NCBI GenBank assembly: GCA_964019415.1
Contig: OZ025882.1
Coordinates: forward strand, 7,282,264-7,346,263
DNA from: Ianthella basta
Taxonomy: Eukaryota; Porifera; Demospongiae; Verongiida; Ianthellidae
Length of the DNA stretch: 64,000 bases
Direction of reading: 5' to 3'
The notes below the pieces were generated by a model, which saw nothing but the letters and a program-made list of their open reading frames with translations, ran no database searches and was not told where the DNA came from. Both the position numbers and the translations under genes were made by a program. Of this stretch, positions 1-64,000 are shown piece by piece. Numbering within the stretch: position 1 is the stretch's first letter; each line of letters begins with the position of its first letter.

Positions 1-3000
1 TGCTATTTCTTGCCTCATCTTGCAATATCTTGCCTCATCTTGCCTCATCTTGCTATTTCTTGTCTCATCTTGCAATATCTTGCCTCATCTTTCTATATCT
101 TGCCTCATCTTGCTATATCTTGCCTCATCTTGCAATATCTTACCTCATCTAACTTCATCTTGCCTCATCTTGCTATTTCTTGCCTCATCTTGCAATATTT
201 TGCTTGCTATTTCGTGCCTCATCTTGCCTCATCTTGCTTAATCTTGCTATATCTTGCCTCATCTTGCCTCATCTTGCTATTACTTGCCTCATCTTGCTAT
301 ATCTTGCATCATCTTGCAATATCTTACCTCATCTAACCTCATCCTGCCTCATCTTGCTATTTCTTGCCTCATTTTGCAATATTTTGCCTCATCTTGCCTC
401 ATCTTGCTATTTCTTGCCTCATCTTGCCTCGTCTTGCTTCATCTTGCTATATCTTGCCTCGTCTTGCCTAATCTTGCTTAATCTTGCTATATCTTGCCTC
501 ATCTTGCCTCATCTTGCTATTTCTTGCCTCAACTTACAATATCTTGATTCATTTTGCCTCATCTTGCTATTTCTTGTCTCATCTAGCAATATCTTGCCTC
601 ATATTGCCTCATCTTGCTATTTCTTGCCTCATCTTGCTATATCTTGCCTCATCTTGCCTCATCTTGCCTCATCTTGCTATTTCTTGTCTCATTTCGCAAT
701 ATCTTGCCTCATCTTGCCTCATCTTGCCTCATCTTGCTATTTCTTGCCTCATCTTGCCTCATCTTGCTCTTTCTTGCCTCATCTTGCAATATCTTGCCTC
801 ATCTAACCTCATCTTGCCTCGTCTTGCTCTTTCTTGCCTCATCTTGCAATATTTTGCCTCATCTTGCCTCATCTTGCTATTTCTTGCCTCATCTTCCCTC
901 ATCTTGCTTCATCTTGCTATATCTTTCCTCATCTTGCCTCATCTTGCGTCATCTTGCTATCTCTTGCCTCATCTTTCCTCATTTTGCTTCATATTGCTAT
1001 ATCTTGCCTCATCTTGCCTCATTTTGCTATATCTTGCCTCAGCTTGCTTCATCTTGCTACATCTCGCTATATCTTGCCATATCTTGCCTCATCTTGCTCT
1101 ATCTCTCCTCATATCTCATCATCTTGCTATATCTTGCCTCATCTTGCTTCATCTTGCTATATCTTGCCTAATCTTGCCTCATCTTGCTATATCTTTCCTC
1201 ATCTTGCCTGATCTTGCTATATCTTGCCTCATCTTGCCTCATCTTGCTATATCTTGCCTCATCTTGCAATATCTTACCTCATCTAACCTCATCTTGCCTC
1301 ATCTTGCTATTTCTTGCCTCATCTTGCAATATTTTGCCTCATCTTGCCTCATCTTGCTATTTCTTGCCTCATCTTGCAATATTTTGCCTCATCGTGCCTC
1401 ATCCTGCCTTATCTTGCTTAATCTTGCTATATCTTGCCTCATCTTGCCTCATCTTGCTATTTCTTGCCTCATCTTGCAATATCTTGCCTCATCTTGCCTC
1501 ATCTTGCTATTTCTTGTTTCATCTTGCAATATCTTGCCTCATCTTGCCTCATCTTGCTATTTCTTGCCTCATCTTGCAATATCTTGCCTCATCTTGCTAT
1601 TTCTTGTCTCATCTTGCAATATCTTGCCTCATCTTGCTTTATCTTGCCTCATCCTTCCTCATCTTGCTATATCTTGCCTCATCTTGCAATATCTTACCTC
1701 ATCTAACCTCATCTTGACTCATCTTGCTATTTCTTGCCTCATCTTGCCTCATCTTTCTTAATCTTGCTATATCTTGCCTCATCTTGCCTCATCTTGCTAT
1801 TTCTTGCCTCATCTTGCAATATCTTGACTCATTTTGCCTCATCTTGCTATTTCTTGTCTCATCTAGCAATATCTTGCCTCATCTTGCCTCATCTTGCTAT
1901 TTCTTGCCTCATCTTGCAATATCTTACCTCATCTAACCTCATCCTGCCTCATCTTGCTATTTCTTGCCTCATTTTGCAATATTTTGCCTCATCTTGCCTC
2001 ATCTTGCTTAATCTTGCTATATCTTGCCTCATCTTGCCTCATCTTGCTATTTCTTGCCTCAACTTACAATATCTTGACTCATTTTGCCTCATCTTGGTAT
2101 TTCTTGTCTCATCTAGCAATATCTTGCCTCATCATGCCTCATCTTGCTATTTCTTGCCTCATCTTGCTATATCTTGCCTCATCTTGCCTCATCTTGCAAT
2201 ATCTTAACTCATCTTGCATCATCTTGCCTCATCTTATTATTTCTTGCCTCATTTTGCAATATCTTGCCTGATCTTTCCACATCTTGCTATTTCTTGCCTC
2301 ATCTTCCTATATCTTGCGTCATCTTGCAATATCTTACCTCATCTAACCTCATCCTGCCTCATCTTGCTATTTCGTGCCTCATCTTGCAATATTTTGCCTC
2401 ATCTTGCCTCATCTTGCTATTTCTTGCCTCATCTTGCCTCATCTTGCTATATCTTGCCTCATCTTGCCTCATTTTGCTTCATCTTGTTATATCTTGCCTC
2501 ATCTTGCCTCATCTTGCTTCATCTTGCTATATCTTGCCTCATCTTGCCTCATCTTGCTATTTCGTGCCTCATCTTGCAATATTTTGCCTCATCTTGACTC
2601 ATCTTGCTATTTCTTGCCTCGTCTTGCCTCATCTTGCTTCAGCTTGCTATATCTTGCCTCATCTTGCCTCATCTTGCTTAATCTTGCTATATCTTGCCTC
2701 ATCTTGCCTCATCTTGCTATTTCTTGCCTCATCTTGCAATATGTTGACTCATTTTGCCTCATCTTGCTTTTTCTTGCCTCATCTTGCAAGATCTTGCCTC
2801 ATCTTGCCTCATCTTGCTATTTCTTGCCTCATCTTGCCTCATCTTGCTGTTTCTCGCCTCATCTTGCTTCTTCTTGCTATATCTTGCCTCATCTTGCAAT
2901 ATCTTGCCTCATCTTGCCTCATCTTGCTATTTCTTGCCTCATCTTGCTTCTTGCTATATGTTGCCTCATCTTGCAATATCTTCCTCATCTTGCCTTATCT

Positions 3001-6000
3001 TGCCTCATCTTGCTATTTCTTGTCTCATTTTGCAATATCTTGCCTCATCTTGCCACATCTTGCTATTTCTTGCCTCATCTTGCTATATCTTGCATCATCT
3101 TGCAATATCTTACCTCATCTAACCTCATCCTGCCTCATCTTGCTATTTCGTGCCTCATCTTGCAATATTTTGCCTCATCTTGCCTCATCTTGCCTCATCT
3201 TGCTATATCTTGCCTCATCTTGCCTCATCTTGCTTCATCTTGCTATATCTTGCCTTATCTTGCCTCATCTTGCTATTTCGTGCCTCATATTGCTATATCT
3301 TGCCTCATCTTGCCTCATCTTGCTTCATCTTGCTATACCTTGCCTCATCTTGCTTCATTTTGCAATATTTTGCCTCATCTTTCTTCATCTTGCAATATCT
3401 TGCCTCATCTTGCGTTATCTTACCTAATCTTGCCTCATCTTGCCTCATCTTGCTATATCTTGCCTCATCTTGCTATTTCTTGCCTCATCTTGCCTCATCT
3501 TGCTTCAGCTTGCTATATCTTGCCTCATCTTGCCTCATCTTGCTTAATCTTGCTATATCTTGCCCCATCTTGCCTCATCTTGCTATTTCTTGCCTCATCT
3601 TGCAATATCTTGACTCATTTTGCCTCATCTTGCTATTTCTTGCCTCATCTTGCAAGATCTTGCCTCATCTTGCCTCATCTTGCCATTTCTTGCCTCATCT
3701 TGCCTCATCTTGCTGTTTCTCGCCTCATCTTGCTTCTTCTTGCTATATCTTGCCTCATCTTGCAATATCTTGCCTCATCTTGCAATATCTTGCAATATCT
3801 TGCCTCATCTTGCAATATCTTGCTCATCTTGCCTCATCTTGCTATTTCTTGCCTCATCTTGCTTCTTGCTATATCTTGCCTCATCTTGTAATATCTTGCT
3901 TCATCTTACCTCATCTTGCTTCTTCTTGCTATATCTAGCCTCATCTTACAATATATTGCCTCATTTTGCCTCATCTTGCTATTTCTTGCCTCATCTTGCA
4001 ATATCTTGACTCATTTTGCCTCATCTTGCTATTTCTTGCCTCATCTTGCAAGATCTTGCCTCATCTTGCCTCATCTTGGTATTTCTTGCCTCATCTTGCA
4101 ATATCTTGCCTCATCTTGCTATTTCTTGCCTCATCTTGCCTCATCTTGCTATTTCTTGCCTCATCTTGCAATATCTTGCCTCATCTTGCCTCATCTTGCT
4201 ATTTCTTGCCTCATCTTGCCTCATCTTGCTATTTCTTGTCTCATCTTGCAATAACTTGCCTCATCTTGCTGTATCTTGCCTCATCTTGCCTCATTTTGCT
4301 CTTTCTTGCCTCATCTTGCTTCTTCTTGCTATATCTTGCCTCATCTTGCAATATCTTGCCTCATCTTGCCTCATCTTGCTATTTCTTGCCTCATCTTGCT
4401 TCTTCTTGCTATATCTTGCCTCAACTTGCTTCTTCTTGCATTTTGCTTCTTGCTATATCTTGCCTCATCTTGCAATAACTTGCCTCATCTTGCCTCATCT
4501 TGCTTCTTCTTGCTATATCTAGCCTCATCTTGCAATATCTTGCCTCATCTTGCCTCATCTTGCTATTTCTTGCCTCATCTTGCAATATCTTGACTCATCT
4601 TGCCTCATCTTGCTATTTCTTGCCTCATCTTGCTATTTCTTGCCTCATCTTGCTTCTTCTTGCTATATCTTGCCTCATCTTGCAATATCTTGCCTCATCT
4701 TGCCTCATCTTGCTATTTCTTGCCTCATCTTGCTTCTTGCTATATCTTGCCTCATCTTGCAATATCTTGCCTGATATTGCCTCATCTTGCTTCTTCTTGC
4801 TATATCTTACCTCATCTTGCAGTATCTTGCCTCATCTTGCTATATCTTGCCTCATCTTGCCTCATCTTGCTATTTCTTGCTTCATCTTGCAATATCTTGC
4901 CTCATCTTGCCTCATCTTGCTTCTTCTTGCTATATATTACCTCATCTTGCAATATCTTTCCTCATCTTGCTTCTTCTTGCTATATCATGCCTCATCTTGC
5001 AGTATCTTGCCTCATCTTGCTTAATCTTGCTATATCTTGCCTCATCATGCCTCATCTTGCTATTTCTTGCCTCATCTTGCAATATCTTGACTCATTTTGC
5101 CTCATCTTGCTATTTCTTGCCTCATCTTACAATATCTTGCCTCATCTTGCCTCATCTTGCTATTTCTTGCCTCTCTTGCCTCATCTTGCTATTTCTTGCC
5201 TCATCTTGCTTCTTCTTGCTATATCTTGCCTCATCTTGCAATATCTTGCCTCATCTTGCCTCATCTTGCTATTTCTTGCCTAATCGTGCTCTTGCTATAT
5301 CTTGCTTCATCTTGCAATATCTTGCCTCATCTTGCTTCTTCTTGCTATATCTTGCCTCATCTTGCAATATCTTGCCTCATCTTGCTCATCTTGCTATTTC
5401 TTACCTCATCTTGCAATATCTTGCCTCATCTTGCTATATATTGCCTCATTTTGCAATATCTTGCTATTTCTTGCCTCATCTTGCTATTTCTGTCCTCATC
5501 TTGCAATATTTCTGTCCTCATCTTGCAATATCTTGCCTCATCTTGCCTCATCTTGCTATATCTTGCCTCATCTTGCCTCATCTTGCTATTTCTTGACTCA
5601 TCTTGCTTCTTCTTGCTATATCTTGCCTCATCTTGCAATATCTTGCTATTTCTTGCCTCATCTTGCAATTTTTTGACTCATTTTACCTCATCTTGCTATT
5701 TCTTGCCTCATCTTGCAGTATCTTGACTCATTTTGCCTCATCTTGCTATATCTTGCCTCATCTTGCAATATCTTGCCTCATCTTGCCTCATCTTGCTATT
5801 TATTGCCTCATCTTGCCTCATCTTGCCTCAATTTGCTATATCTTGCCTCATCTTGCAATATCTTGCTATTTCTTGCCTCATCTTGCAATATCTTGACTAA
5901 TTTTACCTCATCTTGCTATTTCTTGCCTCATCTTGCAATATCTTGCCTCATCTTGCCTCATCTTGCTATTTCTTGCCTCATCTTGCTATTTCTTGCCTCA

Positions 6001-8527
6001 TATTGCCTCAACTTGCTTCATCTTGCTGTATCTTGCTTCATCTTGCCTCATCTTGCTTAATCTTGCCATATCTTGCCTCATCTTGCCTCATCTTGCTATT
6101 TCGTGCCTCATCTTGCAATATCTTGACTCATTTTGCCTCATCTTGCTATATCTTGCCTCATCTAGCCTCATCTTGCTTGATCTTGCTGTATCTTGCCTCA
6201 TCTTGCCTCATCTTGCTATTTCTTGCCTCATCTTGCAATATCTTGACTCATTTTGCCTCCTCTTGCTATTTCTTGCCTCATCTTGCAATATCTTGCCTCA
6301 TCTTGCCTCATCTTGCTATTTCTTGACTCATTTTGCCTCATCTTGCTTCTTCTTGCTATATCTTGCCTCATGTTGCCTCATCTTGCTAGTTCTTTCCTCG
6401 TTTTGCAGTATCTTGCCTCATCTTGCCTTATCTTGCAATATCTTGCCTCATCTTGCCTCATCTTGCAATATCTTGCCTCATCTTGCCTCATCTTGCTATA
6501 TCTTTCCTCATCTTGACTCATCTTGCTTCATCTTGCTTCAACTTGCTATATCATTCCTCATCTTACCTCATCTTGCTTCATCTTCCCTCATCTTGCCTCA
6601 TCTTGCATCATCTTGCAATATCTTGCCTCATCTTGCCTCATCTTGCTATTTCTTGCCTCATCTTGCAATATCTTGCCTCATCTTGCCTCATCTTGCAATA
6701 TCTTGCCTCATCTTGACTCATCTTGACTCATCTTGCTTCATCTTGCTATATCTTACTAAATCTTGCTTCATCTTGCTTAATCTTGCTTCATCTTTCTATA
6801 TCTTTCCTCATCTTGCCTCACCTTGCTTCATTTTGCTTCAACTTGCTATATCTTTCCTCATCTTACCTCATCTTGCTTCATCTTGCTATATCTTGCCTCA
6901 CCTTGCCTCATCTTGCTTCATCTTGCTACATCTCGCCTCATCTTTCTTTGCCTTGCAATATCTTGCCTCATCTTGCCTCATCTTGCTTCATCTTGCTGTA
7001 TCTTGCCTCATCTTGCCTCATCTTGCTTAATCTTGCCATATCTTGCCTCATCTTGCCTCATCTTGCTATTTCTTGCCTCATCTTGCAATATCTTGACTCA
7101 TTTTGCCTCATCTTGCTATATCTTGCCTCTTAATGCAATATCTTGCCTCATTTGCCTCATCTTGCTATTTCTTGCCTCATCTTGCAATATCTTGCCTCAT
7201 CTTGCTTAATCTTGCCTCATCTTGCAATATCTTGCTATTTTTTGCCTCATCTTGCAATAACTTGACTCATTTTCCTCATATTGCTATTTCTTGCCTCATC
7301 TTGCAATGTCTTGGCTCATCTTGCCTCATCTTGCTATTTCTTGCCTCATCTTGCCTCATCTTGCTATTTCTTGCCTCATCTTGCTTCTTCTTGCTATATC
7401 TTGCCTCATCTTACGTAATCTTGTCTCATCTTGCCTCATCTAGCTATTTCTTGCCTCATCTTGCTGCTTGCTATGTCTTGCCTCATCTTGCAATATCTTG
7501 CCTCATCTTGCCTCATCTTGCTTCCTCTTGCTATATCTTGCCTCATCTTGCCTCATCTTGCTATGTCTTACCTCATCTAGCCTCATCTTGCTTAAACTTG
7601 CTATATCTTGCCTCATCTTACCTAATCTTGTCTCATCTTGCCTCATTTTGCTATTTCTTGCCTCATCTTGCTATTTCTTGCCTCATATTGCCTCATCTTG
7701 CTTCATCTTGCTATATCTTGCCTCATCTTGCCTCATCTTGCTTAATCTTGCTTAATCTTGCCATATCTTGTCTCATATTGCTATTTCTTGCCTCATCTTG
7801 CAATATCTTGACTCATTTTGCCTCATCTTGCTATATCTTGCCTCATCTTGCAATTTCTTGCCTCATCTTGCAATATCTTGCTATTTCTTACCTCATCTTG
7901 CAATATCTTGACTCATTTTACTTCATCTTGCTATTTCTTGCCTCATCTTGCAATATCTTGGCTCATCTTGCCTCATCTTGCTATTTCTTGCCTCATCTTG
8001 CCTCATCTTGCTATTTCTTGCCTCATCTTGCTTCTTCTTGCTATATCTTGCCTCATCTTGCAATATCTTGCCTCATCTTGCCTCATCTAGCTATTTCTTG
8101 CCTCATCTTGCTTCTTGCTATATCTTGCCTCATCTTGCAATATCTTGCCTCATCTTGCCTCATCTTGCTTCCTCTGGCTATATCTTGCCTCATCTTGCAG
8201 TATCTTGCCTCATCTTGCTATATCTTGCCTCATCTTGCTATATCTTGCTATTTTTTGCCTCATCTTGCAATATCTTGCCTCATCTTGCCTCATCTTGCTA
8301 TTTCTTGCCTCATCTTGCTTCTTCTTGCTATATCTTGCCTCAACTTGCAATATTTTGCCTCATCTTGCCTCATCTTGCTATTTCTTGCCTCATCTTTCTT
8401 CTTCTTGCTATATCTTGCCTCATCTTGCTTCTTCTTGCTTTTTCTTGCCTCAACTTGCAATATCTTGCCTCATCTTGCCTCATCTTACTATTTCTTGCCT
8501 CATCTTTCTTCTTCTTGCTCTGTCATG
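1..8527 (+). repeat. Satellite A, 10-bp tandem array, segment 1
   Basis: The array is an uninterrupted run of decamers in fixed 10-bp register. The + strand consensus is TGCCTCATCT, interspersed with TGCTATTTCT, TGCTATATCT, TGCAATATCT and TGCTTCATCT. The first four bases (mostly TTGC across the unit border) are the most constant, and the middle varies by class. Occasional decamers are shortened (for example near 2950, 3840, 4735 and 5180), shifting the register. No decamer class contains an in-phase stop on the + strand, so long open frames appear in all three + frames with a 10-residue periodic peptide rich in Leu, Ser, Cys and His. These are repeat artefacts. Nothing else is visible in this stretch. 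Confidence 0.97.
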
Positions 8528-8880
8528 CCTTTGCATGTGGGTTATGTCCTAAGTAAACAATGCGGGCCGATTTTTGTCCTTCGTATTCTTTGCTCTTTAT
8601 CCTGCAGATAGAATCTGCACAAAACAAGCTGTATATGTAATTGAAGCTGCATTCTTGTACTTCAATTCTGCGCAACAAGATTTTCTCTGACGGCTTCCTT
8701 GACGAAGACTCGCTGCCGACAAGAGTACCTATGAAAACGCAGAAAATCGCCGATCGACTTCGTGGGAGAGGCTAAAAGCAAATGAAATTACACAGAACTG
8801 TGCACAATTACATCATCGAAGTTTTCCATGTGACCGCTTTTGATAAACCCATCTGGTGCAGAGTTACATCGCGAAAACTA
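8528..8880. other. Single-copy interruption of satellite A, unclassified
   Basis: About 350 bp with normal base complexity lie between two blocks of decamers. There is no convincing ORF; the open frames that cross it start in the array. Two small inverted repeats are visible: TGCAGAT/ATCTGCA at 8603-8609 and 8613-8619, and AATTGAAG/CTTCAATT at 8639-8646 and 8660-8667. I could not find a clear target-site duplication or TG...CA ends, so the boundaries are accurate only to about 10 bp. It may be an old transposable-element fragment or a remnant of pre-satellite sequence. Confidence 0.6.
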
Positions 8881-10134
8881 AATCTTCCTTAATCTTGCTA
8901 TATCTTGCCTCATCTTGCCTTATCTTGCTATTTCTTGCCTCATCTTGCAATATCTTGACTCATTTTGCCTCATCTTACTATATCTTGTCTCATCTTGCAA
9001 TATCTTGCCTCATCTTGCTATTTCTTGCCTCATCTTGCCTCATCTTGCTTCATCTTGCCTCATCTTGCTATATCTTGCCTCGTCTTGCCTCATCTTGCTT
9101 CATCTTGCTATATCTTGCCTCATCTTTCTTCATCTTGCTATTGCTTGCCTCGTCTTGCCTCATCTTACCTAATCTTGCCTCATCTTTCTGCATCTTGCTT
9201 TATCTTGCCTCATCTTGCAATATCTAACCTCATCTTGCCTCATCTTGCTTCATCTTGCTATATCTTGCCTCATCTTGCTATATCTTGCTTCATCTTGCCT
9301 CATCTTGCTTCATCTTGCTATATCTTGCCTCGTCTTGCCTCATCTTGCTTCATCTTGCTATATCTTGCCTCATCTTGCTTCATCTTGCTATTTCTTGCCT
9401 CGTCTTGCCTCATCTTACCTAATCTTGCCTCATATTGCCTCATCTTGCTATTTCTTGCCTCATCTTGCAATATCTTGCCTCATCTTGCTATTTCTTGCCT
9501 CATCTTGCTTCATCTTGCTATATCTTGCCTCATCTTGCTTCATCTTGCTATTTCTTCCCTCGTCTTGCCTCATCTTACCTAATCTTGCCTCATCTTTCTG
9601 CATCTTGCTTTATCTTGCCTCATCTTGCAATATCTAACCTCATCTTGCGTCATCTTGCTATTTCTTGCCTCATCTTGCCTCATCTTGCTATATCTTGCCT
9701 CATCTTGCTATATCTTGCTTCATCTTGCCTCATCTTGCTTCATCTTGCTATATCTTGCCTCGTCTTGCCTCATCTTGCTTCATCTTGCTATATCTTGCCT
9801 CATCTTGCTTCATCTTGCTATTTCTTGCCTCGTCTTGCCTCATCTTACCTAATCTTGCCTCATATTGCCTCATCTTGCTATTTCTTGCCTCATCTTGCAA
9901 TATCTTGCCTCATCTTGCTATTTCTTGCCTCATCTTGCTTCATCTTGCTATATCTTGCCTCATCTTGCTTCATCTTGCTATTTCTTCCCTCGTCTTGCCT
10001 CATCTTACCTAATCTTGCCTCATCTTTCTGCATCTTGCTTTATCTTGCCTCATCTTGCAATATCTAACCTCATCTTGCGTCATCTTGCTATTTCTTGCCT
10101 CATCTTGCCTCATCTTGCTATATCTTGCCTCGTC
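8881..10134 (+). repeat. Satellite A, 10-bp tandem array, segment 2
   Basis: The same decamer satellite continues in the same polarity. It is enriched in TGCTTCATCT and TGCCTCGTCT variants compared with segment 1. From about 9171 it is organised as a higher-order repeat (separate entry). It ends abruptly at the solo LTR-like insertion. Confidence 0.96.
9171..10134 (+). repeat. Higher-order repeat of 410-430 bp within satellite A
   Basis: A rare variant string TATCTAACCT recurs at 9221, 9631 and 10061, giving spacings of 410 and 430 bp. The decamers around each copy follow almost the same order (CATCTTTCTG, CATCTTGCTT, TATCTTGCCT upstream). The third copy is interrupted by the insertion at 10135, and comparable decamer order resumes after it at 10370. 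Block amplification of about 41-43 decamers therefore acted on satellite A before the insertion. Confidence 0.85.
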
Positions 10135-10369
10135 TGTACGATATGTCGACGACCGGTGGACGATTCTGTTCACTGACAACGTGCCAAGACTGATATCATT
10201 ATACAGAACACGTGCATAAGACAGTTACAAGACAAAGACCATTGTTAGAGGAATAGTAACTACATACAGAATAGCTAGCATTTAACACAACCATAATAGT
10301 AAAGCACTATATCTAGTAACAATCAGTAGTTGGCAGTGTCTAAGTGTTAATCACAGCCAGTATACCACA
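10135..10369. mobile_element. Solo-LTR-like insertion, 235 bp, TG...CA ends, 5-bp target duplication
   Basis: Single-copy sequence begins TGTACGATATG and ends TATACCACA, so it has TGT...ACA termini as LTRs do. It is flanked by the direct repeat TCGTC at 10130-10134 and 10370-10374. Without the insert and one TCGTC copy the satellite reads continuously, as in sister HOR copies (for example near 9751). A 5-bp duplication with TG...CA ends is the classic signature of a long terminal repeat left after LTR-LTR recombination of a Gypsy-, Copia- or BEL-type retrotransposon. A TATA-like CTATATCT lies in the 3' half. There is no coding capacity. The family is not identified, and a non-autonomous TG...CA element is the alternative. 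Confidence 0.78.
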
Positions 10370-12348
10370 TCGTCTTGCCTCATCTTGCTTCATCTTGCTA
10401 TATCTTGCCTCATCTTGCTTCATCTTGCTATTTCTTGCCTCGTCTTGCCTCATCTTACATAATCTTGCCTCATCTTGCCTCATCTTGCTATTTCTTGCCT
10501 CATCTTGCAATATCTTGCCTCATCTTGCTATTTCTTACCTCATTTGCCTCATCTTACCTAATCTTGCCTCATCTTCCTTCATCTTGCTAATTCTTGCCTC
10601 ATCTTGCAATATCTTGCCTCATCTTGCTATATCTTGCCTCATCTTGCTATTTCTTTCCTCATCTTGCCTCATCTTGCTTCATCTTGCTATATCTTGCCTC
10701 ATCTTGCTTAATCTTGCTATATCTTGCCTCATCTTGCCTCATCTTGTTATTTCTTGCCTCATCTTGCAATATCTTGCATCATCTTCCTCATCTTACTATT
10801 TCTTGCCTCATCTTGCAATATGTTGCCTCATCTTGCTATATCTTGCCTCATCTTGCTATTTCTTGCCTCATCTTGCTTTATCTTGCTATATCTTGCCTCA
10901 TCTTGCCTCATCTTGCTTAATCTTGCTATATCTTGCCTCATCTTTCCTCATCTTACTATTATATGCCTCATCTTGCAATATCTTGACTCATTTTGCCTCA
11001 TCTTGCTATATCTTGTCTTATCTTGTAATATCTTGCCTCATCTTGCCACATCTTGCAATTTCTTGCCTCATCTTGCAATATCTTGCCTCATCTTGCTTCA
11101 TCTTGCTATATCTTGCCTCATCTTGCTTCATCTTGCTATATATTACCTCATGTTGCCTCATCTTGCAATATCTTGCCTCATCTTGCCTCATCTTGCTTAA
11201 TCTTGCTATATCTTGCCTCATCTTGACTCATCTTGCTATTTCTTGCCTCATCTTGCAATATCTTGCCTCATCTTGCTTAATCTTGCTATATCTTGCCTCA
11301 TTTTGCCTCATCTTGCAATATCTTGCCTCATCTTTCTCATCTTGCTATTTCTTGCCTCATCTTGCAATATCTTGCATCATCTTCCTCATCTTACTATTTC
11401 TTACCTCATCTTGCAATATGTTGCCTCATCTTGCCTCATCTTGCTTAATCTTGCTATATCTTGCCTCATCTTGCCTCATCTTGCTATTATTGCCTCATCT
11501 TGCAATATCTTGACTCATTTTGCCTCATCTTGCAATTTCTTGACTCATCTTGCAATATCTTGCCTCATCTTGCTTCATCTTGCTATATCTTGCCTGATCT
11601 TGCTTGATCTTGCTTGATCTTGCTATATCTTACCTCATGTTGCCTCATCTTGCAATATCTTGCCTCATCTTGCCTCATCTTGCTTAATCTTGCTATATCT
11701 TGCCTCATCTTGACTCATCTTGCTATTTCTTGCCTCATCTTGCAATATCTTGACTCATCTTGCTATTTCTTTGCTCATCTTACCTCATCTTGCTTAATCT
11801 TGCTATATCTTGCCTCATCTTGCTTGCTTGTATTTTGCTTCATCTTGCTATGTCTTGCCTCATCTTGCTTAACCTTGTTATATCTTGCCTCATCTTGTCT
11901 CATCTTGTTATTTCTTGCCTCATTTTGCAGTATTTTGCCTCATCTTCCTCATCTTGCTATTCCTTGCCTCATCTTGCAATATCTTGCCTCATCTTGCTAT
12001 ATCTTGCCTCATCTTGCTATTTCTTGCCTCATCTTGCCTCATCTTGCTTCATCTTGCTATATCTTGCCTCATCTTGCTTAATCTTGCTATATCTTGCCTC
12101 ATCTTGCTTCATCTTGGTATTTCTTGCCTCATCTTGCAATATCTTGCATCATCTTCAACATCTTACTATTTCTTGCCTCATCTTGCAATATGTTGCCTCA
12201 CCTTGCTATATCTTGCCTCATCTTGCTATTTCTTGCCTCATCTTGCTTCATCTTGCTATATCTTGCCTCATCTTGCCTCATCTTGCTTAATCTTACCTTG
12301 TCATATCTTGCCTCATCTTGCTTAATCTTGCTATATCTTGCCTCATCT
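10370..12348 (+). repeat. Satellite A, 10-bp tandem array, segment 3
   Basis: This is decamer satellite in the same + polarity as segments 1 and 2. It shows more register shifts through short units (for example near 10545, 10790, 11335 and 12150). It ends at the polarity switch centred on 12347. No gene or other element is visible. Confidence 0.96.
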
Positions 12349-12365
12349 TGAGGCAAGAAATAGCA
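12329..12365. repeat. Palindromic junction between satellites A and B
   Basis: A 17-bp arm at 12329-12345 and its reverse complement at 12349-12365 flank a 3-bp centre (TCT), with one mismatch. Left of it all decamers read TGCCTCATCT-type; right of it they read AGATGAGGCA-type, the reverse complement. Only about three A-type decamers follow the switch before the 35-bp B-type pattern (AGATTTGGCA, AGATATGACA, AGGTA) takes over. The junction is therefore both an inversion point and the border between two satellite subfamilies. Confidence 0.93.
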
Positions 12366-15300
12366 AGATGAGGCAAGATATAACAAGATTTGGCAAGATA
12401 TGACAAGGTAAGATTAAGCAAGATTTGGCAAGATATGAAAAAGCAAGATTAGGCAAGATTTGGCAAGACATTGCATGGTAAGATTTGGCAAGTTTCGGCA
12501 AGATTTGGCAAGATATGACAAGGTAAGATTTGGCAAGATTTGGCAAGATATGACAAGGTAAGATTTGGCAAGATTTGACAAGATATGACAAGATAAGATT
12601 TGGCAAGATTTGGCAAGATATGAAGGTAAGATTAAGCAAGATTTGGTAAGATATGACAAGGTAAGAATTGGAAAGATTTGGCAAGATATGACAAGGTAAG
12701 ATTTGGCAAGATTTGGCCAGATATGACAAGGTAAGATTAAGCAAGATTTGGCAAGATATGAAAAAGTAAGATTAGGCAAGATTTGGCAAGATATGACAGG
12801 GTAAGATTTGGCAAGAGTAGGCAAGATATGACAAGGTAAGATTTGGCAAGATTTGGCAAGATATGACAAGGTAAGATTAGGCAAGATTTGGCAATATATG
12901 ACAAGATAAGATTTGGCAAGATTTGGCAAGATATGACAAGGTAAGATTTGGCAAGATTTGGCAAGATATGAAAAAGTAAGAATAGGCAAGATTTGGCAAG
13001 ATATGACAACTTAAAGGTAAGGCTTGGCAAAATTTGGCAAGATATGACAAGGTAAGATCAGGCAAGATTTGGCAAGATATGACAAGGTAAGATTAGGCAA
13101 GATTAGGCAATATATGACAAGGTAAGATTTGGCAAGATTTGGCAAGATATGACAAGGTAAGATTCGGCAAGATTTGGCAAGATATGCCAAGGTAAGATTT
13201 GGCAAGATTTGGCAAGATATGACAAGGTAAGATTAGGCAAGATTTGGTAAGATATGCCAAGGTAAGATTTGGCAAGATTTGGCAAGATATGACAAGGTAA
13301 GATTTGGCAAGATTTGGCAAGATATGACAAGATTAGATTTGGCAAGATTTGGCAAGATATGACAAGGTAAGATTAAGCAAGATTTGGTAAGATATGACAA
13401 GGTAAGATTAGGCAAGATTTGGCAAGATATGACAAGGTAAGATTTGGCAAGATTTGGCAAGATATGACAAGGTAAGATTAAGCAAGATTTGGCAAGATAT
13501 GAAAAAGTAAGATTAGGCAAGATTTGGCAAGATATTACATGATAAGATTTGGCAAGATTTGGCAAGATTTGGCAAGATATGACAAGGTAAGATTAGGCAA
13601 GATTTGGCAAGATATGACAAGGTAAGATTTGGCAAGATTTGGCAAGATATGACAAGGTAATATTTGGCAAGATTTGGCAAGATATGATAAGTTAAAGGTA
13701 AGACTTGGCAAGATTTGGCAAGATTTGGCAAGATATGACAAGGTAAGATTTGGCAAGATTAGGTAAGATATGACAAGGTAATATTTGGCAAGATTTGGCA
13801 AGATATGACAAGATAAGATTTGGCAAGATTTGGCAAGATATGAAGGTAAGATTATAAACAAGATTTGGTAAGATATGACAAGGTAAGAATTGGAAAGATT
13901 TGGTAAGATATGACAAGGTAAGATTTACCAAGATTTGGCTAGATATGACATGGTAAGATTAAGCAAGATTTGGCAAGATATGAAAAAGTAAGATTAGGCA
14001 AGATTTGGCAAAATATGACATGGTAAGATTTGGCAAGATTTGGCAAGATATGACAAGGTAAGATTTGGCAAGATTTGGCAAGATACGACAAGGTAAGATT
14101 AGGCAAGATTTGGCAAGATACGACAATGTAAGATTAGGCAAGATTTGGCGAGATATGACAAGGTAAGATTTGGCAAGATTTGGCAAGATATGACAAGGTA
14201 AGATTAGGCAAGATTTGGCAAGATATGACAAGGTAAGATTAGTCAAGATTTGGCAAGATATGAAAAAGTAAGAATAGGCAAGATTTGGCCAGATATGACA
14301 ACTTTAAGGTAAGGCTTGGCAAGATTTGGCAAGATATGACAAGGTAAGATCAGGCAAGATTTGGCAAGATTTGGCAAGATATGACAAGGTAAGATTTGGC
14401 AAGATTTGGCAAGATACGACAAGGTAAGATTAGGCAAGATTTGGCAAGATACGACAAGGTAAGATTTGGCAAGATTTGGCAAGGTATGACAATGTAAGAT
14501 TAGTCAAGATTTGGCAAGATATTACATGGTAAGATTAGGCAAGATTTGGCAAGATATGACAAGGTAAGATTAGGCAAGATTTGGCAAGATATTACTTGGT
14601 AAGATTAGGCAAGATTTGGCAAGATATTACATAGTAAGATTTGGCAAGATTTGGAAAGATATGACAAGTTTTGGCAAGATTAGGCAAGATTAGGCAAGAT
14701 ATGACAAGGTAAGATTAGGCAAGATTTGGCAAGATATGACAAGGTAAGATTAGGCAAGATTTGGCAAGATATTACATGGTAAGATTTGGCAAGATTTGGC
14801 AAGATATGACAAGATTTGGCAAGATTAGGCAAGATATGACAAGGTAATATTTGGCAAGATTTGGCAAGATATTACAAATTAAGATTAAGCAAGATTAGGT
14901 AAGATATGACAAGGTAAGTTTAGGCAAGATTTGGTAAGATATGAAGGTAAGATTTGGCAAGAGTAGGCAAGATATGACAAGATAAGATTTGGCAAGATTT
15001 TGCAAGATTGGCGAGATATGACAAAGTAAGATTTGGTAAGATTTGGCAAGATATGACAAAGGTAAGATTAAGCAAGATTTGGCAAGATATGATAAGTTAA
15101 AGGTAAGACTTGGCAAGATTTGGCAAGATATGACAAGGTAAGATCAGGCAAGATTTGGCAAGATATGACAAGGTAAGATTTGGCAAGATTAGGCAAGATA
15201 TGACAAGGTAATATTTGGTAAGATTTGGCAAGATTTGGCAAGATATAAAGGAAAGATTAAAAGCAAGATTTGGTAAGATATGACAACGTAAGAATTGGAA

Positions 15301-16790
15301 AGATTTGGCAAGATATGACAAGGTAAGATTAGGCAAGATTTGGCAAGATATGACAAGGTAAGATTAAGCAAGATTTGGCAAGATATGAAAAAGTAAGATT
15401 AGGCAAAATTTGGCAAAATATGACATGGTAAGATTTGGCAAGATTTGGTAAGATATGACAAGGTAAGATTTGGCAAGATTTGGCGAGATATGACAAGGTA
15501 AGATTAGTCAAGATTTGGCAAGATATGAAAAAGTAAGAATAGGCAAGATTTGGCAAAATATGACAACTTAAAGGTAAGGCTTGGCAAGATTTGGCAAGAT
15601 ATGACATGGTAAGATCAGGCAAGATTTGGCAAGATAAGACAAGGTAAGATTTGGCAAGTTTAGGCAAGATATGACAAGGTAAGATTTGGGAAGATTTGGC
15701 AAGATATGACAAGGTAAGATTCGGCAAGATTTGGCAAGATATGACAAGATAAGATTTGGCAAGATTAGGCAAGATATGAAATGGTAAGATTAGGCAAGAT
15801 TTGGTAAGATATGCCAAGGTAAGATTTGGCAAGATTTGGTAAGATATGACAAGGTAATATTTGGCAAGATTTGGCAAGATGTGACAAGATAAGATTTCGC
15901 AAGATTTGGCAACATATGACAAGGTAAGATTAAGCAAGATTTGGTAAGATATGACAAGGTAAGATTTGGCAAGATTTGGCAAGATATTACATGGTAAGAT
16001 TTGGCAAGATTTGGCAAGATATGACAAGGTAAGATTTGGCAAGATTAGGCAAGATATGACAAGGTAAAATTAGGAGAGATTTGGTAAGATATGCTAAGGT
16101 AAGATTTGGCAAGATTTGGCAAGATATGACAAGGTAATATTTGGCAAGATTTGGCAAGATATGACAAAATAAGATTTGGAAAGATTTTGCAAATATGACA
16201 AGGTAAGATTAAGCAAGATTTGGTAAGATATGACAAGGTAAGATTTGGCAAGATTTGGCAAGATATGACAAGGTAAGATTTGGCAAGATTTGGCTTGATA
16301 TGAGAAGGTAAGATTAAGCAAGATTTGGCAAGATATGAAAAAGTAAGATTAGGCAAGATTTGGCAAGAAATTACATGGTAAGATTTGGTAAGATATGACA
16401 AGGTAAGATTAAGCAAGATTTGGCAAGATATGACAAGGTAAGATTAGGCTAGATTTGCAAGATATGACAAGGTAATATTTGGTAAGATTTGGCAAGATAT
16501 GACAAGGTAAGATTAAACAAGTTTAGGCAAGATATGACAAGGTAAGCTTAGGAAAAACTTGGTAAGATATGAAGGTAAGATTTGGCAAGAGTAGGGAAGA
16601 TATGACAAGGTAAGATTTGGCAAGATTTGGCAAGATTTGGCGAGATATGACAAAGTAAGATTTTGCAAGATTTGGCAAGATATGACAAGGTAAGATTAGG
16701 CAAGATTTGGCAAGACATGACAATGTAAGATTTGGCAAGATTTGGCGAGATATGACAAAGTAAGATTTGGCAAGATTTGGCAAGATATAA
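12349..16790 (-). repeat. Satellite B, 35-bp tandem array, segment 1
   Basis: The + strand unit is AGATTTGGCA, AGATTTGGCA, AGATATGACA, then AGGTA (35 bp). There are 25-bp units with one fewer decamer and class variants (AGATTAAGCA, AGATTAGGCA, AGATATGAAA followed by AAGTA). The decamers match the reverse complement of satellite A at AGATnnnGCA, so the array is given - polarity relative to A. The - strand lacks stops in all frames, and the many - strand open frames (35-residue period) are artefacts. The LINE insertion ends this segment. Confidence 0.96.
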
Positions 16791-16816
16791 CTGCATGGCG
16801 CGCAACAAGATGGCGG
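16791..16816 (+). promoter_or_regulatory. LINE 5' end with YY1-type motif CAAGATGGCGG
   Basis: The motif CAAGATGGCGG lies at 16806-16816, that is +16 to +26 of the element. It matches the YY1 site consensus (core AAGATGGCGGC). In human L1 a YY1 site at about +12 to +21 directs transcription to start at the first base of the element. The same motif and spacing here suggest an internal promoter that starts transcription at or near 16791, and that the 5' end is genuine rather than truncated. The ATG inside the motif is also an in-frame candidate ORF1 start. The function is inferred from the motif only. Confidence 0.45.
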
Positions 16817-17748
16817 TCGCCAATGGATTGTTGGCCTATCTCAAAGCTTTTCGCCAACGCGCTGACTATGAGTCAATGCGGAACCAGATCCTGAGTAAGT
16901 ATGATGGTAGCTCAATTCGGGCTGCAAAGGACAATCTGTGGAGAGATTGTAGCACTGATCTGGCGAGATTACAGCTGGAGAAGAAAGTAAGGCGAAGCTC
17001 GTCCACGCGCTCTCAGGAACTGGCTGACCTTGATGATATCATCGAGGCTTTTGATGCGCTAGACAGCGATGCTAGTCTACCGGAGGTCGTTTGTTCTGCG
17101 GAGGACCTCCTACAGATGCCACAGCTTCTCCCACTGCGTGGCACTGAGCAAGTGGCTGAGGATATTCGCGCCTTACGCGCAGATGTCTGCTCTCGTCTCG
17201 AGGGTATTGACAAGCGTCTTCAACTCCCCTTCCCTGCTCCCTCTGTGTCTGAGAATGGGCCCAATACAAATTCGCGTAGTAATTCGGCCCCAAGGCAAGC
17301 TCCTGACACCTACGATCGCAGAAGCAATGTTATTCTCTTTGGCATTCCTGAAGACAAAGATCTTTCAGTTGTCTCGGATGTTCTGCAGGCTGTCGCTGGT
17401 AGCCACATTGCTGTCAAGGACACATTCAGACTGGGCAAACAGTTGAAGAGACCCCAGCAGACAGGAAAACAACAGTCCAACAAGGTCTCTGAAAAGAACC
17501 GCTCAGCGCCAAGCACTCATTCTTCGTGCACATCTGAACCACCCCAACCCAGACCTATTCTCATCAAGCTCAACTGTCCGTGGGACAGGCGACTTATCCT
17601 CGCTGGCAAAAAGCGGCTGTCGAGCATCAATGGAATGGAAAGGTATTTTTTGCAGCCAGACCTTTCAATAGATGAACGCAAAAAACGCAGAGACGCATAT
17701 TTGGCACGGAAAACACCAGCTAGTAGCCCTTTGTCTGATTCGCAATGA
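16795..17748 (+). CDS. LINE ORF1 protein, RRM-like nucleic-acid-binding
   Basis: The frame encodes 317 aa from the ATG at 16795. A second in-frame ATG at 16810 has the better start context (A at -3, G at +4) and would give 312 aa. The frame extends upstream into satellite without an ATG, so 16795 is the first possible start. The N-terminal third (to about residue 120) is charged and probably helical, including KKVRRSSSTR and an acidic stretch. It is followed by a Ser/Pro/Asn-rich linker. From about residue 175 (RRSNVILFGIPED) there is an RRM-like fold with DTFRLGK and, after a basic low-complexity insert, RPILIKLNCPWDRR. The C terminus (PDLSIDERKKRRDAY) is typical of ORF1p of invertebrate CR1/L2-type elements. 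Such proteins coat element RNA and act as nucleic-acid chaperones. I see no zinc knuckle. The stop TGA overlaps the ORF2 ATG. It could be slightly truncated at the N terminus if the element lost 5' sequence. Confidence 0.85.
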   Translation: MARNKMAVANGLLAYLKAFRQRADYESMRNQILSKYDGSSIRAAKDNLWRDCSTDLARLQLEKKVRRSSSTRSQELADLDDIIEAFDALDSDASLPEVVCSAEDLLQMPQLLPLRGTEQVAEDIRALRADVCSRLEGIDKRLQLPFPAPSVSENGPNTNSRSNSAPRQAPDTYDRRSNVILFGIPEDKDLSVVSDVLQAVAGSHIAVKDTFRLGKQLKRPQQTGKQQSNKVSEKNRSAPSTHSSCTSEPPQPRPILIKLNCPWDRRLILAGKKRLSSINGMERYFLQPDLSIDERKKRRDAYLARKTPASSPLSDSQ

Positions 17749-20702
17749 CTGATGACTGTGCGATGTTTGTACAAAAGAAACTCTCAATAGTGTCATTTAA
17801 CTGCCATGGATATAATAACGGTCTCTCATACCTACCTGTTCTTCTTGATTCTTCCGATATTGTCCTGTTACAAGAACACTGGCTCTCAGATTCTGAGCTT
17901 GATAAACTCTGTTTTGATGGTTTTGTCACTCATGCTATATCTGGTTTTGACAACTCTGTACTGCAACATGGGCGTCCTTCTGGAGGCTGCGCTATTCTTT
18001 ATCGTCAATGCTTAATTAACTCTATTAAGCAAGTTAAAACGTCATCTTACCGATATTGTGCTATCAAGATTGGCCTCCGCAATTGCAACTGTCTTTTAGT
18101 AAATGTCTACCTGCCAACTGACTATCGCTCTGATGCTGCCAATGAACAACTCAAAGACACACTTGGGGAACTGTGTGGTCTTATCTCTACAGTATCACAT
18201 GATGTTCTAGTGATTGCTGGAGACTGGAACATGGACACTCGGCGACCATGCAGCTTTACGGACATTGTACAATCTTTTCTTACGGAGTTGGACCTCTCTC
18301 TTGCAGATCTGAATTATGCAAATGAGGTTAGTTTTACATATATGGGTCATAATGGGTCCAAATCATGGATTGATCATGTAGCTGTCTCTAGCTGTTTTCT
18401 CCCATTAGTCAGCAATGTTCATGCAATCAAGGATGGCAGGAATTTATCTGATCATAATCCTTTAGTCTTCTATCTGGACTTGCCATGCACTGTAGCTGAC
18501 CATACATCTTCTACAGTCCCTGAACCAACCACGAGGGCCTGGTACAGAGCCACTATTGATCACTTTGACAAGTACCAGACTACAGTTGAGCACATGCTTG
18601 AGTCTCTGAACATGATGTTGGATGATGCCATTATCACCTGTTGTGACCCAGCCTGCACAGCTCATCAACAACAGCTTGAGCAGGTGTGTGATCAGCTTGT
18701 TAAGTGCCTTAAAGTTGCGGGGAACCGCTCAATCCCAGGCAAAGGCCCTGGCAAACGACCTCGCATTGCTGGGTGGTCACAGTTTGTCAAACCTGAACTA
18801 CAGGCTAGCCAGTGGTGGCATAAGCTGTGGCTTGAGGCCGGTTCCCCTTCTGCTGGTGTTCTGTTTCAGCTTAAAAAGCATTACCACCGCAGATACAAAT
18901 ACGCTGTACGACGTGTCAGGAGAAGACAAGATCAGATCAAACGTACAAAATTGGCTGAGTCGTTGCTCAAAGATCCCAATCGTGGTTTCTGGTCTGAAGT
19001 GCATCGACACTTTGGTAACAGCAAAGCTACTCCATCTCCAGTTGTTGATAGTGTTACTGGGTCTGACAATATTGCCAATCTGTTTGCCAATAGTTTTAAA
19101 CAACTGTACAACTCCACAGACTCTTCCGCCGCTGAAGAACTGCTGGATAATCTTAATTCAGCTCTAACTTCAGCAGAGATTGAGCACATTTCTATATCAC
19201 CTGATACAATCCATGAGGCCATTGGGAAGCTTAGGCATGGTAAGATTGGTGGTGACACATTGGCTTCAGACCATATTCTGAACGCACCTGCCTCATTACA
19301 TCAGTTTCTGGCTCGTCTGTTTACAACACTACTGAGACATGGCTTCATGCCAACTGCACTGCGAGATGCCACCATTCAGCCTATTCCAAAAGGCTCTAAA
19401 GATCCTTCCCACTCTGCAAACTATCGTGGAATAGCCCTTGCTTCCTCCCTAAGCAAAGTCCTAGAGTGGTCCATTCTGATTACCTGGAATGAATTCTTTA
19501 TCACGAGTGATTTACAATTTGGCTTCAAATCTGGCTTTTCTACTACCCTTTGTACTGGTGTCATGAAATCTGTTATCAATCGCTACTTGAATAAAGGTTC
19601 TAAAGTGTATGCTTGCTTGATTGATGCCTCAAAAGCCTTTGACACAGTTGACCACGGCATCCTGTTTTCGAAATTGCTTGAAAGAAGAATGCCCAAGCCT
19701 ATTGTACGTCTGTTATTGCAGTGGTACAAGTCTCAGAAATTGTGTGTTCGATGGTTGGGTAAATCCTCTGACCACTTTGAGGTCTCCAATGGGGTTCGCC
19801 AAGGCGGTGTCCTTAGCCCAATATTGTTCACAATTTATCTTGATGGCCTGCTAGATTCACTTCGTACTAGTGGTCGTGGCTGTTACTGGGAGGATCACTT
19901 CTCCGGGGCTTTTTGCTATGCCGATGATCTAACCATTCTTGCTCCATCCCCAGATGCCCTTAGAAAGATGCTTGCCCTATGTGAACAATATGCTCAGGCT
20001 CATGGGATTCAATTCAATGCTGATAAGACTCAACTTATATGTTTTAGACGTACTGCAGGTTCTGATCATACCCGCTTCTCACTCTGTGGCCACTGCCTGC
20101 CTATGGTTGATTCAGTCATTCACCTTGGGAATACTTTGCAGTATGACTTGTCTGATAAGCTGGATATTCATTTAAAATCAATGGCATTTATCCGCCAGGC
20201 TAACTCTGTCCTGTTTCGATTTAAGGGGTGTAATCCGGAGACAAAGATGAAACTATTCAATGCATACTGTCTTTCACTGTATGGGTGCGCATTGTGGAGG
20301 CTCGATGCCCCAGACATCCGATCTCTTCATGTGTCGTTTAACAATGTTATCAGACGAATTTGGAATCTTCCACACAATTGCCATACGTCTATTGCCCATG
20401 CTGTTGGATTTACTAAAAGCATTTACAACATCATTTATTCCAGATTTATCAGACTACTTTCCACTGCATTATCTCACTCATCTAGTTTCATTCGTTCTGT
20501 TTTTCATGAAAGTTCTTTAGTATGTAATTCAGGTTTTATAGGGTACAACTGTATGTTTGGTCCTTCTCATTGTAAATCTTATTCCACCGATCATGTTGCT
20601 GTGGGTCATCTAATTAGAGAGATCCGAGATACTCACTCTGTAATTCCCCATTTTGCTCAGTCAGAATTAGACTTTATTGTATCCTCAGCCTCTACCATGT
20701 AA
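17745..20702 (+). CDS. LINE ORF2 protein: endonuclease and reverse transcriptase
   Basis: 985 aa, intact. Residues about 13-246 form an exonuclease-endonuclease-phosphatase (APE-type) domain: SFNCHG (Asn19), LLQEHW (Glu44), AGDWN (Asp160, Asn162), SWIDHV (about 208-212) and SDHNP (Asp236, His237), so the usual catalytic residues are present. A basic linker (about 320-410) follows. The reverse transcriptase spans about 480-770: IPKG, NYRGIAL, QFGFKSGFST, LIDASKAFDTVDH (catalytic Asp627), NGVRQGGVLSPILF and FCYADD (Asp727, Asp728). The C-terminal region (about 835-985) has LYGCALW and the IRRIWNLPHNCHT segment seen in CR1/L2-type elements. There is no RNase H. The enzyme nicks target DNA and primes cDNA synthesis from element RNA. 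The start ATG at 17745 overlaps the ORF1 stop as ATGA, suggesting coupled termination-reinitiation. Opposite-strand frames here are shadows. Confidence 0.96.
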   Translation: MTDDCAMFVQKKLSIVSFNCHGYNNGLSYLPVLLDSSDIVLLQEHWLSDSELDKLCFDGFVTHAISGFDNSVLQHGRPSGGCAILYRQCLINSIKQVKTSSYRYCAIKIGLRNCNCLLVNVYLPTDYRSDAANEQLKDTLGELCGLISTVSHDVLVIAGDWNMDTRRPCSFTDIVQSFLTELDLSLADLNYANEVSFTYMGHNGSKSWIDHVAVSSCFLPLVSNVHAIKDGRNLSDHNPLVFYLDLPCTVADHTSSTVPEPTTRAWYRATIDHFDKYQTTVEHMLESLNMMLDDAIITCCDPACTAHQQQLEQVCDQLVKCLKVAGNRSIPGKGPGKRPRIAGWSQFVKPELQASQWWHKLWLEAGSPSAGVLFQLKKHYHRRYKYAVRRVRRRQDQIKRTKLAESLLKDPNRGFWSEVHRHFGNSKATPSPVVDSVTGSDNIANLFANSFKQLYNSTDSSAAEELLDNLNSALTSAEIEHISISPDTIHEAIGKLRHGKIGGDTLASDHILNAPASLHQFLARLFTTLLRHGFMPTALRDATIQPIPKGSKDPSHSANYRGIALASSLSKVLEWSILITWNEFFITSDLQFGFKSGFSTTLCTGVMKSVINRYLNKGSKVYACLIDASKAFDTVDHGILFSKLLERRMPKPIVRLLLQWYKSQKLCVRWLGKSSDHFEVSNGVRQGGVLSPILFTIYLDGLLDSLRTSGRGCYWEDHFSGAFCYADDLTILAPSPDALRKMLALCEQYAQAHGIQFNADKTQLICFRRTAGSDHTRFSLCGHCLPMVDSVIHLGNTLQYDLSDKLDIHLKSMAFIRQANSVLFRFKGCNPETKMKLFNAYCLSLYGCALWRLDAPDIRSLHVSFNNVIRRIWNLPHNCHTSIAHAVGFTKSIYNIIYSRFIRLLSTALSHSSSFIRSVFHESSLVCNSGFIGYNCMFGPSHCKSYSTDHVAVGHLIREIRDTHSVIPHFAQSELDFIVSSASTM

Positions 20703-20775
20703 CTTAACTTGTGCAGTGTCTGCTCTTTTGCACCTTCACTGGTGTGTTTTTCAATAATAATAATAATAATAATAA
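20703..20775 (+). other. LINE 3' UTR, small hairpin and (AAT)n tail
   Basis: A 50-bp 3' UTR follows the ORF2 stop. It contains a stem CACC/GGTG at 20731-20734 and 20741-20744 with a 6-base loop (TTCACT), then a T-rich run and seven AAT units plus AA at 20753-20775. CR1/L2-type elements usually end in a short 3' hairpin and a microsatellite rather than poly(A); the RT recognises this end to prime cDNA. The tail sequence resembles the target bases GATATAA at the insertion site. Confidence 0.8.
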
Positions 20776-23700
20776 CAAGGTAAGATTAGGCAAGATTTGG
20801 CAAGATATGACAAGGTAAGATTAAGCAAGATTTGGCAAGATATGAAAAAGTAAGATTAGGCAAGATTTGGCAAAGTATGACATGGTAAGATTTGGCAAGA
20901 TTTGGCAAGATATGACAAGGTAAGATTTGGCAAGATTTGGCAAGATATGACAATGTAATATTTGGCAAGATTTGGCAAGATATGACAATGTAAGATTTGG
21001 CAAGAATTGGCGAGATATGACAAGGTAAGATTTGGCAAAATTTGGCAAGATATGACAAGGTAAGATTAGTCAAGATTTGGCAAGATATGACAACTTAAAG
21101 GTAAGGCTTGGCAAGATTTGGCAAGATATGACAAGGTAAGATCAGGCAAGATTTGGCAAGATATGACAAGGTAAGATTTGACAAGATTAGGCAAGATATG
21201 ACAAGGTAAGATTTGGCAAGATATGACAAGGTAAGATTCGGCAAGATTTGGTAAGATATGACAAGGTAAGATTAGGCAAGATTTGGTAAGATATGCCAAG
21301 GTAAGATTTGGCTAGATTTGGCAAGATATGACAAGGTAATATTTGGCAAGATTTGGCAAGATATGACAAGATAAGATTTGGCAAGATTTGGCAAGATATG
21401 AAAAAGTAAGAATAGGCAAGATTTGGCAAAATTTGACAACTTAAAGGTAAGGCTTGGCAAGATTTGGCAAGATATGACAAGGTAAGATCAGGCAAGATTT
21501 GGCAAGATAAGACAAGGTAAGATTTGGCAAGTTTAGGCAAGATATGACAAGGTAAGATTTGGGAAGATTTGGCAAGATATGACAGGGTAAGATTCGGCAA
21601 GATTTGGCAAGATATGACAAGATAAGATTTGGCAAGATTAGGCATGATATGACAAGGTAAGATTAGGCAAGATTTGGTAAGATATGCCAAGGTAAGATTT
21701 GGCAAGATTTGGTAAGATATGACAAGGTAATATTTGGCAAGATTTGGCAAGATGTGACAAGATAAGATTTCGCAAGATTTGGCAACATATGACAAGGTAA
21801 GATTAAGCAAGATTTGGTAAGATATGACAAGGTAAGATTTGGCAAGATTTGGCAAGATATTACATGGTAAGATTTGGCAAGATTTGGCAAGATATGACAA
21901 GGTAAGATTTGGCAAGATTAGGCAAGATATGACAAGGTAAGATTAGGAGAGATTTGGTAAGATATGCTAAGGTAAGATTTGGCAAGATTTGGCAAGATAT
22001 GACAAGGTAATATTTGGCAAGATTTGGCAAGATGTGACAAAATAAGATTTGGAAAGATTTTGCAAATATGACAAGGTAAGATTAAGCAAGATTTGGTAAG
22101 ATATGACAAGGTAAGATTTGGCAAGATTTGGCAAGATATGACAAGGTAAGATTTGGCAAGATTTGGCTTGATATGAGAAGGTAAGATTAAGCAAGATTTG
22201 GCAAGATATGAAAAAGTAAGATTAGGCAAGATTTGGCAAGAAATTACATGGTAAGATTTGGTAAGATATGACAAGGTAAGATTAAGCAAGATTTGGCAAG
22301 ATATGACAAGGTAAGATTAGGCAAGATTTGCAAGATATGACAAGGTAATATTTGGTAAGATTTGGCAAGATATGACAAGGTAAGATTAAACAAGTTTAGG
22401 CAAGATATGACAAGGTAAGTTTAGGAAAAACTTGGTAAGATATGAAGGTAAGATTTGGCAAGAGTAGGGAAGATATGACAAGGTAAGATTTGGCAAGATT
22501 TGGCAAGATTTGGCGAGATATGACAAAGTAAGATTTTGCAAGATTTGGCAAGATATGACAAGGTAAGATTAGGCAAGATTTGGCAAGACATGACAATGTA
22601 AGATTTGGCAAGATTTGGCGAGATTTGACAAAGTAAGATTTGGCAAGATTTGGCAAGATATAACAAGGTAAGATTAGGCAAGATTTGGCAAGATATGACA
22701 AGGTAAGATTAAGCAAGATTTGGCAAGATATGAAAAAGTAAGATTAGGCAAGATTTGGCAAAGTATGACATGGTAAGATTTGGCAAGATTTGGCAAGATA
22801 TGACAAGGTAAGATTTGGCAAGATTTGGCAAGATATGACAAGGTAATATTTGGCAAGATTTGGCAAGATATGACAATGTAAGATTTGGCAAGAATTGGCG
22901 AGATATGACAAGGTAAGATTTGGCAAAATTTGGCAAGATATGGTAAGGTAAGATTAGTCAAGATTTGGCAAGATATGACAACTTAAAGGTAAGGCTTGGC
23001 AAGATTTGGCAAGATATGACAAGGTAAGATCAGGCAAGATTTGGCAAGATATGACAAGGTAAGATTTGACAAGATTAGGCAAGATATGTCAAGGTAAGAT
23101 TTGGCAAGATATGACAAGGTAAGATTCGGCAAGATTTGGCAAGATATGACAAGGTAAGATTAGGCAAGATTTGGTAAGATATGCCAAGGTAAGATTTGGC
23201 TAGATTTGGCAAGATATGACAAGGTAATATTTGGCAAGATTTGGCAAGATATGACAAGATAAGATTAGTCAAGATTTGGCAAGATATGAAAAAGTAAGAA
23301 TAGGCAAGATTTGGCAAAATATGACAACTTAAAGGTAAGGCTTGGCAAGATTTGGCAAGATATGACAAGGTAAGATCAGGCAAGATTTGGCAAGATAAGA
23401 CAAGGTAAGATTTGGCAAGTTTAGGCAAGATATGACAAGGTAAGATTTGGGAAGATTTGGCAAGATATGACAAGGTAAGATTAAGCAAGATTTGGCAAGA
23501 TATGACAAGATAAGATTAGGCAAGATTAGGCAAGATATGACAAGGTAAGATTAGGCAAGATTTGGTAAGATATGCCAAGGTAAGATTTGGCAAGATTTGG
23601 TAAGATATGACAAGGTAATATTTGGCAAGATTTGGCAAGATGTGACAAGATAAGATTTCGCAAGATTTGGCAACATATGACAAGGTAAGATTAAGCAAGA

Positions 23701-23900
23701 TTTGGTAAGATATGACAAGGTAAGATTTGGCAAGATTAGGCAAGATATGACAAGGTAAGATTAGGAGAGATTTGGTAAGATATGCTAAGGTAAGATTTGG
23801 CAAGATTTGGCAAGATATGACAAGGTAATATTTGGCAAGATTTGGCAAGATATGACAAAATAAGATTTGGAAAGATTTGGCAAATATGACAAGGTAAGAT
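20776..23900 (-). repeat. Satellite B, segment 2
   Basis: The 35-bp array resumes directly after the LINE tail with CAAGGTAAG and continues the same HOR copy that was interrupted at 16790. It belongs to HOR block 1. No gene is visible. Confidence 0.96.
22657..22669. other. Unoccupied LINE target site in a sister HOR copy
   Basis: GATATAA|CAAGGT is uninterrupted here. Position 22663 equals 16790 plus 5873, and 22664 equals 20776 plus 1888. The two sides of the LINE insertion map to this single junction, making it the pre-integration sequence. Satellite on both sides matches the LINE flanks over hundreds of bases, including shared rare variants. Confidence 0.9.
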
Positions 23901-24128
23901 GTAGCTAGCTACATACAATGATACAATTGCAAGATAAAAATAAATATATCAAAATAGCATGCAGGAAAAGATTACTTAGCAATATACTCAAGTTAAATTA
24001 CAAGAATGATAAGTCATTGAGCATGCACATGCAATCAGTTAATCCCAGAAGGGATCCTGATCCCTGTCTTTCTCAGCAGTCCCGAGCACTGCTGCCGCAT
24101 TCCCCCGTTTGGCTAGCTAGGATAGATT
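23901..24128. mobile_element. Unclassified 228-bp insertion with 9-bp target duplication
   Basis: Single-copy DNA interrupts satellite B. It is flanked by AGGTAAGAT at 23892-23900 and 24129-24137. Sister HOR copies (for example near 22067) read straight through with one copy of that sequence. The insert starts GTAGCTAGCTAC and ends near GGCTAGCTAGGATAGATT. TAGCTAGC occurs near both ends in inverted orientation but not at the exact termini, and an internal GGGATCCTGATCCC is palindromic. The 9-bp duplication would fit a Mutator-like DNA transposon or a short retroposon; neither is proven. A 70-aa open frame across it resembles nothing I know and is probably chance. Confidence 0.7.
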
Positions 24129-27100
24129 AGGTAAGATTAAGCAAGATTTGGTAAGATATGACAAGGTAAGATTTGGCAAGATTTGGCAAGATATGACAAG
24201 GTAAGATTTGGCAAGATTTGGCTTGATATGAGAAGGTAAGATTAAGCAAGATTTGGTAAGATATGAAAAAGTAAGATTAGGCAAGATTTGGCAAGAAATC
24301 ACATGGTAAGATTTGGCAAGATATGACAGGGTAAGATTAAGCAAGATTTGGCAAGATATGACAAGGTAAGATTAGGCAAGATTTGGCAAGATATGACAAG
24401 GTAATATTTGGTAAGATTTGGCAAGATATGACAAGGTAAGATTAAGCAAGTTTAGGCAAGATATGACAAGGTAAGTTTAGGAAAAACTTGGTAAGATATG
24501 AAGGTAAGATTTAGCAAGAGTAGGGAAGATATGACAAGGTAAGATTTGGCAAGATTTGGCAAGATTTGGCGAGATATGACAAAGTAAGATTTGGCAAGAT
24601 TTGGCAAGATATGACAAGGTAAGATTAGGCAAGATTTGGCAAGATATGACAATGTAAGATTTGGCAAGATTTGGCGAGATATGACAAAGTAAGATTTGGC
24701 AAGATTTGGCAAGATATGACAAGGTAAGATTAGTCAGGATTTGGCAAGATATGACAAGGTAAGATTAAGCAAGATTTGGCAAGATATGAAAAAGTAAGAT
24801 TAGGCAAGATTTGGCAAAGTATGACATGGTAAGATTTGGCAAGATTTGGCAAGATATGAAAAGGTAAGATTTGGCAAGATTTGGCAAGATATGACAAGGT
24901 AATATTTGGCAAGATTTGGCAAGATATGACAATGTAAGATTTGGCAAGAATTGGTGAGATATGACAAGGTAAGATTTGGCAAAATTTGGCAAGATATGAC
25001 AAGGTAAGATTAGTCAAGATTTGGCAAGATATGACAACTTAAAGGTAAGGCTTGGCAAGATTTGGCAAGATATGACAAGGTAAGATCAGGCAAGATTTGG
25101 CAAGATATGACAAGGTAAGATTTGACAAGATTTGGCAAGATATGACAAGGTAAGTTTGGCAAGATTTGGCAAGATATGACAAGGTAAGATTCGGCAAGAT
25201 TTGGCAAGATATGACAAGGTAATATTTGGCAAGATTTGGCAAGATATGACAAGGTAAGATTTGGCAAGATTTGGCAAGATATGACAAGGTAAGATTAAGC
25301 AAGATTGGTAAGATATGACAAGGTAAGATTTGGCAAGATTTGGCAAGATATGACATGGTAAGATTAGGCAAGATTTGGTAAGATATGACAAAGTAAGATT
25401 TGGCAAGATTTGGCAAGATATGACAAGGTAATATTTGGCAAGATTTGGCAAGATATGACAAGATAAGATTTGGCAAGATTAGGCAAGATATGACAAGGTA
25501 AGATTAAGTAAGATTGGTAAGATATGACAAGGTAAGATTTGGCAAGATTTGGCAAGATATGACATGGTAAGATTATGCAAGATTTGGCAAGATATGAAAA
25601 AGTAAGATTAGGCAAGATTTGGCAAGATATTACATGGTAAGATTTGGCAAGATTTGGCAAGATATGACAAGGTAAGATTTGGCAAGATTAGGCAAGATAT
25701 GACAAGGTAAGATTAGGAGAGATTTTGTAAGATATGCTAAGGTAAGATTTGGCAAGATTGGGCAAGATATCACAAGGTAATATTTGGCAAGATTTGGCAA
25801 GATATGACAAAATAAGATTTGGAAAGATTTGGCAAATATGACAAGGTAAGATTAAGCAAGATTTGGTGAGATATGACAAGGTAAGATTTGGCAAGATTTG
25901 GCAAGATATGACAAGGTAAGATTTGGCAAGATTTGGCTTGATATGAGAAGGTAAGATTAAGCAAGATTTGGCAAGATATGAAAAAGTAAGATTAGGCAAG
26001 ATTTGGCAAGAAATTACATGGTAAGATTTGGTAAGATATGACAAGGTAAGATTAAGCAAGATTTGGCAAGATATGACAAGGTAAGATTAGGCAAGATTTG
26101 GCAAGATATGACAAGGTAATATTTGGTAAGATTTGGCAAGATATGACAAGGTAAGATTAAACAAGTTTAGGCAAGATATGACAAGGTAAGTTTAGGAAAA
26201 ACCTGGTAAGATATGAAGGTAAGATTTGGCAAGAGTAGGGAAGATATGACAAGGTAAGATTTGGCAAGATTTGGCAAGATTTGGCGAGATATGACAAAGT
26301 AAGATTTGGCAAGATTTGGCAAGATATGACAAGGTAAGATTAGGCAAGATTTGGCAAGACATGACAATGTAAGATTTGGCAAGATTTGGCGAGATTTGAC
26401 AAAGTAAGATTTGGCAAGATTTGGCAAGATATAACAAGGTAAGATTAGGCAAGATTTGGCAAGATATGACAAGGTAAGATTAAGCAAGATTTGGCAAGAT
26501 ATGAAAAAGTAAGATTAGGCAAGATTTGGCAAAGTATGACATGGTAAGATTTGGCAAGATTTGGCAAGATATGACAAGGTAATATTTAGCAAGATTTGGC
26601 AAGATATGACAAGGTAATATTTGGCAAGATTTGGCAAGATATGACAATGTAAGATTTGGCAAGAATTGGCGAGATATGACAAGGTAAGATTTGGCAAAAT
26701 TTGGCAAGATATGACAAGGTAAGATTAGTCAAGATTTGGCAAGATATGACAACTTAAAGGTAAGGCTTGGCAAGATTTGGCAAGATATGACAAGGTAAGA
26801 TCAGGCAAAAGTTGGCAAGATATGACAAGGTAAGATTTGACAAGATTAGGCAAGATATGACAAGGTAAGATTTGGCAAGATATGACAAGGTAAGATTCGG
26901 CAAGATTTGGTAAGATATGACAAGGTAAGATTAGGCAAGATTTGGTAAGATATGCCAAGGTAAGATTTGGCTAGATTTGGCAAGATATGACAAGGTAATA
27001 TTTGGCAAGATTTGGCAAGATATGACAAGATAAGATTAGTCAAGATTTGGCAAGATATGAAAAAGTAAGAATAGGCAAGATTTGGCAAAATATGACAACT

Positions 27101-30100
27101 TAAAGGTAAGGCTTGGCAAGATTTGGCAAGATATGACAAGGTAAGATCAGGCAAGATTTGGCAAGATAAGACAAGGTAAGATTTGGCAAGTTTAGACAAG
27201 ATATGACAAAATAAGATTTGGGAAGATTTGGCAAGATATGACAAGGTAAGATTCGGCAAGATTTGGCAAGATATGACAAGATAAGATTTGGCAAGATTAG
27301 GCAAGATATGACAAGGTAAGATTAGGCAAGATTTGGTAAGATATGCCAAGGAAAGATTTGGCAAGATATGACAAGGTAATATTTGGTAAGATTTGGCAAG
27401 ATGTGACAAGATAAGATTTCGCAAGATTTGGAAACATATGACAAGGTAAGATTAAGCAAGATTTGGTAAGATATGACAAGGTAAGATTTGACAAGATTTG
27501 GCAAGATATTACATGGTAAGATTTGGTAAGATTTGGCAAGATATGACAAGGTAAGATTTGGCAAGATTAGGCAAGATATGACAAGGTAAGATTAGGAGAG
27601 ATTTGGTAAGATATGCTAAGGTAAGATTTGGCAAGATTTGGCAAGATATGACAAGGTAATATTTGGCAAGATTTGGCAAGATATGACAAAATAAGATTTG
27701 GAAAGATTTGGCAAATATGACAAGGTAAGATTAGTCAAGATTTGGCAAGATATGACAAGGTAAGATTAAGCAAGATTTGGCAAGATATGAAAAAGTAAGA
27801 TTAGGCAAGATTTGGCAAAGTATGACATGGTAAGATTTGGCAAGATTTGGCAAGATATGACAAGGTAAGATTTGGCAAGATTTGGCAAGATATGACAAGG
27901 TAATATTTGGCAAGATTTGGCAAGATATGACAATGTAAGATTTGGCAAGAATTGGCGAGATATGACAAGGTAAGATTTGGCAAAATTTGGCAAGATATGA
28001 CAAGGTAAGATTAGTCAAGATTTGGCAAGATATGACAACTTAAAGGTAAGGCTTGGCAAGATTTGGCAAGATATGACAAGGTAAGATCAGGCAAGATTTG
28101 GCAAGATATGACAAGGTAAGATTTGACAAGATTAGGCAAGATATGACAAGGTAAGATTCGGCAAGATTTGGAAAGATATGACAATTTAAGATTTGGCAAG
28201 ATTTGGCAAGATATGACAAGGTAATATTTGGCAAGATTTGGCAAGATATGACAAGGTAAGATTTGGCAAGATTTGGCAAGATATGACAAGGTAAGATTAA
28301 GCAAGATTGGTAAGATATGACAAGGTAAGATTTGGCAAGATTTGGCGAGATATGACATGGTAAGATTATGCAAGATTTGGCAAGATTTGAAAAAGTAAGA
28401 TTAGGCAAGATTTCGCAAGATATTACATGTTAAGATTTGGCAAGATTTGGCAAGATATGACAAGGTAAGATTTGGCAAGATTAGGCAAGATATGACAAGG
28501 TAAGATTAGGAGAGATTTTGTAAGATATGCTAAGGTAAGATTTGGCAAGATTTGGCAAGATATGACAAGGTAATATTTGGCAAGATTTGGCAAGATATGA
28601 CAAAATAAGATTTGGAAAGATTTGGCAAATATGACAAGGTAAGATTAAGCAAGATTTGGTAAGATATGACAAGGTAAGATTTGGCAAGATTTGGCAAGAT
28701 ATGACAAGGTAATATTTGGCAAGATTTGGCAAGATATGACAAAATAAGATTTGGAAAGATTTGGCAAATATGACAAGGTAAGATTAAGCAAGATTTGGTA
28801 AGATATGACAAGGTAAGATTTGGCAAGATTTGGCAAGATATGACAAGGTAAGATTTGGCAAGATTTGGCTTGATATGAGAAGGTAAGATTAAGCAAGATT
28901 TGGTAAGATATGAAAAAGTAAGATTAGGCAAGATTGGGCAAGAAATCACATGGTAAGATTTGGCAAGATATGACAAGGTAAGATTAAGTAAGATTTGGCA
29001 AGATATGACAAGGTAAGATTAGGCAAGATTTGGCAAGATATGACAAGGTAATATTTGGTAAGATTTGGCAAGATATGACAAGGTAAGATTAAGCAAGTTT
29101 AGGCAAGATATGACAAGGTAAGTTTAGGAAAATCTTGGTAAGATATGAAGGTAAGATTTAGCAAGAGTAGGAAAGATATGACAAGGCAAGATTTGGCAAA
29201 ATTTGGCAAGATTTGGCGAGATATGACAAAGTAAGATTTGGCAAGATTTGGCAAGATATGACAAGGTAAGATTAGGCAAGATTTGGCAAGATATGACAAT
29301 GTAAGATTTGGCAAGATTTGGCGAGATATGACAAAGTAAGATTTGGAAAGATTTGGCAAGATATGACAAGGTAAGATTAGTCAGGATTTGGCAAGATATG
29401 ACAAGGTAAGATTAAGCAAGATTTGGCAAGATATGAAAAAGTAAGATTAGGCAAGATTTGGCAAAGTATGACATGGTAAGATTTGGCAAGATTTGGCCAG
29501 ATATGACAAGGTAAGATTTGGCAAGATTTGGCAAGATATGACAATGTAATATTTGGCAAGATTTGGCAAGATATGACAATGTAAGATTTGGCAAGAATTG
29601 GCGAGATATGACAAGGTAAGATTTGGCAAAATTTGGCAAGATATGACAAGGTAAGATTAGTCAAGATTTGGCAAGATATGACAACTTAAAGGTAAGTTTG
29701 GCAAGATTTGGCAAGATATGACAAGGTAAGATCAGGCAAGATTTGGCAAGATATGACAAGGTAAGATTTGACAAGATTTGGCAAGATATGACAAGGTAAG
29801 ATTTGGCAAGCTTTGGAAAGATATGACAAGGTAAGATTCGGCAAGATTTGGCAAGATATGACAATGTAATATTTGGCAAGATTTGGCAAGATATGACAAG
29901 GTAAGATTTGGCAAGATTTGGCAAGATATGACAAGGTTAGATTAAGCAAGATTGGAAGATATGACAAGGTAAGATTAGGCAAGATTTGGCAAGATATGAC
30001 ATGGTAAGATTATGCAAGATTTGGCAAGATATGAAAAAGTAAGATTAGGCAAGATTTGGCAAGATATTACATGGTAAGATTTGGCAAGATTTGGCAAGAT

Positions 30101-33100
30101 ATGACAAGGTAAGATTTGGCAAGATTAGGCAAGATATGACAAGGTAAGATTAGGAGAGATTTTGTAAGATATGCTAAGGTAAGATTTGGCAAGATTGGGC
30201 AAGATATCACAAGGTAATATTTGGCAAGATTTGGCAAGATATGACAAAATAAGATTTGGAAAGATTTGGCAAATATGACAAGGTAAGATTAAGCAAGATT
30301 TGGTAAGATATGACAAGGTAAGATTTGGCAAGATTTGGCAAGATATGACAAGGTAAGATTTGGCAAGATTTGGCTTGATATGAGAAGGTAAGATTAAGCA
30401 AGATTTGGCAAGATATGAAAAAGTAAGATTAGGCAAGATTTGGCAAGAAATTACATGGTAAGATTTGGTAAGATATGACAAGGTATGATTAAGCAAGATT
30501 TGGCAAGATATGACAAGGTAAGATTAGGCAAGATTTGGCAAGATATGACAAGCTAATATTTGGTAAGATTTGGCAAGATATGACAAGGTAAGATTAAACA
30601 AGTTTAGGCAAGATATGACAAGGTAAGTTTAGGAAAAACTTGGTAAGATATGAAGGTAAGATTTGGCAAGAGTAGGGAAGATATGACAAGGTAAGATTTG
30701 GCAAGATTTGGCAAGATTTGGCGAGATATGACAAAGTAAGATTTGGCAAGATTTGGCAAGATATGACAAGGTAAGATTAGGCAAGATTTGGCAAGATATG
30801 ACAATGTAAGATTTGGCAAGATTTGGCGAGATATGACAAAGTAAGATTTGGCAAGATTTGGCAAGATATAACAAGGTAAGATTAGGCAAGATTTGGCAAG
30901 ATATGACAAGGTAAGATTAAGCAAGATTTGGCAAGATATGAAAAAGTAAGATTAGGCAAGATTTGGCAAAGTATGACATGGTAAGATTTGGCAAGATTTG
31001 GCAAGATATGACAAGGTAAGATTTGGCAAGATTTGGCAAGATATGACAAGGTAATATTTGGCAAGATTTGGCAAGATATGACAATGTAAGATTTGGCAAG
31101 AATTGGCGAGATATGACAAGGTAAGATTTGGCAAAATTTGGCAAGATATGACAAGGTAAGATTAGTCAAGATTTGGCAAGATATGACAACTTAAAGGTAA
31201 GGCTTGGCAAGATTTGGCAAGATATGACAAGGTAAGATCAGGCAAGATTTGGCAAGATATGACAAGGTAAGATTTGACAAGATTAGGCAAGATATGACAA
31301 GGTAAGATTTGGAAAGATATGACAAGGTAAGATTCGGCAAGATTTGGCAAGATATGACAAGGTAAGATTAGGCAAGATTTGGTAAGATATGCCAAGGTAA
31401 GATTTGGCTAGATTTGGCAAGATATGACAAGGTAATATTTGGCAAGATTTGGCAAGATATGACAAGATAAGATTTGGCAAGATTTGGCAAGATATGACAA
31501 GGTAAGATTAAGCAAGATTGGTAAGATATGAAAAGGTAAGATTAGGCAAGATTTGGCAAGATATGACATGGTAAGATTATGCAAGATTTGGCAAGATATG
31601 AAAAAGTAAGATTAGGCAAGATTTGGCAAGATATTACATGGTAAGATTTGGCAAGATTTGGCAAGATATGACAAGATAAGATTTGGCAAGATTTGGCAAG
31701 ATATGACAAGGTAAGATTAAGCAAGATTTGGCAAGATATGACAAGGTAATATTTGGTAAGATTTGGCAAGATATGACAAGGTAAGATTAAGCAAGATTAG
31801 GCAAGCTATGACAAGGTAAGTTTAGGCAAAATTTAGTAAGATATGAAGGTAAGATTTGGCAAGAGTAGGCAAGATATGACAAGGTAAGATTTGGCAAGAT
31901 TTGGCAAGATTTGGCGAGATATGACAAAGTAAGATTTGGTAAGATTTGGCAAGATATGACAAGGTAAGATTAAGCAACATTTGGCAAGATAAGAAAAAGT
32001 AAGATTTGGCAAGATTTGGCAAGATATGATAAGTTAAAGGTAAGACTTGGCAAGATTTGGCAAGATATGAAAAGGTAAGATCAGGCAAGATTTGGCAAGA
32101 TATGACAAGGTAAGATTTGGCAAGATTAGGTAAGATATGACAAGGTAATATTTGGCAAGATTTGGCAAGATATGACAAGATAAGATTTGGCAAGATTTGG
32201 CAAGATATGAAGGTAAGATTATAAGTAAGATTTGGTAAGATATGACAAGGTAAGAATTGGAAAGATTTGGTAAGATATGACAAGGTAAGATTTGGCAAGA
32301 TCTGGCTAGATATGACAAGGTAAGATTAAGCAAGATTTGGCAAGATATGAAAAAGTAAGATTAGGCAAGATTCGGTAAAATATGACATGGAAAGATTTGG
32401 CAAGATTTGGCAAGATATGACAAGGTAAGATTTGGCAAGATTTGGCAAGATACGACAAGGTAAGATTAGGCAAGATTTGGCAAGATATGACAATGTAAGA
32501 TTTGGCAAGATTTGGCGAGATATGACAAGGTAAGATTTGGCAAGATTTGGCAAGATATGACAAGGTAAGATTAGGCAAGATTTGGCAAGATATGACAAGG
32601 TAAGATTAGTCAAGATTTGGCAAGATATGAAAAAGTAAGAATAGGCAAGATTTGGCCAGATATGACAACTTAAAGGTAAGGCTTGGCAAGATTTGGCAAG
32701 ATATGACAAGGTAAGATCAGGCAAGATTTGGTAAGATATGACAAGGTAAGATTTGGCAAGATTAGGCAAGATATGACAAGGTAAGATTTGGCAAGATTTG
32801 GCAAGATATGACAAGGTAAGATTAAGCAAGATTTGGCAAGATATGAACAAGTAAGATTAGGCAAGATTTGGCAAGATATGACAAGGTAAGATTTGGCAAG
32901 ATTTGGCAAGATATGACAAGGTAAGATTAGGCAAGATTTGGCAAGATATGACAAGGTAATATTTGGTAAGATTTGGCAAGATATGACAAGGTAAGATTAA
33001 GCAAGTTTAGGCAAGATATGACAAGGTAAGTTTAGGCAAAATTTGGTAAGATATGAAGGTAAGATTTGGCAAGAGTAGGCAAGATATGACAAGGTAAGAT

Positions 33101-36100
33101 TTGGCAAGATTTGGCAAAATTTGGCGAGATATGACAAAGTAAGATTTGGCAAGATTTGGCAAGATATGACAAGGTACGATTAAGCAACATTTGGAAGATA
33201 TGAAAAAGTAAGATTAGGCACGATTTGGCAAAATATGACATGGTAAGATTTGGCAAGATTTGGCAAGATATGACAAGGTAAGATCAGGCAAGATTTGGCA
33301 AGATATGACAATGTAAGATTCGGCAAGATTTGGCAACATATGACAATGTAAGATTTGGCAAGATTTGGCGAGATATGACAAGGTAAGATTTGGCAAAATT
33401 TGGCAAGATATGATAAGGTAAGATTAGTCAAGATTTGGGAAGATATGAAAAAGTAAGAATAGGCAAGATTTGGCAAAATATGACAACTTAAAGGTAAAAT
33501 TTGGCAAGATTTGGCAAGATATGACAAGGTAAGATCAGGCAAGATTTGGCAAGATATGACAAGGTAAGATTTGACAAGATTAGGCAAGATATGACAAAGT
33601 AAGATTTTGCAAGATTTGGCAAGATATGACAAGGTAAGATTCAGCAAGATTTGGCAAGATATGACAAGGTAAGATTTGGCAAGATTTGGCAAGATACGAC
33701 AAGGTAAGATTAGGCAAGATTTGGCAAGATATGACAATGTAAGATTTGGCAAGATTTGGCGAGATATGACAAGGTAAGATTTGGCAAGATTTGGCAAGAT
33801 ATGACAAGGTAAGATTAGGCAAGATTTGGCAAGATATGACAAGGTAAGATTAGTCAAGATTTGGCAAGATATGAAAAAGTAAGAATAGGCAAGATTTGGC
33901 CAGATATGACAACTTAGAGGTAAGGCTTGGCAAGATTTGGCAAGATATGACAAGGTAAGATCAGGCAAGATTTGGCAAGATATGACAAGGTAAGATTTGG
34001 CAAGATTAGGCGAGATATGACAAGGTAAGATTTGGCAAGATTTGGCAAGATATGACAAGGTAAGATTAAGCAAGATTTGGCAAGATATGAAAAAGTAAGA
34101 TTAGGCAAGATTTGGCAAGATATGACAAGGTAAGATTTGGCAAGATTTGGCAAGATATGACAAGGTAAGATTAGGCAAGATTTGGCAAGTTATGACAAGG
34201 TAATATTTGGAAAGATTTGGCAAGATATGACAAGGTAAGATTAAGCAAGTTTAGGCAAGATATGACAAGGTAAGTTTAGGCAAAATTTGGTAAGATATGA
34301 AGGTAAGATTTGGCAAGAGTAGGCAAGATATGATAAGGTAAGATTTGGCAAGATTTGGCAAGATTTGGCGAGATATGACAAAGTAAGATTTGGCAAGATT
34401 TGGCAAGATATGACAAGGTAAGATTAAGCAACATTTGGAAGATATGAAAAAGTAAGATTAGGCAAGATTTGGCAAAATATGACATGGTAAGATTTGGCAA
34501 GATTTGGCAAGATATGACAAGGTAAGATTTGGCAAGATTTGGCAAGATATGACAAGGTAAGATTCGGCAAGATTTGGCAACATATGACAAAGTAAGATTT
34601 GGCAAGATTTGGCGAGATATGACAAGGTAAGATTTGGAAAAATTTGGCAAGATATGATAAGGTAAGATTAGTCAAGATTTGGGAAGATATGAAAAAGTAA
34701 GAATAGGCAAGATTTGGCAAAATATGACAACTTAAAGGTAAGGTTTGGCAAGATTTGGCAAGATATGACAAGGTAAGATCAGGCAAGATTTGGCAAGATA
34801 TGACAAGGTAAGATTTGACAAGATTAGGCAAGATATGACAAGGTAAGATTCTGCAAGATTTGGCAAGATATGACAAGGTAAGATTCGGCAAGATTTGGCA
34901 AGATATGACAAGGTAAGATTAGGCAAGATTTGGTAAGATATGCCAAGGTAAGATTCGGCAAGATTTGGCAAGATATGACAAGGTAATATTTGGCAAGATT
35001 TTGGCAAGATATGACAAGATAAGATTAGGCAAGATTTGACAAGATATGACTGGGTAAGATTAAGCAAGATTTGGTAAGATATGACAAGGTAAGATTAGGC
35101 AAGATTTGGCAAGATATGACATGGTAAGATTATGCAAGATTTGGCAAGATATGAAAAAGTAAGATTAGGCAAGATTTGGCAAGATATTATATGGTAAGAT
35201 TTGGCAAGATTTGGCAAGATATGACAAGATAAGATTTGACAAGATTTGGCAAGATATGACAAGGTAAGATTAGGCAAGATTTGGCAAGATATGACAAGGT
35301 AATATTTGGTAAGATTTGGCAAGATATGACAAGGCAAGATTAAGCAAGATTAGGCAAGCTATGACAAGGTAAGTTTAGGCAAAATTTGGTAAGATATGAA
35401 GGTAAGATTTGGCAAGAGTAGGCAAGATATGACAAGGTAAGATTTGGCAAGATTTGGCAAGATTTGGCGAGATATGACAAAGTAAGATTTGGCAAGATTT
35501 GGCAAGATATGACAAGGTAAGATTAAGCAACATTTGGCAAGATATGAAAAAGTAAGATTTGGCAAGATTTGGCAAGATATGATAAGTTAAAGGTAAGACT
35601 TGGCAAGATTTGGCAAGATATGACAAGGTAAGATCAGGCAAGATTTGGCAAGATATGACATGGTAAGATTTGGCAAGATTAGGTAAGATATGACAAGGTA
35701 ATATTTGGCAAGATTTGGCAAGATATGACAAGATAAGATTTGGCAGGATTTGGCAAGATATGAAGGTAAGATTATAAGTAAGATTTGGTAAGATATGACA
35801 AGGTAAGAATTGGAAAGATTTGGTAAGATATGACAAGGTAAGATTTGGCAAGATTTGGCTAGATATGACAAGGTAAGATTAAGCAAGATTTGGCAAGATA
35901 TGAAAAAGTAAGATTAGGCAAGATTTGGTAAAATACGACATGGAAAGATTTGGCAAGATTTGGCAAGATATGACAAGGTAAGATTTGGCAAGATTTGGCA
36001 AGATACGACAAGGTAAGATTAGGCAAGATTTGGCAAGATATGACAATGTAAGATTTGGCAAGATTTGGCGAGATATGACAAGGTAAGATTTGGCAAGATT

Positions 36101-39100
36101 TGGCAATATATGACAAGGTAAAATTAGGCAAGATTTGGCTAGATATGACAAGGTAAGATTAGTCAAGATTTGGCAAGATATGAAAAAGTAAGAATAGGCA
36201 AGATTTGGCCAGATATGACAACTTAAAGGTAAGGCTTGGCAAGATTTGGCAAGATATGACAAGGTAAGATCAGGAAAGATTTGGCAAGATATGACAAGGT
36301 AAGATCAGGCAAGATTTGGCAAGATATGACAAGGTAAGATTTGGCAAGATTAGGCATGATATGACAAGGTAAGATTTGGCAAGATTTGGCAAGATATGAC
36401 AAGGTAAGATTAAGCAAGATTTGGCAAGATATGAAAAAGTAAGATTAGGCAAGATTTGGCAAGATATGACAAAGTAAGATTAGGCAAGATTTGGCAAGAT
36501 ATGACAAGGTAAGATTAGGCAAGATTTGGCAAGATATGACAAGGTAAGATTAAGCAAGTTTAGGCAAGATATGACAAGGTAAGTTTAGGCAAAATTTGGT
36601 AAGATATGAAGGTAAGATTTGGCAAGAGTAGGGAAGATATGACAAGGTAAGATTTGGCAAGATTTGGCAAGATATGAAAAGTAAGAAAAGGCAAGATTTG
36701 GCAAAATATGACAACTTAAAGGTAAGGCTAGGCAAGATTTGGCAAGATATGACAAGGTAAGATCAGGCAAGATTTGGCAAGATGTGACAAGGTAAGATTT
36801 GACAAGATTAGGCAAGATATGACAAGGTAAGATTTGGGAAGATTTGGCAAGATATGACAAGGTAAGATTCGGCAAGATTTGGCAAGATATGACAAGGTAA
36901 GATTAGGCAAGATTTGGTAAGATATGCCAAGGTAAGATTTGACAAGATTTGGCAAGATATGACAAGGTAATATTTGGCAAGATTTTGGCAAGATATGACA
37001 AGATAAGATTTGGCAAGATTTGACAAAATATGACAAGGTAAGATTAAACAAGATTTGGTAAGATATGACAAGGTAAGATTAGGCAAGATTTGGCAAGATA
37101 TGACATGGTAAGATTATGCAAGATTTGGCAAGATATGAGAAAGTAAGATTAGGCAAGATTTGGCAAGATATTATAAGGTAAGATTTGGCAAGATTTGGCA
37201 AGATATGACAAGATAAGATTTGGCAAGATTTGGCAAGATATGACAAGGTAAGATTAGGCAAGATTTGGCAAGATATGACAAGGTAATATTTGGTAAGATT
37301 TGGCAAGATATGACAAGGTAAGATTAAGTAAGAATAGGCAAGCTATGACAAGGTAAGTTTAGGCAAAATTTGGTAAGATATGAAGGTAAGATTTGGCAAG
37401 ATTTGGCAAGATATGACAAGGTAAGATTTGGCAAGATTAAGCAAGATTTGGCGAGATATGACAAAGTAAGATTTGGCAAGATTTGGCAAGATATGACAAG
37501 GTAAGATTAAGCAACATTTGGCAAGATATGACAAGGTAAGATTTGACAAGATTAGGCAAGATATGACAAGGTCAGATCATGCAAGATTTGGTAAGATATG
37601 CCAAGGTAAGATTTGGCAAGATTTGGCAAGATATGACAAGGTAATATTTGGCAAGATTTGGCAAGATATGACAAAATAAGATTTGGAAAGATTTGGCAAA
37701 TATGACAAGGTAAGATTAAGCAAGATTTGGTAAGATATGATAAGGTAAGATTTGGCAAGATTGGCAAGATATGCTAAGGTAAGATTTTGCAAGATTTGGC
37801 TTGATATGAGAAGGTAAGATTAAGCAAGATTTGGCAAGATATGAAAAAGTAAGATTAGGCAAGATTTGGCAAGAAATTAAATGGTAAGATTTGGCAAGAT
37901 ATGACAAGGTAAGATTATGCAAGATTTGGCAAGATATGACAAAGTAAGATTAGGCAAGATTTGGCAAGATATGACAAGGTAATATTTGGTAAGATTTGGC
38001 AAGATATGACAAGGTAAGATTAAGCAAGTTTAGGCAAGATATGACAAGGTAAGTTTAGGAAAAACCTGGTAAGATATGAAGGTAAGATTTGGCAAGAGTA
38101 GGGAAGATATGACAAGGTAAGATTTGGCAAGATTTGGCAAGATATGACAAGGTAAGATCAGGCAAGATTTGGCAAGATATGACAAGGTAAGATTTGGCAA
38201 GATTAGGTAAGATATGACAAGGTAATATTTGGCAAGATTTGGCAAGATATGACAAGATAAGATTTGGCAAGATTTGGCAAGATATGAAGGTAAGATTATA
38301 AGCAAGATTTGGTAAGATATGACAAGGTAAGAATTGGAAAGATTTGGTAAGATATGACAAGGTAAGATTTACCAAAATTTGGCTAGATATGACAAGGTAA
38401 GATTAAGCAAGATTTAATAAGATATGAAAAAGTAAGATTAGGCAAAATTTTGCAAAATATGACATGGTAAGATTTGGCAAGATTTGGCAAGATATGACAA
38501 GGTAGATTTGGCAAGATTTTGGCAAGATACGACAAGGTAAGATTAGGCAAGATTTGGCAAGATATGACAATGTAAGATTTGGCAAGATTTGGCGAGATAT
38601 GACAAGGTAAGATTTGGCAAGATTTGGCAAGATATGACAAGGTAAGATTAGGCAAGATTTGGCCAGATATGACAAGGTAAGATTAGTCAAGATTTGGCAA
38701 GATATGAAAAAGTAAGAATAGGCAAGATTTGGCCAGATATGACAACTTTAAGGTAAGGCTTGGATAGATTTGGCAAGATATGACAAGGTAAGATCAGGCA
38801 AGATTTGGCAAGATATGACAAGGTAAGATTTGGCAAGATTTGGCAAGACATGACAAGGTAAGATTTGGCAAGATTTGGCAAGATATGACAAGGTAAGATT
38901 CGGCAAGATTTGGCAAGATAAGACAAATTGATAGTAAGATTTGGCAAGATTAGGCAAGTTATGACAAGGTAAGATCAGGCAAGATTTGGTAAGATATGCC
39001 AAGGTAAGAGTTGACAAGATTTGGCATGATATGACAAGGTAATATTTTGCAAGATTCGGCAAGATATGACAAGATTAGATTTGGCAAGATTGAGCAAGAT

Positions 39101-41030
39101 ATGAGAAGGTAAGATTAAGCAAGATTTGGTAAGATATGACAAGGTAAGATTAGGCAAGATTTGGCAAGATATGACATGTTAAGATTTGGCAAGATTTGTC
39201 AAGATATGACAAGGTAAGATTAAGCAAGATTTGGCAAGATATGAAAAAGTATGATTAGGCAAGATTTGGTTAGATATTACATGGTAAGATTTGGCAAGAT
39301 TTGGCAAGATATGACAAGGTAAGATTTGGCAAGATTTGGCAAGATATGACAAGGTAAGATTAGGCAAGATTTGGCAAGATATGACAAGGTAAGATTAGGC
39401 AAGATTTGGCAAGATATGACAAGGTAATATTTGGTAAGATTTGGCAAGATATGACAAGGTAAGATTAAGCAAGATTAGGCAAGATATGACAAGGTAAGTT
39501 TAGGCAAGATTTGGTAAGATGTGAAGGTAAGATTTGCAAGAGTAGGCAAGATATGACAATGTAAGATTAAGCAAGATTTGGCAAGATTTGCCGAGATATG
39601 ACAAAGTAAGATTTGGCAAGATTTGGCAAGATATGACAAGGTAAGATTAAGCAAGATTTGGCAAGATATGAAAAAGCAAGATTAGGTAAGATTTGGCAAG
39701 ATATGATAAGTTAGAGGTATGACTTGGCAAGATTTGGCAAGTTATGACAAGGTAAGATCAGGCATGACTTGGCAAGATATGAAGGTAAGATTTGGCAAGA
39801 TTAGGCAAGATATGACAAGGTAAGATAAGGCAAGATTTGGCAAGATACGACAAGGTATGATTTGGCAAGATTTGGCAAGATATGACAAGGTAAGATTTGG
39901 CAAGATTAGGCAAGCTATGACAAGGTAAGTTTAGGCAAGATGTGGCAAGATATGACAAGGTAAGAATAAGCAAGATTTGGCAAGATATGACAAGGTAAGA
40001 TTAAGCAAAATTTGGCAGGATATGACAAGGTAAGATTAGGCAAAATTTGGCAAGATATGACAAGGTAAGATTAAGCAAGATTTGGCAATATATGACAAGG
40101 TAAGATTTGGCAAAATTAGGCAAGATATGACAAGGTAAGATTAAGCAAGATTTGGCAAGATATGAAAAAGTAAGATTAGGCAAGATATGAAAAGGTAAGA
40201 TTTGGCAAGATTTGGCAAGATATGACAAGGTAAGATTAAGCAAGATTTGGCAAGATATGAAAAAGTAAGATTAGGCAAGATTTGGCAAAGTACGGCATGG
40301 TAAGATTTGGCAAGATTTGGCAAGATATGACCAGGTAAGAGTTGGCAAGATTTGGCAAGATATGACAAGGTAAGATTAGGCAAGATTTGGCAAGATATGA
40401 CAATGAAAGATTTGGCAAGATTTGGCGAGATATGACAAGGTAAGATTTGGCAAAATTTGGCAAGATATGACAAGGTAAGATTAGTCAAGATTTGGCAAGA
40501 TATGAGAACTTAAAGGTAAGGCTTGGCAAGATTTGGCAAGATATGACAAGGTAAGATCAGGCAAGATTTGGCAAGATTAGGTAAGATATGACAAGGTAAG
40601 ATTTGGCAAGATTTGGCAAGATATGACAAGGTAAGATTCGGCAAGATTTGGCAAGATATGACAAGGTAAGATTAGGCAAGATTTGGTAAGATATGCCAAG
40701 GTAAGATTTGGCAAGATTTGGCAAGATATGACAAGGTAATATTTGGCAAGATTTGGCAAGATATGACAAGATAAGACTTGGCAAGATTTGGCAAGATATG
40801 ACAAGGTAAGATTAAGCAAGATTTGGTAAGATATGACAAGGTAAGATTAGGCAAGATTTGGCAAGATATGACATGGTAAGATTATGCAAGATTTGGCAAG
40901 ATATGAAAAAGTAAGATTAGGCAAGATTTGGCAAGATATTACATGGTAAGATTTGGCAAGATTTGGCAAGATATGACAAGATAAGATCAGGCAAGATTTG
41001 GCAAGATATGACAAGGTAAGATTAGGCAAG
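24129..41030 (-). repeat. Satellite B, segment 3
   Basis: 35-bp units continue without single-copy DNA for 16.9 kb. HOR block 1 runs to about 31.5 kb and HOR block 2 follows. Scattered variants include units with a 36-base spacing from an extra T (for example near 35003, 36984 and 38518) and units missing one decamer. No gene or RNA gene is visible. Confidence 0.96.
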
Positions 41031-41085
41031 TTTATGAGGCGTTGATGAGCATTCACGTAGCTAAAAAGGAAAGTTCAAGTAAAAC

Positions 41086-41111
41086 GTTTCGACCACGAGG
41101 GTCTTCATCAG
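41086..41111 (-). ncRNA. Hammerhead-ribozyme-like core, probably degenerate
   Basis: Read on the - strand: CTGATGA (41105-41111), one extra A, stem GACC/GGTC with loop CTCGT, then GAAAC (41086-41090). The conserved core bases are present, but an unpaired A follows CTGATGA and I cannot find good stem I or a normal cleavage triplet. Treat it as hammerhead-like only. Confidence 0.35.
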
Positions 41112-41150
41112 TTACAAAACCGTCATCAAACATCAGTTACCGTTTTGTAA

Positions 41151-41176
41151 CTGATGAAGACCCTCGTGGTCAAAAC
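41151..41176 (+). ncRNA. Hammerhead-like core with mutated GAAA
   Basis: This is the + strand counterpart in the other arm of the fold-back: CTGATGA at 41151-41157, stem GACC/GGTC, then AAAAC instead of GAAAC (G to A at 41172). The changed base is one of the invariant hammerhead core residues, so this copy should be inactive. Confidence 0.3.
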
Positions 41177-41270
41177 GTTTTACTTGAACTTTTTTTTTTA
41201 GCTACGTGAATGCTCATCAACGCCTCATAAACCTGCTAGACAACGTAGCATGAGCCTCTACCACATTATC

Positions 41271-41711
41271 AAGATTAGGCAAGATTTGGCAAGATATGAC
41301 AAGGTAATATTTGGTAAGATTTGGCAAGATATGACAAGGTAAGATTAAGCAAGATTAGGCAAGCTATGACAAGGTAAGTTTAGGTAAAATTTGGTAAGAT
41401 ATGAAGGTAAGATTTGGCAAGAGTAGGCAAGATATGACAAGGTAAGATTTGGCAAGATTTGGCAAGATTTGGCGAGATATGACAAAGTAAGATTTAGCAA
41501 GATTTGGCAAGATATGACAAGGTAAGATTAAGCAACATTTGGCAAGATATGAAAAAGTAAGATTTGGCAAGATTTGGCAAGATATGATAAGTTAAAGGTA
41601 AAACTTGGCAAGATTTGGCAAGATATGACAAGGTAAGATCAGGCAAGATTTGGCAAGATATGACAAGGTAAGATTTGGCAAGATTAGGTAAGATATGACA
41701 AGGTAATATTT
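41271..41711 (-). repeat. Satellite B, segment 4
   Basis: A 441-bp stretch of 35-bp satellite lies between the two fold-back insertions and belongs to HOR block 2. Nothing else is visible. Confidence 0.95.
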
Positions 41712-42154
41712 GTTCAAAAGTGACTCTTGCAGTTAGGCCCCTGCAAAGGCTAGGTTTGTTGCTTGAAGGATCACTGGGTTTACGCCACCAACCAACTACA
41801 CCAGTATTGGTGTTACAGTTGGTTGGGAGGTCCAAAAGGCCCTATTAAGTTGGTAAGTTGGCAACCAGTGATTCCCTTCCCCCTAACATCCTACAAAGAT
41901 GGAAGAGCCACAGACAGCTGTTTCGCCCTAATTGGGGCTCATCAGTGTGGCGTACTGATGGTAATAGGATGAATGCCACTTCCATATGTATCCACCACAA
42001 GCTAAAACACTTGTGGTTTCAACACATAGAAGCAGCATAAAATTAGGGGGAAGCCTCAGCCAAAAAGACGGCTGGAGTCAGGGTTGTTCAAAAGTGACTC
42101 TTGATGTTAGGCCCCTGCAAAGGCTAGGTTTGTTCCTTGAAGGATCACTGGGTT
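41711..42154 (+). repeat. 374-bp direct-repeat unit inside the fold-back element
   Basis: TGTTCAAAAGTGACTCTTG begins copies at 41711 and 42085. Each copy runs 70 bp with three differences, ending TCACTGGGTT. Copy 1 continues into the left arm. Copy 2 instead switches at 42155-42156 to the reverse complement of the arm. The structure therefore reads as one full 374-bp unit, the start of a second, then an inverted unit. Confidence 0.85.
41907..41951 (-). ncRNA. Hammerhead self-cleaving ribozyme (left arm, - strand)
   Basis: Read on the - strand, 45 nt: GCCACA (stem I 5' side, 41946-41951), CTGATGA, GCCC-CAATTA-GGGC (stem II), GAAA, then CAGCTGT forming a short self-complementary stem III. C17 comes next (GTC cleavage triplet), then TGTGGC (stem I 3' side, 41907-41912). 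Every invariant core base is present, stem I pairs 6/6 and stem II 4/4. The very short stem III, with ACAGCTGT and no real loop, is typical of type I hammerheads of Penelope-like elements and retrozymes. These usually work as dimers. Confidence 0.87.
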
Positions 42155-42172
42155 ACCTATTACCATCAGTAC

Positions 42173-42217
42173 GCCACACTGATGAGCCCCAATTAGGGCG
42201 AAACAGCTGTCTGTGGC
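42173..42217 (+). ncRNA. Hammerhead self-cleaving ribozyme (right arm, + strand)
   Basis: Stem I 5' side GCCACA is at 42173-42178, CTGATGA at 42179-42185, and stem II GCCC/GGGC at 42186-42189 and 42196-42199 with loop CAATTA. GAAA is at 42200-42203, stem III is the palindrome ACAGCTGT (42203-42210), and C17 is at 42211. Stem I 3' side TGTGGC is at 42212-42217. Cleavage is expected after C42211. It is identical in all 45 positions to the - strand copy in the left arm. Confidence 0.87.
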
Positions 42218-43569
42218 TCTTCCATCTTTGTAGGATGTTAGGGGGAAGGGAATCACTGGTTGCCAACATACCAACTTAATAGGGCCTTTTGGGCCTCCCA
42301 ACCAACTGTAACACCAATACTGGTGTAGTTGGTTGGTGGCGTAAACCCAGTGATCCTTCAAGCAAAAAAGGTAATATTTGGCATGATTTGGCAAGATATG
42401 ACAAGATAAGATTTGGCAAGATTTGGCAAGATATGAAGGTAAGATTATAAGCAAGATTTGGTAAGATATGACAAGGTAAGAATTGGAAAGATTAGGTAAG
42501 ATATGACAAGGTAAGATTTACCAAGATTTGGCTAGATATGACAAGGTAAGATTAAGCAAGATTTGGTAAGATATGAAAAAGTAAGATTAGGCAAGATTTG
42601 GCAAAATATGACATGGTAAGATTTGGCAAGATTTGGCAAGATATGACAAGGTAAGATTTGGCAAGATTTGGCAAGATACGACAAGGTAAGATTAGGCAAG
42701 ATTTGGCAAGATATGACAATGTAAGATTTGGCAAGATTTGGTGAGATATGACAAGGTAAGATTTGGCAAGATTTGGCAAGATATGACAAGGTAAGATTAG
42801 GCAAGATTTGGCAAGATATGACAAGGTAAGATTAGTCAAGATTTGGCAAGATATGAAAAAGTAAGAATAGGCAAGATTTGGCCAGATATGACAACTTTAA
42901 GGTAAGGCTTGGCAAGATTTGGCAAGATATGACAAGGTAAGATCAGGCAAGATTTGGCAAGATATGACAACGTAAGATTTGGCAAGATTTGGCAAGACAT
43001 GACAAGGTAAGATTTGGCAAGATTTGGCAAGATATGACAAGGTAAGATTCGGCAAGATTTGGCAAGATATGACAAATTGATAGTAAGATTGGCAAGATTA
43101 GGCAAGATATGACAAGGTAAGATTAGGCAAGATTTGGTAAGATATGCCAAGGTAAGAGTTGGCAAGATTTGGCATGATATGACAAGGTAATATTTGGCAA
43201 GATTCGGCAAGATATGACAAGATTAGATTTGGCAAGATTGAGCAAGATATGACAAGGTAAGATTAGGCAAGATTTGGCAAGATATGACATGTTAAGATTT
43301 GGCAAGATTTGTCAAGATATGACAAGGTAAGATTAAGCAAGATTTGGCAGGATATGAAAAAGTATCATTAGGCAAGATTTGGTAAGATATTACATGGTAA
43401 GATTTGGCAAGATTTGGCAAGATATGACAAGGTAAGATTTGGCAAGATTTGGCAAGATATGACAAGGTAAGATTTGGCAAGATTTGGCAAGATATGACAA
43501 GGTAAGATTAGGCAAGATTTGGCAAGATATGACAAGGTAATATTTGGTAAGATTTGGCAAGATATGACA

Positions 43570-45330
43570 AGGTAAGATTAAGCAAGATTAGGCAAGATAT
43601 GACAAGGTAAGTTTAGGAAAGATTTGGTAAGATGTGAAGGTAAGATTTGGCAAGAGTAGGCAAGATATGACAAGGTAAGATTAAGCAAGATTTGGCAAGA
43701 TTTGGCGAGATATGACAAAGTAAGATTTGGCAAGATTTGGCAAGATATGACAAGGTAAGATTAAGCAAGATTTGGCAAGATATGAAAAAGTAAGATTAGG
43801 CAAGATTTGGCAAGATATGATAAGTTAAAGGTATGACTTGGCAAGATTTGGCAAGTTATGACAAGGTAAGATCAGGCATGACTTGGCAAGATATGAAGGT
43901 AAGATTTGGCAAGATTAGGCAAGATATGACAAGGTAAGATAAGGCAAGATTTGGCAAGATACGACAAGGTATGATTTGGCAAGATTTGGCAAGATATGAC
44001 AAGGTAAGATTTGGCAAGATTAGGCAAGCTATGACAAGGTAAGTTTAGGCAAGATGTGGCAAGATATGACAAGGTAAGATTAAGCAAGATTTGGCAAGAT
44101 ATGACAAGGTAAGATTTGGCAAGATTAGGCAAGATTTGGCGAGATATGACAAGGTAAGATTAAGCAAGATTTGGCAAGATGTGACAAGGTAGGATTTGGA
44201 AACATATGAAAAAGTAAGATTAGGTAAGATATGGCAAGATATGATAAGGTAAGATTAAGCAAGATTTGGCAAGATATGAAAAAGTAAGATTAGGCAAGAT
44301 TTGGCAAGATATGACAAGGTAAAATTTGGCAAGATTTTGCGAGATATGACAAGGTAAGATTTGGCAAGATTTGGCAAGATATGACAAGGTAAGATTTGGC
44401 AAGATTTGGCAAGATATGACAAGGTAAGATTTGGCAAGATTTGGCAAGATATGACAAGGTAAGATTAGGCAAGATTTGGGAAGATATGACAAGGTAATAT
44501 TTGGTAAGATTTGGCAAGATATGACAAGGTAAGATTAAGCAAGATTAGGCAAGATATGACAAGGTAAGTTTAGGAAAGATTTGGTAAGATGTGAAGGTAA
44601 GATTTGGCAAGAGTAGGCAAGATATGACAAGGTAAGATTAAGCAAGATTTGGCAAGATTTGGCGAGATATGACAAAGTAAGATTTGGCAAGATTTGGCAA
44701 GATATGACAAGGTAAGATTAAGCAAGATTTGGCAAGATATGAAAAAGTAAGATTAGGCAAGATTTGGCAAGATATGATAAGTTAAAGGTATGACTTGGCA
44801 AGATTTGGCAAGTTATGACAAGGTAAGATCAGGCATGACTTGGCAAGATATGAAGGTAAGATTTGGCAAGATTAGGCAAGATATGACAAGGTAAGATAAG
44901 GCAAGATTTGGCAAGATACGACAAGGTATGATTTGGCAAGATTTGGCAAGATATGACAAGGTAAGATTTGGCAAGATTAGGCAAGCTATGACAAGGTAAG
45001 TTTAGGCAAGATGTGGCAAGATATGACAAGGTAAGATTAAGCAAGATTTGGCAAGATATGACAAGGTAAGATTTGGCAAGATTAGGCAAGATTTGGCGAG
45101 ATATGACAAGGTAAGATTAAGCAAGATTTGGCAAGATGTGACAAGGTAGGATTTGGAAACATATGAAAAAGTAAGATTAGGTAAGATATGGCAAGATATG
45201 ATAAGGTAAGATTAAGCAAGATTTGGCAAGATATGAAAAAGTAAGATTAGGCAAGATTTGGCAAGATATGACAAGGTAAAATTTGGCAAGATTTTGCGAG
45301 ATATGACAAGGTAAGATTTGGCAAGACTTG
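43570..45330 (-). repeat. 957-bp tandem higher-order repeat (HOR block 3)
   Basis: The marker GTTTAGGAAAGATTTGG occurs at 43611 and 44568, an offset of 957 bp. The offset is constant for all rare variants between (for example 43872/44829 and 44220/45177), so the two copies are nearly identical and recent. Related copies of the same marker region occur near 39500 and 47320. Confidence 0.9.
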
Positions 45331-48300
45331 GCAAGATATGACAAGGTAAGATTAAGCAAGATTCGGCAAGATATGATAAAGTAAGAATAGGCAAGATTTG
45401 CCAAGATAGGACAACTTAAAGGTAAGACTTGGCAAGATTTGGCAAGATATGACAAGGTAAGATCAGGCAAGATTTGGCAAGATATGACAAGGTAAGATTT
45501 GGCAAGATTAGGCAAGATATGACAAGGTAAGATTTGGTAAGATTTGGCAAGATTTGGCAAGATATGACAAGGTAAGATTCGGCAAGATTTGGCAAGATAT
45601 GACAAGGTAAGTTTTGGCAAGATTAGGCAAGTTATGACAAGGTAAAATTAGGCAAGATTTGGCAAGATATGACAAGGTAAGAGTTGGCAAAATTTGGCAA
45701 GATATGATAAGGTAATATTTGGCAAGATTTGGCATAATATGACAAGAAAAGATTAGGCAAGATTTGGCAAGATATGACAAGGTAAGATTAAGCAAGATTT
45801 GGTAAGATATGACAAGGTAAGAATTGGAAAGATTTGACAACATATGACAAGGTAGGATTCGGCAATATTTGGTAAGATATGACAAGGTAAGATTAGTCAA
45901 GATTTGTCAAGATATGACAAAGTAAGATTTGGCAAGATTAGGCAAGATTTGGCGAGATATGACAAGGTAAGACTTTGTTGGATTTGCCAAGATATGACTA
46001 GGTAAGATTTGGCAAGATATGGCAAGATATGACAAGTTAAGTTTAAGTAAGATTTGGTAAGATATGAGAAGGTAAGATTTGGCAAGATTTGGCAAGATAT
46101 GACAAGGTAAGATTTGGCAAGATTTGGCAAGATATGGCAAGGTAAGATTAGTCAAGAATTGGCAACATATGACAAGGTAATATTTGGCAAGATTAGTCAA
46201 GATTTGGCGAGATATGACAATTTAAATTTGGTAAGATTTGGCAAGATATGACAAGGTAAGATTAAGTAAGATTTGGCAAGATATGAAAAGTAAGATAAGG
46301 CAAGATTTAGCAAGATATGACAACTGAAGGTAAGATTTGCCAAGATTTGGCAAGATATGACATGGTAAGATTAAACAAGATTTGGCTAGATATGAAAAAG
46401 CAAGATTAGGCAAGATTTTGCAACATATGACAAGGTAAGTTTTGGCAAGATTTGGCAAGATATGACAAGTTAAGATTTGGCAAGATTAAGCAAGATATGA
46501 CAAGGTAAGATTAGGCAAGATTTGGCAAGATATGCCAAGGTAAGATTTGGCAAGATTTGGCAAGATATGACAAGGTAATATTTGGCAAGATTTTGGCAAG
46601 ATATGACAAGATAAGATTTGGCAAGATTTGGCAAGATATGACAACGTAAGATTTGGCAAGATTTGGCAAGACATGACAAGGTAAGATTTGGCAAGATTTG
46701 GCAAGATATGACAAGGTAAGATTCGGCAAGATTTGGCAAGATATGACAAATTGATAGTAAGATTGGCAAGATTAGGCAAGATATGACAAGGTAAGATTAG
46801 GCAAGATTTGGTAAGATATGCCAAGGTAAGGGTTGGCAAGATTTGGCATGATATGACAAGGTAATATTTGGCAAGATTCGGCAAGATATGACAAGATTAG
46901 ATTTGGCAAGATTGAGCAAGATATGACAAGGTAAGATTAAGCAAGATTTGGTAAGATATGACAAGGTAAGATTAGGCAAGATTTGGCAAGATATGACATG
47001 TTAAGATTTGGCAAGATTTGTCAAGATATGACAAGGTAAGATTAAGCAAGATTTGGCAGGATATGAAAAAGTATCATTAGGCAAGATTTGGTAAGATATT
47101 ACATGGTAAGATTTGGCAAGATTTGGCAAGATATGACAAGGTAAGATTTGGCAAGATTTGGCAAGATATGACAAGGTAATATTTGGCAAGATTTGGCAAG
47201 ATATGACAAGGTAAGATTAGGCAAGATTTGGCAAGATATGACAAGGTAATATTTGGTAAGATTTGGCAAGATATGACAAGGTAAGATTAAGCAAGATTAG
47301 GCAAGATATGACAAGGTAAGTTTAGGAAAGATTTGGTAAGATGTGAAGGTAAGATTTGGCAAGAGTAGGCAAGATATGACAAAGTAAGATTAAGCAAGAT
47401 TTGGCAAGATTTGGCGAGATATGACAAAGTAAGATTTGGCAAGATTTGGCAAGATATGACAAGGTAAGATTAAGCAAGATTTGGCAAGATATGAAAAAGT
47501 AAGATTAGGCAAGATTTGGCAAGATATGATAAGTTAAAGGTATGACTTGGCAAGATTTGGCAAGTTATGACAAGGTAAGATCAGGCATGACTTGGCAAGA
47601 TATGAAGATAAGATTTGGCAAGATTAGGCAAGATATGACAAGGTAAGATAAGGCAAGATTTGGCAAGATACGACAAGGTATGATTTGGCAAGATTTGGCA
47701 AGATATGACAAGGTAAGATTTGGCAAGATTAGGCAAGCTATGACAAGGTAAGTTTAGGCAAGATGTGGCAAGATATTACAAGGTAAGAATAAGCAAGATT
47801 TGGTAAGATATGACAAGGTAAGATTTGGCAAAATTTGGCAAGATATGACAAGGTAAGATTAGGCAAAATTTGGCAAGATATGACAAGGTAAGATTAAGCA
47901 AGATTTGGCAAGATATGACAAGGTAAGATTTGGCAAGATTAGGCAAGATTTGGCGAGATATGACAAGGTAAGATTTGGCAAGATTTGGCAAGATATGACA
48001 AGGTAGGATTTGGCAACATATGAAAAAGTAAGATTAGGTAAGATATGGCAAGATATGATAAGGTAAGATTAAGCAAGATTTGGCAAGATATGAAAAAGTA
48101 AGATTAGGCAAGATTTGGCAAGATATGACAAGGTAAGGCTTGGAAAGATTTGTCAAGATATGACAAGGTAAGATTAAGCAAGATTTGGCAAGATATGACA
48201 AGTCAATGTTTGGCAAGATTTGGCAAGATATGACAAGGTGAGATTAAGCAAGATTTGGCAAGATATGAAAAAGTAAGAATAGGCAAGATTTGGCAAGATA

Positions 48301-50911
48301 TGACAAGGTAAAATTTGGCAAGATTTTGCGAGATATGACAAGGTAAGATTTGGCAAGACTTGGCAAGATATGACAAGGTAAGATTAAGCAAGATTCGGCA
48401 AGATATGATAAAGTAAGAATAGGCAAGATTTGCCAAGATAGGACAACTTAAAGGTAAGACTTGGAAAGATTTGACAAGATATGACAAGGTAAGATCAGGC
48501 AAGATTTGGCAAGATATGACAAGGTAAGATTTGGCAAGATTAGGCAAGATATGACAAGGTAAGATTTGGTAAGATTTGGCAAGATTTGGCAAGATATGAC
48601 AAGGTAAGATTCGGCAGGATTTGGCAAGATATGACAAGGTAAGTTTTGGCAAGATTAGGCAAGTTATGACAAGGTAAGATTTGGCAAGATTAGGCAAGAT
48701 ATGACAAGGTAAGATTTGGCAAGATTAGGAAGATATGACAAGTTAAGTTTAAGCAAGATTTGGCAAGATATGACAAGGTAAGATTAAGCAAGATTTGGTA
48801 ATATATGACAAGTTAAGATTAAGTAAGATTTGGTAAGATATGACAAGGTAAGATTAGGCAAGATTTGGCAAGATATGACAAGATATGACAAGTTAAGTTT
48901 AAGTAAGATTTGGGTTAGATTTGGTAAGATTTGGCAAGATTTGGCAAGATATGACAAGGTAAGATTCGGCAGGATTTGGCAAGATATGACAAGGTAAGTT
49001 TTGGCAAGATTAGGCAAGTTATGACAAGGTAAGATTTGGCAAGATTAGGCAAGATATGATAAGGTAATATTTGGCAAGATTTGGCAAGATATGATAAGGT
49101 AATATTTGGCAAGATTTGGCATAATATGACAAGAAAAGATTTGGCAAGATTTGGCAAGATATGACAAGGTAAGATTAAGCAAGATTTGGTAAGATATGAC
49201 AAGGTAAGAATTGGAAAGATTTGACAACATATGACAAGGTAGGATTCGGCAATATTTGGTAAGATATGACAAGGTAAGATTAGTCAAGATTTGTCAAGAT
49301 ATGACAAAGTAGGATTTGGCAAGATTAGGCAAGATTTGGCGAGATATGACAAGGTAAGACTTTGTTGGATTTGCCAAGATATGACAAGGTAAGATTTGGC
49401 AAGATTTGGCAAGATATGACAAGGTAGGATTTGGCAACATATGAAAAAGTAAGATTAGGTAAGATATGGCAAGATATGATAAGGTAAGATTAAGCAAGAT
49501 TTGGCAAGATATGAAAAAGTAAGATTAGGCAAGATTTGGCAAGATATGACAAGGTAAGGCTTGGAAAGATTTGTCAAGATATGACAAGGTAAGATTAAGC
49601 AAGATTTGGCAAGATATGACAAGTCAATGTTTGGCAAGATTTGGCAAGATATGACAAGGTGAGATTAAGCAAGATTTGGCAAGATATGAAAAAGTAAGAA
49701 TAGGCAAGATTTGGCAAGATATGACAAGGTAAAATTTGGCAAGATTTTGCGAGATATGACAAGGTAAGATTTGGCAAGACTTGGCAAGATATGACAAGGT
49801 AAGATTAAGCAAGATTCGGCAAGATATGATAAAGTAAGAATAGGCAAGATTTGCCAAGATAGGACAACTTAAAGGTAAGACTTGGAAAGATTTGACAAGA
49901 TATGACAAGGTAAGATCAGGCAAGATTTGGCAAGATATGACAAGGTAAGATTTGGCAAGATTAGGCAAGATATGACAAGGTAAGATTTGGTAAGATTTGG
50001 CAAGATTTGGCAAGATATGACAAGGTAAGATTCGGCAGGATTTGGCAAGATATGACAAGGTAAGTTTTGGCAAGATTAGGCAAGTTATGACAAGGTAAAA
50101 TTAGGCAAGATTTGGCAAGATATGACAAGGTAAGAGTTGGCAAAATTTGGCAAGATATGATAAGGTAATATTTGGCAAGATTTGGCATAATATGACAAGA
50201 AAAGATTTGGCAAGATTTGGCAAGATATGACAAGGTAAGATTAAGCAAGATTTGGTAAGATATGACAAGGTAAGAATTGGAAAGATTTGACAACATATGA
50301 CAAGGTAGGATTCGGCAATATTTGGTAAGATATGACAAGGTAAGATTAGTCAAGATTTGTCAAGATATGACAAAGTAAGATTTGGCAAGATTAGGCAAGA
50401 TTTGGCGAGATATGACAAGGTAAGACTTTGTTGGATTTGCCAAGATATGACTAGGTAAGATTTGGCAAGATATGGCAAGATATGACAATTTAAGTTTAAG
50501 TAAGATTTGGTAAGATATGAGAAGGTAAGATTTGGCAAGATTTGGCAAAATATGACAAGGTAAGATTTGGCAAGATTTGGCAAGATATGGCAAGGTAAGA
50601 TTAGTCAAGATTTGGCAACATATGACAAGGTAATATATGGCAAGATTAGTCAAGATTTGGCGAGATATGACAATTTAAATTTGGTAAGATTTGGCAAGAT
50701 ATGACAAGGTAAGATTAAGTAAGATTTGGCAAGATATGAAAAGTAAGATAAGGCAAGATTTGGCAAGATATGACAACTGAAGGTAAGATTTGCCAAGATT
50801 TGGCAAGATATGACATGGTAAGATTAAGCAAGATTTGGCTAGATATGAAAAAGCAAGATTAGGCAAGATTTTGCAACATATGACAAGGTAAGTTTTGGCA
50901 AGATTTGGCAA
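45180..50911 (-). repeat. 4453-bp higher-order repeat with nested 1421-bp duplication (HOR block 4)
   Basis: Variant order at 45508-46458 recurs at 49961-50911 with a constant offset of 4453 bp. Inside the block, 48034-48690 recurs at 49455-50070 with a constant offset of 1421 bp. The nesting shows at least two successive duplication events. Confidence 0.87.
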
Positions 50912-51559
50912 GATATGACAAGTTAAGATTTGGCAAGATTAAGCAAGATATGACAAGGTAAGATTAGGCAAGATTTGGCAAGATATGCCAAGGTAAGATT
51001 TGGCAAGATTTGGCAAGATATGACAAGGTAATATTTGGCAAGATTTTGGCAAGATATGACAAGATAAGATTTGGCAACATTTGACAAGATATGACAAGGT
51101 AAGATTAAGCAAGATTTGGCAAGATATGACAAGGTAAGATTTGGCAAGATTGGGCAAGATTTGACAAGGTAAGATTCGGCAAGATTTGGCAAGATATGAT
51201 AAGGTAAGATTCGGCAAGATTTGGCAAGATATGACAAGGTAAGATTTGGCAAGATTAGGCAAGATATGACAAGGTAAGATTTGGCAAGATTAGGAAGATA
51301 TGACAAGTTAAGTTTAAGCAAGATTTGGCAAGATATGACAAGGTAAGATTAAGCAAGATTTGGTAATATATGACAAGTTAAGATTAAGTAAGATTTGGTA
51401 AGATATGACAAGGTAAGATTAGGCAAGATTTGGCAAGATATGACAAGGTAAGATTAAGCAAGATTTGGCAAGATATGGCAAGGTAAGATTAGTCAAGATT
51501 TGGCAAGATATGACAAGGTAAGATTTGGCAAGATTAGTCAAGATTCGGCGAGATATGAC

Positions 51560-54500
51560 AAGTCAAATTTGGTAAGATTTGGCAAGATATGACAAGGTAA
51601 GATTAAGCAAGATTTGGCAAGATATGAAAAGTAAGATAAGGCAAGATTTGGCAAGATATGACAACTGAAGGTAAGATTTGGCAAGATTTGCCAAGATATG
51701 ACATGGCAAGATTAAGCAAGATTTGGCTAGATATGAAAAAGCAAGATTTGGCAAGTTTTTGCAACATATGACCAGGTAAGTTTTGGCAAGATTTGGCGAG
51801 ATATGACAAGTTAAGATTTGGCAAGATTAAGCAAGATATGACAAGGTAAGATTAGGCAAGATTTGGCAAGATATGACAAGATAAGATTTGGCAAGATTTG
51901 GCAAGATATGACAAGGTAAGATTCGGCAAGATTTGGCAAGATATGACAAGGTAAGATTCGGCAAGATTTGGCAAGATATGACAAAGTAAGATTTGGCAAG
52001 ATTAGGCAAGATATGACAAGGTAAGATTTGGCAAGATTAGGAAGATATGACAAGTTAAGTTTAAGCAAAATTTGGCAAGATATGACAAGGCAAGATTAAG
52101 CAAGATTTGGTAATATATGACAAGTTAAGATTTTGCAAGATATGACAAGGTAAGATTCGACAAGATTTGACAACATATGACAAGTTAAGATTAGTCAAGA
52201 TTTGGCAAGATATGACAAGGTAAGATTTGGCAAGATTAGGCAAGATTTGGCGAGATCTGACAAGGTAAGATTTGGCAAGATTTGGCAAGATATGACAAGG
52301 TAAGATTAAGCAAGATTTGGCAAGATATGAAAAAGTAATATTAGGCAAGATTTGGCAATATATGACAAGGTAAGATTTGGCAAGATTTGGCAAGAGGTAA
52401 GATTTGGCAAGATTTGGCAAGATATGAAAAAGTAAGATTTGGCAAGATTTGGCAAGATATGACAAGGTAAGATTAGGCAAGGTTTGGCAAGATTTTGCGA
52501 GATATGACAAGATAAGATTTGGCAAGATTTGGCAAGATTTGGCGAGACATGACAAGATAAGATTTGGCAAGATTTGGCAAGATTTGGCAAGATTTGGAAA
52601 CATATGACAAAGTAAGATTCGGCAAGATTTGGCAAGATATGACAAGGTAGAATTTGGCAAGATTAGGCAAGATATGACAAGGTAAGATTAGGCAAGATGT
52701 GACAAGATATGACAAGGTAATATTAGTCAAGATTTGTCAAGATATGACAAGGTAAGATTTGGCAAGATTAGGCAAGATTTGGCAACATATGACAAGGTGA
52801 GATTCGGTAATATTTGGCAAGATATGACAAGGTAAGATTAGTCAAGATTTGTCAAGATATGACAATGTAAGATTTGGCAAGATTAGGCAAGATTTTGCGA
52901 GATATGACAAGGTAAGACTTTGTTAGATTTGGCAAGAAATGACAAGGTAAGATTTGACAAGATTTGCCAAGAGATGACAAGTTAAGTTTAAGCAAGATTT
53001 GGTAAGATATGACAAGGTAAGATTTGGCAAGATTTGGCAAGATATGACAATGTAAGATTTGGGAAGATTTGGCAAGATATGGCAAGGTAAGATTAGTCAA
53101 GATTTGGCAAGATATGACAAGGTAAGATTTGGCATGATTAGGCAAGATTTGGCGAGATATGACAAGTTAATATTTAGTAAGATTTGGCAAGATATGAAGA
53201 GGTAAGATTAAGCAAGATTTGGCAAGATATGAAAAGTAAGATAAGGCAAGATTTGGCAAGATATGACAACTGAAGGTAAGATTTGGCAAGATTTGGCAAG
53301 ATATGACAAGATAAGATTAGGCAAGATTTGGCAAGATATGACAAGATAAGATTTGGCAAGATTTGGCAAGATATGACAAGGTAAGATTCGGCAAGATTAG
53401 GCAAGATATGACAAGGTAAAATTTGGCAAGATTAGAAAGATATGACAAGTTAAGTTTAAGCAAGATTTGGCAAGATATGACAAGGTAAGATTAAGCAAGA
53501 TTTGGTAATATATGACAAGTTAAGATTAAGTAAGATTTTGTAAGATATGACAAGGTAAGATTTGGCAAGATTTGGCAAGATATGACAAGGTAAGATTAAG
53601 CAAGATTTGGCAAGATATGGCAAAGTAAGATTAGTCAAGATTTGGCAACATATGACAAGGTAAGATTTGGCATGATTAGTCAAGATTCGGCGAGATATGA
53701 CAAGTTAAATTTGGTAAGATTTGGCAAGATATGACAAGGTAAGATTAAGCAAGATTTGGCAAGATATGAAAAGTAAGATAAGGCAAGATTTGGCAAGATA
53801 TGACAACTGAAGGTAAGATTTGGCAAGATTTGCCAAGATATGACATAGCAAGATTAAGCAAGATTTGGCTAGATATGAAAAAGCAAGATTTGGCAAGTTT
53901 TTGCAACATATGACAAGGTAAGTTTTGGCAAGATTTGGCGAGATATGACAAGTTAAGATTTGGCAAGATTAGGCAAGATATGACAAGGTAAGATTAGGCA
54001 AGATTTGGCAAGATATGACAAGATAAGATTTGGCATGATTTGGCAAGATATGACAAGGTAAGATTCGGCAAGATTTGGCAAGATATGACAAGGTAAGATT
54101 CGGCAAGATTTGGCAAGATATGACAAAGTAAGATTTGGCAAGATTAGGCAAGATATGACAAGGTAAGATTTGGCAAGATTAGGGATATGACATGTTAAGT
54201 TTAAGCAAAATTTGGCAAGATATGACAAGGCAAGATTAAGCAAGATTTGGTAATATATGACAAGTTAAGATTTTGCAAGATATGACAAGGTAAGATTCGA
54301 CAAGATTTGACAACATATGACAAGTTAAGATTAGTCAAGATTTGGCAAGATATGACAAGGTAAGATTTGGCAAGATTAGGCAAGATTTGGCGAGATCTGA
54401 CAAGGTAAGATTTGGCAAGATTTGGCAAGATATGACAAGGTAAGATTAAGCAAGATTTGGCAAGATATGAAAAAGTAATATTAGGCAAGATTTGGCAATA

Positions 54501-55600
54501 TATGACAAGGTAAGATTTGGCAAGATTTGGCAAGAGGTAAGATTTGGCAAGATTTGGCAAGATATGAAAAAGTAAGATTTGGCAAGATTTGGCAAGATAT
54601 GACAAGGTAAGATTAGGCAAGGTTTGGCAAGATTTTGCGAGATATGACAAGATAAGATTTGGCAAGATTTGGCAAGATTTGGCGAGATATGACAAGGTAA
54701 GATTTGGCAAGATTTGGCAAGATTTGGCAAGATTTGGAAACATATGACAAAGTAAGATTCGGCAAGATTTGGCAAGATATGACAAGGTAGAATTTGGCAA
54801 GATTAGGCAAGATATGACAAGGTAAGATTAGGCAAGATTTGGCAAGATATGAGAAGGTTAGATTAAGTAAGATTTGGTAAAATATGACAACGTAAGATTT
54901 AGCAAGATGTGACAAGATATGACAAGGTAATATTAGTCAAGATTTGTCAAGATATGACAAGGTAAGATTTGGCAAGATTAGGCAAGATTTGGCAACATAT
55001 GACAAGGTGAGATTCGGTAAGATTAGTCAAGATTTGTCAAGATATGACAAGGTAAGATTTGGCAAGATTAGGCAAGATTTTGCGAGATATGACAAGGTAA
55101 GACTTTGTTAGATTTGGCAAGATATGACAAGGTAAGATTTGACAAGATTTGCCAAGATATGACAAGTTAAGTTTAAGCAAGATTTGGTAAGATATGACAA
55201 GGTAAGATTTGGCAAGATTTGGCAAGATATGACAATGTAAGATTTGGGAAGATTTGGCAAGATATGGCAAGGTAAGATTAGTCAAGATTTGGCAAGATAT
55301 GACAAGGTAAGATTTGGCATGATTAGGCAAGATTTGGCGAGATATGACAAGTTAAGATTTAGTAAGATTTGGCAAGATATGAAGAGGTAAGATTAAGCAA
55401 GATTTGGCAAGATATGAAACGTAAGATAAGGCAAGATTTGGCAAGATATGACAACTGAAGGTAAGATTTGGCAAGATTTGGCAAGATATGACATGGCAAG
55501 ATTAAGCAAGATTTGGCTAAATATGAATATATAAGATTAGGCAAGATTTGGCAAGATATGACAAGGTAAGATTTGGCAAGATTTGGCAAGATATGACAAG
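51560..55600 (-). repeat. 2.14-2.19-kb tandem higher-order repeat (HOR block 5)
   Basis: Blocks at 51603, 52061, 52852 and 53174 recur at 53745, 54201, 55037 and 55359. The offsets are 2142, 2140, 2185 and 2185 bp. The step from 2140 to 2185 marks a small monomer gain near 54830-54900. The copies share many rare variants. Confidence 0.87.
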
Positions 55601-57149
55601 TTAAGATTTGGCAAGATTAAGCAAGATATGACAAGGTAACATTAGGCAAGATTTGGCAAGATATGACAAGATAAGATTTGGCAAGATTTGGCAAGATATG
55701 ACAAGGTACTATTTGGCAAGATTTTGCAAGATATGACAAGGTAAGATTCGGCAAGATTTGGCAAGATATGACAAGGTAATATTTGGTAAGATTAGGCTAG
55801 ATATGAAAAGGTAAGATTAGGCAAGATTTGGCAAGATATGACAAGGTAAGATTTGGCAAGATTTGGCAAGATATGATAAGGTAATATTTGGCAAGATTTG
55901 GCAAGATATCACAAGATAAGATTTGGCAAGATTTGGCAAGATATGACAAGGTAAGATTAAGTAAGATTTGGTAATATATGACAAGTTAAGATTTTGCAAG
56001 ATGTGACAAGGTAAGATTCGGCAAGATTTGGCAAGATATGACAAGGTAAGTTTAGTCAAGATTTGGCAAGATATGACAAGGTAAGATTTGGAAAGATTAG
56101 GCAAGATTTCGCGAGATCTGACAAGGTAAGATTTGGCAAGATTTTGCAAGATATGACAAGGTAAGATTAAGCAGGATTTGGCAAAATATGATAAAGTAAG
56201 ATTAGGTAAGATTTGGCAAGATATGACAAGGTAAGATTTGGCAAGCTTTGGCAAGATATGACAAGGTAAGATTTGGCAAGATTTGGCAAGATATGAAATA
56301 GTAAGATTTGGCAAGATTTGGCAAGATTTGGCAAGATTTGGCGAGATATGACAAGATAAGATTTGGCAAGTTTTGGCGAGATATGACAAGGTAAGATTTG
56401 GCAAGATTAGGCAAGATTTGGCGAGATACGACAAGGTAAGATTTGGCAAGATTTGGCAAGATATGACAAGGTAGGACTAAGCAAGATTTGGCAAGATATG
56501 AAAAAGTAATATTAGGCAAGATTAGGCAAGATATGACATGGTAAGATTTGGCAAGATTTGGCAAGATATGACAAGGTAAGATTAAGCTAGACTTGGTAAG
56601 ATATGACAAGGTAAGATTTGGCAAGATTTGGCAAGATATGACAATCTAAGATTAAGCAAGATTTGGCAAGATTTGAAAAAGTAAGATTAGGCAAGATTTG
56701 GCAAGATATGACAAGGTAAGATTTGGCAAGATTTGGCATGATATGACAAGGTAAGGATAAGCAAGATTTGGAAAGATATGAAAAAGTTAGATTAGGCAAA
56801 ATTTGGCAAGATATGACAAGGTAAAATTAGGTAAGATTTGGCAAGATATGACAAGATAAGATTTGCCAAGATTTGGCAAGATATGACAAGGTAAAATTTG
56901 GCAAGATTTGGCAAGATATGACAAGGTAAGATTCGGCAAGATTTGGCAAGATATGACAAGGTAAAATTTGGTAAGATTAGGCAAGATATGACAAGGTAAG
57001 ATTAGGCAAGATTTGGCAAGATATGACAAGGTAAGATTTAGCAAGATTTGGCAAGATATGATAAGGTAAAATTTGGCAAGATTTGGCAAGATATGACAAG
57101 ATAACATTTGGCAAGATTTGGCAAGATATGACAAGTTAAGAATAAGAAA

Positions 57150-60100
57150 GATTAGGTAATATATGACAAGTTAAGATTTTGCAAGATGTGACAAGGTAAG
57201 ATTCGGCAAGATTTGGCAAGATATGACAACGTAAGATTAGTTAAGATTTGGCAAGATCTGATAACGTAAGATTTGGCAAGATTAGGCAAATTTTGGCGAG
57301 ATCTGACAAGGTAAGATTTGGCAAGATTTGGCAATATACGACAAGGCAAGATTAAGCAGGATTTGGCAAGATATGAAAAAGTAAGATTTGGCAAGATGTG
57401 ACAAGGTAAGATTTGGCAAGATTTGGCAAGATATGACAAGGTAAGATTTGGCAAGATTTGACAAGATATGAAAGAGTAAGATTTGGCAAGATTTGGCATG
57501 ATATGACAAGGTAAGATTTGGCAAGATTTGGTGAGATAAGACAAGATAAGATTTGACAAGATTTGGCAAGATTTGGCGAGATATGACAAGGTAAGAATTG
57601 GAAAGATTTGGCAAGATATGACAAGGTAAGATTTGGCAAGATTAGGCAAAATTTGGAAACATATGACAAAGTAAGATTCGGAAAGATTTGGCAAGATATG
57701 ACAAGGTAGAATTTGGCAAGATTAGGCAAGATATGACAAGGTTAGATTAGGCAAGATTTGGCAAGATATGACAAGGTAAGATTAAGCAAGATTTGGTAAG
57801 ATATGACAAGGTAAGATTTGGCAAGATTTGGCAAGATATGACAAGGTAAGATTAGTCAAGATTTGGCATGATTTGAAAAAGTAAGATTAGGCAAGATTTG
57901 GCAAGATATGACAAGGTAAGATTTGACAAGATTTGGCATGATATGACAAGGTAAGGTTAAGCAAGATTTGGAAGGATATGAAAAAGTTAGATTAGGCAAA
58001 ATTTGGCAAGATATGACAAGGTAAAATTAGGTAAGATTTGGCAAGATATGACAAGATAAAAATTGGCAAGTATTGGCAAGATATGACAAGGTAAAATTTG
58101 GCAAGATTTGGCAAGATATGACAAGGTAAGATTCGGCAAGATTTGGCAAGATATGACAAGGTAAGATTTGGTAAGATTAGGCAAGATATGACAAGCTAAG
58201 ATTAGGCAAGATTTGGCAACATATGACAAGGTAAGATTTATCAAGATTTGGCAAGATATGATAAGGTAAGATTTGGCAAGATTTGGCAAGATATGACAAG
58301 ATAAGATTTGGCAAGATTTGGCAAGATATGACAAGGTAAGATTAAGCAAGATTTGGTAATACATGACAAGTTAAGATTTTGCAAGATGTGACAAGGTAAG
58401 ATTCGCCAAGATTTGGCAAGATATGACAAGGTAAGATTAGTTAAGATTTGGCAAGATCTGACAAAGTAAGATTTGGCAAGATTAGGTAAGATTTGGCGAG
58501 ATCTGACAAGGTAAGATTTGACAAGATTTGGCAAGATATGACAAGGTAAGATTAAGCAGGATTTGGCAAGATATGAAAAAGTAAGATTTGGCAAGATGTG
58601 ACAATGTAAGATTTGGCAAGATTTGGCAAGATATGAAAGAGTAAGATTTGGTAAGATTTGGCAAGATATGACAAGGTAAGATTTGGCAAGATTTGGCAAG
58701 ATTTGGCGAGATATGACAAGCTAAGATTTGACAAGATTTGGCAAGATATGACAAGTTAAGATTAAGAAAGATTTGGTAATATATGACAAGTTAAGATTTT
58801 GCAAGATGTGACAAGGTAAGATTCGGCAAGATTTGACAAGATATGATAACGTAAGATTAGTTAAGATTTGGTAAAATCTGATAATGTAAGATTTGGCAAG
58901 ATTAGGCAAATTTTGGCGAGATCAGACAAGGTAAGATTTGGCAAGATTTGGCAATATACGACAAGGTAAGATTAAGCAGGATTTGGCAAGATATGAAAAA
59001 GTAAGATTTGGCAAGATGTGACAAGGTAAGATTTGGCAAGATTTGGCAAGATATGACAAGGTAAGTTTTAGCAAGATTTGACAAGATATGAAAGAGTAAG
59101 ATTTGGCAAGATTTGGCAAGATATGACAAGGTAAGATTTTGCAAGATTTGGCAAGATTTGGCGAGATATGACAAGATAAGATTTGACAAGATTTGGCAAG
59201 ATTTGGCGAGATATGACAAGGTAAGATTTGGAAAGATTTGGCAAGATATGACAAGGTAAGATTTGGCAAGATTAGGCATAATTTGGAAACATATGACAAA
59301 GTAAGATTCAGAAAGATTTGGCAAGATATGACAAGGTAGAATTTGGCAAGATTAGGCAAGATATGACAAGGTTAGATTAGGCACGATTTGGCAAGATATG
59401 ACAAGGTAAGATTAAGCAAGATTTGGTAAGATATGACAAGGTAAGATTCGGCAAGATTTGGTAAGATATGACAAGGTAAGATTAGTCAAGATTTGGCATG
59501 ATTTGAAAAAGTAAGATTAGGCAAGATTTGGCAAGATATGACAAGGTAAGATTTGACAAGATTTGGCATGATATGACAAGGTAAGGTTAAGCAAGATTTG
59601 GAAGGATATGAAAAAGTTAGATTAGGCAAAATTAGGCAAGATATGACAAGGTAAAATTAGGTAAGATTTGGCAAGATATGACAAGATAAAAATTGGCAAG
59701 TGTTGGCAAGATATGACAAGGTAAAATTTGGCAAGATTTGGCAAGATATGACAAGGTAAGATTCGGCAAGATTTGGCAAGATATGACAAGGTAAGATTTG
59801 GTAAGATTAGGCAAGATATGACAAGCTAAGATTAGGCAAGATTTGGCAACATATGACAAGGTAAGATTTATCAAGATTTGGCAAGATATTATAAGGTAAT
59901 ATTTGGCAAGATTTGGCAAGATATGACAAGATAAGATTTGGCAAGATTTGGCAAGATATGACAAGGTAAGATTAAGCAAGATTTGGTAATACATGACAAG
60001 TTAAGATTTTGCAAGATGTGACAAGGTAAGATTCGCCAAGATTTGGCAAGATATGACAAGGTAAGATTAGTTAAGATTTGGCAAGATCTGACAAGGTAAG

Positions 60101-60600
60101 ATTTGGCAAGATTAGGTAAGATTTGGCGAGATCTGACAAGGTAAGATTTGACAAGATTTGGCAAGATACGACAAGGTAAGATTAAGCAGGATTTGGCAAG
60201 ATATGAAAAAGTAAGATTTGGCAAGATGTGACAAGGTAAGATTTGGCAAGATTTTGCAAGATATGACAAGGTAAGATTTGGCAAGATTTGGCAAGATATG
60301 AAAAAGTAAGATTTGGCAAGATTTGGCAAGATATGACAAGGTAAGATTTGGCAAGATTTGGCAAGATTTGGCGAGATATGACAAGATAAGATTTGACAAG
60401 ATTTGGCAAGATTTGGCGAGATATGACAAGGTAAGATTTGGAAAGATTTGGCAAGATATGACAAGGTAAGATTTGGCAAGATTAGGCAAGATTTGGAAAC
60501 ATATGACAAAGTAAGATTCGGAAAGATTTGGCAAGATATGACAAAGTAGAATTTGGCAAGATTAGGCAAGATATGACAAGGTTAGATTAGGCTAGATTTG
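57150..60600 (-). repeat. 1.2-1.65-kb higher-order repeat (HOR block 6)
   Basis: Variant strings around 57694 recur at 59324 (offset 1630) and 60534 (further 1210). Strings around 57987 recur at 59632 (offset 1645). A shorter related copy lies near 58240-58700. Copies differ by loss of monomer groups. Confidence 0.82.
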
Positions 60601-61440
60601 GCAAGATATGAGAAGGTAAGATTAAGCAAGATTTGGTAAGATATGACAAGGTAAGATTTGGCAAGATTTGGTAAGATATGACAAGGTAAGATTAGTCAAG
60701 ATTTGTCAAGATATGACAAGGTAAGATTTGGCAAGATTAGGCAAGATTTGGCGAGATACGACAAGGTACGATTTGGCAAGATTTGGCAAGATATGACAAG
60801 GTAAGACTAAGCAAGATTTGGCAAGATATGAAAAAGTAATATTAGGCAAGATTAGGCAAGATATGACATGGTAAGATTTGGCAAGATATGACAAGGTATG
60901 ATTAAGCTAGATTTGGTAAGATATGAGAAGGTAAGATTTGGCAAGATTTGGCAAGATATGACAAGGTAAGATTTGGCAAGATTTGGCAAGATATGACAAG
61001 GTAAGATTTGGCAAGATTTGGCAAGATATGACAAGGTAAGATTAAGCAATATTTGGCAAGATTTGAAAAAGTAAGATTAGGCAAGATTTGGCAAGATATG
61101 ACAAGGTAAGATTTGGCAAGATTTGGCAAGATATGACAAGGTAAGGTTAAGCAAGATTTGGAAAGATATGAAAAAGTTAGATTAGGCAAGAATTGGCAAG
61201 ATATGACAAGGTAAGATTTGGCAAGATTTGGCAAGATATGGCATGGTAAGATTTGGCAAGAATTGGCAAGATATGACAAGGTAAGATTAAGCAAGATTTG
61301 GCAAGATATGAAAAAGTAATATTAGGCTAGATTTGGCCAGATATGAAAAGCTAAGATTTGGCAAGATTAGGCAAGATTTAGCGAGATATGACAAGGTAAG
61401 ATTTGGCAAGATTTGGCAAGATATGACGAGGTAAGATTAA

Positions 61441-63330
61441 GCAAGATTAAGCAAGATTTGGCAAGGTATGACACGGTAAGATTTGGCAAGATTTGTTAAG
61501 ATATGACAAGGTAATATTTGGCAAGATTTCGCAAGATATGACAAGGTAATATTTGGCAAGATTTTGCAAGATATGACAAGGTAAGATTAAGCTAGACTGG
61601 TAAGATATGACAAGGTAAGATTTGGCAAGATTTGGCAAGATATTACAAGGTAAGATTTGGCAAGATTTGGCAAGATTTGAAAAAGTAAGATTAGGCAAGA
61701 TTTGGCAAGATTTGGCAAGATATGACAAGGTAAGGTTAAGCAAGATTTGGAAAGATATGAAAAAGTTAGATTAGGCAAGAATTGGCAAGATATGACAAGG
61801 TAAGATTTGGCAAGATTTGGCAAGATATGGCAAGGTAAGATTTGGCAAGATTTAGCAAGATATCACAAGGTAAGATTTGGCAAGATTTGGCAAGATATGA
61901 AAAAGTAAGATTAGGCTAGATTTGGCAAGATATGACAAGGTAAGATTAGGCAAGATTTGGCAAGATATGAATAGGTAAGATAAAGCAAGATATGGCAAGA
62001 TATGAAAAAGTAATATTAGGCTAGATTTGGCCAGATATGTAAAGCTAAGATTTGGCAAGATTAGGCAAGATTTAGCGAGATATGACAAGGTAAGATTTGG
62101 CAATATTTGGCAAGATATGACGAGGTAAGATTAAGCAAGATTAAGCAAGATTTGGCAAGGTATGACACGGTAAGATTTGGCAAGATTTGTTAAGATATGA
62201 CAAGGTAATATTTGGCAAGATTTTGCAAGATATGACAAGGTAATATTTGGCAAGATTTGGCAAGATATGACAAGGTAAGATTAAGCTAGATTTGGTCAGA
62301 TATGACAAGGTAAGATTTGGCAAGATTCGGCAAGATATGACAAGGTAAGATTTGGCAAGATTTTGCAAGATATGACGAGGTAAGATTAAGCAAGATTTGG
62401 CAAGATTTGAAAAAGTAAGATTAGGCAAGATTTGGCAAGATTTGGCAAGATATGACAAGGTAAGGTTAAGCAAGATTTGGAAAGATATGAAAAAGTTAGA
62501 TTAGGCAAGAATTGGCAAGATATGACAAGGTAAGATTTGGCAAGATTTGGCAAGATATGGCAAGGTAAGATTTGGCAAGATTTAGCAAGATATGACAAGG
62601 TAAGATTTGGCAAGATTTGGCAAGATATGAAAAAGTAAGATTAGGCTAGATTTGGCAAGATATGACAAGGTAAGATTAGGCAAGATTTGGCAAGATATGA
62701 CAAGGTAAGACTAAGCAAGATATGGCAAGATATGAAAAAGTAATATTAGGCTAGATTTGGCCAGATATGAAAAGCTAAGATTTGGCGAGATTAGGCAAGA
62801 TTTAGCGAGATATGACAAGGTAAGATTTGGCAAGATTTGGCAAGATATGACGAGGTAAGATTAAGCAAGATTAAGCAAGATTTGGCAAGGTATGACACGG
62901 TAAGATTTGGCAAGATTTGTTAAGATATGACAAGGTAAGATTTGGCAAGATTTGGCAAGATATGACAAGGTAAGATTTGGCAAGATTTGGCAAGATATGA
63001 CAAGGTAAGATTAAGAAAGATTTGGCAAGATTTGAAAAAGTAAGATTAGGCAAGATTTGGCAAGATATGACAAGGTAAGATTAAGCAAGATTTGGCAAGA
63101 TTTGAAAAAGTAAGATTAGGCAAGATTTGGCAAGATATGACAAGGTAAGGTTAAGCAAGATTTGGAAAGATATGAAAAGTTAGATTAGGCAAGAATTGGC
63201 AAGATATGACAAGGTAAGATTTGGCAAGATTAGGCTAGATTTAGCGAGATATGACAAGGTAAGATTTGGCAAGATTTGGTAAGATATGACGAGGTAAGAT
63301 TAAGCAAGATTAAGCAAGATTTTAGCAAGA
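61441..63330 (-). repeat. 0.69-0.73-kb tandem higher-order repeat (HOR block 7)
   Basis: The rare string TATGACACGG occurs at 61467, 62161 and 62891 (spacings 694 and 730 bp), each after AAGATTAAGCAAGATT. A shorter fourth copy starts near 63295. This is the shortest HOR seen in satellite B. Confidence 0.83.
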
Positions 63331-64000
63331 TATGACAAGGTAAGATTTGGTAAGATTTGTTAAAATATGACAAGTATTATGCGGCAAGATTTCGCAAGAT
63401 ATGACAAGGTAATATTTGGCAAGATATGGCAAGATATGACAAGGTAATGTTTGGCAAGATTTTGCAAGATATGACAAGGTAAGATTTGGCAAGATTAGTC
63501 AAGATATGACAAGATAAGATTTGGCAAGATTTGGAAAGATTTGGAAAGATATGACAAGGTAAGATTCGGCAAGATTTGGCAAGATTAGGCAAGATATGAC
63601 AAGATAAGATTAAGCAAGATTTGGCAAGATATGAAAAGGTAAGATTTGGCAAGATTTGGCAAGGAATGACAAGGTAATATTTGGCAAGATTAGGCAAGAT
63701 ATGAAAAAGTAAGATTAAGCAAGATTTGGTAAGATATGACAAGGGAAGATTAGTCAAGATTTGGCAAGATATGACAAGGAAAGATTAAGCAAGATTTGGT
63801 AAGAAATGACAAGTTAAGATTTGGCAAGATTTGGCAAGATATGACAAGGTATGATTCGGCAAGATTTGGCAAGATATGACAAGGTAAGATTAGTCAAGAT
63901 TAGGCAAGATACGACAAGGTAAGATTTAACAAGATTAGGCAACATATGACAAGGTAAGATTTGGCAAGATTTGGCAAGATATGACAAGGTAAGATAAAGT

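What the first reader, a model, noticed from the sequence alone, without database searches (positions are those of the whole stretch)
41712..42367. Divergent pair of complete hammerhead ribozymes in a young fold-back element
Both 208-bp arms encode the same 45-nt hammerhead with full core, 6-bp stem I, 4-bp stem II and a self-complementary ACAGCTGT stem III. Because the arms are inverted, one ribozyme is on each strand: 41907-41951 (-) and 42173-42217 (+). Transcription in either direction would give one active-strand ribozyme plus its antisense. The arms are nearly identical, so the structure is recent or kept alike by conversion. Hammerheads with short stem III are known from Penelope-like elements and retrozymes; a head-to-head fold-back form embedded in satellite is unusual.
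Basis: partly seen in the sequence, partly recalled or inferred. Interest (0 to 1): 0.85.

Follow-up and report, generated by a model that had tools for sequence, protein, structure and literature searches.

The report
Two-way ribozyme retroelements copied Penelope-style
A tiny non-coding mobile element carrying a self-cutting ribozyme is repeatedly found in this animal genome as two back-to-back copies, and the way the two copies begin follows the same pattern as Penelope-type retrotransposons in the same genome, pointing to the machinery that may move animal retrozymes.

Summary
In detail: both hammerheads reach Rfam's cut-off (40.1 bits each), one per strand, in a fold-back element of about 655 bp. 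It is not a one-off. The element is one insertion of a dispersed 374-nt animal retrozyme family. In 26 of 26 two-armed insertions with both ends readable, the arms diverge, one arm begins at monomer position about 203 and the other at about 157 (never two alike), the inner junction varies, and direct repeats of 8 to 16 bp flank the whole structure. A second retrozyme family (70% identical) does the same in 19 of 19 insertions with both ends classifiable, of 25. In the same genome, Penelope-like elements (RT plus GIY-YIG) insert the same way: 26 of 26 classifiable pairs, of 29, have one 'tail' end and one 'no-tail' end. Best explanation: a Penelope-type enzyme cuts both target strands and reverse transcribes retrozyme RNA from two fixed start sites, one per strand; tandem units arise by reading round the RNA, probably a circle. 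The parts are known separately; new here, as far as my searches show, are the Penelope signature on animal retrozymes and the one-site-per-strand rule. No assay was possible; partner element and circularity are inferred.

The parts
41700..41712 (.). left copy of the 13-bp direct repeat (candidate target-site duplication)
   Evidence: weak on its own because this 13-mer occurs 72 times in the window; the 25 other two-armed insertions also have a direct repeat of at least 8 bp
41710..42154 (-). left arm, ribozyme sense on the minus strand, 445 nt = 1.19 units, from monomer position m203 back through one full turn to m133; its first 3 nt overlap the direct repeat
41907..41951 (-). type I hammerhead ribozyme, cleavage predicted between 41913 and 41912
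42084..42087 (-). internal copy of the m203 start region, where the second tandem unit begins
   Evidence: 374-nt spacing
42155..42155 (.). inner junction between the two arms (1 nt not assigned)
42156..42369 (+). right arm, ribozyme sense on the plus strand, 214 nt = 0.57 units, monomer m319 to m158; its last 2 nt overlap the direct repeat
42173..42217 (+). type I hammerhead ribozyme, cleavage predicted after C42211
42368..42380 (.). right copy of the 13-bp direct repeat

Best explanation
The feature is a single insertion of a non-autonomous, non-coding animal retrozyme (374-nt monomer). Inferred cycle: genomic copies are transcribed; the hammerhead cuts the transcript to unit length and the unit is probably circularised; a Penelope-type protein (reverse transcriptase plus GIY-YIG nuclease) binds retrozyme RNA, cuts both target strands roughly 8-16 bp apart (5-12 bp if ambiguous bases are given to the RNA), and each exposed 3' end primes reverse transcription at its own fixed site, one at about m203 and the other at about m157, helped by a few nucleotides of pairing between target end and RNA. 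The two DNA copies run back through part of a turn or several turns of the RNA, stop at variable points, and are joined to each other, giving divergent arms, variable inner junctions and a target duplication. Shown here: geometry, paired fixed end points, direct repeats, agreement of arms within an insertion, and the same geometry in Penelope elements of this genome. Inferred: enzyme identity, circular template, order of steps.
For: 26 of 26 two-armed insertions of family rz1 have one arm starting near m203 (200-205) and the other near m157 (149-162); 52 of 52 outer ends but 8 of 52 inner ends lie within 8 nt of these two points, chance 9%. All 26 are divergent and have a direct repeat of 8-16 bp around the whole structure. 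Family rz2 (70% identical): 25 of 25 two-orientation clusters divergent, 19 of 19 with both ends classifiable use one of each site; the decayed copy L056, whose visible matches end alike, also has unequal arms once its 12-bp direct repeat is found. Penelope-like elements here (RVT_1 + GIY-YIG): 29 of 29 two-orientation clusters divergent, 26 of 26 classifiable use one tail and one no-tail end; two read in full have 14-bp repeats and perfectly complementary arms. Copies within an insertion agree (598 of 624 at variable columns, 358 expected). Arms reach 3.19 units. Target/RNA microhomology averages 2.41 nt (22 of 26 scorable) and 1.64 nt (25 of 26) against a two-sided chance of 0.68 and 0.73. 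In vitro a Penelope protein cleaves and extends both strands and starts internally at two adjacent sites (PMC11167929).
Against: No significant sequence match links this retrozyme with the two Penelope elements compared (best match 12 nt, E 0.25), so the actual partner is unknown. The template could be a linear multimer. The in vitro study reports no difference of start site between strands and says the start site is not homologous to the cut DNA (PMC11167929), whereas here each insertion uses one of each site and shows short matches. 9 of 36 annotated rz1 insertions have one arm only and 3 of those 9 have no direct repeat detected. 6 of 25 rz2 and 3 of 29 Penelope clusters had an end that could not be classified; one Penelope cluster (C6:6204839-6205144) has both matches ending at similar places (411 and 419) and may be an exception. 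End classes for rz2 and Penelope were set after seeing the listings. The surveys are capped lists that favour close relatives. No RNA or protein assay was possible.
Confidence: 0.8

Rival explanations
1. Self-priming: one DNA copy folds back on itself and copies itself, as proposed for Penelope head-to-head repeats on an antisense template (PMC3846280).
For: Head-to-head order; 5 of 26 inner junctions lie within 16 nt of mirror symmetry against 2.3 expected; 8 of 26 inner junctions show at least 5 nt overlap.
Against: A folded-back copy should end where the first copy began, yet 26 of 26 have different start sites. Either arm may be the longer (203-arm longer in 16 of 26). 21 of 26 inner-end pairs are 33 nt or more from mirror symmetry.
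Confidence: 0.07
2. Ordinary LINE machinery with twin priming moved the retrozyme.
For: A LINE with two long ORFs sits in the window; LINE twin priming also makes inverted pieces (recalled knowledge).
Against: In LINE twin priming the second strand lands at varied internal points (recalled); here both outer ends are fixed and paired. The pattern equals that of Penelope elements in the same genome.
Confidence: 0.06
3. An inherited palindrome or fold-back DNA transposon, or satellite amplification, multiplied an existing head-to-head unit.
For: Some copies are later duplications: the other end of contig C15 (99.4% over 2501 bp), L032/L033 (flanks), and an array with a higher-order period on C22.
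Against: Arm lengths run from 71 to 1194 nt, no two of the 26 insertions share both inner ends, and each has its own flanking repeat.
Confidence: 0.04
4. Same Penelope-type mechanism, but the template is a linear multimeric transcript, not an RNA circle.
For: Longest arm is 3.19 units, within reach of a linear multimer; hammerhead cleavage was not needed for Penelope insertion in vitro (PMC11167929).
Against: Units within an insertion agree better than units of different insertions, and animal retrozymes are known as abundant circles (PMC7229834), but both facts also fit a multimer of identical units.
Confidence: 0.3

Closest known systems
Animal non-LTR retrozymes with type I hammerheads (Cervera and de la Pena 2020, PMC7229834)
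   Same: Type I hammerhead, unit of 374 nt (known range about 170-400), tandem units, GC below 50%, non-coding, strongly self-paired circle predicted, target duplications longer than 4 bp.
   Different: 'Inverted' and 'head-to-head' occur 0 times in that paper's main text; most insertions annotated here are divergent with two fixed start sites.
Penelope-like retrotransposons with GIY-YIG nuclease (PMC3846280, PMC11167929)
   Same: Head-to-head arms, short target duplications, an extra 'tail' on one arm only, internal start of reverse transcription at two neighbouring sites, extension of both target strands, hammerhead upstream of the start sites.
   Different: The retrozyme encodes no RT or nuclease; its two sites are about 46 nt apart (about 30-35 in the two Penelope families here); no significant sequence match to the two Penelope elements compared.
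Plant LTR retrozymes (PMC4918200, search listing only)
   Same: Non-autonomous hammerhead elements proposed to spread through circular RNA.
   Different: Type III hammerheads in LTRs and 4-bp target duplications (as stated in PMC7229834) and priming by Gypsy-type reverse transcriptases (as stated in PMC7761336).

Membership tests
animal non-LTR retrozyme | type I hammerhead ribozyme | tested here: met
   RF00163, two hits of 40.1 bits
animal non-LTR retrozyme | tandem units of about 170-400 nt, GC below 50% | tested here: met
   374 nt, GC 47%; arms of 0.19-3.19 units
animal non-LTR retrozyme | non-coding | tested here: met
   longest ORF overlapping the element is 115 aa (bacterial start codons allowed) and runs into the satellite; no protein search was made with it
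animal non-LTR retrozyme | target-site duplication longer than 4 bp | tested here: met
   direct repeat of 8-16 bp in 26 of 26 two-armed and 6 of 9 one-armed copies; random placements gave 8 bp or more in 100 of 720
animal non-LTR retrozyme | strongly self-paired circular RNA | tested here: met
   prediction only: circular MFE -148.3 against mean -94.9 (sd 5.5) for 50 mononucleotide shuffles
animal non-LTR retrozyme | expression as circular RNA | not testable with these tools
   no RNA data
animal non-LTR retrozyme | animal host | tested here: met
   Wnt family (PF00110) matches, best E 1.8e-66; that Wnt is animal-specific is recalled
Penelope-like element | RT plus GIY-YIG protein encoded | tested here: not met
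   no ORF of that size in the element; so it is at most a non-autonomous user of that machinery
Penelope-like element | head-to-head insertion with tail on one arm and short target duplication | tested here: met
   26 of 26 for rz1; 19 of 19 classifiable for rz2, ends only
fold-back DNA transposon | inherited inverted-repeat structure with constant interior | tested here: not met
   no two of the 26 insertions share both inner ends; arm lengths 71-1194 nt

The most novel reading that the evidence does not exclude
Penelope-type integration is two-headed: one complex, probably a protein dimer, loads a single RNA circle and copies it at the same time from two sites about 46 nt apart, each site reserved for one cut target strand. 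Animal retrozymes are minimal templates that keep little more than the hammerhead and these two start sites, and a typical new insertion is therefore born as a pair of opposed ribozymes, able to be transcribed into active ribozyme from either direction.
Probability: 0.45. Interest if true: 0.86.

Novelty: new variant of a known kind. Interest (0 to 1): 0.74.

Why it matters
[quoted passage not shown] The paired end points give such a sign without needing sequence similarity, and can be looked for in any animal genome with retrozymes. The same data suggest a rule for Penelope integration, one start site per target strand, that would explain the optional 'tail' and the head-to-head order, for which self-priming on an antisense template had been proposed (PMC3846280, passages). 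Both can be tested in vitro with the assay already published for the anole element (PMC11167929).

Tried and rejected
Sequence similarity between the retrozyme and the two Penelope loci: nothing significant; a shared TGAAC near the second start site was seen by eye and is treated as chance. A stem-loop common to the start regions of retrozymes and Penelope elements: linear folds gave no one consistent structure, so not claimed. Hybrid insertions (one retrozyme arm, one Penelope arm) were sought by comparing the fetched loci with four Penelope loci: five matches, none joined to a retrozyme arm; the nearest, 77 bp at 75%, lies 35 bp outside the arm of L030. Arm nesting as a test of self-priming was uninformative because any arm over one unit contains everything (23 of 26 contained). 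Lower variation in the hammerhead than elsewhere was not seen (0.0213 against 0.0188), so no claim of selection on the ribozyme is made. The first microhomology control (0.36 and 0.35) was one-sided; a two-sided control (0.68 and 0.73) replaced it. L056 looked like an exception, both matches ending near m140; a wider look found a 12-bp direct repeat that places its ends about 13 and 66 nt further out, so unequal. The mismatch between arms of L021 lies at its inner junction by my reading and was not pursued. Literature: searches listed 20 of 48, 20 of 52, 20 of 22, 4 of 4, 11 of 12, 8 of 8, 20 of 22 and 3 of 3 papers; no listed title or abstract start described divergent animal retrozymes or a one-site-per-strand rule. 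Only open-licence PMC papers are held, and the 2014 Penelope-hammerhead paper was not held.

Full report
Check of the finding. The two arms match over 214 bp with 3 mismatches. The window belongs to a 209-Mb genome with Wnt genes, hence an animal; it ends 52 kb from the end of a 7.4-Mb contig.

Anatomy. Numbering the unit in ribozyme sense from the predicted cleavage site (m1 to m374), the element is a minus-strand arm of 445 nt that starts at m203 and runs back 1.19 units to m133, and a plus-strand arm of 214 nt that starts at m158 and runs back to m319, joined with one unassigned base. A 13-bp direct repeat flanks it, 41700-41712 and 42368-42380. This alone is weak evidence, since the 13-mer occurs 72 times in the window.

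The family. A search with the element gave 277 matches, with 40 of 827 candidates scored and 150 or so rows listed, so counts are lower bounds and favour close relatives. From the places listed I fetched 36 dispersed loci (L009-L044), dropped L033 as a duplicate of L032, and added the window, giving 36 annotated insertions. Twenty-six are two-armed with both outer ends readable, one (L036) is two-armed but cut by a run of N and was left out, nine have one arm. Not counted: the mirror-image second insertion in L020, the window's copy at the other end of C15, the array on C22, and two places seen only and not fetched (C9:6354775, C19:2717677).

The rule. In 26 of 26 two-armed insertions the ribozyme-sense strands point outwards, one arm starts near m203 (range 200-205) and the other near m157 (149-162). 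All 52 outer ends but only 8 of 52 inner ends are within 8 nt of these points; 9% is expected by chance. If each arm chose freely and equally between the sites, 26 mixed pairs of 26 would have a probability of about 1.5e-8 (own arithmetic). Arm lengths run from 71 to 1194 nt and no two of the 26 share both inner ends. Direct repeats of 8-16 bp flank all 26 and 6 of 9 one-armed copies; random placements in the same loci gave 8 bp or more in 100 of 720, a figure probably raised by the satellite loci.

Second family. Other hammerhead hits (loci) led to rz2, a 368-nt unit 70% identical to the first. Among 40 clusters of a capped genome listing (40 of 937 candidates scored), 25 have both orientations, all 25 divergent; 19 have both ends classifiable and all 19 use one site of each kind; 6 have an end that could not be classified. 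At least two of the 19 look like later duplicates of others (identical ends: C12/C6 and C1/C9), leaving about 17 independent. Around the copies read in full, direct repeats were found for L050 (15 bp), L051 (15), L053 and L054 (14), L064 (8) and L059 (9); L053, L054 and L064 are duplicates of one insertion. L049 gave only a 7-bp match, and none was found for L052, L056 and L057. L056 was looked at again because its two matches both end near m140: a 12-bp direct repeat further out puts its ends 13 and 66 nt beyond the matches, so it too is unequal.

Penelope elements in the same genome. GIY-YIG matches often occur as divergent pairs. Two loci read in full encode RVT_1 and GIY-YIG domains, have perfectly complementary arms of 1393 and 1880 nt, 14-bp direct repeats, and one arm about 30-35 nt longer than the other. 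In capped genome listings for these two families (40 of 240 and 40 of 362 candidates scored), 29 of 29 two-orientation clusters are divergent; 26 of 26 with both ends classifiable have one long and one short end; 3 could not be classified, one of which (C6:6204839-6205144) has both matches ending at similar places and may be an exception. One C10 pair is a likely duplicate of another. Clusters were joined over up to about 3.5 kb, so a few (on C4 and C23) may merge neighbours; the end classes were set after seeing the listings. 33 Penelope clusters and 15 rz2 clusters show one orientation only. A hammerhead-like stretch lies upstream of the start sites in both loci by my reading, but Rfam did not report it at its threshold.

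Template. At 8 columns that vary between insertions, units within an insertion agree in 598 of 624 comparisons against 358 expected, and between arms in 360 of 377. Overall difference is 1.07% within an arm, 1.11% between arms, 2.43% between insertions; a few old copies (L014, L026) differ as much within as between. So both arms were most likely copied from the same RNA or from identical ones. Arms pass the cleavage site without a break, with up to 3.19 units in one arm, as expected from a circle or an uncut multimer. The unit is predicted to be strongly self-paired as a circle.

Priming. Target ends match the RNA at the start sites by a mean of 2.41 nt (m203 side, 22 of 26 scorable) and 1.64 nt (m157 side, 25 of 26) against 0.68 and 0.73 in a two-sided control from random flanking positions; 0 of 5000 resamples reached either value.

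Comparison with print. Animal retrozymes are described in PMC7229834 (parts 1-3 of 6 read, and a term search over the main text), where 'inverted' and 'head-to-head' do not occur. PMC7761336 (passages) says their repeats show no motif that could tell which autonomous element moves them. PMC11167929 (parts 1 and 2 of 4) shows in vitro that a Penelope protein cuts and extends both strands and starts internally at two adjacent sites, explaining the tail; it saw no strand difference in start site. PMC3846280 (passages) describes head-to-head Penelope copies with an optional tail on one inverted repeat and proposes self-priming. Self-priming predicts equal outer ends, which is not met in 26 of 26 insertions here. 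PMC8490949 (passages) reports hammerheads in schistosome satellite-like elements, without this architecture in the passages seen. PMC12910113 (passages) added nothing on Penelope ends.

Verdict. An animal retrozyme that integrates like a Penelope element. The enzyme's identity, the circular template and simultaneous copying are inferred. The result bears on two open points, the machinery of animal retrozymes and the strand rule of Penelope integration, and both can be tested directly.

Noticed in passing
window 16777-20702: LINE inside the satellite: a 323-aa ORF followed by a 985-aa ORF with endonuclease/exonuclease/phosphatase and RT domains, no stop inside either.
   Followed up: partly
window 1-12350 and 12384-63995: The short satellite changes strand near 12.35 kb; base skews flip there.
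   Followed up: no
G000 C15:69337-70017 and window 41700-42380: Both ends of contig C15 carry the same insertion in opposite orientation; 2501 bp around it are 99.4% identical, suggesting exchange between chromosome ends.
   Followed up: partly
L046-L048 (C22:2907000-2934500): A long retrozyme array, about 81-93% like the window element, with a 2047-bp higher-order period and an inverted copy of part of itself: a retrozyme turned satellite.
   Followed up: partly
L067 379: A further GIY-YIG locus with a hammerhead-like core downstream; the GIY-YIG list suggests more Penelope families.
   Followed up: no
rz1 monomer m126-150 and inner ends: Inner ends seem to cluster near m131-149 and m48-58 (by eye), and variation is highest at m126-150; perhaps reverse transcription halts at the strong hairpin m88-130.
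   Followed up: no
L053, L054, L064 on C19: Three copies of one rz2 insertion with the same inner junction and matching or overlapping flanking repeats, within about 165 kb: local duplication after insertion.
   Followed up: no
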